DNA from: Galactobacillus timonensis
Lineage (GTDB): Bacteria; Bacillota_I; Bacilli_A; Erysipelotrichales; Erysipelotrichaceae
Direction: 5' to 3'
DNA length: 64,000 bases
Assembly: GCF_900240265.1 (NCBI RefSeq)
Contig: NZ_LT964739.1
Span: forward strand, 425,126 to 489,125
Below, one piece after another: positions 1 to 64,000 of the stretch. The translations under genes and the position numbers were made by a program. The notes beneath the pieces were generated by a model. The model saw only the letters and a list, made by a program, of their open reading frames with translations, made no database searches and was not told the origin of the DNA. Position 1 is the stretch's first letter, and each line of letters opens with the position of its first letter.

Positions 1-38
1 GAAAATGCCATAACTGAAGATAGTATTTTTCTTAACAT
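1..38 (-). CDS. 5' end of an exported protein gene (partial)
   Basis: Only about twelve codons are in the window, reading leftward from an ATG at 38 (MLRKILSSVMAF). A GGAG motif lies four bases upstream on the minus strand. The basic residues followed by a hydrophobic run look like the start of a signal peptide. The rest lies beyond the left edge, so the product cannot be named. It is divergent from the brnQ T-box transcript. Confidence 0.4.
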   Translation of the reverse strand, partial: MLRKILSSVMAF

Positions 39-262
39 TAGTCTCCATCCTTTTTCATTAATTATTCAATTATCATAAGCTTTTCCTCCTCTTCGAGATC
101 GCGGAGCAGAGCGGTTTTGTACAATTATTCAACCATACTTTCCTCACTGCTTCAATTTTTACAATTCTAAAAATTTCTTTAGGAAAGACACCGCAAGACC
201 CACATCAGAACAGTAATCAACGATCCTGCGCAGCATCCCACTGTTCCCCTGAAAAATCACGA

Positions 263-291
263 TTGACAACCATAACCATGACGATTAATAT
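263..291 (+). promoter_or_regulatory. Sigma-A promoter of the brnQ T-box transcript
   Basis: A perfect -35 box TTGACA (263-268), a 17-base spacer and a -10 box TAATAT (286-291) place the transcription start near 298, just ahead of T-box stem I. Confidence 0.8.
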
Positions 292-297
292 CAAAAA

Positions 298-560
298 CAG
301 AACGACGTTGATGAAGAAAGTCCTGCCGCAAACAGTGCAGAGAGAGTCCTACAAAGGTGGAAACGGACGATATGCGCAGCAGGGAAGTCACTTCAGAGTC
401 TGCAGGCGAACGGAAACAAGTAACCTGTTACGCATGGCAGCGTTAAAGGCCTATGGCTTGTCGGAGCCGGAAGAGTGGCATGAAAATATTCATGCAAATT
501 GAGTGGTACCGCGGTGTATATCCATCGTCTCAATGCAGTCTGAGACGATGGTTTTCTTTT
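298..560 (+). promoter_or_regulatory. T-box riboswitch, valine-type specifier
   Basis: The T-box core TGGTACCGCG is at 504-513 and is followed by a terminator. In stem I, GAAG (313-316) pairs with CTTC (391-394), and CCTGC (322-326) pairs with GCAGG (379-383). Between these stems the 3' side of the specifier loop reads GAA-GTC-A, so the specifier codon is GTC (387-389), valine. Uncharged tRNA-Val should stabilise the antiterminator and switch on brnQ. The UGGU bulge fits an A discriminator base. The specifier is read by eye, by analogy with known loops. Confidence 0.85.
522..560 (+). terminator. T-box-controlled terminator ahead of brnQ
   Basis: CCATCGTCTCA (522-532) pairs perfectly with TGAGACGATGG (541-551), followed by TTTTCTTTT. 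The 5' arm follows directly on the T-box core, as expected for mutually exclusive terminator and antiterminator folds. Confidence 0.85.
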
Positions 561-603
561 CTCAGACTGAATATCCGATCAGAGAAAAGAAAGGACATCG
601 ATT

Positions 604-1902
604 ATGAAACACAGACTTACCACACAGGACATTCTCCTCGTCGGCATCACCCTCTTTTCCATGTTCTTCGGATCCGGAAATCTCATATTTCCACCCTGGC
701 TCGGCTTCCAGGCCGGAACCGCAACCGGAAAAGGTCTCGCCGGAATGGCGATCACTGCCGTCATCTTCCCGGTTCTTGGCATCATTGCCATCGCCCAATC
801 CAAAGACCTGCGTACCCTTTCCTCAAAAGCTGGAACGACCTTTTCCACCATCTTTACCATTCTGATTTTCCTTGCTCTGGGGCCTGGGCTGGCCATTCCA
901 AGAAATGCCGCAGTCTCCTTTGAAATGGCTATCGTCCCCTTTATGGATACGATACCCATGTGGGTACGTATCGCTTACTCCATCCTTTTCTTTGCCATAG
1001 CATTACGCATGTCGCTTCATCCAGACAGCCTCACGGATACACTTGGAAAGATTCTCGGACCGCTGCTTTTGGCAATGATTGCAATTCTTCTCATCGGCTG
1101 CTTCCACAATTACAGCGGAACCTATGCCGCTCCCCAGGCCGACTATGCCACTACTCCCATCACCCAAGGTTTCCTGGAAGGCTACAACACCATGGATACA
1201 CTGGCCGCTCTCAACTTTGGTAACATCGTTGTCCTCAACCTGAAGAAGCGCAACATCAGCGAACAAAACGATCTGATTCGTGGAGCCTGCACAGCAGGTC
1301 TTATTGCCGGCTTCCTGCTGTTTATGATCTATGCAGCGATGGCAAATCTAGGCGCCCTGAGCGGATCCATCTTTCCCAATGCCACCAACGGCGCCAACGT
1401 ATTAACCAATATTACATCTGCTCTTTTTGGCACCACCGGCATCCTTATCCTGGGTATCATTTATATTCTTGCATGCTTAACAACCTGCATCGGTCTGTTG
1501 TGCAGCTGTGCCGAATTCTTTGCCGAAATTTCCAGAATTTCCTATCGAACCTGGGTCATCCTCTTTACTGTCGCCAGCCTCGTCATGAGTATCTCTGGCC
1601 TCGATCAGATTCTAAAAGTAAGTGTACCGATTCTTGTTGCACTGTACCCCATTGCCATTGTCCTCGTCATCCTCGGACTGTTCAAAGATCGTTTGGCTTC
1701 ATTTCCAAAAGTCTTCCCATGGGCCATTGGCACCACGACCATCGTCTCCATTGTTCTCGGTCTGCAGGCCGCCGGCATCGCCATTCCCTTCCTCACGAAT
1801 CTTCTGACTTCCATCCCTCCTTCCGCTGATCTTTGCTGGATCATTCCCGCCCTCATCGGAACTCTGATTGGTTTCCTGCACTCGTTTCTGCTGAAAGACT
1901 AA
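604..1902 (+). CDS. brnQ: Branched-chain amino acid carrier BrnQ
   Basis: A 432-residue polytopic membrane protein of the LIVCS family, which imports Leu, Ile and Val with Na+ or H+. The N-terminus is typical of BrnQ: ITLFSMFFGSGNLIFPPWLG near residues 15-34, followed by alternating hydrophobic segments consistent with about 12 helices. Length is normal for the family. An AAAGGA motif sits about 10 bases before the ATG. The gene is monocistronic behind a valine-type T-box, so uptake is tied to charging of tRNA-Val. No defect is seen. Confidence 0.93.
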   Translation: MKHRLTTQDILLVGITLFSMFFGSGNLIFPPWLGFQAGTATGKGLAGMAITAVIFPVLGIIAIAQSKDLRTLSSKAGTTFSTIFTILIFLALGPGLAIPRNAAVSFEMAIVPFMDTIPMWVRIAYSILFFAIALRMSLHPDSLTDTLGKILGPLLLAMIAILLIGCFHNYSGTYAAPQADYATTPITQGFLEGYNTMDTLAALNFGNIVVLNLKKRNISEQNDLIRGACTAGLIAGFLLFMIYAAMANLGALSGSIFPNATNGANVLTNITSALFGTTGILILGIIYILACLTTCIGLLCSCAEFFAEISRISYRTWVILFTVASLVMSISGLDQILKVSVPILVALYPIAIVLVILGLFKDRLASFPKVFPWAIGTTTIVSIVLGLQAAGIAIPFLTNLLTSIPPSADLCWIIPALIGTLIGFLHSFLLKD

Positions 1903-1987
1903 AAATAATGGCTTTGATTTTGGCATTTCACCACTGCAATGTTCTAACTTTGCACGAATCCGCTGTTAACGAATCTGCGCAAACGCT

Positions 1988-3061
1988 TTATAAAATCTGG
2001 TGCTTTGCAAATACATGGCGAGAAACAGCTCCCCCAACCCCTAAAAACAGCAGTGCTGATGGAATTGCCCACACCGCATACAGCATACCATTGCCCATTT
2101 TCTCCACTGACAAAAGCGAAACAGCCTGGGCTTGATACAAGGGTAACAGCGCAATCAATCGGAACAATGGATTTTCTTCTGTGACCGGAAGAAAAACCGG
2201 GAAAAGAAATATTGCCTCAGATAACGCCAAAGCCTCAATCTGATTTTTACTAATTGCAGATATCAGCAGGGTAATTCCTGTTACGCTGAGAGCACAGGTA
2301 AACCCCAGCAGTATTTGATATCTTAGCAACGACCCGCAGGTGATATTAAAAGGAATGAGCCCCTCTATGTAATCGCCCGGAGCGAACAGAATACTGCAAT
2401 CCAGTCCCTCCGTCCCGTAAAATGCAAGAGCAATAATCAGGTTAACAGCCGCAGCCAGTGCGGTAGTACTAATTGCGGTGAGAATGGCCGCAACAACCTT
2501 TGCACTCGCGCATTTAGTTTTTCCGTACCTGCTTGTCAGAATGATATTGTCAACGCCTTCATATTCGCCGGAGAAAACCGGTGCAAGCATGATGATTATC
2601 ACTAGAGCAAGCGCAATAAAAACCCGCGCCATGTTTTTACTTGTTGAAAGCCAACCGTCTACATAGCCAATTTTGATTGTTTCATTGCCAAACACATCCG
2701 AAACACTTAATCCATTCCAATTACCGTCTTTATCAGAGAATCTGGAAAAGACCGCCGACTGTACAGCGTTTTGATACAGGTACATTGCATTGAGCCCGTG
2801 CAGATCATGCGTTGGCGCAAACTCATTCATCATTCTCTGTACTTTTTCATCGGTCAGTACTCCCTCGTATTTCGCGGCAATTTCCTTGTCGATTTCTACC
2901 GCCGTTCCCCCTGAACCTTCCCTTATACCGTCAAAGGCATATTTGTTTTGATAGGTCGAAAAAGAAATCAAGACAGAAAACAAAAGTAATCCCATCAGAG
3001 CAATCAAAGATAAGCGCTTTGAAAACATTTTCCGCAGTTCAAAAAGAATCAGTTTTTTCAC
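1988..3061 (-). CDS. ABC-2 type transporter permease
   Basis: A 357-residue membrane protein starting with a basic stretch and one helix (MKKLILFELRKMFSKRLSL onward), then a large extracytoplasmic segment (about residues 35-130) and five further hydrophobic segments. This is the layout of permeases paired with BcrA-type ATPases. Its ATG overlaps the stop of the upstream ATPase gene (ATGA), so the two are translationally coupled. The block is visibly AT-richer than the neighbouring genes. The substrate is unknown; a peptide antibiotic or a self-immunity role is usual for this layout, but that is inference. Confidence 0.8.
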   Translation of the reverse strand: MKKLILFELRKMFSKRLSLIALMGLLLFSVLISFSTYQNKYAFDGIREGSGGTAVEIDKEIAAKYEGVLTDEKVQRMMNEFAPTHDLHGLNAMYLYQNAVQSAVFSRFSDKDGNWNGLSVSDVFGNETIKIGYVDGWLSTSKNMARVFIALALVIIIMLAPVFSGEYEGVDNIILTSRYGKTKCASAKVVAAILTAISTTALAAAVNLIIALAFYGTEGLDCSILFAPGDYIEGLIPFNITCGSLLRYQILLGFTCALSVTGITLLISAISKNQIEALALSEAIFLFPVFLPVTEENPLFRLIALLPLYQAQAVSLLSVEKMGNGMLYAVWAIPSALLFLGVGGAVSRHVFAKHQIL

Positions 3062-3930
3062 TTTTCACACCCTCCGAAATAGAACAGATACAAATCTTCC
3101 AGCCTGGGCTGCACGCTTATCACATTTTCTATAGGCGGACGACTTCCAATAATCCGTAAAACCGTTTGGTTTCCACTGATGTTACGCAGATTGCTTGTAT
3201 TGTAGGCAGCCGCATATTTTTCCGCATAGACAGTCGGAACTGTACATTCCCATACTTGACCGTCGATTTGTGAAGTAATCGCATGCGGATTTCCAAATTG
3301 AATAATTCGCCCGGATTTCATCATAATGATTTCCTCGGCGATAAACTCAACATCAGAAACAATATGCGTAGACAGGATCACAATGCGGTTTTGGGAAAAG
3401 GCGCTGATCAAATTGCGGAAACGGACGCGCTCTTTTGGGTCGAGCCCCGCCGTCGGTTCATCTAATATCAAAATCCGGGGATCATTGAGCATGGCTTGCG
3501 CAATACCTAAACGCTGCTTCATCCCCCCTGAAAAAGACTTTATTTTTTGCTTTCCTTCATTTGACAGGTCCACTGCTTCTAACAGCTCTTTCGACTTCTT
3601 TCGCGCCGCTATCTCGTCCAATCCTTTTAGGGCAGAAACATAGAGGAGGAAATCAAATGCCGAAAAATCCGGGTAATATGCGAAGTGCTGAGGTAAGTAG
3701 CCCAATAGAGTACGATAGTGTTCACCCAGCCCAACTATGTTTTTTCCGTTTAGCAAGATTTTCCCGGAAGTAGGATTTTGAATATTGCAGAGTAGACGCA
3801 TAAGCGTTGTCTTCCCTGCTCCATTTGCCCCCAGAAGCCCGTAGACCCCATTTGTTAAGGTGATATTCAAATCGTCCACGGCGGTTTTCAAGCCGAACTT
3901 TTTTGTCAGTCTGATTGTTTCCAGTTCCAT
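3058..3930 (-). CDS. ABC transporter ATP-binding protein (BcrA-like)
   Basis: A cytoplasmic ATPase of 290 residues driving the permease encoded next. Walker A (GANGAGKTTL), signature FSGGMKQRLGIAQAM, Walker B ILILDEPTAGLD and the switch His in STHIVSD are all present. The ATG at 3930 is preferred over an in-frame ATG at 3954 because a GGAGG lies just before 3930 and the upstream ATG overlaps it. It follows the kinase gene by 57 bases, so it is probably co-transcribed with the two-component system. Confidence 0.87.
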   Translation of the reverse strand: MELETIRLTKKFGLKTAVDDLNITLTNGVYGLLGANGAGKTTLMRLLCNIQNPTSGKILLNGKNIVGLGEHYRTLLGYLPQHFAYYPDFSAFDFLLYVSALKGLDEIAARKKSKELLEAVDLSNEGKQKIKSFSGGMKQRLGIAQAMLNDPRILILDEPTAGLDPKERVRFRNLISAFSQNRIVILSTHIVSDVEFIAEEIIMMKSGRIIQFGNPHAITSQIDGQVWECTVPTVYAEKYAAAYNTSNLRNISGNQTVLRIIGSRPPIENVISVQPRLEDLYLFYFGGCEK

Positions 3931-3987
3931 AAAAATACCCTCCATTTGTTTCACGGAGAGTATAAAGGGGAGATATCTACTTTTTAT

Positions 3988-5166
3988 CTACAAGGCGAGT
4001 GATTTGAAATAAGCAGATACACTCGCTCCATCAGCGGTATTCCGAATGCGCAAATAGCCATTATGACGTTCACAAAGCAGTTTGCAAATATATAATCCAA
4101 GTCCAAAATGCTCAGAATGATTGCATTCCCGCGTGAAATACGGGTTTGCCGCTTTTTGCAGACTGTCTTGATCAAAGCCTTTACCATCGTCCGATACCGA
4201 AATCAGCAGCCCGTCATTATGAACAGCAAAGGATATTGTCACCAAAGTCCGAGCATACCGCACAGCGTTTGAAATCAGGTTATTGAAAACCCGTGAGATA
4301 AATGCACTGTCAAGAGACAGTTGTAAAACAGGAATGTTATTTTGTAGAACAAGTTCTTTTTCGCTTTTCTTACAAACGATTTTTGCACTGTCACACAAAG
4401 AAGATACCAGCTGCTGCAAGTTAATCAACCTGTACTCTGGCTGCGTATCTTCCATACGACTCAGGCTGCTCATGCTGCTTACATAGTTTTCCATACGGGA
4501 GATATGTTTCCCCATTGTGACGGCAGTATCCCTGGTTTGGGGATTTTCACTCGCCTGCAGTATTTCGCTGCAGCCTTTCAGCACCGTCAGAGGAGTACGC
4601 AATTCATGAGCAAAAACCGCGTTGAGTGCTTTTCGTTCCTCCGCCTGACGCCACATTGTAGAAAAATTATTGGCAAGGGTTGCCCGCATCAGTTCAAAAG
4701 ACGTGCATAGCTGCCCCAGCTCATCTTTGCTGTCATAGTCTATCGAAAAGTTCAGGTCACTGTTCGATATTTTTTCTGAAGCCACCCGCAATTCAGCAAG
4801 CGGTTTTTTCAGCTTATTTCTATAAAATAACAGCGCAGAAGCAATCATACAAAGCGCAGAAAAGATCGGTGTAAAAAACTCTGGAAAAATCTCCAGTAAA
4901 GCAATGGTACGCTCGTCCGCTTTAGACATCCGGACAGGTTCTGTTCCAATGTAAGTTCCCTCGCCCAGCTGCTCTCCCTGTTCATTCGTCAAATAATACT
5001 TTTCACCGGACGCAGGATAAGATGATCTGATTTTTTCAGCAGCACCTTCACAAACTATAGAAACAACTGCAGAAAAAGCAACTGCGAGCACAGCAAATGT
5101 GATCACATAGAGAATAAGGCTTTTTCGAAGAGATAAGTCCTTCCTGTGGCTGTCTATTTTACCCAT
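3988..5166 (-). CDS. Sensor histidine kinase (HAMP type)
   Basis: A membrane-bound kinase of about 392 residues. The first helix is near residues 15-40, followed by an extracytoplasmic loop of about 55 residues and a second helix near 96-115. A HAMP linker follows. The H-box is AHELRTPLTVLKG (phospho-acceptor about H187), the N-box is NNLISNAVRYA, and the G-boxes are DDGKGF and GLGLYICK. The ATG at 5166 overlaps the regulator's 3' end by 13 bases. A longer form from 5184 is possible. It probably phosphorylates the adjacent OmpR-type regulator. Confidence 0.87.
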   Translation of the reverse strand: MGKIDSHRKDLSLRKSLILYVITFAVLAVAFSAVVSIVCEGAAEKIRSSYPASGEKYYLTNEQGEQLGEGTYIGTEPVRMSKADERTIALLEIFPEFFTPIFSALCMIASALLFYRNKLKKPLAELRVASEKISNSDLNFSIDYDSKDELGQLCTSFELMRATLANNFSTMWRQAEERKALNAVFAHELRTPLTVLKGCSEILQASENPQTRDTAVTMGKHISRMENYVSSMSSLSRMEDTQPEYRLINLQQLVSSLCDSAKIVCKKSEKELVLQNNIPVLQLSLDSAFISRVFNNLISNAVRYARTLVTISFAVHNDGLLISVSDDGKGFDQDSLQKAANPYFTRECNHSEHFGLGLYICKLLCERHNGYLRIRNTADGASVSAYFKSLAL

Positions 5167-5828
5167 TTGTAACCGCACCCCCAAACCGTTTCAATATATA
5201 CGTGGTCCGTATATGCAGCAATTGCCGACCGTATTCTGCGGATATGCTCAGCTACAACACTGCTGTCGCCCTCGCTGTCATAACCCCATACGCACTCATA
5301 AATCCGCTCTTTATCAAAGATCTGTCCCGGGTTTTGTGAGAGCAGTTCCAAAATATCAAACTCCTTCTTCGCAAGACTGATACGCTTATCGCCAAAGAAC
5401 AGGCAGCATTCCGAATAGTCAATCGTCAGATCTCCGGAAAACCTGACTTGCGTTTCAAAATTATGTCGGGCTTCCCGCCGCAAATGAGCACGCACCCGAG
5501 CTTCCAGCTCAACAAGTGAAAAGGGCTTCAAAATGTAATCATCACCGCCCGCAGCAAAACCTTTCACCTTATCTGCATCCTCAATTCGAGCAGTCAGAAA
5601 CAGGATCGGACAGGAAACATAATCGCGAATACGCTTGCAAACTTCCAACCCGTCCATTTCAGGCATATTGATATCAAGCAAAATAATATCCGGATTATGT
5701 TCCACTTGCTTTAGTGCGTCCGCGCCATTATAGGCGGGCAGGACAAAAAATCCCTTACCCTCAAAAAAACTTCCGAGCATAGAAACAATATCGCATTCAT
5801 CGTCAGCGATTAATATTTTCGCCGCCAT
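5154..5828 (-). CDS. OmpR-family response regulator
   Basis: A regulator of 224 residues: receiver domain at residues 1-120 with an acidic pocket (DDE near 9-11), phospho-acceptor D52 and a conserved Lys in ILKPFS. A C-terminal winged helix (about 130-224) ends in GCGYKWVK, typical of OmpR/PhoB. The start at 5828 has AGGAGG nine bases upstream; the longer frame from 5849 lacks that support. First gene of a four-gene set: regulator, kinase, ABC ATPase, permease. Such sets usually sense and expel cell-envelope toxins (inference). Confidence 0.9.
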   Translation of the reverse strand: MAAKILIADDECDIVSMLGSFFEGKGFFVLPAYNGADALKQVEHNPDIILLDINMPEMDGLEVCKRIRDYVSCPILFLTARIEDADKVKGFAAGGDDYILKPFSLVELEARVRAHLRREARHNFETQVRFSGDLTIDYSECCLFFGDKRISLAKKEFDILELLSQNPGQIFDKERIYECVWGYDSEGDSSVVAEHIRRIRSAIAAYTDHVYIETVWGCGYKWVK

Positions 5829-5904
5829 TTTACCTGCCTCCTGACACACAAGTGTAATGCTTAATTTTCAATTATTTATCAATTTTCCAACAGTCTGTTT
5901 ACAA

Positions 5905-5936
5905 GCAAAAAAAGGAAGCACTCAATGAGCACTTCC
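5905..5936 (-). terminator. Terminator after the TetR gene
   Basis: On the minus strand GGAAG and CTCA pair with TGAG and CTTCC around a two-base mismatch, followed by seven T. The stem overlaps the last codons of the TetR gene. It separates that gene from the two-component operon. Confidence 0.6.
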
Positions 5937-6500
5937 ACCATCCTGAATCACAAGAAAATCTTCCATCGAATTACTCATCAGATCCATAATCCGCGTCCGC
6001 ATCTCATGCACACTGTCCGGTGTCTCTCTTTGAAACACAAACTCATGCAGATTATAGGAAAGGGCCGCCGCATAATATCCCGATAAATAACGGTTAGAGT
6101 ACTTATCCAGATGCCCCGCCCGGCGGTACTTTTTAAAGTACGCTTCCAGCAAAAGCGCCAGATTATCATGAACCATGCCTTCAAAGCTGTTCTGACCCGT
6201 CACATTGTACGCAGCCCGATAAAAATCACGGTTCTCTGCCACCGTCTTCAGAATACTGTCAACGATCTGAGCCATCTGTTCCTGCGAAACATTGGTGATG
6301 TAGCTTTCGCATACATCCGCATAAACGATCGCATTCAGGCAATCATATTTATCCTCAAAATAATTGTAAAAGGTAGCTCGGATGACACCAGTCTGATCAC
6401 AGATCTGCTTGATCGTAATCTTTTCAAACACATTTTTCCGCATCAGATCACGCAGATTTTCACAAAGAAAGCTGCGCATCATCCCCTTGTGATTTTCCAT
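5922..6500 (-). CDS. TetR/AcrR family regulator
   Basis: A 192-residue regulator. Its N-terminal helix-turn-helix (residues about 10-60) carries ITIKQICDQTGVIRATFYNY followed by F-x-D-K, the TetR hallmark. The C-terminal ligand domain is mostly helical. It lies only six bases downstream of the MntP-like gene and is probably co-transcribed with it, so it may regulate that gene. The ligand cannot be read from sequence. Confidence 0.85.
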   Translation of the reverse strand: MENHKGMMRSFLCENLRDLMRKNVFEKITIKQICDQTGVIRATFYNYFEDKYDCLNAIVYADVCESYITNVSQEQMAQIVDSILKTVAENRDFYRAAYNVTGQNSFEGMVHDNLALLLEAYFKKYRRAGHLDKYSNRYLSGYYAAALSYNLHEFVFQRETPDSVHEMRTRIMDLMSNSMEDFLVIQDGGSAH

Positions 6501-6506
6501 TCGCCC

Positions 6507-7076
6507 TCACTTCAAGAACACGTATACGACCTGCAGATACAGAGCCAGACAAACCATCAGGGCACCGCCGCTCATACCGACGACTCTGGTATAAGCACTT
6601 CCCCGCGTATAACCGATATACAATGCAACCACTATTGTAACAAACGAAACCACAAATGCCAGGCACACTCCTGTTACGAAGGAAATGCCGAACAGCGAAA
6701 AGGCAACCGCAAGGAACAGAAGATCAATGCTCGAAAACAAAGCCAGATGGAAACACTGACGCAGATCAAAGTCCTTATCCAGCCGCTCCTCCTGCCGCGT
6801 ATAGTGCCACGCATGCATCATCAGATACATGCCGATCGCCAGCAGAATCAGACAGCCAAGTTCCACCCGGAACTTCTGCCCCATATCTCCTACAAACAGA
6901 AGCGAAAAACCATAGCCGAGCGCCACTGCCGCCGCACCTGTGCAGGCAAAGATCAGCGCATACAGAAGGCCCCGCCGCACTGTAAGATTGCGCACCGTAG
7001 CCCCTTTGTTCATCATCAGCACGAACCCGTCCAATGACAGGCCGATAAAGAACAGCAATACCTGAAACGTCCTCAT
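6507..7076 (-). CDS. MntP-like (DUF204) membrane protein, putative manganese efflux
   Basis: A 189-residue protein with six predicted helices in two similar halves. Each half has a Ser-x-Asp type motif in a helix (LSLDGF near residue 12 and SSIDLLF near residue 105), as in MntP-type exporters. The ATG at 7076 is preferred because GGGAG lies eight bases upstream; the longer form from 7124 lacks this. It forms a two-gene unit with the following TetR gene. The manganese role is inferred from family resemblance only; LysE-like or cadmium-resistance proteins are alternatives. Confidence 0.6.
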   Translation of the reverse strand: MRTFQVLLFFIGLSLDGFVLMMNKGATVRNLTVRRGLLYALIFACTGAAAVALGYGFSLLFVGDMGQKFRVELGCLILLAIGMYLMMHAWHYTRQEERLDKDFDLRQCFHLALFSSIDLLFLAVAFSLFGISFVTGVCLAFVVSFVTIVVALYIGYTRGSAYTRVVGMSGGALMVCLALYLQVVYVFLK

Positions 7077-7154
7077 GTTATCTCCCAAAACATTAAACAT
7101 TGTAGAAGAAGCCTTCGATAACATGCCTATACAAATCCCACAGAATGTTGATTT

Positions 7155-8447
7155 TTACTCGTAGCGAAGCGCATCAATCGGGTTCATCTTCGCCGCCTTG
7201 TTGGCTGGATACCACCCGAAGAACACACCGATCCCCGTCGAGAACAAGGTCGATAACAGAATCGCGCCCGCATCCGGCGTCACCGCAAATCCAAGCATAC
7301 CTGCACCGATCGCACCAAGAATCGTACCCAGAATGATTCCGATCAATCCGCCGATCAAACAGATAATGACCGCCTCCGTAATAAACTGCATACGAATTTC
7401 ACTGCTGGTCGCACCCAGTGCTTTGCGTGTACCGATTTCCCGCGTACGCTCCGTGATGCTTACGAGCATAATATTCATCACGCCCACACCGCCAACAAGC
7501 AAAGAAATTGCCGCAATTGCCGAAATTGCAAGCGTCACCTGCGACATAATCTTCGTCATCTCCGTCAACATATCTTCCAGCGACGAGGCCTGCACCGTAT
7601 AGGTATCGTTGGTCGCATAGTAGCTTGCAAAAAACTGCTGACCTTGGCTCATGAACGACTTGGTATCCACGCCGCCCGCCGCCTGCACAACAATGCTCGC
7701 ATAGCCCTTCTTGTCACCACTCCAGCGCTTCAAAGAGGTAACCGGCACATAAAGCGTCGTCGTCACATCGCTCGTATCACTGTTTGTCGTCATATTCTCA
7801 TAGGAATAGATGCCGACAATGTACATCTCACGTGTATAGCCCGAAATCTCTACATCGATCGTCTTACCGATCACATCTTCACTGCCGAACAGATTCTTCG
7901 CAAACACATCCGAAACAACACACACAGCCCGCTTCTTATCCAGATCCTGCGCATTAATGAAGCGGCCCGTATACATCTTTACCGATTCCATCGTTCCATA
8001 ATCCGGATTTACGCCATAGATCATGACATCCGTCTTGTTTCCGTGGTCTTTGATCGTCGCCGTACCACCGTTTGCCGTTAGCTCAATACCCGCAATTGAA
8101 TCCGAAAACTCCGTTTGAAATGCAGCGATCATATCATCTGAAATCAGGTCCGACTCCTGCATATCATCCCGCAGAAACATACGACCACTATCATCATAGA
8201 CAGCCTCACCAGGATCCTGCTGCTGAGTGCCATCCCCTTCGCTTTTCTGACTCACCGAAAAGGTAATATTCGTAATTCCAAAGGAACTGAGCGAATCCGA
8301 AATCGATCCCTGCAGCGACGTACCGATCGTCATAATCGCAATTACACTGGCAATGCCAATGATAATGCCAAGCATCGTTAAAAAGCTGCGCATCTTGGCC
8401 GACTTCAAAGAGGCCAGTGCCATCGAAATATTATCGAACAGAGTCAT
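7155..8447 (-). CDS. MacB-like ABC transporter permease
   Basis: A 430-residue permease with one N-terminal helix (around residues 20-45, LTMLGIIIGIASVIAIMTIG), a large extracytoplasmic MacB-PCD-like domain (about 50-300) and three C-terminal helices in an FtsX domain containing TREIGTRKALGAT. No ATPase domain is fused; that is the separate upstream gene, as in Gram-positive MacAB-like systems. The ATG at 8447 overlaps the ATPase gene by 17 bases. Probably acts in toxin or peptide export, as third gene of the operon adaptor-ATPase-permease. Confidence 0.88.
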   Translation of the reverse strand: MTLFDNISMALASLKSAKMRSFLTMLGIIIGIASVIAIMTIGTSLQGSISDSLSSFGITNITFSVSQKSEGDGTQQQDPGEAVYDDSGRMFLRDDMQESDLISDDMIAAFQTEFSDSIAGIELTANGGTATIKDHGNKTDVMIYGVNPDYGTMESVKMYTGRFINAQDLDKKRAVCVVSDVFAKNLFGSEDVIGKTIDVEISGYTREMYIVGIYSYENMTTNSDTSDVTTTLYVPVTSLKRWSGDKKGYASIVVQAAGGVDTKSFMSQGQQFFASYYATNDTYTVQASSLEDMLTEMTKIMSQVTLAISAIAAISLLVGGVGVMNIMLVSITERTREIGTRKALGATSSEIRMQFITEAVIICLIGGLIGIILGTILGAIGAGMLGFAVTPDAGAILLSTLFSTGIGVFFGWYPANKAAKMNPIDALRYE

Positions 8448-9153
8448 CAGCACCGTCCCCTTTCTTTTCCCCAATAATGCGTCCATCCGCAATCTGTATG
8501 ATCCGCTCACTTTCTTCCGCAAGACGCATATTGTGCGTAATCAGTACGATCGTCACGCCCTGCTTCTGATGAAGCTCATGAAACAGATCCATCACTTCCC
8601 GCGACGTTGCCGAATCCAGAGCTCCCGTCGGCTCATCCGCCAGCAGAATCGAAGGATTGTTGGCCATGGCCCGTGCAATCGCGACCCGCTGCTTCTGACC
8701 GCCCGAAAGCTCATTGGGCATATGCCTCATACGGTCTTCCATACCTACCAGCTTCAACAATTCCATCGCCCGCTGGGTACGCGCCTTGCTGTCCATTCCC
8801 GCATACAGCATCGGCAGCTCCACATTCTTTAACGCATTCATACGCCCGATCAGGTTGTAGGTCTGAAACACAAAACCGATCTCCTGGTTGCGGATGTGCG
8901 AAGCCTCCTTGTCCTTCACATGGATCATGTCCGTGCCATTGAGGACATAGCTTCCGCTCGTCGGCTGATCAAGCGCACCAATAATATTCATCAGCGTCGA
9001 CTTGCCCGAACCCGATTCGCCAACGATCGAAACAAATTCACCCTTATAAATATCAAGGTCCATTCCATGCAGAATTTCAAGCTCATTGGGCTGACCAATA
9101 TAGTAGGTCTTGACGATCCTGCGCATCGTGATGACGGCTTCTGCCTGACTCAT
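8431..9153 (-). CDS. MacB/LolD-like ABC transporter ATP-binding protein
   Basis: A 240-residue cytoplasmic ATPase. Walker A is GESGSGKSTL, the signature is LSGGQKQRVAIARAM, Walker B is ILLADEPTGALDS, and the H-loop is ITHNMRLAE. The ADEPTGALD form is typical of the LolD/MacB branch. Its ATG overlaps the stop of the adaptor gene (ATGA) and its end overlaps the permease gene, so the three form one tightly coupled operon. Confidence 0.92.
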   Translation of the reverse strand: MSQAEAVITMRRIVKTYYIGQPNELEILHGMDLDIYKGEFVSIVGESGSGKSTLMNIIGALDQPTSGSYVLNGTDMIHVKDKEASHIRNQEIGFVFQTYNLIGRMNALKNVELPMLYAGMDSKARTQRAMELLKLVGMEDRMRHMPNELSGGQKQRVAIARAMANNPSILLADEPTGALDSATSREVMDLFHELHQKQGVTIVLITHNMRLAEESERIIQIADGRIIGEKKGDGADDSVR

Positions 9154-10400
9154 TGTCCATCACCCTGCTGTCCTTCATCCCTACTGGGCGGCTCTCCTCC
9201 CTGCGGGCCGCCGTTGTCATTCATGGAAAAGGACATTCCGGAAGAATTCTCTGCCGCCGCCGTTTCTGTAACTTCTGCCTGGGACGCATCGGCACTGGCC
9301 CTGATGACGGTACCTTCCCCGATGCCATTTCCCGAAACCACAATGTAATAGTCCGAAGAATCGCCCGTTGTCACAGTTGCAGGTGAAAAGGTCCCGTCAC
9401 TTTGCTGCACATAAACGACCTGGTTGCCCGCATCATCCGTTCCCACCGCATCAATCGGAACCAGAAGAACATCATTTTCTTCCGAAATGAGAATCGAAAC
9501 CTTCGCATCCATACCGATCAAAAGCTGATCCGTCTCATCATCCAGAGCACAGACAACTTCATATCCCTTTCCCGTCGAAACCGGAGACTTGGAAATGACC
9601 GTTGCCGCAAACGTCGCCCCTTCTACAACGTCACTTGTCACCTCTGCCTTCATGCCCACGGCAATCTTCATAATGTCATACTGATCAATCATCACCGAAA
9701 CCTGCAGATGATTAATATCAGAAATAACGGCAACCGTCCCATTGGTAATCCGCGCCCCGACCGTCGCATCCAGCTCCGTAATTGTTCCAGACGCCGTCGC
9801 CTTAATTGTGCAGTCAGCCAGCTGCTTCTGCAGATCACTGAGCGTATCATTATCAATCCCATTTGCCAGCGCATCATTGTAATCATCCAGCGCATCGAAA
9901 TAAGCGCCATTGGCACTGGCAAACTGATGCGCCCAGCTCTTGTATATGTCGCTGTCCTGATCGACACTGTCATCCGGCTTCTGCCCCCAGACGTAGTTCT
10001 TTTCATCGAGCTTGTTCTGCACATCCTTGGCCATCTGCTCCAGCTTGTCACTGTTGGCCTTATTCTGCTTCGCGATGCTGTCCATGATGTCTGTCGTATC
10101 GAGCGTCGCAATCACATCACCTTCCTGCACCGTATCACCGACTTCGACATTGACTGAAGCGACCGTATTGGTCGACGATGTTGAAACGGTCGTCGTGGAC
10201 TGTGATTCAACCGTTCCATTCGCAGTCACGGTATTTTTAAAACTCGACTTTTGAATGGTATACGTCCGCACCACGGTCTCCGGCGCAGCCGCCGCCTTTG
10301 ATTGACCAGCACGATAAAAGGAATACAGAAGCACAACTGCCGCCGCAACCACAATCCAAATCCAGCGCTTCTTTTTTTTCGGGGTATTGAAAGCCATCAT
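9150..10400 (-). CDS. HlyD/MacA-like membrane fusion protein
   Basis: A 416-residue adaptor with a basic start and a single N-terminal helix (KKKKRWIWIVVAAAVVLLYS), then a biotinyl-lipoyl-like domain split by a helical hairpin and a beta-barrel region. The C-terminus is Pro/Gly/Gln-rich. The ATG at 10400 (followed by a second ATG) has TAGGAG eight bases upstream, whereas the frame from 10538 would begin inside a terminator hairpin. First gene of the MacAB-like operon, extending the transporter across the cell wall. Confidence 0.87.
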   Translation of the reverse strand: MMAFNTPKKKKRWIWIVVAAAVVLLYSFYRAGQSKAAAAPETVVRTYTIQKSSFKNTVTANGTVESQSTTTVSTSSTNTVASVNVEVGDTVQEGDVIATLDTTDIMDSIAKQNKANSDKLEQMAKDVQNKLDEKNYVWGQKPDDSVDQDSDIYKSWAHQFASANGAYFDALDDYNDALANGIDNDTLSDLQKQLADCTIKATASGTITELDATVGARITNGTVAVISDINHLQVSVMIDQYDIMKIAVGMKAEVTSDVVEGATFAATVISKSPVSTGKGYEVVCALDDETDQLLIGMDAKVSILISEENDVLLVPIDAVGTDDAGNQVVYVQQSDGTFSPATVTTGDSSDYYIVVSGNGIGEGTVIRASADASQAEVTETAAAENSSGMSFSMNDNGGPQGGEPPSRDEGQQGDGQ

Positions 10401-10486
10401 AGTTCTCCTAAAATCATTTATCAATTCTACCCGAAAAAACAAGCAGCGCAATGAATCACATGCATCCTTTCGCAGCATTTCCATGT

Positions 10487-10523
10487 AAAAGAAAAGCCAG
10501 CATCCGGAACACCGGACACTGGC
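10487..10523 (-). terminator. Terminator between the FMN-binding remnant and the MacAB-like operon
   Basis: GCCAG-CATCCGG pairs with CCGG-ACACTGGC at 10496-10523; on the minus strand it is followed by TTTTCTTTT. It lies just upstream of the adaptor gene and ends the older transcription unit. Confidence 0.7.
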
Positions 10524-11022
10524 AATAACTTCAATCAACGATTAATTCGCGGTAATCAACGAAGCCTTTGCATTGGCATAGGAACTTTCAACAGCCCCAA
10601 CAATATCACCATGCCCATCCTGCAGCGACATCGTTGCACCACTCAGTGCATCTATCTGCGCCTTCTGTTCATCATTCAGCTTTTCCGCCTTGGCGACATC
10701 CTGTTCCTTATCACTTTTGCCATTGAGCGGCCGCCCATTTACATCCGAGAACAGAGCCGCAAAGTTTCCTTTCAGCTCATCTGCCGTCTGGCCAATAAAC
10801 CAGTCTTCATAGGCATCCATTTCCTGAGTCCACGTGCCGGAATTCATTTTGTAGCTGCTGCCAGGCGGGTGCTTCGTCCTGAACCCGGAAAGATGCACCG
10901 TCCAGTTGTCTTCCGTTTCTTCAAGTGTCCCTTCCACACTTCCATCGCCATCCGCATCCAGGTTATAGGTCTGCCCTGGCCACATGCCAAGATAATTATC
11001 ATCCTTACCATCATGATTCGGC

Positions 11023-11147
11023 TTGACACTCCCACGGCTAAAGCCTGTGGGATTCTTGCTTCGCTGAGAACTGCGGCATCAAGCCGTCTTACACTCTCTC
11101 CGCAAGCGTTACTTCCCGTGTGCCCCACGGTACGAATACTTATTTCA
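11023..11147 (-). ncRNA. Candidate omega-RNA 3' scaffold of the TnpB element
   Basis: In related IS605 elements the guide RNA covers the end of tnpB and the right end, and the guide is the flanking host DNA. Here the minus strand after the tnpB stop shows a short CCGTG/CACGG hairpin, then the CCCAC/GTGGG hairpin, and ends AGTGTCAA at 11023. The following 16-20 bases (11022 downward, beginning GCCGAATCATGATGG) would be the guide. The 5' limit within tnpB is not resolved. Confidence 0.5.
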
Positions 11148-12305
11148 GACTACAGAAACTGCAGTCTGCGGTTCGTTGAGAATTCGAATCCCTTCGGCAA
11201 GAATATTCCGCGCAGCGTTCTGATCACGATCATGCACGGCTCCGCACTGCGGACAGTTCCATTTCCGCACTTTCAGATCTTTCACAGCCGGGTTCTTGTA
11301 TCTGCACTCATGGCAGATCTGTGAACTTGGATAGAACGTATCGACTTTGATCAGAAAGCCGTTACGTTCTTTTACTTTGTATTCCAGCATCTGGAAGAAC
11401 GCACTCCAGCTCACATCACTGATTGCCTTTGCCAGCTTGTGGTTTCTGACCATTCCGCGGATATTCAGATGCTCGGCATAGATGATTTGGTTTTCATCAG
11501 CCAATGCCGTGCTCTGCTTCTGCAGAAAGTCGGTTCTGGTGTTGACAATACGTTCATGGATCTTTGCGACCTTGATCCGCTGCTTCTGATAATTCATGCA
11601 ACTATTTAACTGGCGACCAGCTTTCCGAGCTGACTCATACATTCTCGAAAGCTTCCTCTGTTCCCGGGCAAGCTTCTTGCTTAGCTTTGCAAGAATGCGT
11701 GGATTCTCGACAATGCGGCCTTGGGAATCTGTGTAGAACTCGGCAAGCCCTACGTCAATGGCAATCTCTCCGCCGGCGGATGTCTTCGGAACTGCAATTT
11801 CATCCACGCAGAAAGAAACTTCATATTTGCCCGTCGCGGTCCGCGAAATTGCTGCATTCTTGATTACGCCATGCGGAACCCTTGAAATGCGGGCCCGGAC
11901 AACGCCAAGCTTCGGAAGTTTTACATGGTGCTTATCAATAATCTGAATGCAGTTTTTCTGATTGCGTGTGCGATATGCAGACTTATACGCATGCTTCTTT
12001 GTCTTGAACTTCGGATACTTTGCCCGTCCGGCAAAGAAATTCTGAAACGCTTCATCCAGATCTTTCAGCGCAGTCTGCAGTGCCATACTGTCAGCCTGCT
12101 TCAGCCACGGATATTCAGGGTCCTGCTTCAGATCCGTCAATAGTGAGCACATCATCACATACGAAAGATGGATGCCTTCTGTCTGATACGCATACTCGTT
12201 CAGATCCAGAAACCGATTGTATACAAAACGAGCAGAATCCAGCGTTTCCTGAATCTGCTTCTTCTGTGTTTCGTTTGGTTCTAATCTGAACTTGTAGCCT
12301 TTCAT
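11145..12305 (-). CDS. tnpB: RNA-guided endonuclease TnpB (OrfB of IS605 type)
   Basis: A 386-residue protein with all TnpB marks. It has an N-terminal OrfB helix-turn-helix region (KFRLEPNETQKKQI) and RuvC-I D184 in IAIDVGL. RuvC-II E278 lies in IIYAEHLNIRGM. A zinc finger has Cys at about 331, 334, 351 and 354. RuvC-III D361 lies in HDRDQNAARNI. The nuclease triad is intact, so it may still cut DNA next to its target motif and help keep the element. It opens with a GGAG-type site, AAGGAGTGCTGAG, before the ATG. Confidence 0.93.
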   Translation of the reverse strand: MKGYKFRLEPNETQKKQIQETLDSARFVYNRFLDLNEYAYQTEGIHLSYVMMCSLLTDLKQDPEYPWLKQADSMALQTALKDLDEAFQNFFAGRAKYPKFKTKKHAYKSAYRTRNQKNCIQIIDKHHVKLPKLGVVRARISRVPHGVIKNAAISRTATGKYEVSFCVDEIAVPKTSAGGEIAIDVGLAEFYTDSQGRIVENPRILAKLSKKLAREQRKLSRMYESARKAGRQLNSCMNYQKQRIKVAKIHERIVNTRTDFLQKQSTALADENQIIYAEHLNIRGMVRNHKLAKAISDVSWSAFFQMLEYKVKERNGFLIKVDTFYPSSQICHECRYKNPAVKDLKVRKWNCPQCGAVHDRDQNAARNILAEGIRILNEPQTAVSVV

Positions 12306-12561
12306 CTCAGCACTCCTTACTTATATGATACGAAGCAGAAAACGTACATGTGCTGTGCAGAGTCCGGCGTCTCATCCTCACCCGTCAGGACAAGATCCGT
12401 GATCTTTCCACTCTCATCGACGGTTACTTTTGCTGTAATCGTTCCGCCAAAGCCATCGGCAGTGCCCCAATGAAGGCGACTTGCGGGCCCCAATGCCCGA
12501 CATCCATATTCGGATTATAAAGGAGCCTACTACTGTCCGTCTACAGTCATGCGTACAAACG

Positions 12562-12590
12562 AAAAGCAGGACCACGCATTGCAGCCCTGC
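12562..12590 (-). terminator. Terminator after the ABC exporter operon
   Basis: GCAGG (12566-12570) pairs with CCTGC (12586-12590), followed on the minus strand by TTTTCG. The stem is short, so this is a moderate call. Confidence 0.45.
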
Positions 12591-12609
12591 CAAATAGAAT
12601 AATCAGCTT

Positions 12610-14523
12610 TTACTCCAATTCAAACGCACCAGTGTACAGCTGATAGTACTGCCCCTTTGCCGCCAGCAGTTCCTCATGCGTCCCACGCTCAATAATGCGG
12701 CCATGATCCAGAACAATGATCACATTCGAATTCTTGACCGTCGACAAACGATGGGCAATGACGAACACCGTACGTCCCTGCATCAGATGATCCATGCCGG
12801 TCTGCACGATCTGCTCCGTACGCGTATCGATGGAGCTGGTCGCCTCATCCAGAATCATGACCGGCGGATCCGCAACAGCAGCACGCGCAATCGCAAGCAG
12901 CTGACACTGCCCCTGGGACAGGCTGGAACCATCTCCCTTGAGCATCGTATTGTACCCGTCCGGAAGATGGCGGATGAACGAATCAGCGCCGGCCAGCTTC
13001 GCCGCCGCAATGCACTCACCATCCGTCGCATCAAGACGCCCATAGCGAATATTTTCCATGACTGTTCCCGTAAAGAGAACCGTATCCTGCAGAACCATTC
13101 CCAGGGAACGTCTCAGGTCCGGCTTTTTGATCTTGTTAATATTGATGCCATCGTAGCGGATCTTACCATCCGCAATATCGTAGAAACGATTCAGCAGATT
13201 CGTAATCGTCGTCTTGCCCGCACCGGTTGCGCCAACAAAGGCGACCTTCTGTCCCGGCTTTGCGTACAGCGTAACATCATGCAGTATCTGCTTGTCTGGA
13301 TTATAGGAGAAGTCAACGTCCACCAGCCGCACATCACCTTTCAATGGAACATATTCCACTTCACCGGTATCCTTGTGCGGATGTTTCCAGGCCCAAAGCT
13401 CCGTCTGCTCCTTCGTTTCTTCCAGCTTCCCGTGCTTCTCGGTCACATTGACCAGGGTAACGTAGCCCTCATCTTCTTCCGGCTTCTCATCCAGCAGCTG
13501 AAAGATGCGCTGAGCACCGGCAAGTCCCATGACAACCGAGTTAATCTGCGGCGAAACCTGCTGAATCGCGCCCGAAAACTGACGGCACATTCCAAGAAAC
13601 GGAACAACGACAGCGATCGAAAATGGCAGACCGGAAACAGACACATTCAGCACACCCTTTTCAATGAAAATGCCACCCGCAACCGCAACCAGAACGTACA
13701 CAATATAGTTCACGTTATTAAGCACCGGCATCAGCGTATTGGAATAGCGGTTGGCAATATTCGCCGCCTCATACAGGCGGTTATTTGCCGCATCGAATTC
13801 CGTCTGCGCTTCCTTCTGGTGGTTGAAAACTTTAATGACCTTCTGGCCGTTGATCATTTCTTCAATGACGCCTTCCGTCTCACCGACTGCTTTCTGCTGG
13901 GCCATGAAGAAGCGTGCCGATTTTCCGCCAAGTACCTTTGTCAGATACACCGTAACAACGGCACCCCCCACAATGACCAGCGTCATCCAGATACTGTAGT
14001 AGATCATGATGCAGAAGATAGCGACAATCGTAATTCCCGAGATGAGCAGCTGCGGGAAGGACTGCGAAATCATCTGCCGCATCGCATCGACATCGTTGGT
14101 ATAGTACGACATCACATCGCCGCGCTTATGCGTATCAAAGTAACGGATCGGCAGGCTCTCCATGTGTGCAAACATCTGGTCGCGCATCTTGTCTAGAGCA
14201 CCCTGTGTAAAGATCGCCATCAGCTGATTGTAGGTAAAGCTGGAAATAAGGGAAATGACATAAAAACCAGCCAGGATCAGTACATAATGCATAATATGCG
14301 GCTTCGCCTGTTCCCAGGTCATCTGTGTTTCCCAGGTTTCCTGAATCACAGCAACCACTTTCTGCTGAAACACTGCCGGAACCGCTGAAATTACCGCCGT
14401 CAAAACAATCAGGCACAAAATCAGCGGCATCATCTTCGGATAATACCCCCAAAGCATCTTCAGCAGACGCCGGGTTGTTCCGGCCTTTGGATTGAACACA
14501 CGCTTCTGATTTTTTTCACTCAT
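12610..14523 (-). CDS. Heterodimeric ABC exporter, catalytically complete subunit
   Basis: A 637-residue half-transporter: six helices (about 30-340), then an ATPase domain with Walker A GATGAGKTTI, signature LSQGQCQLLAIARA (the second Gly of LSGGQ is Gln), Walker B VMILDEATSSID and H-loop IAHRLSTV. An insertion of about 60 residues lies between the membrane and ATPase parts. The ATG overlaps the upstream stop (ATGA) and has GGAGGTGATC before it. It pairs with the preceding gene, like BmrC/BmrD or TM287/288, probably as a drug or lipid exporter. Confidence 0.9.
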   Translation of the reverse strand: MSEKNQKRVFNPKAGTTRRLLKMLWGYYPKMMPLILCLIVLTAVISAVPAVFQQKVVAVIQETWETQMTWEQAKPHIMHYVLILAGFYVISLISSFTYNQLMAIFTQGALDKMRDQMFAHMESLPIRYFDTHKRGDVMSYYTNDVDAMRQMISQSFPQLLISGITIVAIFCIMIYYSIWMTLVIVGGAVVTVYLTKVLGGKSARFFMAQQKAVGETEGVIEEMINGQKVIKVFNHQKEAQTEFDAANNRLYEAANIANRYSNTLMPVLNNVNYIVYVLVAVAGGIFIEKGVLNVSVSGLPFSIAVVVPFLGMCRQFSGAIQQVSPQINSVVMGLAGAQRIFQLLDEKPEEDEGYVTLVNVTEKHGKLEETKEQTELWAWKHPHKDTGEVEYVPLKGDVRLVDVDFSYNPDKQILHDVTLYAKPGQKVAFVGATGAGKTTITNLLNRFYDIADGKIRYDGININKIKKPDLRRSLGMVLQDTVLFTGTVMENIRYGRLDATDGECIAAAKLAGADSFIRHLPDGYNTMLKGDGSSLSQGQCQLLAIARAAVADPPVMILDEATSSIDTRTEQIVQTGMDHLMQGRTVFVIAHRLSTVKNSNVIIVLDHGRIIERGTHEELLAAKGQYYQLYTGAFELE

Positions 14524-16289
14524 GCGATCACCTCCGCCGGCTTTTCCTCATAGCCCTGCTTATTCTGCGAATAGTACACTTCCTGATAAATCTTATTCGT
14601 CCTGAGAAGCTCTTCGCTCGTGCCGATCGCATCAATCTTTCCGTTGTTCATGACAATGATGCGGTCCGCGTCCTCTACAGAAGCCGTCCGCTGCGCAATA
14701 ATAATCTTCGTTGTTTCCGGAATATATTCCCGCATGGATTTCCGAATGATCGCATCCGTCTTCGTGTCAACCGCCGACGTACTATCATCAAGGATCAAAA
14801 TCTTCGGCTTCTTCAATAAGGCACGGGCAATGCAAAGGCGCTGCTTCTGACCGCCCGAAACATTGGTACCCCCCTGCTCAATCCAGGTATCGTAGCCCTT
14901 GGGCATCTGGTCAATAAACTCATCTGCACATGCCAGATGGCAGACATGTTTCACTTCTTCGAGCGAGGCATGTTCATCGCCCCAGCGAATGTTATCCGCA
15001 ATCGTACCTGAGAAAAGCACATTCTTCTGCAGCACCATTGCGACCGCATCACGCAGCACCGTCAGATCATAGTTGCGTACATCTTCCTTGCCAACGCGCA
15101 CCGTCCCTTCCGTCACATCATAAAGGCGCGGTATCAGCTGTACCAGCGAGCTCTTGGCCGAACCCGTTCCGCCGATGATGCCAATCGTCTCGCCGGACCG
15201 GATATGCAGATCGATATCATCCAGCACCGGCCGCTCCGAAACTGCGCTGTAGCGGAAGGACACATGATCAAAATCAATGGAGCCATTGGGAACTTCCATT
15301 ACCGCATCCGGCTTCGAAACGATCGTACTCTCTTCGCGCAGCACCTCGCAGATACGCTGCGAACTCTCTTCCGAAAACGTAACCATAACGAAGATCATCG
15401 AGATCATCATCAACGAAACAAGGATCTGGAAACTGTAAGTCAACAGCGTTGAAAACTGACCGATGTCAAGTGCCTGTCCCCCCGTCGTAATAATTTCAAA
15501 CGAACCGAAGGACAGCAGAAACAGCATCATCCCATAGATGCATATCTGCATCAAAGGGCTGTTGAAGGCCAGAATCCGCTCTGCCTTCGTAAAGGTATCC
15601 TTAATATCCTTCGACGCATGCTGGAACTTCTGGTTCTCATAGTCCTCACGGACATAGCTCTTAACGACCCGGATCCCCTTGATATTCTCTTCCACCGAAT
15701 TGTTGAGCGCATCAAATTTCGGAAAGCCAACCCGGAAATACTTCATTGCCTTCTTCGCAATGATATACAGTCCAATACCGAGAACCGGAATAATCACCAG
15801 GAACGCCAGAGCGATTTTTCCACCCATGTAATACGCCATTGCAAATGAAAAAACCAGGTTCAGCGGCGCCCGGAAAGCGGTGCGTATAATCATCATAAAG
15901 GCCATCTGCACATTCTGAATATCTGTGGTCAGGCGGGTGACCAGAGAGGCATTGGAAAAGTGATCAATATTGCCAAACGAAAAACCCTGCACCTTTTCAA
16001 AAACATCGTGGCGCAGATTGCGGGCAAATCCCGTCGAAGCGCTGGCGCAGAAAATACCGGCGAGGTATCCAAACAGCAGCGACACCAGCGACATGGCGAT
16101 CAGAATCCAGGCATAATGAAGGATCCTGTCAACCCCCGCCCCATCGCGGATCTCATTGATCAAAAGCGCTATCGTATACGGGATCAAAGCTTCCATCACA
16201 ACTTCGCCAATTACCATTACCGGCGTCAGGATGGTATCACGCTTAAATTCACGGATAGACTGCATCAGCAGTCGGATTCGTTCGATCAT
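14520..16289 (-). CDS. Heterodimeric ABC exporter, degenerate-site subunit
   Basis: A 589-residue half-transporter with six N-terminal helices and a C-terminal ATPase. Walker A reads GGTGSAKSSL, the signature is VSGGQKQRLCIARA, Walker B ends in ILILDDST so the catalytic Glu is Asp, and the H-loop His is Gln (IAQRTAS). This pattern is the known signature of the partner that forms the non-hydrolysing site in heterodimeric exporters. A GGGAGAAAAAGG motif precedes the ATG. First gene of the pair. Confidence 0.9.
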   Translation of the reverse strand: MIERIRLLMQSIREFKRDTILTPVMVIGEVVMEALIPYTIALLINEIRDGAGVDRILHYAWILIAMSLVSLLFGYLAGIFCASASTGFARNLRHDVFEKVQGFSFGNIDHFSNASLVTRLTTDIQNVQMAFMMIIRTAFRAPLNLVFSFAMAYYMGGKIALAFLVIIPVLGIGLYIIAKKAMKYFRVGFPKFDALNNSVEENIKGIRVVKSYVREDYENQKFQHASKDIKDTFTKAERILAFNSPLMQICIYGMMLFLLSFGSFEIITTGGQALDIGQFSTLLTYSFQILVSLMMISMIFVMVTFSEESSQRICEVLREESTIVSKPDAVMEVPNGSIDFDHVSFRYSAVSERPVLDDIDLHIRSGETIGIIGGTGSAKSSLVQLIPRLYDVTEGTVRVGKEDVRNYDLTVLRDAVAMVLQKNVLFSGTIADNIRWGDEHASLEEVKHVCHLACADEFIDQMPKGYDTWIEQGGTNVSGGQKQRLCIARALLKKPKILILDDSTSAVDTKTDAIIRKSMREYIPETTKIIIAQRTASVEDADRIIVMNNGKIDAIGTSEELLRTNKIYQEVYYSQNKQGYEEKPAEVIA

Positions 16290-16400
16290 CCTTTTTCTCC
16301 CTTCCTTATTAATTGAGTGGTTATTATTTACCGCTGTTTCATTCCTGAGTCAAGCATTGACAAATCCACGTTTTTGATAGCAGTCAGCCTGCATCCCACC

Positions 16401-16438
16401 ATATAAAACACCCCTGCCTTTGCGTTTGGCAGGAGTGT
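16401..16438 (-). terminator. Terminator after the tandem oxidoreductase genes
   Basis: ACACCCCTGCC (16408-16418) pairs with GGCAGGAGTGT (16428-16438) with one wobble; the minus strand continues TTTTATAT. Confidence 0.75.
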
Positions 16439-16455
16439 GATCATTCGATGAACGA

Positions 16456-17520
16456 TTATTCTGGCAGACGGCTCAGAGGAATATCCAGCGCATCCTGATA
16501 TCCCGGCTGAGCAGCCACAATGGCAGGAATCATATTTACATTCGGCGAAGCAGAGGTAAGGAACGGATCATTGTGGTCAATAATACCATCAATATCCACC
16601 CGTACATGCGGCTCGCCAAATATCTCAATCGCCTTGTCCAACTTGTAATCATTCAGGATTTCATTCGATCCCTTATGGTTGAAATGGAAGCCGACTACTT
16701 CCTGTCCCTTGTAGTACGTTGCCATCACAAAGTGATGCGTACCAATGGTCCCGGGCAGAATGTGCGCATTCGGTGTTGTGACTTCTTGATCGGCAGGGAT
16801 CTGCGTCACATCGCACCGGTATTCATCGTATGGCAATCCCAGACGCTCCGTGATCTCAATCGTCGTCGGACCATAATAGGTAAAGAACAGACTCTTCAGA
16901 AAAGCAAACTGGGCCGCTGGAATATCTTTCACCGTTTTTCCATAGCACAGGAAGTTTACCCATGGCGCCGTATTTGCTGAATCATCCTGGCCCCCGTAAA
17001 CGATCAGTTTGTTGATTTTCCGCGTCAGCAGACCGAAAACAGTCGGCAGATAGGGTGTAAAGAAGCCCGGGAAAATACCCTGCTGCGTAAAGGTGACGCC
17101 GTTAGCTTTGGCAGCCGCGTCGATTTTCTTAAAATAATCCGGCTGGTTCTTTTCCGAGAAATAGATATTCACGGTCGTCGTAACGTTTTTCTGATGATTC
17201 AGAAGATCAACGATATCATTTACATTCGCGCTGCATGTTTCAAAATCCGGAAGCTTGCCTTTATCCCACATGGAAGCCGCATAGTACAGGCAGATATCCG
17301 CATCCGTATTGAGTACCTGTTCACGATCATTGCTGACAATGACGCCCGCCGGGGAAAAGCCGCATACTTCACCAGCATCCCTGCCCACTTTCTTTGGGTC
17401 CACATCATAGGCCGCTACAAGCTTCAGTGACTTCTTTTCATTGATAATCTGAAGAGCTGAGCGGCCAACGCTGCCCAGACCCCAGATGATGACTTTATAT
17501 TCTTTTTTCAATTCGATCAT
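16456..17520 (-). CDS. DapB-like NAD(P)H-dependent oxidoreductase, copy 2
   Basis: A 354-residue soluble protein. The N-terminal Rossmann motif is IWGLGSVGRSALQII, followed by an acidic residue at the end of strand 2 (AAYDVDPKKVG). The C-terminal part resembles dihydrodipicolinate reductase-like and 2,4-diaminopentanoate dehydrogenase-like proteins. It is clearly homologous along its full length to the gene immediately upstream and follows it by 14 bases, so the pair arose by tandem duplication. Substrate unknown; an amino acid or amine dehydrogenase is the family expectation. Confidence 0.75.
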   Translation of the reverse strand: MIELKKEYKVIIWGLGSVGRSALQIINEKKSLKLVAAYDVDPKKVGRDAGEVCGFSPAGVIVSNDREQVLNTDADICLYYAASMWDKGKLPDFETCSANVNDIVDLLNHQKNVTTTVNIYFSEKNQPDYFKKIDAAAKANGVTFTQQGIFPGFFTPYLPTVFGLLTRKINKLIVYGGQDDSANTAPWVNFLCYGKTVKDIPAAQFAFLKSLFFTYYGPTTIEITERLGLPYDEYRCDVTQIPADQEVTTPNAHILPGTIGTHHFVMATYYKGQEVVGFHFNHKGSNEILNDYKLDKAIEIFGEPHVRVDIDGIIDHNDPFLTSASPNVNMIPAIVAAQPGYQDALDIPLSRLPE

Positions 17521-17534
17521 AACCCTTTTCCTCC

Positions 17535-18590
17535 TTAGCGCGGCATGTATCCCATCGGGATATCCAGCGCATTCTTGTAGCCGCCTTCCGCATCAACGAT
17601 CGACGGAATCAGATTAATCGAAGGTGCAGCCGATGTCAGGAACGGATCCTCATCCGGAATAATGTTTTCCAGACGAACCGTCACATCCGGTTCACCTTTG
17701 ATCTCAATATATTTATCCAGCGGAAGCTCCTTCAGAATATTCGCACTTGCCTTGTGAATGAAATGGAATCCTGTCACTTCCTTCCCATCCTTCTTTGTAC
17801 ACATCGTAAATTTATGCGCACCAATCGTTCCAGGCAGCACATGAGCATAAGGGGTCGTTACTTCTTCCTGGGAAAGAATCGTCTCCTCTTCACAGGAGTA
17901 CGTATCCCATTCCAGCCCCGCACGTTCCGCCATCTCGATCACGGTTGGGCCGTAGTACGTAAAGATGATGTTCTTTACAACCGCAAGCCGCTGGGCAGAG
18001 ATGTCCTCCGGTTTTTTTCCATATCCAAACACAGCGATCCATGGTGCAGAATTCACCGAATCATCCTCACCGCCGTAAACAATTGCTGTATCGATCTTGC
18101 GCGAAAACATCGCTGTAATGGATGAAAAATAAGGTGTGAATAGTCCCGGGAAAATACCCTGCTGCGTATAGGTGGTCCCATGCGCCTTTCCGGCTTCATC
18201 AATTCTTTTAAAGTACTCCGGCGCATTCTTCTCTGAGAAGAACACCGGCAAAGTGGAGCTGACATTCTTCCCATGTTCCAGGAACATGACAATGTCATCC
18301 ACATTCCCCGTCACCGAGGTTGGAGATGGCAGTTTGCCCTCATCCCACTTGGTCGATGGATAATAGAGAACAATATCAGCCTCCGTGTTCAAAAGCTTCT
18401 CCACATCGTCTGTAACATTGACGCCCGCATGGCCAAGGCCGTATATTTCACCGGCATCCTTTCCAACCTTGTTTGGATCAACATCATAGACGCCAACCAG
18501 CTGCAGCGATTTTCGTGCATTAATAATCTGCAGGGCCGAGCGTCCTACCTGACCAAATCCCCAGATAATAATTTTATAATTGTCCTTCAT
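17535..18590 (-). CDS. DapB-like NAD(P)H-dependent oxidoreductase, copy 1
   Basis: A 351-residue paralogue of the next gene, with Rossmann motif IWGFGQVGRSALQII and the shared blocks FTQQGIFPG/YTQQGIFPG, YGPT and DPFLTSA. The ATG at 18590 has AGGAGG six bases upstream; the frame open to 18668 runs into the TetR gene without such support. It lies 77 bases downstream of that TetR gene in the same direction, so the regulator may control the pair. Substrate not identifiable. Confidence 0.77.
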   Translation of the reverse strand: MKDNYKIIIWGFGQVGRSALQIINARKSLQLVGVYDVDPNKVGKDAGEIYGLGHAGVNVTDDVEKLLNTEADIVLYYPSTKWDEGKLPSPTSVTGNVDDIVMFLEHGKNVSSTLPVFFSEKNAPEYFKRIDEAGKAHGTTYTQQGIFPGLFTPYFSSITAMFSRKIDTAIVYGGEDDSVNSAPWIAVFGYGKKPEDISAQRLAVVKNIIFTYYGPTVIEMAERAGLEWDTYSCEEETILSQEEVTTPYAHVLPGTIGAHKFTMCTKKDGKEVTGFHFIHKASANILKELPLDKYIEIKGEPDVTVRLENIIPDEDPFLTSAAPSINLIPSIVDAEGGYKNALDIPMGYMPR

Positions 18591-18667
18591 GGAATACCTC
18601 CTGTCTTGTGAATAACTTAGCATTGCCGGCATAGAAAAAGATGGAACGATTGTCCGTTTTCGTTCCA

Positions 18668-19240
18668 TCAGTTTTCTTTCTGCAGGATTCGTTTTCTTAT
18701 TTCTTCATTCAGCCTTACACGGTAGGACGCATTGATCATCTTCATAATTTCCTGCGCCGCCTGTCGGGAAGTGATGTCACCGTATTTGGTGCCGCGGCAC
18801 CACTCCTCAATAATCTGCGATCCGCCAGCGCAGAAGTAGGCAATATGAAGATCTTCGACCTCATCGAGCGGCCGTCCCCAGCCGGCTTCAACGATTTCCT
18901 TTCCCATCTTATATGTATATCGATAGATAAAGCTGCGGAAAGAATTGTACCCGCTGGTCTGAAACATCGCATACTGCTCCGGATTATCGCGTGCCGACTG
19001 CAGCAGTATCGCAAAAAGATCCTCCAGCGAATCCACTTTTGCATCAGTCAAGGCCTGATCATAGATCATTTGAAAGTAGGCATCCATCAGGTCCGCCTTA
19101 TCGCGGAAATACCGGTAGAAGGTTGTCTTGCCTACGTGTGCCTTACGAATGATCTCGGCTACGGATATTTCTTCATAACTTTTTTTCTTCAACAAATTGA
19201 CAAACGCTTCAATCACTGCATTTCGAATCGGATTTTCCAT
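18668..19240 (-). CDS. TetR/AcrR family regulator of the oxidoreductase pair
   Basis: A 190-residue regulator with the helix-turn-helix ISVAEIIRKAHVGKTTFYRY followed by F-R-D-K (residues about 25-50) and a helical ligand domain containing YNSFRSFIYRY. A perfect palindrome ATACATGTAT (19239-19248) overlaps its start codon and is a candidate autoregulatory site. It is divergent from the PfkB kinase gene and upstream of the two oxidoreductases, so it could control either side. Confidence 0.83.
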   Translation of the reverse strand: MENPIRNAVIEAFVNLLKKKSYEEISVAEIIRKAHVGKTTFYRYFRDKADLMDAYFQMIYDQALTDAKVDSLEDLFAILLQSARDNPEQYAMFQTSGYNSFRSFIYRYTYKMGKEIVEAGWGRPLDEVEDLHIAYFCAGGSQIIEEWCRGTKYGDITSRQAAQEIMKMINASYRVRLNEEIRKRILQKEN

Positions 19241-19350
19241 ACATGTATATTAGTCCGTGCGCCGGCCGTCTGAACAATTTCCGTCACCTGTCGTCCCTCT
19301 GTTCACCGCCACACTTTTTTGACTATATTAAAAGAAACAGGAGGTATCGC

Positions 19351-20268
19351 ATGATTCATACAATTACATTGAACCCTGCTGTTGACTACTTCATGTCCAT
19401 GGCAGACGGGATCAAACCCGGCGAACTCAATGCCGCCGAAGAAACACATATGGAAGCCGGCGGAAAAGGCATCAACTGCTCCATCGTTCTCAATAATATG
19501 GGTGTCGCTAGCCAGATGCACGCCCTGCTGGGCGGAGTGACCGGAGCCTACATCCTAGACCAGATTTCAGCCTATCCGCATATTCATAATTGCAGCGTCA
19601 TAATCACCGGTGCCAGCCGCATCAATGTCAAAATCACCGGCAAAGAAGAATACATTCTCAACGCACCCGGACCGGAAGTAACCAAAGAAGAACTCGACAG
19701 CTTCCTCAAAACGTTCTCCGGACTCCAGGAAGACGACTATGTCATCCTCTCCGGAAAGGCGCCGCTGGGAACGCCTACCACCTTCCTCTATGATATTGCG
19801 GACATCGTCAACGATGCCGGCGCAAAGCTGATCCTTGATACCCGCGACATGCGCCTCGAGGACCTGACCTATTGTCATCCATGGCTCATCAAGCCGAACC
19901 TCGAGGAACTTGGCGACCTGCTTCACTGCCAGGCGGATCTGAACAATGCCATGGATCTGACCGCGGCCGCAATTGCCAAAGGCGCCCAGAATGTTCTTCT
20001 CACGATGGGTTCCGAAGGCTGCGTCTTCGCCGGAGGTCTGGGGCATGCCGTCGCCAAGTCTCCTCAGATCAAGGTCAAGAACACGACCGGTGCCGGCGAT
20101 ACGTCGCTGGCCGCCTTTGTCGGAACCTGGAGCGCGAGCCACCGACTCGAAGATGCGCTGCGCTGGTCGATGGCAGCCGGTACCGCAGCCGCGGCCGAAG
20201 GATCCCTTCCATCAATAGATGCGATCCAGTCCTATCTCAGCAGTATCCGCATCGAAGAAGCGCATTGA
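19351..20268 (+). CDS. PfkB-family sugar-phosphate kinase (1-phosphofructokinase-like)
   Basis: A 305-residue kinase. The start MIHTITLNPAVDY and the EAGGKGINCSIVLNNMG block (residues 35-51) are the first PfkB signature in the form used by FruK/LacC enzymes. The second signature is NTTGAGDTSLAAF, with catalytic D250. The ATG at 19351 has AGGAGG before it. It is followed by the dehydrogenase gene after about 120 bases, without PTS genes nearby. 1-Phosphofructokinase or tagatose-6-phosphate kinase activity is likely; sequence alone does not decide. Confidence 0.82.
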   Translation: MIHTITLNPAVDYFMSMADGIKPGELNAAEETHMEAGGKGINCSIVLNNMGVASQMHALLGGVTGAYILDQISAYPHIHNCSVIITGASRINVKITGKEEYILNAPGPEVTKEELDSFLKTFSGLQEDDYVILSGKAPLGTPTTFLYDIADIVNDAGAKLILDTRDMRLEDLTYCHPWLIKPNLEELGDLLHCQADLNNAMDLTAAAIAKGAQNVLLTMGSEGCVFAGGLGHAVAKSPQIKVKNTTGAGDTSLAAFVGTWSASHRLEDALRWSMAAGTAAAAEGSLPSIDAIQSYLSSIRIEEAH

Positions 20269-20390
20269 CTTCGTTGCCAAACCGCATCAAATGCCGCTAC
20301 ACTTGAACATGTGCAGCGGCATTTCTGGCTCTGCACAGGAAAACGAGAACAAAGATAAGAAAAGAATAGAAGAGAAAGGAAAAAATTCCC

Positions 20391-21341
20391 ATGAATATCC
20401 GCAGCACAAAAGTTGTCATCATTGGGGCCGGCAACGTCGGCGCCACCTGTGCCTATACCATCATCAACGAAGGTCTCTGCGATGAGCTGTGCCTCATTGA
20501 CATGAACAAGGAGAAAGCCGTCGGCGAAGCAATGGATCTGACCCATGCCGTCCATTTCATGAACCGCAACATGAAAGTATCCGCTTCCGACTACTCTGCA
20601 TGCAAAGATGCGGATGTCATCATTATCACCGCATCGGCTCCGATGGATACCTCCAACGACCGCCTCACCTGGCTCACTCCCAGCAAGAAGGTGATGAAGT
20701 CCATCGTCTCCTCCGTCATGGAGACAGGCTTCAACGGAACCTTCCTCGTCGTTTCCAATCCGGTTGATCTGATGGCCTATTATGTCTGGAAGCTCTCCGG
20801 CCTTCCGCGCAGCCAGGTCATCGGCTCCGGCACAACGCTTGATACGGCACGTCTGTGCTGTGAGGTTGGCAATCTATTCAATCTCGACTCCAGAAATGTG
20901 TCCGCCTATGTCATGGGTGAACACGGCGACTCGGAAATGGTCGCCTGGAGCACCGCAACCATCGGCGGCAAGCAGCTGACGGATGTCATGAACGACAACC
21001 GTTCCAGAGCCGGCAAAATTGATCTTGAACAGCTGCGCGTCATGACCACAAAGGCAGGCTGGGAAATCTTCAACCGCAAGCACAACACAACCTACGGCAT
21101 CGCCGCGAGCACCTGTGCCATTCTGAAGTCGATCCTGCTCAACGAGAACCGCATTTATCCGGTATCTGTATGTCTCAACGGCCAGTACGGCCTCAAGGAC
21201 ATCTTCCTCTCCGTGCCGACCATTCTCGATCGTACCGGTGCCAAGGAAATCGTCGAAATCCGTCTCAACGAAGAAGAAGAGGCAGCCCTGCGTCACAGTG
21301 CCGACGTCGTCGGTTCCTACTACGATCTTCTGCAGGACTAA
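20391..21341 (+). CDS. L-lactate/2-hydroxyacid dehydrogenase (LDH/MDH fold)
   Basis: A 316-residue NAD-dependent enzyme. The nucleotide motif is IGAGNVGATCA (residues 11-21); catalytic residues are R91 (loop), D151 and R154 in TLDTAR, and H178 in GEHGDSE. At the position that is Gln in LDH and Arg in MDH (loop residue 102 by LDH numbering) it has Met (SAPMDTSNDR), as might suit larger branched 2-keto acids like those used by L-hydroxyisocaproate dehydrogenases. It reduces a 2-keto acid at the expense of NADH. A terminator follows. Confidence 0.82.
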   Translation: MNIRSTKVVIIGAGNVGATCAYTIINEGLCDELCLIDMNKEKAVGEAMDLTHAVHFMNRNMKVSASDYSACKDADVIIITASAPMDTSNDRLTWLTPSKKVMKSIVSSVMETGFNGTFLVVSNPVDLMAYYVWKLSGLPRSQVIGSGTTLDTARLCCEVGNLFNLDSRNVSAYVMGEHGDSEMVAWSTATIGGKQLTDVMNDNRSRAGKIDLEQLRVMTTKAGWEIFNRKHNTTYGIAASTCAILKSILLNENRIYPVSVCLNGQYGLKDIFLSVPTILDRTGAKEIVEIRLNEEEEAALRHSADVVGSYYDLLQD

Positions 21342-21384
21342 TACCGGAACAGTGAACAGTTAACCTTTAAACTTTAACCTTCAC

Positions 21385-21417
21385 AAAAAGGCGGATCCAT
21401 CCCGAATCCGCCTTTTT
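21385..21417 (+). terminator. Rho-independent terminator after the dehydrogenase
   Basis: AAAAAGGCGGAT (21385-21396) pairs with ATCCGCCTTTTT (21406-21417). The symmetrical A and T runs mean it may work in both directions, ending the small HTH gene as well. Confidence 0.85.
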
Positions 21418-21434
21418 GTGTCCTGGTCTTTTCT

Positions 21435-21674
21435 TCAGTCGGAATCTTTATCAAGATCCGACTTTTCAAACGGAATAACCGTTCCGTCCGGAAGCCTAAA
21501 TTCCAGCGTGCATCGGCACAGGTCTGCCACCTTAATCAGATCCGCCGCCGTAAACGTATCACGGCTGAACTTTCCGCTGGTCGCCTGCTTACTGACGCCT
21601 AAATATTCAGCAAAATCCTGTTGCTTGCGGCTGCTGAGCGTTAAAACAGCGCGCACCTTCTTTGATACTGACAT
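21435..21674 (-). CDS. Small helix-turn-helix protein
   Basis: A 79-residue protein with an XRE-like helix-turn-helix (about residues 17-50: KQQDFAEYLGVSKQATSGKF) and an acidic tail. The ATG at 21674 has GGAAGGA five bases upstream and is preferred over the frame start at 21695. The promoter region is strongly AT-rich. It probably binds DNA; its targets are unknown. Confidence 0.6.
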   Translation of the reverse strand: MSVSKKVRAVLTLSSRKQQDFAEYLGVSKQATSGKFSRDTFTAADLIKVADLCRCTLEFRLPDGTVIPFEKSDLDKDSD

Positions 21675-21803
21675 GAATTCCTTCCCTCTCCGCAAGTGAA
21701 AAAATATTATATTTGTTTTATATCACATGTCGATATGAAAAGTTTCCACAAAATAGTATATTTATTATATTTTCGTAATTTTCGCTCACAATAACCCGCC
21801 CGT

Positions 21804-22457
21804 TCACCGAACCGGAAAACTCTCAAGGAACGTAATCATCTGATCCAGATGTCCCGTAAACAGCAGAACCAGAATAATAATCGTCAGAAAAATGAACCAT
21901 GCACGCGCAAATGCACGGACATTGACATTCCGCGGCACAAACGAGAAAAACAGCAGAAGCAGCGCATGCAGAAGAGGTCCGCTGATCGACAGCACCGTCT
22001 TCCAGATACCGCTGACAGCACCGCTGTAGAACTTCACCAGAAGCGCACCAATGACATACGGCAGAAAGCTTAATAACAGAAGATAAATCAGATAGCCCCA
22101 CATGGAAATCGGACGATAGCGGCGCGGAAGATCCTTGATTTCCTTCTGGCGCTGCTCCTTTTCCGAAAGCTCCTGCGGCTGCGAAGAGATCTCTGCCTCC
22201 TGCGGCTCCTCTGGCGTCGTTGGCGGCACTGGCGCAGACTCACTCACCGGCGCCACATGAACCGTCACCTCTTTCGTCTCCACCGGCTCCGGGTCCTTGT
22301 GCAGCGCCATGATGGAAATACCATCATTTTCTTCCTTCACACCGGTATCCGAAGAAGCATCTTCCACAGCTTCCGGCACACGTTCCAGCTTCGCACCGCA
22401 GTTTGCACAATACAGTGCCGTCTCTTTATTTTCAAATCCACATTGCGGACATTTCAT
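21804..22457 (-). CDS. Zinc-ribbon membrane protein
   Basis: A 217-residue protein. The N-terminal zinc ribbon has C3, C6, C17 and C20 (KCPQCGFENKETALYCANCG). A flexible acidic, Pro-rich linker (about 30-110) is followed by three hydrophobic helices (about 125-145, 155-175, 185-205). Function unknown. It lies 39 bases downstream of ybaK and may be the last gene of the T-box transcript. Confidence 0.6.
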   Translation of the reverse strand: MKCPQCGFENKETALYCANCGAKLERVPEAVEDASSDTGVKEENDGISIMALHKDPEPVETKEVTVHVAPVSESAPVPPTTPEEPQEAEISSQPQELSEKEQRQKEIKDLPRRYRPISMWGYLIYLLLLSFLPYVIGALLVKFYSGAVSGIWKTVLSISGPLLHALLLLFFSFVPRNVNVRAFARAWFIFLTIIILVLLFTGHLDQMITFLESFPVR

Positions 22458-22496
22458 ACAAAAAACCTGCCTTCAAGGTCTATGATAGTCCCTGCC

Positions 22497-22982
22497 TCAG
22501 TCAATTCCAATCGGTGCCGTAACTCCATCGGTAATTTTCAACAGATCATCCGGCGCCACTTCCACCTGCAGACCAACCCGGCCGCCCGAAACCAGCACCG
22601 TATCAAACAGCACAATCGTCTCATCATAGACCGTAACGAACTTCTTCTTCATTCCAATCGGCGAACAGCCGCCATGAATATATCCGGTCGTCTTCAGCAG
22701 TTCCTTCTGCGGAATCATTTCCACCGCCTTCACACCGACGGCACGTGCACACGCCTTCAGATCCAGATATTCCTCAGCCGGCACAACAAAGACATAGTGA
22801 TTATGATCACTGCCCTGGGTCACCAGCGTCTTGAACACCTGTTCCGGATCTTCGCCGCACTTTTTCGCCACCGATACAGCATCAATGGCCCCGTCCTCTA
22901 CCGGGTATGTATGAACCTGATACATGATGCCGGCAGTATCCAGCATCCGCATCGCATTGGTTTTATCTTCCTTCTTTGCCAT
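22497..22982 (-). CDS. ybaK: Cys-tRNA(Pro) deacylase YbaK/EbsC
   Basis: A 161-residue editing enzyme that hydrolyses Cys-tRNA(Pro). The family pattern is clear: HTYPVEDGAIDAVSVAKKCG near residue 20, VFKTLVTQG with the conserved Lys, ACARAVGVKAVEMIP, and GYIHGGCSPIGMKKKFVTVYDE. Length is normal. It starts nine bases after the ABC ATPase gene and so is probably co-transcribed with the tryptophan-type importer. Confidence 0.9.
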   Translation of the reverse strand: MAKKEDKTNAMRMLDTAGIMYQVHTYPVEDGAIDAVSVAKKCGEDPEQVFKTLVTQGSDHNHYVFVVPAEEYLDLKACARAVGVKAVEMIPQKELLKTTGYIHGGCSPIGMKKKFVTVYDETIVLFDTVLVSGGRVGLQVEVAPDDLLKITDGVTAPIGID

Positions 22983-22991
22983 AGAATCCTC

Positions 22992-23786
22992 TCACTCCGA
23001 CAACAGTATACGATCATTATCGAGAGCGGTTGCGGATTCTTTAAACCTCTTCTGCAGATCCTCAATCGTCAGATGCGCCTTTTCTTCGCCCTTGACATCC
23101 AGTACGATCTTCCCCTGCCGCATCATCAGAATGCGGTTGCCGGTATCAATCGCCTGGTGCATGTTGTGGGTCACCATGAGACAGGTCGTATGCTGGGAAG
23201 CGACAATCTGCTTCGTCAGGTTCATGATCTTTTCGGCCGCCGCTGGATCAAGTGCCGCCGTATGTTCATCGAGCAGTAACAGCTTCGGCGGAACGATTGT
23301 CGCCATCAGAAGGGTCAGCGCCTGCCGCTGCCCGCCGGAGAGTGTACCAACCGGCGTATGCATACGGTCTTCCAGCCCCATGTTCAGAGCCGCCAGCTTT
23401 TCCTGAAACAGCTTTTCGTCCCTCTTTGTGATCCGTGAAAAGGCATGGGACTCACCTGCACGCAGGTAAGCCATCGCGAGATTCTCTTCAATCGTCATAT
23501 GCGGAGCCGTTCCGCGCAAAGGGTCCTGGAACATCTGGCCCATGTACCTGGCACGCTTGTATTCAGGGACGAAGGTAATGTTCTGTCCATCGAGAATGAT
23601 CCGCCCCGAATCAATCAGAAAGCGGCCCGCAATCGCATTGAACAATGTACTCTTGCCGGCCCCGTTATCGCCGACGATCGTAATGAAATCCCCGTCTTCC
23701 GCCGTCAGGGACAGATCATCGAGCGCCGTCCTTGCATTGAGCGTTCCGGGATTGAATGTCTTGGAAATATGTTCCAGCTTAAGCAT
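22992..23786 (-). CDS. ABC importer ATP-binding protein (TrpXYZ-type)
   Basis: A cytoplasmic ATPase of about 264 residues with Walker A GDNGAGKSTL, signature LSGGQRQALTLLMA, Walker B LLLLDEHTAALD and H-loop VTHNMHQA. The DEHTAALDP form is typical of the ATPase paired with BMP/TrpX-like receptors. The ATG at 23786 matches the usual family start; a GTG at 23792 is also possible. It overlaps the permease stop region. Part of a T-box-controlled operon with a Trp specifier, so tryptophan is the likely substrate. Confidence 0.87.
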   Translation of the reverse strand: MLKLEHISKTFNPGTLNARTALDDLSLTAEDGDFITIVGDNGAGKSTLFNAIAGRFLIDSGRIILDGQNITFVPEYKRARYMGQMFQDPLRGTAPHMTIEENLAMAYLRAGESHAFSRITKRDEKLFQEKLAALNMGLEDRMHTPVGTLSGGQRQALTLLMATIVPPKLLLLDEHTAALDPAAAEKIMNLTKQIVASQHTTCLMVTHNMHQAIDTGNRILMMRQGKIVLDVKGEEKAHLTIEDLQKRFKESATALDNDRILLSE

Positions 23787-24678
23787 CGTCACGCATCTCC
23801 TTCCGGATTCTCTGATGAAGCGCGGCCTTGCGCCGGATTTCCGGTGCCGCTATGGCAATGGCCACGATGATCGCCGTCATCAGTCTCAGACCCTCGATCG
23901 GAACGATGCGCGTCCGCAGCACAATCGCATAGATCATGCGGTAGACGACATTTCCCACAAAGCAGCCGATGATGCCGCGGGTAAGGCTCTTCTTTCCCTG
24001 CACCAGCACTTCGCCGATGATCAGCGTAGCCAGCGCAATCGTCACGATACCCGTACCGGCATTAATGTCACTGGAGCGCTGATACTGACCGATCAGGGCG
24101 CCGGAGAGCGCCGTAAAACCGTTGGCCATCATCAGTCCGATCGTGATCATAAACGCCGGATTGATTGAGGAAGCCGATACCATGGCGCTGTTATCGCCTG
24201 TCGCCCTTAAGGAAAGACCGAGCCGCGTCGACAGGAACCAGCGCACAAACACCATGCACACAACAAGCACAATCCCCGACAGTAACAGCGAAGAGAAATC
24301 GCCGCCAACCGTAAACAGGGTAAAGATCGTATCCGTCTTGAGCAGCGACAGATTGTTTCTCCAGCCCATGGCCATCAGGTTCACCGTGTAAAGGCCGGTA
24401 TTGGTAACGATACCGGCCAGAATGGAAGGAACCGCTAGACGCGTCTGCAGAAAGGCTGTCACAAAGCCAACGGCCCAGCCCGAAATCAGGGCCAGAACAA
24501 TGCCGAGCCACGGATGGCCCAGGGATGCGGCATGAACCGATACCGCCATCCCCAGAATGAAGCATCCATCGGTGCTGAGATCAGCGATATCCAGGATGCG
24601 ATAGCTGATAAACAGGGCAAGTGCCGTCAGCGCATAGATACTGCCGAGCTGCAGAGCCGTTTCAAGAATTCCTGCCAT
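23779..24678 (-). CDS. ABC importer permease (TrpXYZ-type)
   Basis: A 299-residue permease with about eight helices and the family block YRILDIADLSTDGCFILGMAV near residue 30, as in branched-chain-like permeases of the BMP/TrpY group. Nine bases separate it from the receptor gene, and its ribosome site GAGGAG lies in the receptor's last codons. It carries the transported amino acid across the membrane. Confidence 0.87.
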   Translation of the reverse strand: MAGILETALQLGSIYALTALALFISYRILDIADLSTDGCFILGMAVSVHAASLGHPWLGIVLALISGWAVGFVTAFLQTRLAVPSILAGIVTNTGLYTVNLMAMGWRNNLSLLKTDTIFTLFTVGGDFSSLLLSGIVLVVCMVFVRWFLSTRLGLSLRATGDNSAMVSASSINPAFMITIGLMMANGFTALSGALIGQYQRSSDINAGTGIVTIALATLIIGEVLVQGKKSLTRGIIGCFVGNVVYRMIYAIVLRTRIVPIEGLRLMTAIIVAIAIAAPEIRRKAALHQRIRKEMRDDA

Positions 24679-24687
24679 GTGAGAACT

Positions 24688-25743
24688 TTACTCCTCTGTC
24701 GTTGTTACTTCGCTGAGTGTGCCGAGGGAATCGAAGATCGATCCATCGAGTCCAAGCGCCGCAGCCGTCTCACTGTTAACCGTAATGATTCCGCCTGGCA
24801 TCACTTCATAGGTGCCTGCGTAGCCGGTCGATTCAATACCGCCGGTCAATGCCTTATAGGCAAGATCCGCCGTCTCTGTACCAAGATCCGTATAGTTGAC
24901 ACCGCAGGTAGCGAAGGCACCGTTGCGAACGAAGGAATCGGCACCTGTATAGTGAGGGATGCCCGCATCCGCAAACATCGGCGCAATCGCAAGTTCCGCA
25001 GCCATGATCACATTGTCCGTCGGCGTAAATACGGCATCGACACCATCCGAAATCAGTGTTGAAGCAGCCGTGATGACTTCGTCATTGGTATTCGCCGTCG
25101 CTTCGACATATTCAATGCCCTTGGCATCGAGATATTCCTTTGCCTGTTCAATCGGCTTAGCCGAGTTGGCTTCCGACTGGGAATACAGAAGGCCGATCTT
25201 CTTCGCATCCGGATTCGCCATGAAGATCATATCCATGATCTGTTCCGTATTGAGAGCGTCGGATGTCCCGGTCACATAGTCAAGGCCGGTCAGATCTGCG
25301 CTTTCCGGATCCGAGATTGCCGCAAACACAACCGGCGTCTGGGTATCCTGAGCCGCAACGGTCATTGTCTGGGCCGCCAGGGTTGCGATCGGAATGATGA
25401 CATCGACATCATCCGCAATCACCTGGGAACCGATTTGCTGCAGGGTTGTCGCATCGTTCTGTCCCGAGTAAACTTCGCCATAATCAATCGTTACGCCGTT
25501 TTCAGCCGCGAGACGGTCAAGTTCCGCCGTAATGGCATTGGCGATTTCATCGAGTGACGCGTGATCGAGCTGCTTGACGATCGCCACCTTGTAGGAGGCT
25601 CCGGAAGAAGCTGCTGCAGCCGCAGTAGAAGAAGCCGAAGATGAAGAGGAAGAAGCGGTGGCAGCGGACGAAGATCCGCACGCCGCAAGAGAGAGAGTCA
25701 AAGCTGCTGCCGCAATACGATTGATCATAGATTTGTTAGACAT
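24688..25743 (-). CDS. ABC importer substrate-binding lipoprotein (TrpX-like)
   Basis: A 351-residue lipoprotein. The signal peptide ends in the lipobox LAAC (residues about 18-21), followed by a Ser/Ala-rich linker, then an ABC-sub-bind domain (YKVAIVKQLDHASLDEIANA, then PVVFAAISDPESADLTGL). The ATG at 25743 has AAGGAG nine bases upstream; further upstream ATGs sit too close to it. The receptor binds an amino acid; the Trp T-box upstream points to tryptophan. Confidence 0.88.
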   Translation of the reverse strand: MSNKSMINRIAAAALTLSLAACGSSSAATASSSSSSASSTAAAAASSGASYKVAIVKQLDHASLDEIANAITAELDRLAAENGVTIDYGEVYSGQNDATTLQQIGSQVIADDVDVIIPIATLAAQTMTVAAQDTQTPVVFAAISDPESADLTGLDYVTGTSDALNTEQIMDMIFMANPDAKKIGLLYSQSEANSAKPIEQAKEYLDAKGIEYVEATANTNDEVITAASTLISDGVDAVFTPTDNVIMAAELAIAPMFADAGIPHYTGADSFVRNGAFATCGVNYTDLGTETADLAYKALTGGIESTGYAGTYEVMPGGIITVNSETAAALGLDGSIFDSLGTLSEVTTTEE

Positions 25744-25795
25744 AACCATTCTCCTTTGCAAGGCGGCAGATGTCAGAAGAGCTGCCCGACTCCTC

Positions 25796-26082
25796 TGAAA
25801 TAAAAACGGCTTTCATCCCTCATAGGGACAAAAGCCGGTAAACTTCTGCGATACCACCCTGATTGACATGCCTTCTTGGGACATGTCCGCTCGCTTCGCG
25901 CACCATCATGCGTGTCCGACTGATAACAGGCCGGATCCCCGTCCGCCGTACTTGGATCACTCCGTTCAGGCAGCCCTGCTGAAGTCCATTCACGAATGTC
26001 TGCCGGCTCCCTTCGCACCACCCGGGAACTCTCTTGCGGCAAGCCGCATACGCTACTCGTCTTCGTCGTTGGTTTCTGTATG
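25796..26082 (-). promoter_or_regulatory. T-box riboswitch, tryptophan-type specifier
   Basis: On the minus strand GAAG pairs with CTTC in the lower stem I, and the loop reads GAA-TGG-A (25981-25991). The specifier codon is therefore TGG (25988-25986), tryptophan; the opposite strand of the loop has the AGTA element. The T-box core TGGTATCGC is at 25856-25848, just before the terminator. Uncharged tRNA-Trp should let RNA polymerase continue into the importer operon. Confidence 0.87.
25800..25837 (-). terminator. T-box-controlled terminator of the importer operon
   Basis: On the minus strand CGGCTTTTGTCCC pairs with GGGATGAAAGCCG (25837-25807), followed by TTTTTATTT. Confidence 0.85.
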
Positions 26083-26087
26083 GCCTA

Positions 26088-26116
26088 ATGTTAATCCGGT
26101 TTTGACATGGCGTCAA
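26088..26116 (-). promoter_or_regulatory. Promoter of the tryptophan T-box transcript
   Basis: Minus-strand TTGACG (26116-26111), a 17-base spacer and TAACAT (26093-26088). Confidence 0.65.
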
Positions 26117-26161
26117 CCATCCATTTTCTGAAAATGTTTTCATTACTGGCAGATTCGTACA

Positions 26162-26190
26162 TTGTCAGCTTCCGATCCGCAATTTAAAAT
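26162..26190 (+). promoter_or_regulatory. Promoter of mtnA-deoD
   Basis: TTGTCA (26162-26167), a 17-base spacer and TAAAAT (26185-26190), about 28 bases before the mtnA start. Confidence 0.6.
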
Positions 26191-26217
26191 AGAACGGTAC
26201 GAAAGAGGAACTATGCA

Positions 26218-27273
26218 ATGAACGGTAAACAGCTCGATGTCATCCGGCTGGCCGACGATGCGATGAGTGTCGTCATCCTCGACCAGACGAAACTTCCAAA
26301 TCATGAAGAATATCTCACCCTGAGCGAAGAGAAGCCGATGTGGGATGCGATCAAGCTTCTGCAGGTGCGCGGAGCTCCTGCGATCGGCGTCTTCGCCGGC
26401 TATGCGATGGCGGTCCTCGCCAAGCAAGAGACAGACCTGTCCTATGAAGCCTTCAAGGAAGCCTTCGACAGGCAGGCCGATTATCTCAACACCTCCCGTC
26501 CGACGGCAGTCAACCTGTCCTGGGCACTGAAGCGGATGAAAAAGTTTGTCGAAGATCATCCGGAAGATCCGAAGACGCTGGCCGACAGACTGGTGCAGGA
26601 AGCGAAGACCATTGACGAAGAAAATCTCGCCATGAACCGGAAGATTGCGGAATACGGCGTCACCCTTCTCCATGACGGTGACGGCATCCTTACCCACTGC
26701 AACGCCGGATATCTTGCCTGCCTGGGTTACGGTACGGCGACAGCGCCGATGTACATGGCACAGGAAAAGGGCATGCACATTCATGTCTATTCCGATGAGA
26801 CACGTCCCCTTCTTCAGGGCGCCCGTCTCACGTCGTTTGAGCTATACAAAGCCGGTGTCCCGGTGACAAGCATCTGTGACAACATGGCAAGCCTCGTCAT
26901 GAAGCAGGGCAAAGTTCAGTGCGTCATGGTCGGCTGCGACCGCATCGCGGCAAACGGCGATTTTGCCAACAAGATCGGAACAAGCGGCGTCGCCATTCTT
27001 GCAAAGTACTACGGCATCCCCTTCTATACCCTCGGTCCTTCGAGCACGATCGACTTCAATACGCCGACCGGTGCCGACATTCATATTGAGATGCGTGATC
27101 CGGAAGAAATCGGATCGATGTGGTACAAGGAGCCGATGATCCTGAAGGAGATCGACAAGTTCAATCCCTCCTTTGACGTAACGGATCACAGCCTGCTGTC
27201 CGGCATCGTGACGGAGCGCGGCATCGTCTATCCGCCGTTTGATGTGAATCTGAAGAAACTGTTCAACAGGTAA
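26218..27273 (+). CDS. mtnA: S-methyl-5-thioribose-1-phosphate isomerase
   Basis: A 351-residue cytosolic enzyme converting methylthioribose-1-phosphate to methylthioribulose-1-phosphate. Family blocks seen: VRGAPAIGVFAGYAMAV (about residue 50), THCNAGYLACLGYGTA with the catalytic Cys (about 159-175), and MVGCDRIAANGDFANKIGT with the catalytic Asp (about 236-255). Length is normal. It is followed after 28 bases by a purine nucleoside phosphorylase gene, which suggests joint salvage of methylthioadenosine or 5'-deoxyadenosine. Confidence 0.93.
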   Translation: MNGKQLDVIRLADDAMSVVILDQTKLPNHEEYLTLSEEKPMWDAIKLLQVRGAPAIGVFAGYAMAVLAKQETDLSYEAFKEAFDRQADYLNTSRPTAVNLSWALKRMKKFVEDHPEDPKTLADRLVQEAKTIDEENLAMNRKIAEYGVTLLHDGDGILTHCNAGYLACLGYGTATAPMYMAQEKGMHIHVYSDETRPLLQGARLTSFELYKAGVPVTSICDNMASLVMKQGKVQCVMVGCDRIAANGDFANKIGTSGVAILAKYYGIPFYTLGPSSTIDFNTPTGADIHIEMRDPEEIGSMWYKEPMILKEIDKFNPSFDVTDHSLLSGIVTERGIVYPPFDVNLKKLFNR

Positions 27274-27301
27274 CTGAAACTATAGAAAGAGGAAAAAGGA
27301 A

Positions 27302-28030
27302 ATGACACCAAAAGAAAGTATCTCCGCTTCCATCGTCGTCAAGAATGAACTGAGCAAGGTTGTCCTGATGCCGGGTGATCCGCTGCGCGCAAAGGCGCTG
27401 GCTGACCGCTATCTGACTGACGTCGTGTGCTTCAACGACACCCGGAACATGCTGGGCTTCACCGGCACCTACAAGGGCAAGCGGATCTCGACCATGGGCC
27501 ATGGCATGGGCATTCCTTCCATCGGCATCTATACGCATGAGCTGTTTACACAGTTCGGCGTCGAATGCGTCATTCGCATCGGCTCTGCCGGCGGCCTGGA
27601 CATGGATGTGGATCCGATGGATGTCGTCATTGCGGAAGCAGCTTCGAGCAATTCCAACTATGGCAACGCCTATGGCGTACCGGGACAGCTGGCTGCCTGC
27701 GCCGACTATGACATGCTTGAAACAGCTGTCGAAGCCGCAAAGAAAAACGGTGTCAAGTACAAGGTCGGCAAGGTTTATTCATCAGACTTCTTCTACTATC
27801 CGCAGCCGGGCCTGAACGAAAAGCTGCGTGACTATGGCCATCTGTGCGTCGAAATGGAGACGGCGGGCCTGTATTGGGAAGCGGCTGTCAACCATAAGAA
27901 GGCGCTCTCGATTCTCTCCATTTCCGATCACCTCTTTAAACCGGAGGCACTGACCGCCGAGCAGCGCCAGAACGGTTTTACGGATATGATGGAAATCGCT
28001 CTGGAAACGGCGTGGAAATTTGCGGAATAA
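27302..28030 (+). CDS. deoD: Purine-nucleoside phosphorylase, DeoD type
   Basis: A 242-residue hexameric-type phosphorylase cleaving purine nucleosides to base and ribose-1-phosphate. Seen: VLMPGDPLRAK (phosphate-binding Gly and Arg, about 20-30), MGHGMGIPSIGIY, RIGSAGGLDMDV, and VEMETAGLYWEA with the conserved Met-Glu near residue 180. DeoD enzymes of Gram-positives can act on adenosine, so activity on methylthioadenosine or deoxyadenosine is possible given the mtnA partner (inference). Confidence 0.9.
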   Translation: MTPKESISASIVVKNELSKVVLMPGDPLRAKALADRYLTDVVCFNDTRNMLGFTGTYKGKRISTMGHGMGIPSIGIYTHELFTQFGVECVIRIGSAGGLDMDVDPMDVVIAEAASSNSNYGNAYGVPGQLAACADYDMLETAVEAAKKNGVKYKVGKVYSSDFFYYPQPGLNEKLRDYGHLCVEMETAGLYWEAAVNHKKALSILSISDHLFKPEALTAEQRQNGFTDMMEIALETAWKFAE

Positions 28031-28076
28031 GATCCGTCAAAGGATACGTAAACAGGCACCAAAAAACAAAAAACGC

Positions 28077-28112
28077 GAAGGCTTTGGCACATTCACCAGA
28101 GCCTTCTTTTTT
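28077..28112 (+). terminator. Terminator after deoD
   Basis: GAAGGCT (28077-28083) pairs with AGCCTTC (28100-28106), extended by a further weak pair, followed by TTTTTT. Confidence 0.75.
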
Positions 28113-28560
28113 ATCTTTATTAAATACCGGCTTTATGAATCCGCCGCGATGCTTACCGTTGAAAATACTCCTTCAGCCGGAACAGCTCATACAACGGCAA
28201 GGAATAGATATGTGTCCCGCTGGCAATATTTTCACCAACATTTTTTTGAGGGAAACAGAGTAAACACCAGGTGCTTTAGCCCTGGGCAGCTCACCAGTAA
28301 TGGTTTACGGTTCGTTTCCATTTTCCAACGCAGCAGGTGTTGCATTATTCGCATGAATAATGCAATTATTTCTGCATTTTTCATAGGAAAAACGCAAATA
28401 CTCCCAGGACGGCCTGCACCTTCATGTGTTTAACTGTCAAAAAACCAGCCTATTCTTTCATGAATCATCTTTCTTTTCTCCAAATTAAGGTGTTCTTAAG
28501 CTTTCCCAAAAGTTCCGTTAATAATCCCATGGTATTCTTTGGCAGAGAACGGAGAAAACG
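28113..28560. other. Intergenic region without a recognisable gene
   Basis: No convincing coding frame was found on either strand. It holds a perfect inverted repeat, TTGCATTATTC and GAATAATGCAA around GCAT (28340-28365), and a CCAGG-TGCTTTAGC-CCTGG fold near 28268-28286 that is reminiscent of IS605-type end hairpins. This may be debris of a mobile element. Confidence 0.4.
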
Positions 28561-28620
28561 ATGATGGTAACAAAGCGTCATTTTATAGAGACCGATTTAC
28601 AGCAGAGGTACGGTGCATGA
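28561..28620 (+). CDS. Possible 19-codon upstream ORF coupled to the TVP38 gene
   Basis: ATGATG at 28561 is preceded by GGAG at a good distance and opens a 19-codon frame (MMVTKRHFIETDLQQRYGA). Its stop TGA (28618-28620) overlaps the next ATG (28617) as ATGA. Such spacing usually means translational coupling. It could be a small protein, a leader peptide, or chance. Confidence 0.35.
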   Translation: MMVTKRHFIETDLQQRYGA

Positions 28621-29213
28621 GCCGCTGTGCATTCCAAAGCATGATGCGCTGGCTGTCTCTGGCAGGACTGGCAGTATGTGTTGGAATTGCCATCTGGGGC
28701 TTTCGCTGTGGTGTCTTTACGTCACAGCAGGCGCTTGCGGCAATCGTTGCGAGAAACGCCATAGTCAGTGCGCTGTTATTCATTCTTCTTCAGATTGTTC
28801 AGGTTGTGATTCCCATTCTTCCCGGTGGTGTCAGCTGTCTTGCGGGGGTGATTCTCTTTGGGGCATTCAAAGGGTTTCTGTACAACTATATCGGCATCTG
28901 CATCGGCTCGATGCTTGCCTTTGCACTATCGAAAAGCTATGGCCGGCCTTTGTTACAGATGCTCTTCAGCCAGAAACTGTTAGATAAGTATGACGGCTGG
29001 ACAACGGAGGCTTTGCGTTATGAACGTTTGTTTGCGCTGGCCATCTTTTCCCCAGTAGCTCCGGACGATTTCCTGTGTTATCTTGCGGGAACGACGACGA
29101 TGTCATGGAGAAGCTTCACGACCATTATTCTGTTAGGCAAACCATTTGCCATTGCAATGTACAGTCTGCTGCTGAACAGTGCCTGGAAACATCTGCTGGT
29201 GCTGGCACGGTAG
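28617..29213 (+). CDS. TVP38/TMEM64 (DedA-like) membrane protein
   Basis: A 198-residue protein of five or six helices with the SNARE-associated/VTT core: PGGVSCLAGVILFGAFKGFLY, GSMLAFALSKSYGRPLLQ, and a C-terminal block with SPVAPDDFLCYLAGTTTMSW. The family is linked to lipid scrambling or transport in the membrane. The ATG at 28617 has GAGG at a suitable distance and overlaps a short upstream frame. It lies eight bases before a lipid-type glycosyltransferase gene, which supports a role in envelope lipid traffic. Confidence 0.8.
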   Translation: MSRCAFQSMMRWLSLAGLAVCVGIAIWGFRCGVFTSQQALAAIVARNAIVSALLFILLQIVQVVIPILPGGVSCLAGVILFGAFKGFLYNYIGICIGSMLAFALSKSYGRPLLQMLFSQKLLDKYDGWTTEALRYERLFALAIFSPVAPDDFLCYLAGTTTMSWRSFTTIILLGKPFAIAMYSLLLNSAWKHLLVLAR

Positions 29214-29221
29214 GAGGCACT

Positions 29222-30280
29222 ATGTCGGTCTTTCTTTATCAGGGTGGTTTTCGTATTGTTCAAAAAAGCGGTGTCGGTCAGGCGATTGTGCATCAGAAAC
29301 AGGCGCTGGAAGCGGCCCATATCCCTGTTACAACTCAGTTTTCAGCGGATACGCAGGTTATTCATATCAATACTGTCTTCCCCGACTCACTGTTAAAGGC
29401 GTTATGGGCCAAGCGCCATGGCATAAAAATCGTGTATTATGCCCATTCAACGATGGAGGATTTTCGTAACTCTTTTGCCTGCTCCAATGTTCTGGCACCC
29501 TTCTTCCGCCGGTGGCTGCTGCTGTGTTATGGACAGGGTGATGTCATTCTGACGCCTACGGAGTATTCAAAGCAGCTGCTATTAAGCTATGGTCTTCATA
29601 AGCCTGTCTACAGTATCTCCAATGGTGTTGCTGCGGATTACTTCCGCTTCCAAAAGCAGCGGCGCACCGCATTTCGCCAGGCATATCATCTTGGGGCAGA
29701 GGCGCCGGTAGTTATCTCCGTCGGCCATATGATTGAGCGCAAAGGGATCCTTGACTATATAGACCTCGCCAGGCGAATGCCGGATGTCACGTTCTTCTGG
29801 TTTGGATATACGAAGCCATGGCTTCTTCCAAAGAAAGTGAGGCATGCGATCCATTCGGTACCTGCCAATCTGATCTTTGCCGGCTATGTGAATCAGAATC
29901 AGCTTCTGGATGCGTATTGTGGAGCAGATGTATTCGCCTTCCTTAGCAAAGAGGAAACGGAAGGCATCGTTGTGCTGGAGGCGTTAGCTGCCGGTACCCC
30001 AACCGTTGTAAGGGATATCGCAGTCTATGATGGCTGGCTCAAGGATCACGAATCGGTTTATAAAGCCAATGATCTCGACAGCTTCGAAAGCACCATTCGT
30101 CAGATGCTAAATGGTACGCTGCCATCCTTAACCGGCAAAGGCAGAGCAGTAGCTCTGGAACGAAGCTTCCCAAAGATCGGTCAGCAGTTGGTAAGCATCT
30201 ATGCGGCCGAAGGAATTGTGAACGAAACGATAACTCAATCCCACTATTCACTGAAAAGAGCTGCCCGGGCACTATCCTGA
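29222..30280 (+). CDS. GT4 glycosyltransferase, CpoA/LafB-like (glycolipid synthesis)
   Basis: A 352-residue cytoplasmic-face enzyme. Its N-terminus (KSGVGQAIVHQKQAL) and the block HSTMEDFRNSFACSN match the pattern of diacylglycerol-glucose glycosyltransferases such as CpoA/LafB. The GT-B C-terminal domain has SVGHMIERKGILDY and the nucleotide-sugar block SKEETEGIVVLEALAAGTP. It probably adds a second sugar to monoglucosyldiacylglycerol, an anchor for lipoteichoic acid. The first-sugar enzyme is not in the window. Start at 29222 is fixed by AGGAGG. Confidence 0.8.
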   Translation: MSVFLYQGGFRIVQKSGVGQAIVHQKQALEAAHIPVTTQFSADTQVIHINTVFPDSLLKALWAKRHGIKIVYYAHSTMEDFRNSFACSNVLAPFFRRWLLLCYGQGDVILTPTEYSKQLLLSYGLHKPVYSISNGVAADYFRFQKQRRTAFRQAYHLGAEAPVVISVGHMIERKGILDYIDLARRMPDVTFFWFGYTKPWLLPKKVRHAIHSVPANLIFAGYVNQNQLLDAYCGADVFAFLSKEETEGIVVLEALAAGTPTVVRDIAVYDGWLKDHESVYKANDLDSFESTIRQMLNGTLPSLTGKGRAVALERSFPKIGQQLVSIYAAEGIVNETITQSHYSLKRAARALS

Positions 30281-30295
30281 GCAGCTCCCTTTTTA
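30258..30295 (+). terminator. Terminator after the glycosyltransferase gene
   Basis: GAGCTGC (30258-30264) pairs with GCAGCTC (30281-30287); the T run follows at 30290-30294. The stop codon lies inside the loop. Confidence 0.7.
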
Positions 30296-30312
30296 TTCTG
30301 TTGTTTGTGATA

Positions 30313-32622
30313 TCAGGAATGCTTCGAGCCAAAGCGGGCGAGCAATGCGGCGGTCGCATCCTCCATCGTCACCTGTTTCTTCTGTGGCTTGCGGTTATTC
30401 CGGTTATTGCCGCGGTTGTTCTTACCGTTTTTACGGTAGTTTTCGCGCTGCTTCGCCCAGGCGGCGTCACGGGCATCAAGCTTGTCCTTCGGCAGGAGCG
30501 ACAGGGCAATCCGCTGCTTCGCCTCATCGATTTCCAGCACATAGACATGCACAATATCACCGACGCTGACAACTTCACTCGGATCCGAGATACGGTTCAT
30601 GGACATATGCGACACATGAACCAGGCCATCCTCATGCAGACCAATATCGACGAAGGCTCCGAAGGCCGTAACGTTGCGTACCGTACCATCCAGTTCATCG
30701 CCAACATGCAGATCCGAAAGCTCCAGAACATTGGACTTCAGAATCGGAGCCTTGAACTGATCACGATAGTCGCGCAGCGGCTGACGGATCGCATCCTCAA
30801 TATCCTTCAGCGTATAGGGATCGATGCCGAGATCCTTTACCTTGTCGTCCGGGAAGAGGGCATCCGCCTCTCCGAGCTTTGTAATGTTGCATGCCTGCAT
30901 CACTTCTCGTGCAGCCTTATAGGACTCCGGATGAATCGACGTCTCGTCCAGAGGCTCATCGCCGTCAATGATGCGCAGGAAACCGGCGCACTGCGTAAAT
31001 GCCTTCGGCCCGAGCTTCTTCACATCCAGAAGCTGCTTACGGTTCGTGAAGCGGCCGTTGCTGTTGCGGTAGTTGACAATTTCCTTGGCAATACCGGTAT
31101 TCAGGCCGGAAATATGCGACAAAAGATCCACCGAAGCCGTATTCAGATCTGCACCGACCCGGTTGACAACCTTCATGACCGCCTCATCCAGACGCTCACT
31201 CAGCGCCTTCTGCGGCAGATCGTGCTGATACTGGCCGACGCCGATCGACTTCGGATCGATCTTGATCAGCTCCGGAAGCGGGTCCAGAAGACGACGTGCA
31301 ATGGAAACGGCACTGCGCTCCTCAATCGCAAGATCCGGGAACTCTTCCCGTGCCTCCTCCTGTGCCGACCATACGGAAGCGCCTGCCTCCGAGACAATCG
31401 CATACGTTGTATTCAGATGATTTTCCTGAATCAGCTCTGCACAGAAGCGCTCGCTTTCGCGGCTCGCCGTCCCGTTGCCGATGGCGATGGTCTGTACATG
31501 CCACTTATTGATGAGGGTCAGTACCTTGCGCTTGGACGCCTCGATGGCAGATGCATCAACCTTGCTCGAATTTTTGAACGGATAGATCTTATCCGCCTGC
31601 AGAAGCTTTCCGGTCGCATCGATGACTGCAAGCTTGCACCCGTTGTAGTAACCCGGATCAAAGCCAAGAACGACCCGGCCCTTCAGTGCCGGCTGCGAAA
31701 GCAGCTGTTCCAGATTCTTGGCAAAGATCTCGATCGACTTGTTATGAGCGCGCTCCGAAAGATCGGAGCGAACCTCATTTTCAATCGAAGGCATCAATAG
31801 ACGCTCCATACCATCCTTGATTGCTGTCTCCAATTCCTTCTGGCATACAGAAGTGCCTTCCTTTGTATAGGTACGGATCGCTTCCTTTTCCATGCCTTCC
31901 AGATCATAGGTAAAGGAAACTGTAATAACCTTCTCTTTTTCGGCACGGTCAATCGCCATCACACGATGATCCGCAATCTGCGAAACACGCTCACTGCGGT
32001 CATAGTACATCTCATAGATCTTCTTCTCGTCGACCGCATCCTTCTTCAGCTTCGTCACGATGACGCCGTTCTTCACAATCGCATCCTTGAACGCCCAGCG
32101 CAGCTTCGCATTGTCACTCACATTCTCAGCGATAATATCCTGAGCTCCCTGCAACGCAGCGGCTGCGTCCGGCACATTTTCACCAACGTACTTCGCAGCT
32201 TCTACAAGAACATCACCTTCCGCGGGAAGCGCCAGCATCCAGTCAGCCAGCGGCTGTAAGCCATTCTTGATCGCGACGGCGGCCCGTGTCTTTTTCTTCT
32301 GCTTATAAGGCTTGTAAAGATCTTCAACCTGAGAAAGCTTCGTGCAGGCGCTGATGGCATTCTTGATCTCATCGGTCAGCTTTCCCTGCTGGGCGATCAG
32401 ATCCAGGACAGCCGCCTTACGATCTGCCAGATTCACTTCATATTGATACTGCTTCTGGATGGCGAGGATCTGTTCCTCATCCAGATTCTTTGTCTGTTCC
32501 TTGCGGTAGCGGGCGATAAACGGCACAGTATTGCCCTCCTCCAGCATGCTTAATACAGACCTGACCTGATCCGGGGAAATCTTCAGATCTTTGGCCAGCG
32601 CCTGAATAATCTCTTCATTCAT
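30313..32622 (-). CDS. tex: Tex-family RNA-binding transcription accessory protein
   Basis: A 769-residue protein with the Tex order of domains: helical Tex-N (1-190), YqgF/RuvC-like domain with VVLGFDPGYYNGCKLAVID (near 320), a helix-hairpin-helix region with FTNRKQLLDVKKLGPKAF (near 525), and a C-terminal S1 domain (about 645-715: GDELDGTVRNVTAFGAFVDIG). An Asn/Arg/Lys-rich tail follows. ATG at 32622 is preferred because AGGAGG is seven bases upstream; an ATG at 32628 is too close. Binds nucleic acids and affects transcription. Confidence 0.94.
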   Translation of the reverse strand: MNEEIIQALAKDLKISPDQVRSVLSMLEEGNTVPFIARYRKEQTKNLDEEQILAIQKQYQYEVNLADRKAAVLDLIAQQGKLTDEIKNAISACTKLSQVEDLYKPYKQKKKTRAAVAIKNGLQPLADWMLALPAEGDVLVEAAKYVGENVPDAAAALQGAQDIIAENVSDNAKLRWAFKDAIVKNGVIVTKLKKDAVDEKKIYEMYYDRSERVSQIADHRVMAIDRAEKEKVITVSFTYDLEGMEKEAIRTYTKEGTSVCQKELETAIKDGMERLLMPSIENEVRSDLSERAHNKSIEIFAKNLEQLLSQPALKGRVVLGFDPGYYNGCKLAVIDATGKLLQADKIYPFKNSSKVDASAIEASKRKVLTLINKWHVQTIAIGNGTASRESERFCAELIQENHLNTTYAIVSEAGASVWSAQEEAREEFPDLAIEERSAVSIARRLLDPLPELIKIDPKSIGVGQYQHDLPQKALSERLDEAVMKVVNRVGADLNTASVDLLSHISGLNTGIAKEIVNYRNSNGRFTNRKQLLDVKKLGPKAFTQCAGFLRIIDGDEPLDETSIHPESYKAAREVMQACNITKLGEADALFPDDKVKDLGIDPYTLKDIEDAIRQPLRDYRDQFKAPILKSNVLELSDLHVGDELDGTVRNVTAFGAFVDIGLHEDGLVHVSHMSMNRISDPSEVVSVGDIVHVYVLEIDEAKQRIALSLLPKDKLDARDAAWAKQRENYRKNGKNNRGNNRNNRKPQKKQVTMEDATAALLARFGSKHS

Positions 32623-32715
32623 GTCCATACCTCCTGTGAAGCTGCCGCTCTATTCTATCACAGACGACAGGATGTTCCTTTTCCGCTCCAAACGCGCCAA
32701 AAATGAAAATTTCCA

Positions 32716-32744
32716 TGAACAGAGGGCCATTTATCCGCTATAAT
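32716..32744 (+). promoter_or_regulatory. Promoter of rpsU
   Basis: TGAACA (32716-32721), a 17-base spacer and a perfect TATAAT (32739-32744), about 20 bases before the start codon. Confidence 0.65.
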
Positions 32745-32764
32745 TTGTGGCGTACGGAGGAAAC

Positions 32765-32959
32765 ATGGCAAAGATCGTTGTTCGTGAAAACGAATCTCTC
32801 GACGATGCACTGCGCCGGTTCAAGCGTGCTGTCTCCAGAGACGGTACACTCGCTGAGTGCAAGAAGAGAGAGTTCTATGTAAAGCCGGGTGTTAAAAAGA
32901 GACTCAAGTCCGAAGAGGCTCGCAAGAATGCCCGCATGCGTAACAAGAAGAGACGCTAA
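32765..32959 (+). CDS. rpsU: 30S ribosomal protein S21
   Basis: A 64-residue basic protein starting [20 protein letters not shown] and ending in a Lys/Arg-rich tail, the normal S21 form. ACGGAGG lies six bases before the ATG at 32765; an upstream in-frame ATG has no ribosome site. Component of the small ribosomal subunit near the mRNA 5' end. Monocistronic with its own promoter and terminator. Confidence 0.95.
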
Positions 32960-32966
32960 GAAAAAC

Positions 32967-32988
32967 GGAGGCGAAAGCCTCCTTTTCT
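32967..32988 (+). terminator. Terminator of rpsU
   Basis: GGAGGC-GAAA-GCCTCC followed by TTTTCT. Confidence 0.8.
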
Positions 32989-33100
32989 ATTGTGCCTTAC
33001 CATTTCCCGTCTTCATGACCAGCATGCATCCAATCATCGCAAACTCTAACATTTTTTATGAGTTTTATTTCATTTCCGTAACAGGACAACACACTGTCTG

Positions 33101-33132
33101 AAAACGGCAAAGGCCATGCCTTATGCATGGCC
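33101..33132 (-). terminator. Hairpin after the YhgE-like gene
   Basis: GGCCATGC (33112-33119) pairs with GCATGGCC (33125-33132). The minus-strand T run (TTTGCCGTTTT) is broken, so termination strength is uncertain. Confidence 0.5.
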
Positions 33133-33157
33133 CTTAACCGATATAGAGGGAATGAAT

Positions 33158-36100
33158 TTAGTTGGCTGAATCGCTTCCAACCTCGGATGTCTTAATCACA
33201 AACTTCACACTGTCATTCGAGTTTCCGCTTCCCGTAAAGCTTGTATAGTCTGCGCCTGCATCCACGATGGCATCGAGACGATCAATGACACTGGGCAGAT
33301 CGTTTCCAAATACATCCGCCAGCTTCTGAATGCCTTCGCTGTCAAACTTCTGCATACCATCGAGAAGATCCTGCGCACCATTATCCAGCTCACCAGCACC
33401 ATCACGCAGCTTCAGAATACCGTCATAGAGCTCATTGGTACCATTGGAAAGCGTCGTACCGCCAGCAATCATCTTCTGATAATCCGCATTGTTCAAAATG
33501 CTTTCCAGAGCCTTGACAGCACCAGCTTCACCAGCCGCCTGACCATAATCCGCAAGGAACTGCTTAATCAAATCCGTCAGCTGATTCACCTGATCCAGCG
33601 AGAAGGAAACTGAAGCCGTCGAAACTACATAATCACTTGCACTGCCAATAAATGCTGTATCCGTTGTTTCAACAGAACCCGCTGCCGGAGCCTGGGACGC
33701 TGCTGCTGCCGCCGCATCAGCCTGAGCGGCCGCATAGCCCTGATTATAAGCATCGTCCTTCGCACTGTTTGCACTATCCAGCTGTGTCTGCAGATCCGCA
33801 TTCTTCGCATTCGCATCAGCCAGCTGTTTCTGAACATCAGCATTCTTTGCATTGGCATCGTCCAGCTGTTTCTGCACATCTGCGTTCTTCGCATTGGCAT
33901 CATCCAGCTGCGTCTGAAGTTCCGTATTCTTCTTATTGGCTTCCTCAAGCTGACTCTGTGTATCCGCAAGCTGCTTCTTCAGCTCCTCAACCTCTGCGGA
34001 AGCATCCGTATTTTCCGATGCCTGTGTCGTATCTGCTGCAGCTGCATCGCTTGTCACCTGCGCATCCTGCTTTGTTTCGGAGGCAGCGTTATCGTTCTGT
34101 GCATCCTGTGCTGGCGCAGCAGAATCTTCTGTCGCAGCAGAATCTTCTGCCGCAGCAGTTTCTTCCCCTTCCGCTGCTTCGTTGTTATCCTGTACCGTTG
34201 GTTCTTCCGGTGCAGATTCGACCGTGGCGCTTTCTTCCGGAACCTCTTCCATGACTGCGAAGCTGTTTAAGCTCAGGCCGCGGTGATGTTTCAGGATCCA
34301 CTTAGCCCAGTTACTCAGCTCACCGTTCTTGATAAACCCTACCTTTTCAAGAGTATCAAGCATCTTCAGCATCGCCTGCGCATTCTCGCTGTTATAGGTG
34401 CCACCCTTCATGATCCCGGCCTTGTTCATCAGCTGCTTTGCCGAATCTTCAAGATCACCATTGACAATAATTCCGGAATTTAGCATACTCTGCAAAGATT
34501 CCGACAACTGACCATCCGAAGTCAGAACACCCTGTGCCTCCAACTGCGAAGCAAGCTCAGCTTCCTTCTCAAGTTTTGCAAGCCCGTCCTTGTTAATGGC
34601 CAGCGCATCATTTCCCGCATCATCTTTCTTTGCTGTGATCAGGCCGACAGCCTCTGCCATCTGAAGCATATTCATCAGATTAGGATCCTGTGCCAGCGAA
34701 ATCAACTGCTTCTTCTGCAGCAGCTGCGCATACGTCGGATTTAATGTCAGCGCACCATCCTGATCGTTCACCAGAACCTTCTGATCCTTCATGGCCGTGA
34801 TCATCGCATCCATCTTCTGAATTCTCGCCGCCGCATCCTTAACAAGCTTTCCATTTTCATCCAGAAGACCCGCATCCTGCATCAGCTTCTGCGTCGCAGC
34901 CGCATAACCGCTCACGATCTGTGCCGCATTGTCCTTTACCGTACCATCCGCATTCAAAAGGCCAGCCGCCTGCAGCGCACCCGAGCCGTTCAACGTCTGC
35001 AGCAGAGTAATTAACTGTGTCGTACGCTGATCCGCATCCGCCGTCAGGTTTCCATTGGCATCCATGATACCCGCTACCTGCAGAAGACCCGAATTCATCA
35101 GTTTATCCGCCATATTTGCCAGCATCTTCAGCTGCGCCATCGTCTGTTGATTCACTCTTCCATCCGCATTCAGAATGCCCATCGAATTCAGCATCTTCAC
35201 AATCGCATCCTTGTCCGCTTCCGCCTTCGCCGAATCCTTTGCAAACGAAGCTTTCGTCGACTGCAGATTGCTGCGAAGACTTGCATCAAACGTATTCAGG
35301 CCGCCTGCCAGCTCACCAGCACCATCCTTCAGCTTGCCGCCGCCGCTTGCCAGATCATTGGTTCCGGTCCGCAGCTTCGCCGTACCATCCTTCAGCTGCT
35401 GCGCGCCGTCCACGAGCTGCTGCGACGCATCGGTCAGCTCATTGATGCTGTCCGTGATGCTGGAAGTATCAATCTTGCCATCCTTCGCATCCTTGAGCTG
35501 CGAAATCACATCCGTGCTGGCAACCGTCAACGTCATGCCAAGCGAAAAGTCTGTCGCATCCGCCTCAATCTCCACATACTCCGGAATATTGTAGTCACCA
35601 ACATTGTCCTTAAAGGAAGCGGAGTCCATATTCAGACTCTCCTTCAGACCGGGGAAAGCCATACCAACAACGATATTCGACTTGCCTTCCGACAGCACAC
35701 GGCCATTGGTAACCGTAATGTTCTTGAAATTATCAACCGGCAGAACAACACCCGAAACCATCGCAAACGGAACCTTGATCTCCTCATTCTTACCGTTGAT
35801 GGTCACGTTCTTTGTCGCATTGTTCTCGTAGTCAAAGCGGATCGTCACATGGCCGCTCTTGCCTGCCAGATCATCGGCCGATATATCCTTGCCGTCCAGC
35901 TGATAGCTCAGCTTCACGCTCACCGGCGCCTGCTTCGACGTCGTACCCTGATAGTAGATATCGTCGCCATCTGCCTGCCACGTCAGCTTATTGCCGGACT
36001 GCGTATAGGTCTCATCGCCCTCAACATTCGTAATATCACTGAGATCCGACGTATCTGTCAGCGTCTGAGAACCGTCCGGGTTCTTCAGCCAGTTGCTCAC

Positions 36101-36280
36101 AAGCGTCTTCTCAGGATTACCGCTGGCATCGGTAAAGACATAGACTGTCTCCTCCTTGCCCGCATCCGACGAAGAATCATCACTCTCTTCCGCACGCACC
36201 GTCATGCCAGATGCGACCGGCAGAATTGCCGCCATGCTGAAGGCCAGCAGCTTCTTGACCACATGTCTTTCTTTCTTCAT
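33158..36280 (-). CDS. Exported YhgE/Pip-like protein with internal repeats, partner of the MMPL transporter
   Basis: A 1040-residue exported protein. Signal peptide at 1-30 (VKKLLAFSMAAILPVASG). Residues 30-280 are a beta-rich domain. Heptads of the YhgE type (xxLxxGxxxL) lie near 285-330 (QLKDGTAKLRTGTNDLASGG) and again near 950-990 (LSNGTNELYDGILKLRDG). Between these, about ten degenerate repeats of G-[IL]-[LM]-x-x-[DN]-G occupy 350-680. An Ala/Glu-rich linker (about 695-780) and a coiled coil with AKNADVQKQLDDAN repeats follow. No C-terminal membrane helix is evident. It is encoded just after the MMPL gene and probably acts with it. Confidence 0.72.
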   Translation of the reverse strand: MKKERHVVKKLLAFSMAAILPVASGMTVRAEESDDSSSDAGKEETVYVFTDASGNPEKTLVSNWLKNPDGSQTLTDTSDLSDITNVEGDETYTQSGNKLTWQADGDDIYYQGTTSKQAPVSVKLSYQLDGKDISADDLAGKSGHVTIRFDYENNATKNVTINGKNEEIKVPFAMVSGVVLPVDNFKNITVTNGRVLSEGKSNIVVGMAFPGLKESLNMDSASFKDNVGDYNIPEYVEIEADATDFSLGMTLTVASTDVISQLKDAKDGKIDTSSITDSINELTDASQQLVDGAQQLKDGTAKLRTGTNDLASGGGKLKDGAGELAGGLNTFDASLRSNLQSTKASFAKDSAKAEADKDAIVKMLNSMGILNADGRVNQQTMAQLKMLANMADKLMNSGLLQVAGIMDANGNLTADADQRTTQLITLLQTLNGSGALQAAGLLNADGTVKDNAAQIVSGYAAATQKLMQDAGLLDENGKLVKDAAARIQKMDAMITAMKDQKVLVNDQDGALTLNPTYAQLLQKKQLISLAQDPNLMNMLQMAEAVGLITAKKDDAGNDALAINKDGLAKLEKEAELASQLEAQGVLTSDGQLSESLQSMLNSGIIVNGDLEDSAKQLMNKAGIMKGGTYNSENAQAMLKMLDTLEKVGFIKNGELSNWAKWILKHHRGLSLNSFAVMEEVPEESATVESAPEEPTVQDNNEAAEGEETAAAEDSAATEDSAAPAQDAQNDNAASETKQDAQVTSDAAAADTTQASENTDASAEVEELKKQLADTQSQLEEANKKNTELQTQLDDANAKNADVQKQLDDANAKNADVQKQLADANAKNADLQTQLDSANSAKDDAYNQGYAAAQADAAAAAASQAPAAGSVETTDTAFIGSASDYVVSTASVSFSLDQVNQLTDLIKQFLADYGQAAGEAGAVKALESILNNADYQKMIAGGTTLSNGTNELYDGILKLRDGAGELDNGAQDLLDGMQKFDSEGIQKLADVFGNDLPSVIDRLDAIVDAGADYTSFTGSGNSNDSVKFVIKTSEVGSDSAN

Positions 36281-36308
36281 ATCCATTCACCTCTTATTTC
36301 TCTGAGGC

Positions 36309-38387
36309 TTATGCCTCTGTCTCAACTTTCTTCGTGGACTTTGTCGTCTTCATGATCAGCTTGTCCAGCATCATCAACATGCTCGGCAGAACAAAGATGA
36401 CACATCCCATCGATATGACAGCGCCCCGCGCCATCAGTACACACAGCGAACTGATCACATCAATGTCCGAATACATACCGACACCGAACGTTGCCGCAAA
36501 GAAGCTGATTGCCGAAACAACAATCGACTTCGCACTCCGCTGTACTGCATCTTCAACCGCCGCCTTCTTATCCATGCCGGCGCCCCGGTTGCGCAGATAC
36601 CGCGTCGTCTCCAGAATCGCGTAGTCAACCGTCGATCCCAGCTGAATCGTACCGATGACGATGCCAGCAATAAACGGCACCGCCCGGTTCATATAGAACG
36701 GAATCGCCATGTTCACTGTAATGCCCAGGTAGATGACCAGGATCAGAATGAACGGCAGCGACGCACTCTTGAACACCAGTGCAATGATCACAAAGATGAT
36801 GCCGATCGACCACATGGACACGGCATTGAAGTCATGCGATGTCACATCGATCAGATCCTTCGTTGCCGGCGCCTCACCGATCAGCAGCGACCCGGAATCA
36901 TATTTCTTCGCAATCGACTTCAGCGAATCGACCTGCGCATTCACCTCATCACTGGCAACCGCATACTTCGAACCAATCAGAATCAGCTGCCAATTATCAT
37001 TCTTCAGATTCTTCGTCAGTTTCGTAGGAAGAAGATCATCCGGAACCATGCCGCCCTTGATCGTATCCAGACCAAGGACCCACTTCACACCGTCCACATC
37101 CTTCATCTCACGCGCCATTTCCTGAACCTTCGCCTCGGAAAGATCAGCGTTCACCATCAGGATGTGCGTCGAATTCATATCGAACTCATCCTTCAGCTTC
37201 GTATTAGCCACAACACCCGGCAGATCCTTCGGCAGCGTCGCCCCAAGATCGTAGTACTGCGGAATATGCGTATATCCATAAAGACCCGGAATCAGAAGGC
37301 ACACAGCCACCACCAGATACTTGTACGCATTCTTCGTCACATGATGACCGATTCCGTTGAAGTCCGGAAGAATCGCCTTATGATGCGTCTTCCGCAAAGG
37401 CTTATCAAACACAAGAATCATCGAAGGAAGAACCGTCACACAGGCAAGGACACCGAACAGAACACCTTTACTCATGACCAGGCCCAGATCCATGCCGAGC
37501 GTAAAGCTCATGAAACACAACGCAATGAAGCCCGCAATCGTCGTTATCGAAGATCCGATGATCGATGACAGCGTCTCACTGATTGCATTGGCCATCGCCT
37601 CATTACGCTCTTCCTTCAGAGTCAGATGATCCTCATAGCTGTGCCACAGGAAGATGCTGTAATCCATCGTCACGCCCAGCTGCAGCACCGCCGCCAGCGC
37701 CTTCGTAATGTACGAAATCTTGCCCAGAAACAGGTTGGTACCCAGGTTGTACATAATCGGAATACCGATCGAAGCCAGAAAGATGAACGGCACCAGCCAC
37801 GAATCCATACAGAGACTCAGCGCAATCGCCGACAGCAGCACAGCCATCGCAACATAGATCGGCGCCTCACGGTTCGAAAGATCCTCTGTATCTACAAGCA
37901 CCGCACTCATTCCCGAAAGATAGCACTGTTCACTACCTATGGCCCGGATCCTGCGTACGGCCGCCACCGTACCATCTTCAGAGGTTCCTTCATCAAACAG
38001 AATCAGCAGCACCGTACTGTCGCCGCTGTTGAATGCCTTGTACACCTGATCCGGCAGCAGCTCCACCGGCACATCAATGCTGGCAACATCATCCCACCAG
38101 ATCACCGACTTCACATGATCCACGTCCGCAATCTTATCTTTCAGCTTAACGACATCCTTCGCGTCCATCCCCTGCACGATATACATGGAGAAGGCACCCG
38201 TCCCAAACTCATCTTTCAGAATATCCTGCCCCTGCATCGTCTCAATATCCTTCGGCAGATACGTGAGCATATCGTAGTTGACCTTCGTATGCGCATAGCC
38301 GATCGTTGCCGGTATCAACAGCAGCAGAGACGCTATCAGGATGGGTATGTGCAGCTTCACTACCCATTTGCCAAATTTTTTCGACAT
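36309..38387 (-). CDS. MMPL/RND-family transporter
   Basis: A 692-residue membrane protein in two homologous halves. Each has one helix, a large extracytoplasmic domain and a bundle of five or six helices. Conserved blocks include LQLGVTMDYSIFLWHSYED in half one and IQLGSTVDYAILETTRYL in half two, with the MMPL-type Asp-Tyr pairs. The ATG at 38387 has TTGGAGGGAG upstream. Usually exports lipids or siderophores, or protects against amphiphiles. Paired with the YhgE-like gene 28 bases downstream and controlled by the divergent TetR gene (inference from operators). Confidence 0.88.
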   Translation of the reverse strand: MSKKFGKWVVKLHIPILIASLLLLIPATIGYAHTKVNYDMLTYLPKDIETMQGQDILKDEFGTGAFSMYIVQGMDAKDVVKLKDKIADVDHVKSVIWWDDVASIDVPVELLPDQVYKAFNSGDSTVLLILFDEGTSEDGTVAAVRRIRAIGSEQCYLSGMSAVLVDTEDLSNREAPIYVAMAVLLSAIALSLCMDSWLVPFIFLASIGIPIMYNLGTNLFLGKISYITKALAAVLQLGVTMDYSIFLWHSYEDHLTLKEERNEAMANAISETLSSIIGSSITTIAGFIALCFMSFTLGMDLGLVMSKGVLFGVLACVTVLPSMILVFDKPLRKTHHKAILPDFNGIGHHVTKNAYKYLVVAVCLLIPGLYGYTHIPQYYDLGATLPKDLPGVVANTKLKDEFDMNSTHILMVNADLSEAKVQEMAREMKDVDGVKWVLGLDTIKGGMVPDDLLPTKLTKNLKNDNWQLILIGSKYAVASDEVNAQVDSLKSIAKKYDSGSLLIGEAPATKDLIDVTSHDFNAVSMWSIGIIFVIIALVFKSASLPFILILVIYLGITVNMAIPFYMNRAVPFIAGIVIGTIQLGSTVDYAILETTRYLRNRGAGMDKKAAVEDAVQRSAKSIVVSAISFFAATFGVGMYSDIDVISSLCVLMARGAVISMGCVIFVLPSMLMMLDKLIMKTTKSTKKVETEA

Positions 38388-38405
38388 CAAACTCCCTCCA
38401 ATGAA

Positions 38406-38469
38406 AATTGACCACTAGTCATTTTTCATACGTGTATATATTTATATGTTTTTCGACTGATGGTCAATT
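38406..38469. promoter_or_regulatory. Two TetR-type operators between the MMPL and TetR genes
   Basis: Site 1 TGACcactaGTCA at 38409-38421 and site 2 GACtgatgGTC at 38455-38465 (extended TCGACtgatgGTCAA) share a TGAC-N5-GTCA pattern. The two sites are also inverted copies of each other: AATTGACCACTAGTC against GACTGATGGTCAATT. They flank the AT-rich divergent promoter region. Confidence 0.7.
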
Positions 38470-38533
38470 ATTTTTTCTAGACAAAAAGCGCTTACAGTGG
38501 GCTACAGTATACAAAAGGGACAAAGTGTTGTTT

Positions 38534-39142
38534 ATGGGCAAAGCAGAAGAAAACAAGCGGCAGAAAAAAGACGCCCTCATGCACGGCGCCTTCGATCTGT
38601 TCACAACAAAGGGAATAGCCAACACCTCCATCGCCGAAATAGCCGAAAAGGCAGGCGTCGGAAAAGGCACCTTTTATTCCTACTTCAAAGACAAAGGGGA
38701 TATCCATGACCGCCTCGTCGTGCGCATCTCGTCTGAAGTCTTCGCCAAAGCCAAGACAGCCCTGGACCAGACCAGTCTCGACACACTTGAAGATCAGGTT
38801 CTCTTCATTGCCGATAACATCATCGACCAGCTGAAGAACGACCGCCTCACGACCCGCTTCATCTCAAAGAACCTTTCCTGGGGCGTCTTCCAGACCTTCA
38901 TGAGCACGACTGCCGACACAGCCTCCGTCGACTTCAACCGCATCTTTCAGGATGCATTCAACCGCTCCCCCGTTAAATACAAGGACCCCTTCCTGCTCAT
39001 CTATATGATCATTGAACTGGTCAACGGAACCTGCTACAGCGCCATCCTGTATCAGAAGCCCAAGCCCGTCGACGAACTGAAGCCCGACCTCTACGAAGCG
39101 ATCCGTGCCATCATGCGCGTCAACGAAGTACATTCCGCCTGA
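38534..39142 (+). CDS. TetR-family repressor of the MMPL/YhgE pair
   Basis: A 202-residue regulator with helix-turn-helix TSIAEIAEKAGVGKGTFYSY followed by F-K-D-K (about residues 33-58) and a helical C-terminal domain. It is transcribed away from the MMPL gene, and two TGAC-N5-GTCA operators lie in the shared region, so it probably represses both units. The ATG at 38534 (MGKAEENKRQ) is preferred; the open frame back to 38408 would cover the operators. Confidence 0.85.
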   Translation: MGKAEENKRQKKDALMHGAFDLFTTKGIANTSIAEIAEKAGVGKGTFYSYFKDKGDIHDRLVVRISSEVFAKAKTALDQTSLDTLEDQVLFIADNIIDQLKNDRLTTRFISKNLSWGVFQTFMSTTADTASVDFNRIFQDAFNRSPVKYKDPFLLIYMIIELVNGTCYSAILYQKPKPVDELKPDLYEAIRAIMRVNEVHSA

Positions 39143-39193
39143 TTTCGTTTTTCTTTCATCCAAGAGTCCGCAAGAATGCGCTATTCTGAAGAC

Positions 39194-39469
39194 ATGAAAA
39201 AAATAGTTCTGTTCTATATCGAAGACTGCCCCTACTGCCTGTCTGCCCGCAAAGCGATCACCGAACTCAAGACAGAGTATCCACCTTATTCGAAGCTGCT
39301 GATTCAGCGCATCGATGAAACGGTGCACCCGGAAATTGCGGACCAGTATGACTACTACCACGTCCCGACTTTTTTCGTCGACGACAAAAAGATCTACGAA
39401 TGCACGCCTTCAGACTCCTATAAGACAATCAAGGAGAACGTCAAAAAGGTACTGGATGCCGCACTATGA
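39194..39469 (+). CDS. Glutaredoxin/thioredoxin-like protein with CPYC motif
   Basis: A 91-residue thioredoxin-fold protein with active site C-P-Y-C near residue 10 (IEDCPYCLSARKAI) and the cis-Pro block YHVPTFFVDDKKIYE near residue 56. Likely a cytosolic disulfide reductase. The ribosome site is weak; ATG at 39176 is an alternative. Its stop overlaps the ATG of the next gene (ATGA), so the two are coupled. Confidence 0.77.
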   Translation: MKKIVLFYIEDCPYCLSARKAITELKTEYPPYSKLLIQRIDETVHPEIADQYDYYHVPTFFVDDKKIYECTPSDSYKTIKENVKKVLDAAL

Positions 39470-40143
39470 AGATGATCCATTCCGCCTCGGACATGGAAGA
39501 GATCATCCACGATTACGGCTTCCTCCCTTTTTTCGCCAATGCCATTAGCGGCTGGTCGATCGAAGATCATACGCCGCCTGAACTGTGGTTTGCGGCCGAC
39601 AGGGACGGACCATGGGAATGGAAGGGACCAGTGACGGCCGATGCGACCATTGCCTATGGCAAATTCTTCAACAACCGTGCCGGCTTCATCTCAAAGGAAT
39701 GGATCCCCGACTTTGCCAACTACCGCCGCGACGGCTACGACTATGACAGCCGCGTCGACGAAGGCATCGCCGACACCCAGGAAAACATTCTGATCAGCAC
39801 GCTAACCAGAACCAATGCGATCAAGTCGAAGGAACTGAGGGCCCTGACCGGTCTCAACTCGAAACAGGGCGGCGCCAGGTTCGACAAACACATCACGAAG
39901 CTTCAGATGCTTGCCTACGTCACTACCGCCGGTTTTACCTATGAAACAACAAAGGCCGGCGTCCCCTATGGCTGGGGCATCGCCCTCTACGCCCTGATGG
40001 AACAGGTATTCCCCCGCAGCTTCGTCCGCAGCGCCTATAAACGCAAACCGGAAAAAAGCGAGGAACGCATCATGGAATATCTGATGCAGAAGCTTGGGCC
40101 GCAGTATGAAAAGGATATTCGAACATTGATCGAGAGGCGCTGA
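39466..40143 (+). CDS. AlkZ-related protein
   Basis: A 225-residue soluble protein. Its N-terminal block (YGFLPFF, then GWSIEDHTP, PWEWKGP, AYGKFFNNRAGFISKEWIPD, FANYRRDGYD) matches my recollection of proteins annotated as AlkZ-related. The middle region looks like a winged helix (LISTLTRTNAIKSKELRALTG). AlkZ-type enzymes are DNA glycosylases for crosslinks, but the catalytic motif cannot be confirmed here. Coupled to the CPYC redoxin by an ATGA overlap. Confidence 0.6.
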   Translation: MKMIHSASDMEEIIHDYGFLPFFANAISGWSIEDHTPPELWFAADRDGPWEWKGPVTADATIAYGKFFNNRAGFISKEWIPDFANYRRDGYDYDSRVDEGIADTQENILISTLTRTNAIKSKELRALTGLNSKQGGARFDKHITKLQMLAYVTTAGFTYETTKAGVPYGWGIALYALMEQVFPRSFVRSAYKRKPEKSEERIMEYLMQKLGPQYEKDIRTLIERR

Positions 40144-40195
40144 ACCATTCGCGCCTTTTTTCTTGCGGTATACTTGGGAAAGAAAGAGGAATTTC

Positions 40196-41125
40196 ATGCT
40201 TGATTTATGTCTGCTTGGCTGCGGCGGAACCCGCCCCATACCCGGCCGCTGGCTGACATCCCTGTATATTCAATACAACGGTCACGGTATTTTAATTGAC
40301 TGCGGCGAAGGCACGCAGATTGCCATGGCCTCGGCCGGCATCTCCCCCCACAGCATTGATCTGATTCTGCTCACGCACTTTCACGGGGACCACATTCTTG
40401 GTCTGCCCGGCCTTTTGATGTCCATGGGCATGTCCGGACGCACCGCACCCGTTACCATTGCCGGCCCCAAAGGTCTGCAGCAGGTTGTAAGCAGCCTCTG
40501 CGTTACTGCCGGCTTTCCGTTTCAGCTCAACGGCATTGAATTGAGCGGTGCCCATGCGTCGTTCGACTTTGAAAAAGATTCGCCGCTGCACATTCATGCC
40601 TTCGAAGTCCACCACAGCGTTACCTGTTACGGTTATTCTCTGGTGCTGGATCGTGCCGGCCGCTTTGATCCCGTCAAAGCCGCTGCCCTGAACATTCCCA
40701 AAAAACTGTGGAATCTGCTTCAAAAGGGAAACACCGTAACCACAGACACCGCCGCCTTCACCCCGGATCAGGTAATGGGAAAGCCAAGAAAGGGAATCAA
40801 AGTCACCTACTGCACCGATACAACGGTCTGTGACTCCATTGTGCCAGCCGCAAAGGATTCGGATCTTTTCATATGCGAAGGAATGTATGCGGATCCCGCC
40901 CGTGCAGAAGCTGCCGAAGTGAAAAAGCATATGGTTTTCACGCAGGCAGCGCAGCTGGCAAAAGAAGCCGAAGTGAAAAAACTCTGGCTCACCCACTTCA
41001 GTCCGGCAGAAACTCATCCGGAAGAAGGAATCGATACCGCCAGAGCAGTCTTTCCAAACACCGAGCTTGGTGAAAACGGTAAGAAGATTACTCTGAACTT
41101 TCAGGATGATCCACACCAGCCCTGA
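40196..41125 (+). CDS. rnz: Ribonuclease Z
   Basis: A 309-residue metallo-beta-lactamase-fold nuclease that trims tRNA 3' trailers. Zinc motif THFHGDHILGLPG has H61, H63, D65 and H66. Further ligands lie in EVHHSVTCYGY, TYCTDT and LTHFSP. Start at 40196 has AGAGGAA before it. Length is normal for the short RNase Z form. Confidence 0.92.
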   Translation: MLDLCLLGCGGTRPIPGRWLTSLYIQYNGHGILIDCGEGTQIAMASAGISPHSIDLILLTHFHGDHILGLPGLLMSMGMSGRTAPVTIAGPKGLQQVVSSLCVTAGFPFQLNGIELSGAHASFDFEKDSPLHIHAFEVHHSVTCYGYSLVLDRAGRFDPVKAAALNIPKKLWNLLQKGNTVTTDTAAFTPDQVMGKPRKGIKVTYCTDTTVCDSIVPAAKDSDLFICEGMYADPARAEAAEVKKHMVFTQAAQLAKEAEVKKLWLTHFSPAETHPEEGIDTARAVFPNTELGENGKKITLNFQDDPHQP

Positions 41126-41162
41126 TCAGCATTCATATTTAGAATTTTCCTGAAAATAGTCG

Positions 41163-41238
41163 GATAATCAATTTAAATAGATTTAAATAACATTAAATAA
41201 GAATTGATATTTTAAATAAAATTAAATATAATTATGCC
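41163..41238 (+). repeat. Phased TTAAATA repeats upstream of the ATPase gene
   Basis: Five exact TTAAATA units begin at 41173, 41183, 41193, 41212 and 41222, i.e. 10-base steps with one gap of 19. The region is almost pure A/T and ends ten bases before the ATPase start. It could be an operator array, a bent promoter or a nucleoid-protein site. Confidence 0.65.
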
Positions 41239-42276
41239 ATGACCAAAGCAATAGAAAATCCTTTTGTTCTTGGATTCGGAAAGAAACCACAGGAGTACAT
41301 TGATCGTACTGAGCAGGAAAATACCATCATTCATACATTTGCAATGCAGAATCCATCGGCACAGACATTCATGGTTGCCGGGATCCGCGGCTCCGGGAAA
41401 ACAGTTCTTCTTTCCGAGCTTTCGCAGCATTACGCGGCAGACAGGAACTGGATCGTCCTGAACCTTGCCTCTGATATGGACATTCTGTCCGCATCCGTTG
41501 CCGAATTGCAAAGCCAGCCGGAATTGCGGCGCATTCATCTGAATTTTGGCGTTACGGTTGCAGGCGTCAGCATTTCCAACCGATCCAATGAAGCACTAAC
41601 AGACAACGGAGTACTGTTGAAACAAATGATCCTGGAGCTGAAAAAGAAAGGGAAAAAAATTATTTTTCTCATCGATGAAATCATAAGCAACCCGTTCGTC
41701 CAAAACTTCTGCTCAATCTTTCAAATTCTGGTCCGCGAAAATATGCCCGTCTATCTTGTAATGGCCGGCCTGTATGAGAACATCATGAATCTTCAGAACA
41801 AAAAGACACTTACCTTTCTCTATCGGGCCCCGAAAATACTTCTGGAACCTCTCAGCCTGGGGGCAATCGCAAACAGATACTCTTCCGTTCTTCAGATCCC
41901 CATCGAAGAAGCCGTCGCCATGGCCAAAGAAACAAAAGGATACCCGTTTGCTTTTCAGATCCTTGGATACCTCTGTTATCAGCAAAAAGAAAACTACCAG
42001 AAGCTTCTGGACGAATACGATCAATATCTCGCTGAATATGCCTATGAAAAAATCTGGTCAGAGCTTTCAGAAATGGACCGTACCGTTATCCGCGTCATCG
42101 CCTCAGGAAAGACAGCAATCAAAGACATCCGGGAAAGCCTTGGTATTTCTCCCCAGATGTTGAATGTGTATCGAATGCGGCTGATACGACAGGGCATCGC
42201 CGATGGCAGCCACCGGGGCGAATTAACAATTACCCTGCCGCGTTTTGAAAAATTTATCGAGCTTTACGGTGTCTGA
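41239..42276 (+). CDS. AAA/STAND-like ATPase with C-terminal winged helix
   Basis: A 345-residue protein. Walker A is GIRGSGKTVLL (about residues 48-58); Walker B is IIFLIDEI (about 139-146). The C-terminus (about 275-345) looks like a winged helix (DRTVIRVIASGKTAIKDIRESLGISPQMLNVYRM). This is the Orc1/Cdc6-like archaeal-type ATPase layout often found singly in Bacillota genomes, of unknown role. No nuclease or toxin partner is adjacent. It may bind its own phased repeats. Confidence 0.65.
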   Translation: MTKAIENPFVLGFGKKPQEYIDRTEQENTIIHTFAMQNPSAQTFMVAGIRGSGKTVLLSELSQHYAADRNWIVLNLASDMDILSASVAELQSQPELRRIHLNFGVTVAGVSISNRSNEALTDNGVLLKQMILELKKKGKKIIFLIDEIISNPFVQNFCSIFQILVRENMPVYLVMAGLYENIMNLQNKKTLTFLYRAPKILLEPLSLGAIANRYSSVLQIPIEEAVAMAKETKGYPFAFQILGYLCYQQKENYQKLLDEYDQYLAEYAYEKIWSELSEMDRTVIRVIASGKTAIKDIRESLGISPQMLNVYRMRLIRQGIADGSHRGELTITLPRFEKFIELYGV

Positions 42277-42279
42277 TAT

Positions 42280-43098
42280 TTACTGCTTCTGTTCCAGCAT
42301 CCGGTTCATACTGCCGGAATGAAAGCCTTCCAGATCCAGCGTCACATAAACAAAGCCCGCCGCCTTCAGCGTCTCAACAACCTGCCGGCGCAGCGTTTCA
42401 TCTTCAAAACGTGACAGATCCTTAGGAAGCACTTCGATACGGGCAAGTGAACCATGAACACGCACCCGCACCTGACGGAAGCCATGATTCAGCATAAATG
42501 TTTCCGCCGCCTCAACCCGTTTCAGCTTCTCTTCCGTGATTTCTTCGTCATACGAAATACGCGAAGCCAGGCAGGCAAAAGAAGGCTTATCCCAGGTAGG
42601 AAGATTCAGCTGCTTCGAAAGATCACGGATATCCTGCTTCGTCATCCCTGCTTCTTTTAGCGGACTGCGAATGCCAAGCTCCTTCAATGCGACAAGTCCT
42701 GGCCGATAGTCGCCCAGATCATCCAGGTTCGTGCCTTCCATAACGCAGGCAAGCCCATCCGCTTCCGCCTGCTTTTTTAATTCCGTAAACAGCGCATGCT
42801 TGCAAAGATAACAGCGGTTCGAAGGATTCTGCGCAACCCCGGGCTGACCAAGAACATCAAATGTCAGTTTCTTCTGAACAATCCCTTCCTCTTTGCAGAA
42901 AGCAGCCGCCTCACTGTTTTCCCACGAAGGGAAAAACACCGATCCGGCAGTATAGGCAATCACCTGATCCCCAAGGACCGCATGTGCCTCCTTCAGCAGA
43001 TACGTCGAATCTACGCCGCCGGAAAAGGCAATCGCCGCACTGCCCGCTTCCCGCAGAATACGATGCAGATCTTCTCTTTTTTCTTCTAAGGTTTTCAC
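42280..43098 (-). CDS. larE: Pyridinium-bisthiocarboxylate synthesis sulfur transferase LarE
   Basis: A 272-residue PP-loop ATPase with FSGGVDSTYLL (residues 25-35) and a Cys at 176 in KPSFACLASRI. C176 is the position of the sacrificial sulfur-donating Cys of Lactobacillus plantarum LarE. It also has CYLCK near 96-100. It thiolates the LarB product in nickel-pincer nucleotide synthesis. Its ATG overlaps the larC stop (ATGA). Last gene of the operon. Confidence 0.93.
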   Translation of the reverse strand: MKTLEEKREDLHRILREAGSAAIAFSGGVDSTYLLKEAHAVLGDQVIAYTAGSVFFPSWENSEAAAFCKEEGIVQKKLTFDVLGQPGVAQNPSNRCYLCKHALFTELKKQAEADGLACVMEGTNLDDLGDYRPGLVALKELGIRSPLKEAGMTKQDIRDLSKQLNLPTWDKPSFACLASRISYDEEITEEKLKRVEAAETFMLNHGFRQVRVRVHGSLARIEVLPKDLSRFEDETLRRQVVETLKAAGFVYVTLDLEGFHSGSMNRMLEQKQ

Positions 43099-44318
43099 TT
43101 ACGATCCATCTCTTTCTTGACTTCCCAAAGCGTCTGACCGGTCTTTTTGGCGATGGCGGCGAGGTCATCATATTCAGCCTTGATACGGTCTGTACCATAG
43201 CCGGTCGACTTTTTTACACGCACCGTTCCATCCCCCACCGCAACTGTTTCCATTTCACGTTTCAATACCGCCCGGTTCATCCTCTGATAGCGCACACCAA
43301 GCGTTGTCGTATAGCGGAACAAACACCTCAGCATGGCTTCTTGATCCTGCGGTGCACACAGCACTGTTAACAACACTGCCGGCCGGTTCTTCTTCATCTG
43401 AATCGAAGATGTAAAGACATCCTTCGCACCGGCTTCAAACAGCCGTTCAACCGCAAAGCCGATTTCCTCTCCAGTCATATCATCCAGATTCGTTTCCAGT
43501 CGCTCAATCTCTTCCGGTATGTCTTTTTCTACGGTTTCACCCACGAAGGCCCGAACACAATTGGACGCTTCAAAGTCTTTTTCGCCCATACCATAGCCAG
43601 TACGTTCCACCGTCATGACTGGCCGCACCCCAAAACTGGTGCCAAACGTTTTAAGAAGTGCGGCTCCGGTTGGCGTACACAGTTCGCCACGGAAACGCTC
43701 CTTGGCATAGGAAGGAATTCCACGCAGCAGATATTCCGTTGCCGGCGCTGGTACCGGAACGAGGCCATGCATACAGCGAACCTCACCATATCCCGTATTG
43801 ACCGGTGAAACGACAACCTGCTGCGCACCAATCGTATCCATCAGAACACAGACCGCAGTGATATCCATGATCGCATCTTTCATGCCAACTTCATGAAAGT
43901 GAACCTCACTGACCGGCATCTGATGGGCATGGCTTTCCGCTTCAGCGATCTCTCGATAAACATTCAGAATTTTGTCTGTAACTTCCTGTGGAAGCGGGAA
44001 GGATTCGATGGTTTGCTGAATGGATGCCATGGAAGCGTGATGATGGTGATGATGTTCCGCTTCCAGCGGATGCTCAGAATGATCACATGATTCATCGAGG
44101 CTCTTTTCCTCTTCCTTGTTGACGATGACGCGGAAATGCTTTCCGGCTATTCCGCATTTGGTGCTGTTTTCCAGTGTTACATGCACACCTTCCAGGCCGA
44201 GGTGATTGAGCTTGTCGATCACTTCGTTCTGCTTTGTTTCGTCCAAAAGGTCCAGCAGCGCACCTGCAAGCATATCGCCGGCAGCGCCCATATTGCATTC
44301 CAGATACAGTATCTTCAT
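43095..44318 (-). CDS. larC: Nickel insertase LarC
   Basis: A 407-residue protein beginning [20 protein letters not shown], with a His-rich loop (H89-H94 and flanking His) and [20 protein letters not shown] in the C-terminal half. It uses CTP to insert nickel into the pincer nucleotide. In L. plantarum the gene needs a ribosomal frameshift; here it is one continuous frame. Overlaps larB and larE by ATGA at both ends. Confidence 0.93.
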
Positions 44319-45094
44319 TTTCTGTTCTCCCTGTCATATTTGGGATGATTGATCATGCTTGCCTGATAAGCAGCGCCGAACCCATTGTCAATATTCACGA
44401 CACTGACGCCGCTGGCGCATGAATTCAACATGGATAGCAGCGCCGAAACGCCATGAAAGGAAGCGCCATAACCAACGCTGGTCGGAACCGCAATGACCGG
44501 GCAGTCCACCAGACCTCCGACCACACTTGCCAAGGCTCCTTCCATGCCGGCAATCGCAATGACCACATTGGCGGACATCAGTACATCGAGGCTGCTTAAC
44601 AGACGATGCAGACCGGCAACACCGACGTCGTACAGCCGGATTGTTTCATTGCCAAAGGCCTGTGCTGTTAGTACGGCCTCTTCGGCCACATTCTGATCGC
44701 TGGTTCCTCCCGTCGCAACGACAATCGTCCCCAGACCATCCGGTACAGGGACTTCCCCGAAAACAGCGGCCTGTGCCGTTTCGTTGTAATGAATCGCAAA
44801 TGGGGGCTGATGGGATTCGATCTCCTGTTCCTTTTCTTTGTTCATGCGGGTTACAAGAATTGTCTTCTGGCCGCTGTTCCATGCGGCAAGCGCAATCGCT
44901 TCAATCTGCAGTGCCGTTTTACCGGCGCCATAGATTACTTCTGCCAGCCCCTGACGAAGTGCGCGATGCGTATCCAGCCTGGCAAAGCCAAGATCTTTAT
45001 AGGGCGCTTCCTTGAGCTTCAGCAGAACGTCCTCTTCCTTCAGCTGCCCCTGTTTATACTGCTGCAGCAGCTGACGCAGTTCCTTCTGATCCAT
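44315..45094 (-). CDS. larB: Pyridinium-3,5-biscarboxylate synthase LarB
   Basis: A 259-residue protein with a C-terminal AIR-carboxylase-like fold ([20 protein letters not shown], then [25 protein letters not shown] in part). It carboxylates and cleaves nicotinic acid adenine dinucleotide, the first step of the nickel-pincer cofactor. The ATG at 45094 has AAGGAG six bases upstream and lies inside the end of the cbiO gene (41-base overlap), tying cofactor synthesis to metal uptake. Confidence 0.92.
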
Positions 45095-45791
45095 TCCAGT
45101 TCTCCTTAAGGCCATCATAAATGATGGTATGTTTCTCATTCAGTTCCAAAATCCGGTCCGGAATACTGTGCAAGAGCGTCTCATCGTGGCTTGATAACAG
45201 CAGCGTTCTGCCGGCCTGTTTCCATTGCTTTAAAAATGACAGCATCCATTGCCGCGACCTTCGGTCCAGTCCGTTCAGCGGCTCATCCAGAATCAGAACG
45301 ATTGGATTCATTGCCAGAATACTGGCAAGTGCAGTCTTCTTCTGTTCTCCGCCGCTGAGATGATAGGGTGCCCGTTCTGCAAGATCCTGAAGATCCAGCA
45401 TCGCCATGACATCGTCCGTGCGCTGATTCACTTCCATCGCAGAAAGTCCCAGCTGACGCGGTCCAAAGGATATTTCCTCCCTGACGCTGGCACAGAACAG
45501 CTGCACCTCCGGATTCTGGAAGACATAGCCGATGGCCGAATGAAGCGTTTTTGATGTCTGTGGATTTTTCATTGCGGCGGCATTGATTTCTTTGCCCTGA
45601 AAATACCAGCTGCCCTGCTGAGGGAATAGCAGACTGTTCAGCAGTTTCAATAACGTTGTTTTTCCACTGCCATTGTCACCGGCGATGCCGATACATTCGC
45701 CCTTTTGAATCGAAAAGGAAACATCGCACAGAGCCGGCACATCGCCATAGCTGTAGGAAACGTGTTCAAGCTGTATTAGTTCTTCGCTCAT
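45054..45791 (-). CDS. cbiO: ECF transporter ATPase CbiO/NikO
   Basis: A 245-residue ATPase with Walker [13 protein letters not shown]-loop FQNPEVQLF, signature [14 protein letters not shown], Walker [13 protein letters not shown] and H-loop SSHDE. The FQNPE form is typical of ECF ATPases. It powers Ni/Co import with CbiQ and CbiM. Starts three bases after cbiQ and overlaps larB. Confidence 0.9.
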
Positions 45792-45793
45792 CC

Positions 45794-46591
45794 TTACCTC
45801 ATTGAATATAGAAACAGAAGCACAAATGCACCAAGCACCGCGAGAAGTGCGATATCCCAGGCGTTTCTGCGGCTTCTTTGTTCCGTATGTATGGTTCCAT
45901 CATACAGCCGGCATTCCATCGCATCTGCCGTTTGATGACCATATTCCGCCGCCTTCAGAAACAGGGTTCCGGCAATCCCGGAAAAGCTGCGCCGGTGATC
46001 TTCGCTTTTACCGATGCTGCGAAGGCGCAGTGCCGTTAACATTTCTTCAGCTTTGCGGCCAAGAATTGCTATATAGCGCAGTGTCAGATCCAGAATAAAG
46101 ACAACAATCGAAGGAATATGGATGCGGTTCAAAGAAGCGGTCAGCCGGTTCCATGGGGAAGTCACGGACACATACGTTAACATCGCCACGGACAGAAACA
46201 CTTTCACCGATATGGTGATAAACGTCATGGATCCGGAAAGGAAATAAGCCGGAACCAGAATCAGAAATGACAGCATAGCCGCTCCGGCAGCGCTGCGCAT
46301 CACTTCCTGCAGCACTTCCAGCCGCTGCATGCTCAGAAACAAAAGAAACACTGCCGCTATGCACAAAGTAAATCCAAACGCCGGCGACAGTGCCATCATG
46401 AGTATCATCGAAAATGCCGCCAGCAGTTTGACGCCGGCATGGGCCTTTTCCGAATCAGCGCGTTTATTTAAATCGATCCGTTCAAACAGCCGGACAAACG
46501 CAAGAAGCGAACGCGTAATAAAACCATCCTGTCCCTTTCCAGGGACAGGACATGGTTCCTCTTCCATCCATGACGGAAGTAAGCTGCTCAT
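45794..46591 (-). CDS. cbiQ: ECF transporter T component CbiQ/NikQ
   Basis: A 265-residue membrane protein with about five helices and the coupling-helix motifs of T components near the C-terminal half (EEMLTALRLRSIG and AEYGHQTADAMECR). It couples the ATPase to CbiM. Its ATG overlaps the cbiM stop (ATGA). Confidence 0.87.
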   Translation of the reverse strand: MSSLLPSWMEEEPCPVPGKGQDGFITRSLLAFVRLFERIDLNKRADSEKAHAGVKLLAAFSMILMMALSPAFGFTLCIAAVFLLFLSMQRLEVLQEVMRSAAGAAMLSFLILVPAYFLSGSMTFITISVKVFLSVAMLTYVSVTSPWNRLTASLNRIHIPSIVVFILDLTLRYIAILGRKAEEMLTALRLRSIGKSEDHRRSFSGIAGTLFLKAAEYGHQTADAMECRLYDGTIHTEQRSRRNAWDIALLAVLGAFVLLFLYSMR

Positions 46592-47589
46592 CTGGAGTAG
46601 ACTGGTCCTTTCTTAGCGCCACCCATCAGGCGGAACACAATGATTAACAGGGAAACACCTATCACGGCGCTGACAATATAGCCAAGAACATCCGGCATGC
46701 CGCTCACCGTATAATCAGGGAAAAGTGTACTTAATTCAAATCCGCCCGCCATTCCTGCAGGTGTATAGCCCAGAGCGCTTCCGGCGCTGGCATCCATGGC
46801 GATTTCATCCGCACCCCATTCGCCCCAGGCAGTTCCATCCGCAAGTAATCCCAGCGGCACCAGAACAACCAGGGCCGTCAATAGAAGGTACAGCGGCTTC
46901 CTTTCGCCTGTGTCTTTGGAAGTATTCAGGACCATGGAAGGTGACGTGCGCAGGATAAAGGCAAGTACACCAGCCGTAAAGATGACCTCGGCAAGGCCGA
47001 AAATTGTCAGATGACCGATCATCATGGCCGGAATCGAAATCGAAAGACCATAGGGGCAGTACAGTGCCTGACCAGCCGCATCATGGAATAGTGCCGGCTG
47101 AATGCCAAACTCAACGGCGGCACAGAAGGCTGCCGCATTAATTCCGGCAAACGACCCGAGCCCTGCCGCAAGTAATCTTCGCTTCGTACTGACTTCACCT
47201 TTGGTCAGTGCCTTGTAAATGGCATAGCCAAGGAATGGCAGTACAAATGCCATATTGAAGCAGTTTGCCCCAAAGGAAAGAATACCGCCATCCCCAAAGA
47301 GCAGTGCCTGCAGTAACAGTGCTACAGAAACAGCGATACACGCCGCTTCCGGTCCCAGCAGAATAGCAATCAGTGTACCTCCAACCGCATGACCCGTCGT
47401 TCCGCCGGGAAGTGGGACATTAAACATCATCGCAACGAAGGAAAAAGCGGCGCCGACGCCAATCATGGAAATTTTCTCTTTCGGAAGCTCATTTTTTACT
47501 TTGCGGATGGAATGAGCCCATACCGGAATCATCGCCGCAGTCATCACGGCGCACGTTGACGGACTCAGATAATTTTCTGGAATATGCAT
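46588..47589 (-). CDS. cbiM: Ni/Co ECF transporter substrate component (CbiM/NikMN-like)
   Basis: A 333-residue membrane protein. It starts MHIPENYLSPSTCAV; the free N-terminus with His2 is the metal ligand in CbiM/NikM, which fixes the start at 47589 rather than 47640. GGTTGHAVGGTL and GDGGILSFGANCFNMAF are family blocks. The C-terminal extension with an extra helix looks like a fused N component. Since the operon continues into larB-C-E, nickel is the likely ion. Confidence 0.9.
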   Translation of the reverse strand: MHIPENYLSPSTCAVMTAAMIPVWAHSIRKVKNELPKEKISMIGVGAAFSFVAMMFNVPLPGGTTGHAVGGTLIAILLGPEAACIAVSVALLLQALLFGDGGILSFGANCFNMAFVLPFLGYAIYKALTKGEVSTKRRLLAAGLGSFAGINAAAFCAAVEFGIQPALFHDAAGQALYCPYGLSISIPAMMIGHLTIFGLAEVIFTAGVLAFILRTSPSMVLNTSKDTGERKPLYLLLTALVVLVPLGLLADGTAWGEWGADEIAMDASAGSALGYTPAGMAGGFELSTLFPDYTVSGMPDVLGYIVSAVIGVSLLIIVFRLMGGAKKGPVYSR

Positions 47590-47790
47590 GATCGTTTCCC
47601 CTTTCCAATCTACAAAAAAGCATGCCCATTCGCTGTGCATACCTTCGTGATATACAAATCCACGGCTTCAGCCGTTTCTGTTTCTCCCTGATTGTTTCAT
47701 CCTGTCTGCAGCCCGAGCCCTGCTTCAGCAGCGCCATCCTCCGGCATCTTCAGATACCGGTTCCGCAGTTTCTTCGAATGCTAATATTTT
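47590..47790 (-). promoter_or_regulatory. Structured leader of the nickel-lar operon (unclassified)
   Basis: On the minus strand three hairpins share a TGAA loop: CCGGTATC-TGAA-GATGCCGG (about 47760-47741), CTGC-TGAA-GCAG (about 47730-47719) and ACGGC-TGAA-GCCGT (about 47674-47661). No fit to the NiCo, cobalamin B12-box or T-box consensus could be made by eye. It may be a regulatory RNA; no terminator with a T run was seen. Confidence 0.4.
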
Positions 47791-47983
47791 AACATTTCAA
47801 AATGGATCCGAGGCGGTTTTTCTTCCGTTTGCTTGCGATTTTACACTTCAGCGTAACATCCCCGGTCGGAGTGCTGCGCTCACCAAGAATCAGAAAAATC
47901 CGATCCCTCACCAGATTGCCAGGAAATGTACTTTGAATCAGGCAGCGCTTATCATCCCGTTTGATATATTCAACTACATTCAG
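47789..47983 (-). pseudogene. Unrecognised open frame without a start, possible gene remnant
   Basis: A stop-bounded frame of about 64 codons contains protein-like sequence (LVRDRIFLILGERSTPTGDV). It has no ATG/GTG/TTG with a ribosome site and no family was recognised. It may be the tail of a decayed gene. Confidence 0.25.
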
Positions 47984-48033
47984 CTACATTTTCTGCACTT
48001 GCGCGAATACGTTAGAAATACACCTGCAGTAAT

Positions 48034-48576
48034 CTAACATTCTGATTCCAAAGTGCTAAGAAGTTCATCCATCGAGTCACAGAAGCGAATCATTTCCATG
48101 CTCTCCACAGGGAAGAAACCTTCCCGGGCCATATGCTGGTACTGCCTGCGCAGCGAATCATAAAAACCATCAGGGTTATAGATGAGCACATCACCTTTGA
48201 AAGTGCCAAGTTTCTTCGCAGATACTGCTTCCGCAAGCTCTTCCAGCGTCCCCGGACCGCCAGGCAGAGTGACCAGGACATCCGCTTTTCCAATGAGCAG
48301 TTTCTTTCGCTCATCCATATTTTCAACAACAATCTGCTCATCCAGACCATCATTGTTTGCTACACCGCGGTCCACCAGAAACTGCGGCATAATGCCAATC
48401 ACATACGCTCCGGCTTCTTTCGCTGCTGAAGAAAGAATTCCCATGGTCCCAACGCTGGCGCCCCCATAGATCAGCGTATGATGATGCTCACCGATCCATG
48501 TACCAATCCTCTCAGCATCCGATGCATACTGTTTCTTTGATCCAAATGTCGAGCCAAGAAATACCGTGATGTTCAT
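48034..48576 (-). CDS. LOG-family protein (cytokinin riboside 5'-monophosphate phosphoribohydrolase-like)
   Basis: A 180-residue Rossmann-like protein with LIYGGASVGTMG near 36-47 and the LOG motif LPGGPGTLEELAEA near 103-116 (PGGxGTxxE). Such enzymes hydrolyse nucleoside 5'-monophosphates to base and ribose-5-phosphate; some act on cytokinin-like substrates. AGGAGAA precedes the ATG. Monocistronic. Confidence 0.85.
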   Translation of the reverse strand: MNITVFLGSTFGSKKQYASDAERIGTWIGEHHHTLIYGGASVGTMGILSSAAKEAGAYVIGIMPQFLVDRGVANNDGLDEQIVVENMDERKKLLIGKADVLVTLPGGPGTLEELAEAVSAKKLGTFKGDVLIYNPDGFYDSLRRQYQHMAREGFFPVESMEMIRFCDSMDELLSTLESEC

Positions 48577-48624
48577 ATCATTTCTCCTAAAAGAAAACTG
48601 CAGACATTCGCCGCAGTTAGAGAT

Positions 48625-49398
48625 CTATTCCTTCGCCGATGATACATCGGCGCCTGTGTCTTTTGTTTTTCCCGTCTGACGGCTGCTGATCCAGGAAAGA
48701 AATTTGGCGCGATTTTTCGCAACCAGATAAATCAATATCACCTGCAGACCAAACACCGCAACGACAGCCGCAACATTCTTACGGATCAGATAATGTCCCG
48801 CGATGCAGTTGAGAAGAATCTGAACAATGCTTCCCGCCGCAACAGCCACTGTAAACGGCTTCAGTGCAATATTGATCTGCGAAGCAAAGTAAGGAATGAA
48901 ACCGTTAGGGATGCCCGGAATCATATATGCCAATCCCAGCACAAACGCCGGTGAATAGTTATTGATTTTATCAACAAGTGAATTTTTCCGGTTGGTCATT
49001 TCCATCAGATCCTTGATAACTCCCGAGAACCTGCGGGCAACCGAAAACACCAGCACATTGCCAAAGATAAAGCCAAGATACGTCATCGCAAAGGCCTTCC
49101 ACCAGCCATAAATCACGCCGGCAACGACCTGGACCGCAATCCCCGGAATAAAGATACTGATAACCTGCAGAGCGGACATCATAAATACGGAAAACAAACC
49201 CGATAGTTCACCTTCCGCATTCAGATAGGCACTGATTTCATTCTCGTCATTATCCTTCAGCAGCGTGAACAGCGTCGAAAGACGCGGCCCAAAAATCTTA
49301 ACGATGATTAAAACCATCAACGTCACGACGCCGATGAGCAGAAGGATCGCCAGCAGTTTCTCTGCTTTTTTATTCCGTTTTGTTTCCTTTACCGACAT
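48625..49398 (-). CDS. TVP38/TMEM64 family membrane protein
   Basis: A 257-residue protein with a basic N-terminus, a first helix (LLAILLLIGVVTLMVLIIV) and the VTT core: IFIPGIAVQVVAGVIYGWWKAF, GFIFGNVLVFSVARRFSG and AYMIPGIPNGFIPYFASQ. Related to the protein at 28617-29213 but longer. Likely role in membrane lipid transport. The ribosome site is weak (AGG close to the ATG). Confidence 0.8.
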   Translation of the reverse strand: MSVKETKRNKKAEKLLAILLLIGVVTLMVLIIVKIFGPRLSTLFTLLKDNDENEISAYLNAEGELSGLFSVFMMSALQVISIFIPGIAVQVVAGVIYGWWKAFAMTYLGFIFGNVLVFSVARRFSGVIKDLMEMTNRKNSLVDKINNYSPAFVLGLAYMIPGIPNGFIPYFASQINIALKPFTVAVAAGSIVQILLNCIAGHYLIRKNVAAVVAVFGLQVILIYLVAKNRAKFLSWISSRQTGKTKDTGADVSSAKE

Positions 49399-49437
49399 AA
49401 CCTGCTAATTTTCCCTATTATTATGGGAAATGTCAAC

Positions 49438-49890
49438 TTATTTTCGCCGCACGCTTTTGACGGGAAGACCAGCATTTTTCGAAAGATAACGATGCACTTC
49501 CTTCATCTGATCCTCGTTGAAGTCAATATAGGCAGGCGCCGCCCCCTTGCTGAATTCAACGCGATGCCCCTCATCATCCACCTTAATGGACTTCAGCTTC
49601 TGATACGGATACAGCTTACCGATCATTACAATCCCATCCGGTGAAAGACCCGAGTTCAATCCCCAGTACAGAACTCCCATAATAACCAGCAAAGCTGTCT
49701 GAATCACCCGGAAAACGCCTGAATAATTAAAGAGCCCGATCGCCGCAATGCCCCAGAAAATACACGGAATCACCCAGCGCGGTCCAAGTTTCGTAGCCAC
49801 TTCGATGCGTTTAGAATCTCTGCGCATCTTAAACAGCGTCGCCATCACGATCGCATCCAATACATAAAAAAGCAGATCATTCCAGTTCAT
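49438..49890 (-). CDS. Small membrane protein of unknown function
   Basis: A 150-residue protein with two or three helices (about 1-18, 40-57, 63-80) and a soluble C-terminal part (about 95-150) resembling bacterial PH-like/DUF5673-type membrane proteins (GKLYPYQKLKSIKVDDEGHR). The ATG at 49890 (MNWNDLLFYVLDA) looks like the natural start, with only AGG as ribosome site; the frame is open to 50169, but that part looks like another gene's remnant. Confidence 0.5.
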   Translation of the reverse strand: MNWNDLLFYVLDAIVMATLFKMRRDSKRIEVATKLGPRWVIPCIFWGIAAIGLFNYSGVFRVIQTALLVIMGVLYWGLNSGLSPDGIVMIGKLYPYQKLKSIKVDDEGHRVEFSKGAAPAYIDFNEDQMKEVHRYLSKNAGLPVKSVRRK

Positions 49891-50217
49891 AGTATTTACC
49901 TGGGAATATTCTAGCAAAGAAACTGCCGCACTTTTCCGTTTCTTCCATAAAACCGCGAGTCTTAACGCTCTTCCTTTACTTTGTCTGCCCAGACTATTTC
50001 CCAGGAAATCATTGAGCAGACGCATCATCGCTCCCAGGACATATAAACGCCCGGTCATCTGAAACCAGGCTGGAACCGGAAGCGTCCCTCCCCAATAATA
50101 CCCAATATGGTCCAGTGTCATCAGCACTCGTGCCAGCACCATTTCCTCTATCAACAACAAAAAAGCCATCCGGGATAATGAGCCTGGACAGCCATTGTTC
50201 CTGGAAAGTCACACAGA
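49891..50217 (-). pseudogene. Possible TraX-like membrane protein fragment
   Basis: The open frame upstream of the small membrane protein includes VLMTLDHIGYYWGG and PAWFQMTGRLYVL, resembling the first helices of TraX-type acyltransferase-like proteins (DHIG... GR). The rest of such a protein is missing. No other gene is seen in this 327-base stretch. Confidence 0.25.
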
Positions 50218-50631
50218 TCAGCGCATAGATTCCGCAAGAATCTGTTCCTTTAACATCACGATCTTTTGTCGAATCTCTTCCATCACCCGCAGATATGCGG
50301 CATCGTCTTTTCCCGTAGGATCTTCCAATCCCCAGTCAAACCGCTGCTGGCAGGGCAGCGAAGGACACTGCACGCCGCACCCCATCGTCACCACAATATC
50401 GACGCTGCCAATTTCTGCCAGGGGTTTTGTATACTGGCCTTCTTTGATCATATCGATGCCATAGTGCTCCTTCATGAGTCTGGCCGCGGCTGGATCAATC
50501 GCTTCTTTGATATTCGTTCCTGCGGAACAGCTTTCCAGCACATCTGCAGCCAAATGTCTTCCCATAGCTTCTGCAATCTGACTTCGGCACGCATTGTGCG
50601 TACAAATGAAACCAATCTTCAGTCTGGTCAT
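50218..50631 (-). CDS. arsC: Arsenate reductase ArsC, LMW-PTP (thioredoxin-coupled) type
   Basis: A 137-residue enzyme with the P-loop CTHNACRS (C10 to R16-S17) and a redox loop with C85, C89 and C94 (MGCGVQCPSLPC), matching the C10/C82/C89 relay of staphylococcal ArsC. It reduces arsenate to arsenite using thioredoxin. Encoded ten bases after acr3, so the three-gene ars operon is complete. Confidence 0.92.
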   Translation of the reverse strand: MTRLKIGFICTHNACRSQIAEAMGRHLAADVLESCSAGTNIKEAIDPAAARLMKEHYGIDMIKEGQYTKPLAEIGSVDIVVTMGCGVQCPSLPCQQRFDWGLEDPTGKDDAAYLRVMEEIRQKIVMLKEQILAESMR

Positions 50632-50641
50632 ACACGCATGT

Positions 50642-51685
50642 TCACCCGGGGAACCAGTTTTTCGTATGTTTCGCGATCTTCACCAGCGTCAACATCACCG
50701 GCACCTCTGTTAGTACACCAACCGTCGTTGCCAAAGCTGCAGGGCTTGTTGTCCCAAACAACGCTACTGCAACCGCGACCGCAAGCTCAAAGAAATTCGA
50801 TGCCCCGATCATTCCTGCCGGAGCCGCGATATCAAACGGAAGCCGGACCAGCTTTGCCATTCCATAAGCCAGAAAGAAAATCAAAAACGTCTGAACAATC
50901 AGCGGTACCGCAATCAAAACAATATGCAGCGGATTGGCAAGGATCACCTGCGCCTGTGACGCAAAGATCAGCACCAGCGTCAGCAGAAGTCCAACCGTCG
51001 TCGCCCGATCGAAACGGTGCACAAACACCCTGTCCAGATACTCCTTTCCTTTGCGCCGCGTTACGATCACTCTGGTTAAAACACCTGCCGCCAGCGGAAT
51101 CACAACAAACAGAAACACACTGACAAACAATGTCCCATACGGCACCGAAACATTCGACACTCCCAGAAGGAACTTCACAATCGGAACGAACGCTGCCAGA
51201 ATAATCAGATCATTCGTCGCCACCTGCACCACCGTATAGGCAGGGTTTCCATCTACCAGCGTACTCCAGACAAATACCATTGCCGTGCATGGCGCCGCCC
51301 CAAGCAGCACCGCCCCGGCCAGATACTGTCTGGCAAGATCCGGTGAAATCCAGCGCCCAAACACAACAAACAAAAACAAGTACGCCAGCACGTACATTGA
51401 AAACGGTTTGATCAGCCAGTTCACGATCCAGGTCACAAACAATCCCTTCGGGTTCTTTCCAACTTCCCGCACACTCTGAAAATCAACCTTAACCATCATC
51501 GGATAGATCATGATCCAGATTAAAATGGCAATCGGAATCGAAATACCATCCACTTCCATCTGCCCAAGCAATTCTGGTACAGCAGGAATAAAATGACCGA
51601 TCAGAATTCCAGTCCCCATGCAAAGCAATACCCACACCGACAAATAGCGCTGAAAACAGCTGATACCCCCTTGTTGTTTCTGCAT
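50642..51685 (-). CDS. acr3: Arsenite efflux permease Acr3
   Basis: A 347-residue membrane protein with ten helices of the BASS/Acr3 family. The conserved block GAAPCTAMVFVWSTL carries the Cys used for As(III), and FDIAAPAGMIGASNFFELAVA is the second crossover region. The ATG at 51685 has GGGGAG eight bases upstream and lies four bases after the arsR stop; the longer frame from 51733 would run through arsR. Exports arsenite. Confidence 0.92.
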   Translation of the reverse strand: MQKQQGGISCFQRYLSVWVLLCMGTGILIGHFIPAVPELLGQMEVDGISIPIAILIWIMIYPMMVKVDFQSVREVGKNPKGLFVTWIVNWLIKPFSMYVLAYLFLFVVFGRWISPDLARQYLAGAVLLGAAPCTAMVFVWSTLVDGNPAYTVVQVATNDLIILAAFVPIVKFLLGVSNVSVPYGTLFVSVFLFVVIPLAAGVLTRVIVTRRKGKEYLDRVFVHRFDRATTVGLLLTLVLIFASQAQVILANPLHIVLIAVPLIVQTFLIFFLAYGMAKLVRLPFDIAAPAGMIGASNFFELAVAVAVALFGTTSPAALATTVGVLTEVPVMLTLVKIAKHTKNWFPG

Positions 51686-51689
51686 AAAA

Positions 51690-52028
51690 TCACTCCCCAC
51701 ACCGGCAGTCCTCTGCCCTCTTGCGGCAGCCATCGCCGCAGTTCAAATGCTCGATATAGTTACGAAACTCCATTAAAGTCTCGCAATCCAGTGAATAGAA
51801 CGTATTCTTCCACTCTTTGCGGCAATGAACCAGGCCGCATTCCGCCAGAATCTTCATATGATGCGACAGCGTCGGCTGCGTAATCCGAAAATGTTCCAGC
51901 AGCCTGCATCCGCACAGCTCACCATTCATCAAAAGTTCCACAATCTGAATCCGGTGCAGATCTCCGAGCGCCCGGCAGATCTCAGCCGCCCGCATCGCAT
52001 CCATCGTTTCTTTCTGGTCACAGTCCAT
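51690..52028 (-). CDS. arsR: Arsenic-responsive repressor ArsR
   Basis: A 112-residue SmtB/ArsR protein with the metal motif ELCGC (C39, C41) at the start of the recognition region and a winged helix (QPTLSHHMKILAECGLV). The C-terminal tail is Cys-rich (CGDGC, then CRCGE), which might add metal ligands. A perfect palindrome overlaps its start codon, so it probably represses its own operon arsR-acr3-arsC until arsenite binds. Confidence 0.92.
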   Translation of the reverse strand: MDCDQKETMDAMRAAEICRALGDLHRIQIVELLMNGELCGCRLLEHFRITQPTLSHHMKILAECGLVHCRKEWKNTFYSLDCETLMEFRNYIEHLNCGDGCRKRAEDCRCGE

Positions 52029-52056
52029 ATCACATAGACGCCTTTCTATGTGATAT
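52027..52056 (-). promoter_or_regulatory. ArsR operator
   Basis: ATATCACATAGA (52027-52038) and TCTATGTGATAT (52045-52056) form a perfect 12-base inverted repeat around six bases. It overlaps the arsR ATG, so bound repressor could block both transcription and initiation. Confidence 0.8.
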
Positions 52057-52122
52057 CTTATTCATCGCATAGACATTCGTCAATGTGACAGTGCAAAAAA
52101 AGAAACTGCACAGGGCAGCTCC

Positions 52123-52806
52123 TTAATGTACCGGATAATGCTGGGTCGATCCGTCTTTCTTGATCTGCAGAATGTCCACAAGCTCAAAGCCCGCATCCTC
52201 CAGAACCTTCTGCATCTTCTCAACGGAAACTTCACCGGTCGCCTTGATGACACATTCGACGCCACGCTCTTCATTATGATAGACCGCAATGCCTTCCAGG
52301 TTCGCATCCTCATCCGCAAACAGCTTGCAGATCTTGGCAAACTCACCCGGGCGATCCTCAACTTTAATTACGAAGCGGGTCCCTTGAATCGTATAGCCCA
52401 TCAGATCGACAAAGGCCTTGAAGATATCCTTCTCCGTAATGATGCCGATCACCTTATTGTCTTGATCGACAACAGGAAGCGCCGCGATCTCGTTATTCTC
52501 CATCCGCAGCGCCGCCTCTTCCAGAAACTCATCCGGTCCGATCGACACCACATCCCGGATCATGATGTCGGACACCTTTGTGCGATTCAGAAGATAGTTC
52601 AGCTCATAGATTGAAAGCGACGTGTTGCGGGCACCGGACGACTCTTCCACAAGCCCGCCCGTAACCAGGCCAATCAGCTTTCCGTCCCCGTCCACAACCG
52701 GCAGACGATGGAACTTTCCCTGTCCCATGATTTCGGTTGCCTTTGACAGCGAAACGTCCCCCGTAACAGTCACCGGGTTCTTCGTCATGTGATCCTTAAT
52801 ATACAT
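52123..52806 (-). CDS. CBS-CBS-ACT domain protein (AcuB-like)
   Basis: A 227-residue soluble protein: paired CBS domains (about 1-60 and 78-132: MTKNPVTVTGDVSLSKA and GIITEKDIFKAF) and a C-terminal ACT-like domain (about 140-225: FVIKVEDRPGEFAKICKLFA). CBS pairs bind adenine nucleotides and ACT domains bind amino acids. It begins three bases after livF, with its ribosome site covering the livF stop, so it is part of the liv operon. It may sense branched-chain amino acids and energy state (inference). Confidence 0.82.
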   Translation of the reverse strand: MYIKDHMTKNPVTVTGDVSLSKATEIMGQGKFHRLPVVDGDGKLIGLVTGGLVEESSGARNTSLSIYELNYLLNRTKVSDIMIRDVVSIGPDEFLEEAALRMENNEIAALPVVDQDNKVIGIITEKDIFKAFVDLMGYTIQGTRFVIKVEDRPGEFAKICKLFADEDANLEGIAVYHNEERGVECVIKATGEVSVEKMQKVLEDAGFELVDILQIKKDGSTQHYPVH

Positions 52807-52809
52807 ACA

Positions 52810-53517
52810 TTATCCTCCCAGATATGCCTTCTGCACACGCGGATCCGACGCCAGCTGAGCGCCTGTACCCTCCAGCGTGATTTTTCCTGTTTCCAGAACA
52901 TAGGCACGGTCCGCAATCGACAATGCCATGCGCGCATTCTGCTCCACCAGAAGCACCGTAACACCCTTCTCCTTATTGATCGTCTCAATAATGTGGAAGA
53001 TTTCCTTTACAAGCAGCGGTGACAATCCCATCGACGGCTCATCGAGCAGAAGAATTTTCGGCGCCGACATCAGCGCACGCCCCATCGCCAGCATCTGCTG
53101 CTCACCGCCCGAAAGCGTACCAGCCGCCTGCGTGTAACGCTCCTTCAGACGCGGAAAGAGATCAAAGACCATTTCCTCATCCTTCTGGATGCCGTCCGCA
53201 TCCTTACGATGAAAAGCACCGAGCAGAAGGTTTTCATGAACCGTCTGCTCCGCAAAGACGCGTCTGCCTTCCGGAACCTGCGCCAGACCAAGAGAAATAA
53301 TCTTATCGGGCGCAATCTTTACCAGATCCTTATCATCCAGCTCAATGGAGCCCGAAGCCGGTTTCAAAAGCCCCGAAATTGCATGCATCGTCGTCGTTTT
53401 ACCGGCGCCATTGGCACCGATCAGCGTAACGATCTCACCATCATCGACATGGAAGGAGATGCCCTTCACGGCTTCGATCATGCCGTAGCGAACAACCAGA
53501 TTCTCTACCTTCAGCAT
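52810..53517 (-). CDS. livF: Branched-chain amino acid ABC transporter ATPase LivF
   Basis: A 235-residue ATPase with Walker A GANGAGKTTT, the LivF-typical PEGRRVFAEQTVHENL, signature LSGGEQQMLAMGRALM, Walker B LLLDEPSMGLSP and H-loop LVEQN. Together with LivG it powers import. Co-transcribed with livG (15 bases apart) and the CBS-ACT gene. Confidence 0.93.
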   Translation of the reverse strand: MLKVENLVVRYGMIEAVKGISFHVDDGEIVTLIGANGAGKTTTMHAISGLLKPASGSIELDDKDLVKIAPDKIISLGLAQVPEGRRVFAEQTVHENLLLGAFHRKDADGIQKDEEMVFDLFPRLKERYTQAAGTLSGGEQQMLAMGRALMSAPKILLLDEPSMGLSPLLVKEIFHIIETINKEKGVTVLLVEQNARMALSIADRAYVLETGKITLEGTGAQLASDPRVQKAYLGG

Positions 53518-53532
53518 TTCTCTCTCCCTTCC

Positions 53533-54309
53533 TTAATCGCCGAGATACGCCTTGATGACGTCCGGATTATTCTGAATATCCGCCGGCGTCCCCTGTGCCA
53601 GACGCATTCCAAAGTTCAGCACCGTAATCTTCTCGCAGATGCCCATCACGAGTTTCATATCATGCTCAATGAGCAGAATCGAAATATGGAAATGGTCCCG
53701 CACCTCACGGATCATTGCCATCAGCTCTTCCGTCTCCTGCGGATTCATGCCAGCCGCCGGCTCATCCAGCAGAAGAAGCTTAGGCTGCGTCGCCATGGCG
53801 CGGGCAATCTCAAGACGCCGCTGCATCCCATAAGGCAGGTTGCCCGCTTCACGGTCCGCCGCCTCATCAAGGTCAAAGATCTCCAGCAGCTCCATTGCCC
53901 TTTCATCGAGCAGACGTTCTTCGTTGCGGAATTTTCCGGTACGGAACACGGAATCCAGCATCGAATAGGAAATATGATTGTGCATCCCCGACTTAACATT
54001 ATCCAGAACCGACATGTTCGAAAACAAACGAATATTCTGGAACGTACGGGCGATCCCGGCCTTGGACACATCAACCGGCGTCATATCTTTCGTATCCACA
54101 CCGTTCAATAAAATCGTACCACGCGAAGGCTGATAAACCTTCGTCAACATATTGAAGACCGTCGTCTTCCCGGCGCCATTAGGGCCAATGAGACCGTCAA
54201 TTTCATTGGGATAAATCGTCATATCCAGATTGTTGACAGCTGTCAGACCGCCGAAATCAATACCGAGATTCGTAACCTCAAGAACCGGCTGAACCACTTC
54301 ATTCGACAT
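53533..54309 (-). CDS. livG: Branched-chain amino acid ABC transporter ATPase LivG
   Basis: A 258-residue ATPase with Walker A GPNGAGKTTVFN, GIARTFQNIRLFSNMSVLDN (LivG-typical), signature LPYGMQRRLEIARAM, Walker B LLLLDEPAAGMNP and H-loop IEHDMKLVM. Its start overlaps the livM end by about 11 bases. Confidence 0.94.
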   Translation of the reverse strand: MSNEVVQPVLEVTNLGIDFGGLTAVNNLDMTIYPNEIDGLIGPNGAGKTTVFNMLTKVYQPSRGTILLNGVDTKDMTPVDVSKAGIARTFQNIRLFSNMSVLDNVKSGMHNHISYSMLDSVFRTGKFRNEERLLDERAMELLEIFDLDEAADREAGNLPYGMQRRLEIARAMATQPKLLLLDEPAAGMNPQETEELMAMIREVRDHFHISILLIEHDMKLVMGICEKITVLNFGMRLAQGTPADIQNNPDVIKAYLGD

Positions 54310-55366
54310 GTTCCGCCTCCTTTCTGGACCGAGGCTTCAATGCACGCAGCTTCTCTTTCATCTTCGGATTATTCGAAACGATCATAATCACAATCAGCAC
54401 AATCGCATAAATAAGCATACGATACGTGGACAGGAAACGCAGCGCCTCCGGCAGCACCACCAGTAACGTTGTCGCAATGATCGTACCGGTCATATTGCCA
54501 AGGCCGCCCAGCACCACATAAACCAGAATCAGAATCGAAAGGTTGAAGTCAAACTTGCTCGCGGCAAACGAAGAATAATTCAATGCATACAATGCGCCAG
54601 CCGCACCGGCCAGAGCTGCTGAAACAACGAAGGCAAGCGTCTTCGTCCTGGCAACCGGAATGCCGATCGTCTCGGCCGCAATACGATTGTCACGGCACGC
54701 TTCAATCGCGCGCCCGCTCTTACTGTAAATAAGGTTGTAGATAACAAGAAGCGCAATCACAATCAACAGAAAGCCAGCCGTAAAGTTGGATACCGTCTTG
54801 ACACCGGTCGCTCCCATCGGTCCGCTGACGAGCATCTTGCCGCCATCGCCCAGTTGAACCGAATTCGTAATGAAGGAAAAATGAAGGCCGCTGCCATCCA
54901 CACCGAGATACATATTGTTCAGCAGCGAGACAATGATCTGGTTGAAGGCCAGGGTCACAATCGCCAGATAGTCACCTTCCAGCTTTAATACCGGCACCGA
55001 AATCAGCCAGCCAAAGACACCTGCCGCCAGCGTACCCACAAGCATCGAAACAATGAGCACCACGATGCCATTCGCAGATCCGCCAAGGTTCATCATTCCC
55101 GAAACTATAACCGCCGTAAAAGCTCCAATCGACATGAAGCCGGCCTGTCCAAGGTTCAGCTCACCAGAGATACCAACATTCATGTTCAATCCCAGCGCCG
55201 CAACAATATAGCAGCACACCGGCACCAGCAGGCTCGAATACTTTCGGCCCAGAACACCGGAAGCCGAAAGAATCATCAACACCACATACAGCACGATCAC
55301 CAGCGCAAAGGAAGCGGTACGATTGCCCTTCTTCCCGGAGAAAAGACCCTTCAAATTGAATTTCAT
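54299..55366 (-). CDS. livM: Branched-chain amino acid ABC transporter permease LivM
   Basis: A 355-residue permease with about nine helices and the LivM signature block GRAIEACRDNRIAAETIGIPV with the EAA-like loop. ATG at 55366 has AAGGAGG upstream; the frame back to 55408 overlaps livH. Forms the membrane channel with LivH. Confidence 0.92.
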   Translation of the reverse strand: MKFNLKGLFSGKKGNRTASFALVIVLYVVLMILSASGVLGRKYSSLLVPVCCYIVAALGLNMNVGISGELNLGQAGFMSIGAFTAVIVSGMMNLGGSANGIVVLIVSMLVGTLAAGVFGWLISVPVLKLEGDYLAIVTLAFNQIIVSLLNNMYLGVDGSGLHFSFITNSVQLGDGGKMLVSGPMGATGVKTVSNFTAGFLLIVIALLVIYNLIYSKSGRAIEACRDNRIAAETIGIPVARTKTLAFVVSAALAGAAGALYALNYSSFAASKFDFNLSILILVYVVLGGLGNMTGTIIATTLLVVLPEALRFLSTYRMLIYAIVLIVIMIVSNNPKMKEKLRALKPRSRKEAEHVE

Positions 55367-55379
55367 CGTCGCTTCCTCC

Positions 55380-56258
55380 TTATACCTTGATCCGCTTCTT
55401 CTTGCCAAGCAGCCCGTTCGGCTTCAGAAGCAGAATCACAATCAGCACCGCAAAAACGATCGCATCGGAAAGCTGCTGCGAAATATAGGCCTTCGACAGA
55501 TTTTCAATCACACCCAGCATCAGTCCGCCGACAAAGGCACCCGGAATCGATCCGATCCCGCCAAGGACCGCTGCCGTAAACGCCTTAATGCCAGGCATCG
55601 AGCCCATCGTCGGCGAAATAGAAGGATACGTCGACGCCAGCAGCACCGCCGCCACGCCGGCAAGGGCTGAGCCGATCGCAAATGTCAGGGAAATGATGTG
55701 ATCGGTATTGATCCCCATCAATGTCGCTGCCCCGCGATCCTCGGCAACGGCACGCATCGCCCGCCCCGTCTTGGTGCGGTTAATAAACAGTGTCAGTACA
55801 AGCATAATCGCGACGCATACGCAGATCGTGATGAGGCTGACCCAGGTAATGGATACGCCGCCAAGATTCAGCCCGCCTTCTTTGATGAAATTGGCAGGAA
55901 AGAATTTGGAATCGGCGCCCCAAAGGATCTGCGCCGCGTTTTCAAGAAAATAAGAAACGCCGATGGCCGTAATCAAAACGGCAAGGCTCGGTGCCTGCCG
56001 CAGCGGCCGGTACGCAAGATATTCAATGACAACGCCCAGCACCATGCACAGCACGATCGCCAGAAACGTTGAAATGCCGGCGGATTGTGAAAATGACGTC
56101 GCCGCAAAGAATGCGACATAGGCGCCAACCATGATGATGTCACCATGCGCAAAGTTAAGCATTCGGGCAATGCCGTAAACCATGGAATACCCCAACGCAA
56201 TGAGAGCGTACACGCTTCCCAGACTGAGCCCGCTGATCAGATATGTCAGAAAGGTCAT
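55380..56258 (-). CDS. livH: Branched-chain amino acid ABC transporter permease LivH
   Basis: A 292-residue permease with about eight helices and the loop block TKTGRAMRAVAEDRGAATLMGIN. ATG at 56258 has GGAGGAG seven bases upstream. It is the first gene after the receptor, separated by a hairpin that probably lowers expression of the downstream genes. Confidence 0.92.
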   Translation of the reverse strand: MTFLTYLISGLSLGSVYALIALGYSMVYGIARMLNFAHGDIIMVGAYVAFFAATSFSQSAGISTFLAIVLCMVLGVVIEYLAYRPLRQAPSLAVLITAIGVSYFLENAAQILWGADSKFFPANFIKEGGLNLGGVSITWVSLITICVCVAIMLVLTLFINRTKTGRAMRAVAEDRGAATLMGINTDHIISLTFAIGSALAGVAAVLLASTYPSISPTMGSMPGIKAFTAAVLGGIGSIPGAFVGGLMLGVIENLSKAYISQQLSDAIVFAVLIVILLLKPNGLLGKKKRIKV

Positions 56259-56301
56259 TGTGCTCCTCCTTCCCCTTTCATGCACCAAACGTATTGTAAT
56301 G

Positions 56302-56342
56302 CAGAAGAAGGGCCTTCAGCGAAAGTGCTGAAAAGCCCTTCT
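56302..56342 (-). terminator. Intercistronic hairpin between livJ and livH
   Basis: GAAGGGC-cTTCAGC pairs with GCTGAA-aAGCCCTTC around GAAAGT. Only a weak T/C tract (TTCTTCTG) follows, so it is more likely a partial terminator or mRNA stabiliser that raises receptor levels relative to permease. Confidence 0.6.
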
Positions 56343-56366
56343 GTAAAACACTGGAAATCGCTGTAC

Positions 56367-57581
56367 TTACTCTGCGCTTACGTAAGTGCCGTTCTGGATC
56401 ACAATTGCACGCGGTCCCTTGGACACTTCACCATTTTCGTTCCATGTAATATCGCCAGTACCGGTGATGCCCTGGAACTTCATCGTTGTAAACTGCTTAA
56501 CAAGAGCGTCGCAGATTGTCGCATTGTCATCATCCGCCGTTACGCCGGAAGCTTCCAGTGCCTGAGCAATCGCATAGACTGCATCATATGCGTCGGCCGC
56601 AAACTGGTTCGGAACATCACCAAACTTGTCTTCGTAAGCCTTGACAAATGCCTGCGTCTTTTCGTCCGTGGAATCTGCAGAGAACGGTGTAAGCATGTAC
56701 AGACCTTCTGCCAGAGATGTATCGAAGTTCTCCTGCGTCAGGATACCATCCATACCATCGCATCCGAAGAATGTCGGCGTATAGCCTGCGGTCTTAGCAG
56801 CCTGCAGAATCAGAGAAGCCGGCTGATAGTAAATCGGAAGGAAAACGATGTCGGCGCCAGCGGCCTGTGCCTGCTGTACCTGAACCGAGAAGTCGGGCGC
56901 ATCCTTTGTGAAGGTTCCCGTATAGACTACATCCAGTCCATCCTTGGCAGCCTGATCAACGAATGTGTTGTAAATGCCGGTGGAATAGTTATCGTCATTA
57001 CGATAAATGACCGCAACCTTACTGCCGAGATCCGGATGCTCACTCAGATAGTCAGCGGAAGCGACTCCCTGGTTAGGATCGGTGAAGCACATCTGGAACA
57101 CATTGCCATACGCTGTGCCTGAATCATCAAAGATCACAGCGGTCGAGGAGCCGGACGGTGTAATCGCAAATGTCTGATCCTCTTTATAAAGCGGCGAAAC
57201 AGCCTGGCCGGCACCGGAAGTTGTCGTAGCCAGCGACACCTGCATGCCCCAGTCTGCCAGCGTGTTGTACGCATTTACAGCCGCCTCAGAATCTGCCTGA
57301 TCGTCTTCAAACTTGAAATCAAACTGGACAGGACCGCCCTTGGCGTTGATCTCATCAACGGCAATCTGGGCAGCGTTCATAACCGCTGTACCATAAACAG
57401 CCGCATTTCCGGAAATCGGGCCGGAACCGCCAAGCTTAAACTTCTTTACTTCCGAAGTGGTAGACGCTGCTGCGTTATCGGATCCTGCTGTTGAAGCCGG
57501 GGTTGTCGAGCTTCCGGAACCGCATGCCGCCAGTGCCATGCACATAGCGACAGCCATACCCCCTTTAAATACGTTCTTCAT
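56367..57581 (-). CDS. livJ: Branched-chain amino acid-binding lipoprotein LivJ/LivK
   Basis: A 404-residue receptor. The signal peptide ends in the lipobox LAAC (about residues 17-20), followed by a Ser/Thr/Ala linker, then a periplasmic-binding type I domain (FKLGGSGPISGNAAVYGTAV, then VAVIYRNDDNYSTGIYNTF). The ATG at 57581 has AGGAGG upstream; the frame from 57701 would overlap the promoter. Captures Leu/Ile/Val for LivHMGF. Confidence 0.92.
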   Translation of the reverse strand: MKNVFKGGMAVAMCMALAACGSGSSTTPASTAGSDNAAASTTSEVKKFKLGGSGPISGNAAVYGTAVMNAAQIAVDEINAKGGPVQFDFKFEDDQADSEAAVNAYNTLADWGMQVSLATTTSGAGQAVSPLYKEDQTFAITPSGSSTAVIFDDSGTAYGNVFQMCFTDPNQGVASADYLSEHPDLGSKVAVIYRNDDNYSTGIYNTFVDQAAKDGLDVVYTGTFTKDAPDFSVQVQQAQAAGADIVFLPIYYQPASLILQAAKTAGYTPTFFGCDGMDGILTQENFDTSLAEGLYMLTPFSADSTDEKTQAFVKAYEDKFGDVPNQFAADAYDAVYAIAQALEASGVTADDDNATICDALVKQFTTMKFQGITGTGDITWNENGEVSKGPRAIVIQNGTYVSAE

Positions 57582-57618
57582 GTTTTCCCTCCTGCTGGTT
57601 TTTAGTGAAGATATGCCT

Positions 57619-57646
57619 ATTATACGGTGCCCGCTTTTTGTTTCAA
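57619..57646 (-). promoter_or_regulatory. Promoter of the liv operon
   Basis: Minus-strand TTGAAA (57646-57641), a 16-base spacer and TATAAT (57624-57619), about 30 bases upstream of the livJ ribosome site. Confidence 0.7.
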
Positions 57647-57710
57647 CCCGTTTTTTCAAAGTTCCATGAAAGTTTTTTGTAACTAAAGCATTTTCTTTCA
57701 TTTGTTACAT

Positions 57711-58364
57711 TCAGCCGAGCAGTGAAAGACCGATTGCAATCATCCAGACATAGGCCAGCGTCTTTGGCATCATCAAGGCACCAATCGCCGGATGTTTCTT
57801 GGCAAAAAGTGTCACTGGCAGATAGCAGCCGAAGCTGATCGCAATCGCAATGGCCATATGAACGCCATACGCGGTACCGGCAGACAGCTCCAAAGCAATC
57901 ATCGCAACCCCGACAATCGCAAACGGAATATTCCGGTACAGGGACCAGCGCAGATTCCCCTCATGGTGAAACCAGTTGTTCTGCGGAAAGAAGCAGAGCA
58001 CGATACGCGCGATACCAAATCCAAATACAACCACAGCAAAAACAGGCGAAGGCCAGCCATACAGCATTCCATAGATCGCATACAGCAGAAAATAAAACAC
58101 CGTCATAGTCACCGATGATACGGCAAGTCCAAGTCCAAGCTTCCACTCAGTACGTTCATTTTCGCCCTTCAAATAACGTTCCACGCGGGGGACGAGATGA
58201 AATGCGTCGCCCGCCCCTAGCAGCAGGGCCAGAATCCCGTACAGGATCAACACTGGCCTGCCCTGCGCTTTAGCAAAAAAGATAATCCCGGCAATCAAAT
58301 CAAAGGCAAGATATGTAATGTCAAATACCGGTTCGATGATGTTCATTGGTGATTTTTTATTCAT
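57711..58364 (-). CDS. Polytopic membrane protein of unknown function
   Basis: A 217-residue protein with about six or seven helices and only short loops (FDITYLAFDLIAGIIFFA, then LYGILALLLGAGDAFHLVPR). The GDAFHLVPR block recalls a family of uncharacterised Bacillota membrane proteins. ATG at 58364 has AAAGGGG upstream. A terminator separates it from the M20 gene, so it is probably its own unit. No function is assigned. Confidence 0.6.
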   Translation of the reverse strand: MNKKSPMNIIEPVFDITYLAFDLIAGIIFFAKAQGRPVLILYGILALLLGAGDAFHLVPRVERYLKGENERTEWKLGLGLAVSSVTMTVFYFLLYAIYGMLYGWPSPVFAVVVFGFGIARIVLCFFPQNNWFHHEGNLRWSLYRNIPFAIVGVAMIALELSAGTAYGVHMAIAIAISFGCYLPVTLFAKKHPAIGALMMPKTLAYVWMIAIGLSLLG

Positions 58365-58393
58365 AGGTTTTCCCCTTTCCTCCCCAAGCATGC

Positions 58394-58430
58394 AAATAAA
58401 AAGAACCGCCTGGGATGTGAGTGCGGTTCT
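58394..58430 (-). terminator. Terminator after the M20 amidohydrolase gene
   Basis: AGAACCGC (58402-58409) pairs with GCGGTTCT (58423-58430), followed on the minus strand by TTTTATTTGC. Confidence 0.75.
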
Positions 58431-58535
58431 CTTAAGAAAAAATACGTCTGCACACGATCCGATGTGCTCCATCATCATAACCCAGCGGGCAGATAAAACA
58501 CAATGAAATCGAAGTGAAAAAAACATTCCTAATTA

Positions 58536-59645
58536 TTAAATCAGTGAGGCAAACATTTGGACAGCGCGTTCCAGCAGATGATCATTGAAATCATACGCCT
58601 CGGAGTGGAGGACGGGCCACGTTTCGCCATTTCCGAGATAGAACATCGCGCCGGGGCACTGGTGAAGATAGCTGCCAAAGTCTTCGGAGGCGCGCCAAAG
58701 TTCCGGCATAGGAATCGTTGAATAGCCATTCTGCTTTGCGGCAGAAATGACCCGGTTCAGACAGGTTTCATCGTTTCTGGTCTCCGGAAAGAGATCAGAG
58801 ATGGAAACAGACAGCTTCAGATGCTGTGCGGACGCTAGCTTCTGTGCTTCGCTGCAGAGAGCCTCTTTCAGCCGGTTCATCTCCGCTTCAGCTTCCGCCC
58901 GCAGAGTGACAGAGAGCGAGCCGCTTCCGGCCGAGATGCCGAAGTTTCTGCTGCCGGCTTCGATCTGTACGACGGTAGCGAGCAGAAGTCCTTTGCTTTG
59001 ATCGCGGCATGCTTCTTTCAGAAACAATACGAGGCGTGCAATTGTTTCGGAGGGATTGATTCCCTGTTCAGGATCTGATGCATGGCTCTTCTTTCCGGCA
59101 AACGACAGCGTAAGCCCCATCGATGCCGGCTGGGTCAGGCCATGGCGATATACAACAGCTCCTTCCGGATAACCGCCGAGATTATGAAACGCATAGATTT
59201 CACGGATCCCCTTTTCCTTCAGAAGGGAGGCGCACATTTCTCCGCCCGTTCCAATTTCTTCCGCGGGCTGGAAAATAAGATACACATCGCGGCAAAGAGG
59301 CTTTCCAGTCAGTGCCATCGACAGTCCCGCCAGCGCAGCGCTGTGACCGTCATGGCCGCATTTATGGCTGACGCCAGGCACCGTCGAGGCATAAGGAAGA
59401 TCCATCGTTTCCGCAATCGGCAGAGCATCCATATCTGCCCTGAAAGCGATCGGAGCCGCCTGCGGATGTTCCGTATGACGGCAGGCATAGAACCAGCCAG
59501 GGCAGGGAACCACTTCAAAGTCCGAGTGCTGCTGAACAAAATCCATCAACACCCTGCGTGTACGTTCTTCTTTTCCAGAAAGTTCCGGATGTGCATGCAT
59601 GTCATGCCGCAAGGCAATCACCTGCGCAAGTTCTTCATCGTTCAT
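58536..59645 (-). CDS. M20D-family amidohydrolase
   Basis: A 369-residue zinc hydrolase with HDMHAHPELSGKEERT (15-30), FRADMDALPIAETM (68-81), KCGHDGHSAALAG (95-107), FQPAEEIGTGGEMC (125-138) and FHNLGGYPEGAV near 155, all metal or catalytic blocks of the M20D group (hippurate, N-acyl amino acid and acetyl-diaminopimelate deacylases). It probably releases an amino acid from an N-acyl form; the exact substrate is not readable. Monocistronic. Confidence 0.87.
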   Translation of the reverse strand: MNDEELAQVIALRHDMHAHPELSGKEERTRRVLMDFVQQHSDFEVVPCPGWFYACRHTEHPQAAPIAFRADMDALPIAETMDLPYASTVPGVSHKCGHDGHSAALAGLSMALTGKPLCRDVYLIFQPAEEIGTGGEMCASLLKEKGIREIYAFHNLGGYPEGAVVYRHGLTQPASMGLTLSFAGKKSHASDPEQGINPSETIARLVLFLKEACRDQSKGLLLATVVQIEAGSRNFGISAGSGSLSVTLRAEAEAEMNRLKEALCSEAQKLASAQHLKLSVSISDLFPETRNDETCLNRVISAAKQNGYSTIPMPELWRASEDFGSYLHQCPGAMFYLGNGETWPVLHSEAYDFNDHLLERAVQMFASLI

Positions 59646-59767
59646 ATATACCTCAGGAAGCAGTTGTCTCTAAGCTCCCAGTGTCTGCCAAAATTATCGG
59701 ATATAAGAACTGATTGTCAACACCGTCATTCGCATGCATGCAGCAGGTTAACAGTCCCCTGCAAGCA

Positions 59768-59804
59768 TAAAAACCAGGTCCGCCATTTGATGCACAGACC
59801 TGGT
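59768..59804 (-). terminator. Terminator of the BspA-like surface protein gene
   Basis: ACCAGGTC (59773-59780) pairs with GACCTGGT (59797-59804), followed on the minus strand by TTTTTAT. Confidence 0.8.
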
Positions 59805-59820
59805 ATAAGAAATCAAATCC

Positions 59821-61820
59821 TCAGTTGTTATTTCCCCCGCCAGCACCGGTTGCAGGAATGAATTTCTGTGCCGATGTGATCGGGAAGAAGATACTGCCGT
59901 TTGATGTTTTTGAATGTGTGGATGCTGTTGCAGAAGGGGTTGCAGAAGGAGCTGCAGCAGCCTTCCAGCCTGCATAAAGTGTTAACGTAGTCTCTGTGCC
60001 GAAATAATCGTCCACTATTTCCTTATCTAATTGATCTCCAAACAATGTGAACTCCCGTGTACATTCAGGATCCAAGTACCATCCGGAGAATATTACTCCC
60101 TCATAATTTGCCATATTAGAAAGGTCCGGCTGTGGTATTGGGTTTCCAAACTGCACTGGCATATCGTCTGGAGCGCCACCAGCCTTATGATAATTAATGT
60201 CGAACTTAAAAAGATAAGTTTTAGCATCCCAATGGGCATAGAGTGTCGTGTCTCCCTTGCAAACGGTATCAGCTGTCGCTGGAATACCATCGCTTGCGGC
60301 TGAAGTAAACCAGCCGGTGAAGTTATGACCTGTAAATGTTGGCACCGGAAGCTCGCCATATGTATTATGGACCATAACAGACTTGCGCTTGCTCTCATCC
60401 GGCAGTGTACCACCATTTGAGTCAAAGGTGATGATAGCATCTCTTTGTGCATACCATGTACCCTTCAAGACGCTACTTGTCAGGCCGAGATGGCCAAGCC
60501 CGACAGCATCATAAGACTGAGATGCCATTTCGGAGTCACGTCCCCACTTACCATTGGATTTCACACCGGAAACGGTTGTTGAAGGGGTGGGAAATATGTT
60601 TTCTGCATCAAAAGAAGTATATTTAAAATTCGAGCCAAAGGTAATGGATTTCAGACCGCTGCAGTTCTCGAACATCCAACCCATCCACTGTGCTTTGGTA
60701 TTCCAGTTTGAAACATCAATCGTAGTGAGACTCTTGCATCCTTTGAACATTTCAAACATGTCAGTTACATTGCTGGTATTCCATTTTGAAACGTCCAAAG
60801 AAGTGAGACTTTCGCAGGAGATGAACATTTGATTCATGTTTGTTACATTGCTGGTATTCCATTTTGTAACGTCCAAAGAAGTGAGGCTTTTGCAGGCGTC
60901 GAACATTAGTTTCATGTTTGTTACATTGCTGGTATTCCAGTTTGAAACGTCCAAAGAAGTGAGGCTTTCGCAGTGGTAGAACATACAATACATGTCAGTT
61001 ACATTGCTGGTCTTCCAGTTTGAAACGTCCAAAGAAGTGAGACTTTCGCAGTAAGAGAACATATCGGACATACTTGTTACCTTGCTTGTATCAAAGTCCT
61101 TGGTATCAATGTTCTTGATAGCCTTCATACGATAAAACAACTGATCACTATTTGCATTCAGCATTATCTTATCCGCTTTCGAGTACCAGTAAACTGTTCC
61201 GGTTGAACTGTCAAACCATGCAACAATAGAGCCGTTCTGCGATGCGGAAATATCCGCCGTCGTAACGCCAGAAGCAGGTGCCGAAGAACGGGTAAAGGCT
61301 TGAATGCTGGTATCATAGCGCCATAAGTCATGAGGATTTGCGTCACTGTTGCCTGCCAGCTTCATGATGGCTACATTGAACGCAATTCCTTGTTCCAATG
61401 TCGCCGTGGAAGTTGCAGGTGCTTTAAATACCGGCGCGGAAGAAAGGGAAGCGGATGAATCTGCTGTCGCTTCCGGAGTTGGTTCAGCACTCGCTTCTGG
61501 TATTGCTGCCGCTTTGGGAGCAATTGTTTTCTCAGTATCAGCGGAAGATGTTGTTGCTGGCACATCCGTTGTCGCTGTTGGAGTTGCAGACGGATCTGCG
61601 GAAGCTTCTGCTGTGGCACCTGGGCTGGCAGGTGTGTCCTTGCTTGTTTCGTCTGTTGTCACTTTACTTTGGTCACTCTGCTGTTCAGTTGGTTCTGCTG
61701 TAGGAAGAATTACTGTACCCCCCCCCCCGATGATTCACCGGTATCTTCCGCATGAATCGGACTGGTGCTCAGAGTAAGGATCATTGCAACAGAAAAAAGA
61801 CTGCAGATCAATTTCTTCAT
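59821..61820 (-). CDS. BspA/InlB-like surface protein, phase-variable, OFF in this sequence
   Basis: The ATG at 61820 (GAGGAGAGGGT upstream) starts a signal peptide (KKLICSLFSVAMILTLSTSP, then IHA-ED). An 11-G tract follows at 61728-61718 and the frame ends at once (VQ-stop). With one more G or two fewer, the frame joins a body of about 610 residues that runs to 59821. That body has a Pro/Thr/Ser/Ala-rich stalk, five or six DUF285 repeats (LTSLDVSNWNTSNVTNM), and InlB-B/Flg-new repeats (ITFDSNGGTLPD, then TLYAHW). It ends FIPATGAGGGNNN without a membrane helix. Probably an adhesin switched by slipped-strand mispairing. Confidence 0.8.
60650..61075 (-). repeat. Tandem DUF285 repeats at DNA level
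   Basis: Units of about 75 bases are nearly identical, each with a copy of TGAAACGTCCAAAGAAGTGAG or a close variant in plus orientation and TGTTACATTGCTGGT. They encode 25-residue repeats. The near identity makes copy-number change by recombination likely. Confidence 0.8.
61718..61728 (-). repeat. Homopolymer contingency tract, 11 G on the coding strand
   Basis: Eleven consecutive C on the plus strand (11 G on the coding strand) lie between the signal peptide and the body of the surface protein. 11 G gives a stop within three codons; 9 or 12 G restores the full frame. Confidence 0.85.
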
Positions 61821-61854
61821 ACCCTCTCCTCAATGACTTGATATAATCTTCAAT

Positions 61855-61884
61855 ATATTATCGGCCAGAACACATAAATATCAA
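61855..61884 (-). promoter_or_regulatory. Promoter of the surface protein gene
   Basis: Minus-strand TTGATA (61884-61879), an 18-base spacer and TAATAT (61860-61855). Confidence 0.5.
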
Positions 61885-61924
61885 CACATTTCTTATATAT
61901 GTTCCAATTTGTGTCTGCATGCAT

Positions 61925-61954
61925 GAAAAAATGCAGGCGCTTTTTATGCCTGCA
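61925..61954 (-). terminator. Terminator of gltBD
   Basis: TGCAGGC (61932-61938) pairs with GCCTGCA (61948-61954), followed on the minus strand by TTTTTT. Confidence 0.8.
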
Positions 61955-61981
61955 CTGTTTCGTGTGATGATTCTCGTATCC

Positions 61982-63487
61982 TTATGATTCAACCAGCTCC
62001 GAATATCCCATCAGATACCGGTCCACCTCCTGTGCACACTGACGGCCCTCTGTAATCGCCCACACAACAAGGGATGAGCCCCGGTGCATATCACCTGCCG
62101 TGAATATTCCACGTTCACTGGCAGCGTAATGATCAAGCTCCGTCTCGATGCGGCCGCGGTTTGTGACACTGACGCCGAACGCGTCACTCACATAGCTCTC
62201 GCAGCCTGTGAATCCTGCCGCAATCAGAAGAAGCTCACACGGAAGAACCTCTTCACTGCCTTCTTCCTCGACCATCTTCCCATCCTTGAAACGGACTCTG
62301 ACGGTCTCGATCTCGGCGATATTTCCCTTCGCATCCGTATGCACTTCCTTGACCGTCGTCGAATAGACACGCGGATCCTTCCCAAACACATGGATCGCTT
62401 CCTGGTGCCCATAGTCAACCTTCAGCACCTTCGGCCACTCGGGCCACGGATTGTTTTCTGCCCGCTCCTTCGGCGGCTGCGGCATCATCTCCAGCGCCGT
62501 CACGGACGCACAGCCATGACGGATACAGGTGCCGATACAGTCATTGCCCGTATCGCCGCCGCCCACAACGACGACATTCTTTCCTTTCGCCGAGATGTAG
62601 CCGCCGGCCTCCTCCAGATCCTTTATGCCATGTCCCTTTGCCTTTGCAAGCGCACGCGTCGTCGAGCCAAGAAAATCGACCGCATAATAGACGCCGCCGA
62701 TCTTCTGCGGATCCACGCCCGGCAGCGTCCTTGCTCTTCTTGCTCCGCAGGCCAGCACGATCGCATCATATTCCTTCTTCAACAGTTCCGGGGTCACATC
62801 ACCGTCTTTGCCAATGTTCGTATTGCACCGGAAGACAACGCCCTCCGCCTCCATCAGCTTCTGCCGCCGGTCAATCACACGCTTATCCAGCTTCATGTTT
62901 GGAATCCCAAAGCGTAACAATCCGCCAACCGCCTCATCGCGCTCAAACACCGTCACCTGATGTCCCCGGTGATTTAACGTATCCGCCACCGCAAGACCAC
63001 TGGGACCGCTGCCGATCACAGCCACCCTTCTTCCTGATCGCACCCTTGGAACACGCGGCTTCACCGTACCGTTGACGAATGCCGTCTCAATCAGAAACAG
63101 CTCATTATCGTGAATTGTTACCGGATCCGAATCCTCCCCGTTGATGCACGCCTTCTCGCACAGCGCCGGACAAACTCTGCCCGTAAACTCCGGAAAATTA
63201 CTCGTCTTCGCCAGCCGCGCATAACCATGATCAAAGTGGCCGCGATAGATCTGATCATTCCACTCCGGAACCAGGTTGTGCAGCGGACAGCCCGTCACCA
63301 TCCCGTTCAGCACCATTGCCGACTGACAGAACGGAACCCCGCAGTTCATACACCGCGCACCCTGCTTCTGACGCTCCACCACATTCAGCGGGCGATGAAA
63401 CTCCTCATAGTTGCAGATCCGTTCCTCGATCGGAACATCAGCGTTATCCATGCGCACGTATTCCAGAAAACCCGTCGCCTTGCCCAT
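61982..63487 (-). CDS. gltD: Glutamate synthase small (beta) subunit
   Basis: A 501-residue flavo/iron-sulfur protein. N-terminal Cys blocks (CMNCGVPFC near 48-56; CPLHN near 67; CPALCEKAC near 106-114) bind 4Fe-4S clusters. FAD motif is VAVIGSGPSGLAVAD (about 157), and NADPH motif is VVVVGGGDTGNDCIG (about 308). It passes electrons from NADPH to GltB for glutamate synthesis. ATG at 63487 gives better spacing to AGGAGG than the ATG at 63493. Follows gltB by 14 bases. Confidence 0.95.
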   Translation of the reverse strand: MGKATGFLEYVRMDNADVPIEERICNYEEFHRPLNVVERQKQGARCMNCGVPFCQSAMVLNGMVTGCPLHNLVPEWNDQIYRGHFDHGYARLAKTSNFPEFTGRVCPALCEKACINGEDSDPVTIHDNELFLIETAFVNGTVKPRVPRVRSGRRVAVIGSGPSGLAVADTLNHRGHQVTVFERDEAVGGLLRFGIPNMKLDKRVIDRRQKLMEAEGVVFRCNTNIGKDGDVTPELLKKEYDAIVLACGARRARTLPGVDPQKIGGVYYAVDFLGSTTRALAKAKGHGIKDLEEAGGYISAKGKNVVVVGGGDTGNDCIGTCIRHGCASVTALEMMPQPPKERAENNPWPEWPKVLKVDYGHQEAIHVFGKDPRVYSTTVKEVHTDAKGNIAEIETVRVRFKDGKMVEEEGSEEVLPCELLLIAAGFTGCESYVSDAFGVSVTNRGRIETELDHYAASERGIFTAGDMHRGSSLVVWAITEGRQCAQEVDRYLMGYSELVES

Positions 63488-63501
63488 ATCCATCGTCCTC
63501 C

Positions 63502-64000
63502 TTACGCCTTCGTCACTTCCCGGAACGCTTCCAGAACCGCATTGTCATGCGAAATGCCCTGTTCCTCGAAGCGGCTGATCGCCACCAGCATCCGCTGGTA
63601 GTCATGCGGAACGATCTTCTTGAAGTGCGGCAGATAGCTGTCGAAATCCTTCAAAACCTTATTGGCAAGCATGGAACCCGTCGCCGCCGCATAATTCTCC
63701 AGGATCTCCTTCAGCTCCGCAATATCGTACTTCTCCTTCACCTCTTCAAGATCCGCCATATCCTTATTCATCCGCAGATACAGCGTATGGTCCAGATCCA
63801 GCACATAGGCAATGCCACCCGACATGCCGGCCGCAAAGTTCTTGCCCGTCGGCCCCAGAATCACCGCCCGGCCGCCGGTCATATACTCCAGCCCATGGTC
63901 GCCGCATCCTTCCGCAACCGCAACCGCACCGGAATTTCTTACACAGAACCGCTCCCCGGCCACACCGCACACATAGGCCGTACCGCTGGTGGCACCATAG
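63502..64000 (-). CDS. gltB: Glutamate synthase large (alpha) subunit, C-terminal part
   Basis: The frame is open to the right edge; only the last 165 or so residues are present. It reads YGATSGTAYVCGVAGERFCV, then NSGAVAVAEGCGDHGLEYMT and GGRAVILGPTGKNFAAGMSGG, the GXGXG-rich beta-helix domain at the C-terminus of GltB. The remainder (amidotransferase and FMN domains) lies outside. GltB makes glutamate from glutamine and 2-oxoglutarate. Confidence 0.95.
   Translation of the reverse strand, partial: YGATSGTAYVCGVAGERFCVRNSGAVAVAEGCGDHGLEYMTGGRAVILGPTGKNFAAGMSGGIAYVLDLDHTLYLRMNKDMADLEEVKEKYDIAELKEILENYAAATGSMLANKVLKDFDSYLPHFKKIVPHDYQRMLVAISRFEEQGISHDNAVLEAFREVTKA

Follow-up and report, generated by a model that had tools for sequence, protein, structure and literature searches.

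A predicted poly-G contingency locus for a secreted PARCEL/DUF285 repeat protein in a probable Erysipelotrichaceae lineage

On the minus strand of a 64-kb stretch of bacterial DNA (64,000 nucleotides, here called the window), a leader with a signal peptide and a long open body with PARCEL/DUF285 repeats lie in different frames, one on each side of a run of 11 G. We consider it highly probable that this is a single-gene contingency locus, in which replication slippage would cause phase variation of a secreted, probably surface-exposed repeat protein. A DNA polymerase slipping on the run of G would alter the tract length and, with it, whether signal peptide and body share one frame. In the present phase, translation from 61820 would end a few codons past the tract, so that no exported protein would be expected; in another phase, the signal peptide would be followed by stalk, repeats, and tail, and the product would be exported. 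Slippage in the source organism and its reversibility are proposed by analogy, the source lineage presumably lives in the gut, and a role in binding the host or neighboring cells is what the family label would suggest. The features of the locus are as follows.

61932 to 61954, minus strand: intrinsic-terminator-like hairpin (by folding), a stem followed by T6, behind the upstream gltD-like gene
61857 to 61884, minus strand: promoter-like TTGATA-16-GATAAT (consensus scan)
61826 to 61830, minus strand: ribosome binding site AGGAG (from the sequence), ending 5 nt before the ATG
61710 to 61820, minus strand: leader open reading frame of 36 codons (by frame reading), with the signal peptide and a brief Ser/Gly segment, closed by a stop in the present phase
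61718 to 61728, minus strand: poly-G tract of 11 bases (from the sequence), C11 on the plus strand
61423 to 61717, minus strand: Pro/Ala/Thr/Ser/Glu-rich stalk (from the sequence), the downstream part of a module shared with relatives
59821 to 61662, minus strand: body open reading frame (ORF reading), 613 amino acids plus stop, with GTG at 61662 as its first start codon
60619 to 61146, minus strand: DUF285/PARCEL and BspA-type leucine-rich repeats (Pfam/NCBIfam), body residues 173 to 348
60696 to 61091, minus strand: 78-bp tandem repeats (tandem-repeat analysis), 5.1 copies, encoding protein repeats
60232 to 60432, minus strand: Listeria-Bacteroides repeat (Flg_new, Pfam PF09479), body residues 411 to 477
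59824 to 59961, minus strand: C-terminal tail ending ...NGSIFFPITSAQKFIPATGAGGGNNN (from the sequence), with an IPxTG motif and no hydrophobic tail
59773 to 59804, minus strand: terminator-like hairpin (by folding) behind the repeat-protein gene

The leader frame opens at ATG 61820, reads MKKLICSLFSVAMILTLSTSPIHAEDTGESSGGGVQ, and then stops. The body frame is bounded by a stop at 61735 to 61737, is open through the tract (up to 61734), and has 613 codons without an internal stop. A preliminary description of this DNA had held that signal peptide and body are split across exactly 11 G, and the tract coordinates and both frames confirm it. Slipped-strand contingency loci have this layout, in which open frames flank a long tract in the 5′ part of the coding sequence. 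The window has no other homopolymer as long as the tract, and the next G/C runs are of 6 bases. Order-1 and order-3 windows, simulated after training on the 64-kb window minus the tract, reached a G/C run of 11 in 5 of 150 and 0 of 150 cases, respectively (order-1 closed form, about 0.02 such runs expected). For runs of 8, a shuffle test was not significant, with 13 of 100 dinucleotide shuffles holding at least as many matches as the window's 4. Chance as the sole origin of the run is not absurd; the position of the tract directly after the signal peptide, together with the length differences among relatives, points to more than chance.

The strong ribosome site that had been claimed is present, with AGGAG 5 nt upstream of ATG 61820. 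The promoter and terminator claimed with it are plausible, but this part of the claim is weak because the site counts of the consensus scan do not rise above shuffles (5 promoter-like sites versus a shuffle mean of 4.6; 2 terminator-like sites versus 2.2) and one hairpin is unlisted by that scan. The hairpin at 61932 to 61954 folds at −17.3 kcal/mol (z −4.9), and the scan gives the same palindrome on the plus strand; for the one at 59773 to 59804, which is absent from the scan's terminator-like sites, z is −2.1 and 6 of 200 shuffles fold equally well. The minus-strand unit from 59773 to 61954 is self-contained, lying between two terminator-like hairpins with T-rich tails.

By hydropathy alone, the leader resembles a signal peptide, with a hydrophobic core whose 9-residue Kyte-Doolittle (KD) values reach 2.42; cleavage presumably falls after ...SPIHA. 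This export signal is present in the leader frame; only among relatives does it continue in frame into the body. In the body, PF03382 (DUF285) scored 132.5 bits (curated cutoff, 25), the NCBIfam PARCEL repeat model TIGR02167 scored 221 bits (cutoff, 30), and BspA-type LRR_5 scored 36.8 bits (cutoff, 27.7); the best DUF285 stretch covers body residues 173 to 261 and LRR_5 covers 227 to 348. PF09479 followed with one repeat at 64.9 bits (cutoff, 27). The label "BspA/InlB-like" given in the preliminary description thus stands for the DUF285/LRR_5 and Listeria-Bacteroides repeats and falls for internalin membership: none of the internalin models matches the window protein, and no GW/SH3 domain is among its Pfam matches. 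Relatives P0004 and P0006 match InlA/InlH models far below cutoff. A structure model built from a six-row alignment reached high confidence in the repeat region alone (pLDDT of 10-residue blocks, 83 to 96 over residues 151 to 320; overall mean, 54). Foldseek returned leucine-rich repeat proteins as the best solved matches (TM-score at best 0.20 by query and 0.40 by target for the top two), with internalins at ranks 6, 19, and 25 at low TM-scores and an E value of at most 0.001 in only 2 of 260 matches; two PDB chains matched by sequence (E values, 1.3e-06 and 8.7e-06). By a simple motif count, six relatives carry 5 to 11 repeat units, and the 78-bp repeats are a possible second source of length variation.

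The claim that the product is a surface protein found no backing in the search for anchoring signals. No Cys, and thus no lipobox, was seen by eye at the cleavage region of the leader. The internalin InlA is anchored by LPXTG; in the C terminus of the window protein (KFIPATGAGGGNNN), an LPXTG motif with hydrophobic and charged tail was not found, and the end is neither hydrophobic nor charged. Surface attachment therefore stays putative. The tail of relative P0001 is identical to that of the window protein (maximum 15-residue KD in the C-terminal 45 residues, 0.85); more distant relatives P0122 and P0125 have hydrophobic, charged tails (maximum, 2.35 and 2.31). Of the 125 proteins retrieved as described below, 6 share a K(F/I)IPxTG ending. 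The IPxTG ending without hydrophobic or charged tail is conserved in P0001, P0002, P0003, P0004, P0007, and P0123, and in the window a hairpin lies close behind it.

A search of 5.8 billion proteins scored 7,995 candidates, of which the best 120 of 7,985 matches were taken; two further searches from N-terminal regions gave 10 and 6 matches, for 125 distinct proteins in all. By a motif test, 7 of these 125 carry the same module of leader, tract, and stalk. Because only their proteins were compared, tract lengths of relatives were derived on the assumption that the Gly/Ser/Arg codons are all G; on that assumption, four have the signal peptide in frame (P0001, 6 G; P0004, 12; P0006, 6; P0121, 9) and three have it out of frame (P0002, 7; P0003, 10; P0123, 10). 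At this protein level, alleles differ in tract length and occur both in and out of frame. P0001, which stands for a cluster of 13 member sequences, combines an in-frame signal peptide with a body that is identical to that of the window protein at 611 of 613 residues. The P0001 leader has MKKLICSLFFFFFFL in place of the window's SLFSVAMIL, despite the 99% identical body; this odd Phe-rich leader is perhaps a contig-end artifact. The P0121 sequence begins at a Met inside the leader. Record names assign P0006 to Galactobacillus timonensis (Galactobacillus is an Erysipelotrichaceae genus) and P0004 to a "Lachnospiraceae bacterium"; the window would probably come from the vicinity of Galactobacillus.

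The start peptides of P0002, P0003, and P0123 lie one frame off the leader. The DNA for those of P0002 and P0003 (MRKTLANHR and MRKTLVNHR) can also spell HAEDTGESS when read one frame back, a property of 0 of 200,000 random peptides of Met plus eight residues. The P0123 start, VNLR, fits GESS, as do 2,045 of 200,000 random peptides of Val plus three residues, a weak case. Because such starts are encodable with the leader end one frame back, the out-of-frame alleles appear compatible with an intact leader end, the part that the comparison covers. The inferred runs of 6 (P0001 and P0006) and 7 (P0002) are short and probably stable, so some alleles may be locked and not switching.

P0121 and P0123 bear the module before a passenger that differs from the DUF285 members. 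Module identity is 78% over 122 columns with P0004 and 87% over 99 columns with P0002. The two differently laden proteins are identical to each other at 514 of 584 columns (88%), and their inferred tracts of 9 and 10 G would place them in different phases. The C-terminal tail of most DUF285 members is also found in P0123. No Pfam family exceeded its cutoff in this second passenger; a Flg_new match near its end (P0123) was below cutoff, and its predicted structure had a mean pLDDT of 30. Since leader, tract, and stalk are common to two different passengers, the switch would seem to be a module serving several proteins, as seen for two passenger types. More tentatively, the module may be a reusable cassette placed before unrelated passengers, with independent slippage giving each cell its own combination of secreted repeat proteins and the 78-bp repeats contributing further variation on top.

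Scans of nucleotide collections confirmed no further relative. Genome contigs gave 26 stretches with the single protein as query and 103 with an alignment, none confirmed; viral contigs gave 62 stretches, none confirmed, and a second viral contig scan by DNA pattern gave 0 matches. Among plasmids, the gltD end had no near match at the DNA level, and tblastn of the body returned 85 records, in none of which a single place covered 80% of the query. Elsewhere, the window holds a T-box leader (299 to 535, plus strand; Rfam RF00230, 95.7 bits) immediately 5′ of a gene for a branched-chain amino acid carrier (604 to 1902), an MMPL-family transporter-like gene followed by a 1,042-residue protein with X-X-X-Leu-X-X-Gly heptads (33158 to 38390, minus strand), and a LarC gene for nickel pincer cofactor biosynthesis with the LarC1 and LarC2 domains in one open reading frame (43095 to 44318, minus strand).

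Homopolymers of this length are error-prone, and a sequencing or assembly error would mean that the true tract has another length and that the gene is always in frame. The in-frame state of the relative with 611 of 613 body residues fits such an error, as does the case of Bifidobacterium breve, in which the majority tract length in culture was not the annotated G11 (PMC9187656). However, three other relatives, from separate public protein clusters, are also out of the signal-peptide frame, and an error leaves the tract's retained place before two passengers unexplained; we regard it as unlikely. Being out of frame in the window sequence, the gene could also be a decaying pseudogene, but the 613 stop-free codons, the intact start region, ribosome site, and hairpins, the position of the sole lesion at a homopolymer, and the existence of a near-identical in-frame relative make decay extremely improbable. 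The earlier reading, that the contingency locus is intact and not in decay, is supported: in seven relatives the tract stays in place and the body stays open while inferred length and frame differ, and one in-frame allele matches the body at all but two residues.

RNA polymerase can also slip on long homopolymers. Transcriptional slippage on the tract, by which a constant fraction of the mRNA from the 11-G gene would be in frame and expression would be damped, not switched, predicts an identical anatomy. For a purely transcriptional device, though, the DNA-level length differences inferred among relatives would be needless, and G tracts of B. breve have been shown to vary at the DNA level (PMC9187656, in part); we think it quite unlikely as the whole explanation and possible as an effect added to DNA slippage. 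Compatible with a contingency locus is a three-state switch, in which runs of 1 mod 3 would let an internal ATG or GTG of the leader start a leaderless cytosolic form. Such starts are recorded in P0002, P0003, and P0123, and an ATG at 61753 (frame 1) corresponds to them in the window; against this, inspection by eye shows no ribosome site ahead of that ATG, and a leaderless stalk and repeat protein has no evident use. These starts are probably gene-calling artifacts, and a third state is very improbable.

If the contingency locus is real, poly-G phase variation of PARCEL/BspA-like proteins extends beyond mycoplasmas, and gut-commensal surface-protein switching extends beyond bifidobacteria (B. 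breve belongs to the Actinomycetota), in both cases to a probable Erysipelotrichaceae lineage of the gut. If the cassette reading is also true, a walled gut Bacillota lineage has a phasome of exported proteins, a subject absent among the literature matches listed. In open-licence literature (titles and abstract openings of part of the matches), poly-G switching in Erysipelotrichaceae was not found. Phase-variable genes can enter records as leaderless or broken proteins, as with the 3 of 7 relatives that start one frame off the leader, and the locus could serve as a marker of switching in metagenome reads.

The switch is of a kind known in other bacteria; what is new is the host, probably Erysipelotrichaceae, and the module common to two passengers, the latter being the most original aspect. 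The comparisons that follow draw on parts of the cited papers. The Mycoplasma agalactiae PARCEL/DUF285 proteins MAG1330 and MAG3260 belong to the same repeat family as the window protein but are lipoproteins of wall-less Mollicutes, whereas the window protein has no lipobox and combines a stalk with a Listeria-Bacteroides repeat and an end containing IPxTG; in M. capricolum, tracts lie in 5′ flanking regions, outside the coding region (PMC2996958). In "Ca. Mycoplasma girerdii" (2017), the length of short repeats puts BspA-like proteins into or out of frame, as in the window, with mixed repeat lengths in metagenome reads, but the repeats are mostly dinucleotide and the G8 homopolymer controls a methyltransferase (PMC5476646). 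Listeria inlA (2010) is likewise a Bacillota gene for a leucine-rich repeat surface protein with a homopolymer near its 5′ end, and differs in its poly-A tract and internalin family (PMC2831843). In Gardnerella (2024), several homopolymer tracts lie in surface-protein-like genes (PMC11287997). In B. breve (2022), a G tract lies between Sec signal and pilin body: the open reading frames of the sortase-dependent pilus clusters bbr_0113 and bbr_1889 are split by it as in the window (the bbr_0113 tract is annotated as G11), and length variation was found by Maximum Depth Sequencing (PMC9187656). There, the pilin has LPXTG and a sortase cluster and switching was shown by experiment, whereas in the window it is predicted from the tract, the two frames, and the relatives (PMC9187656).
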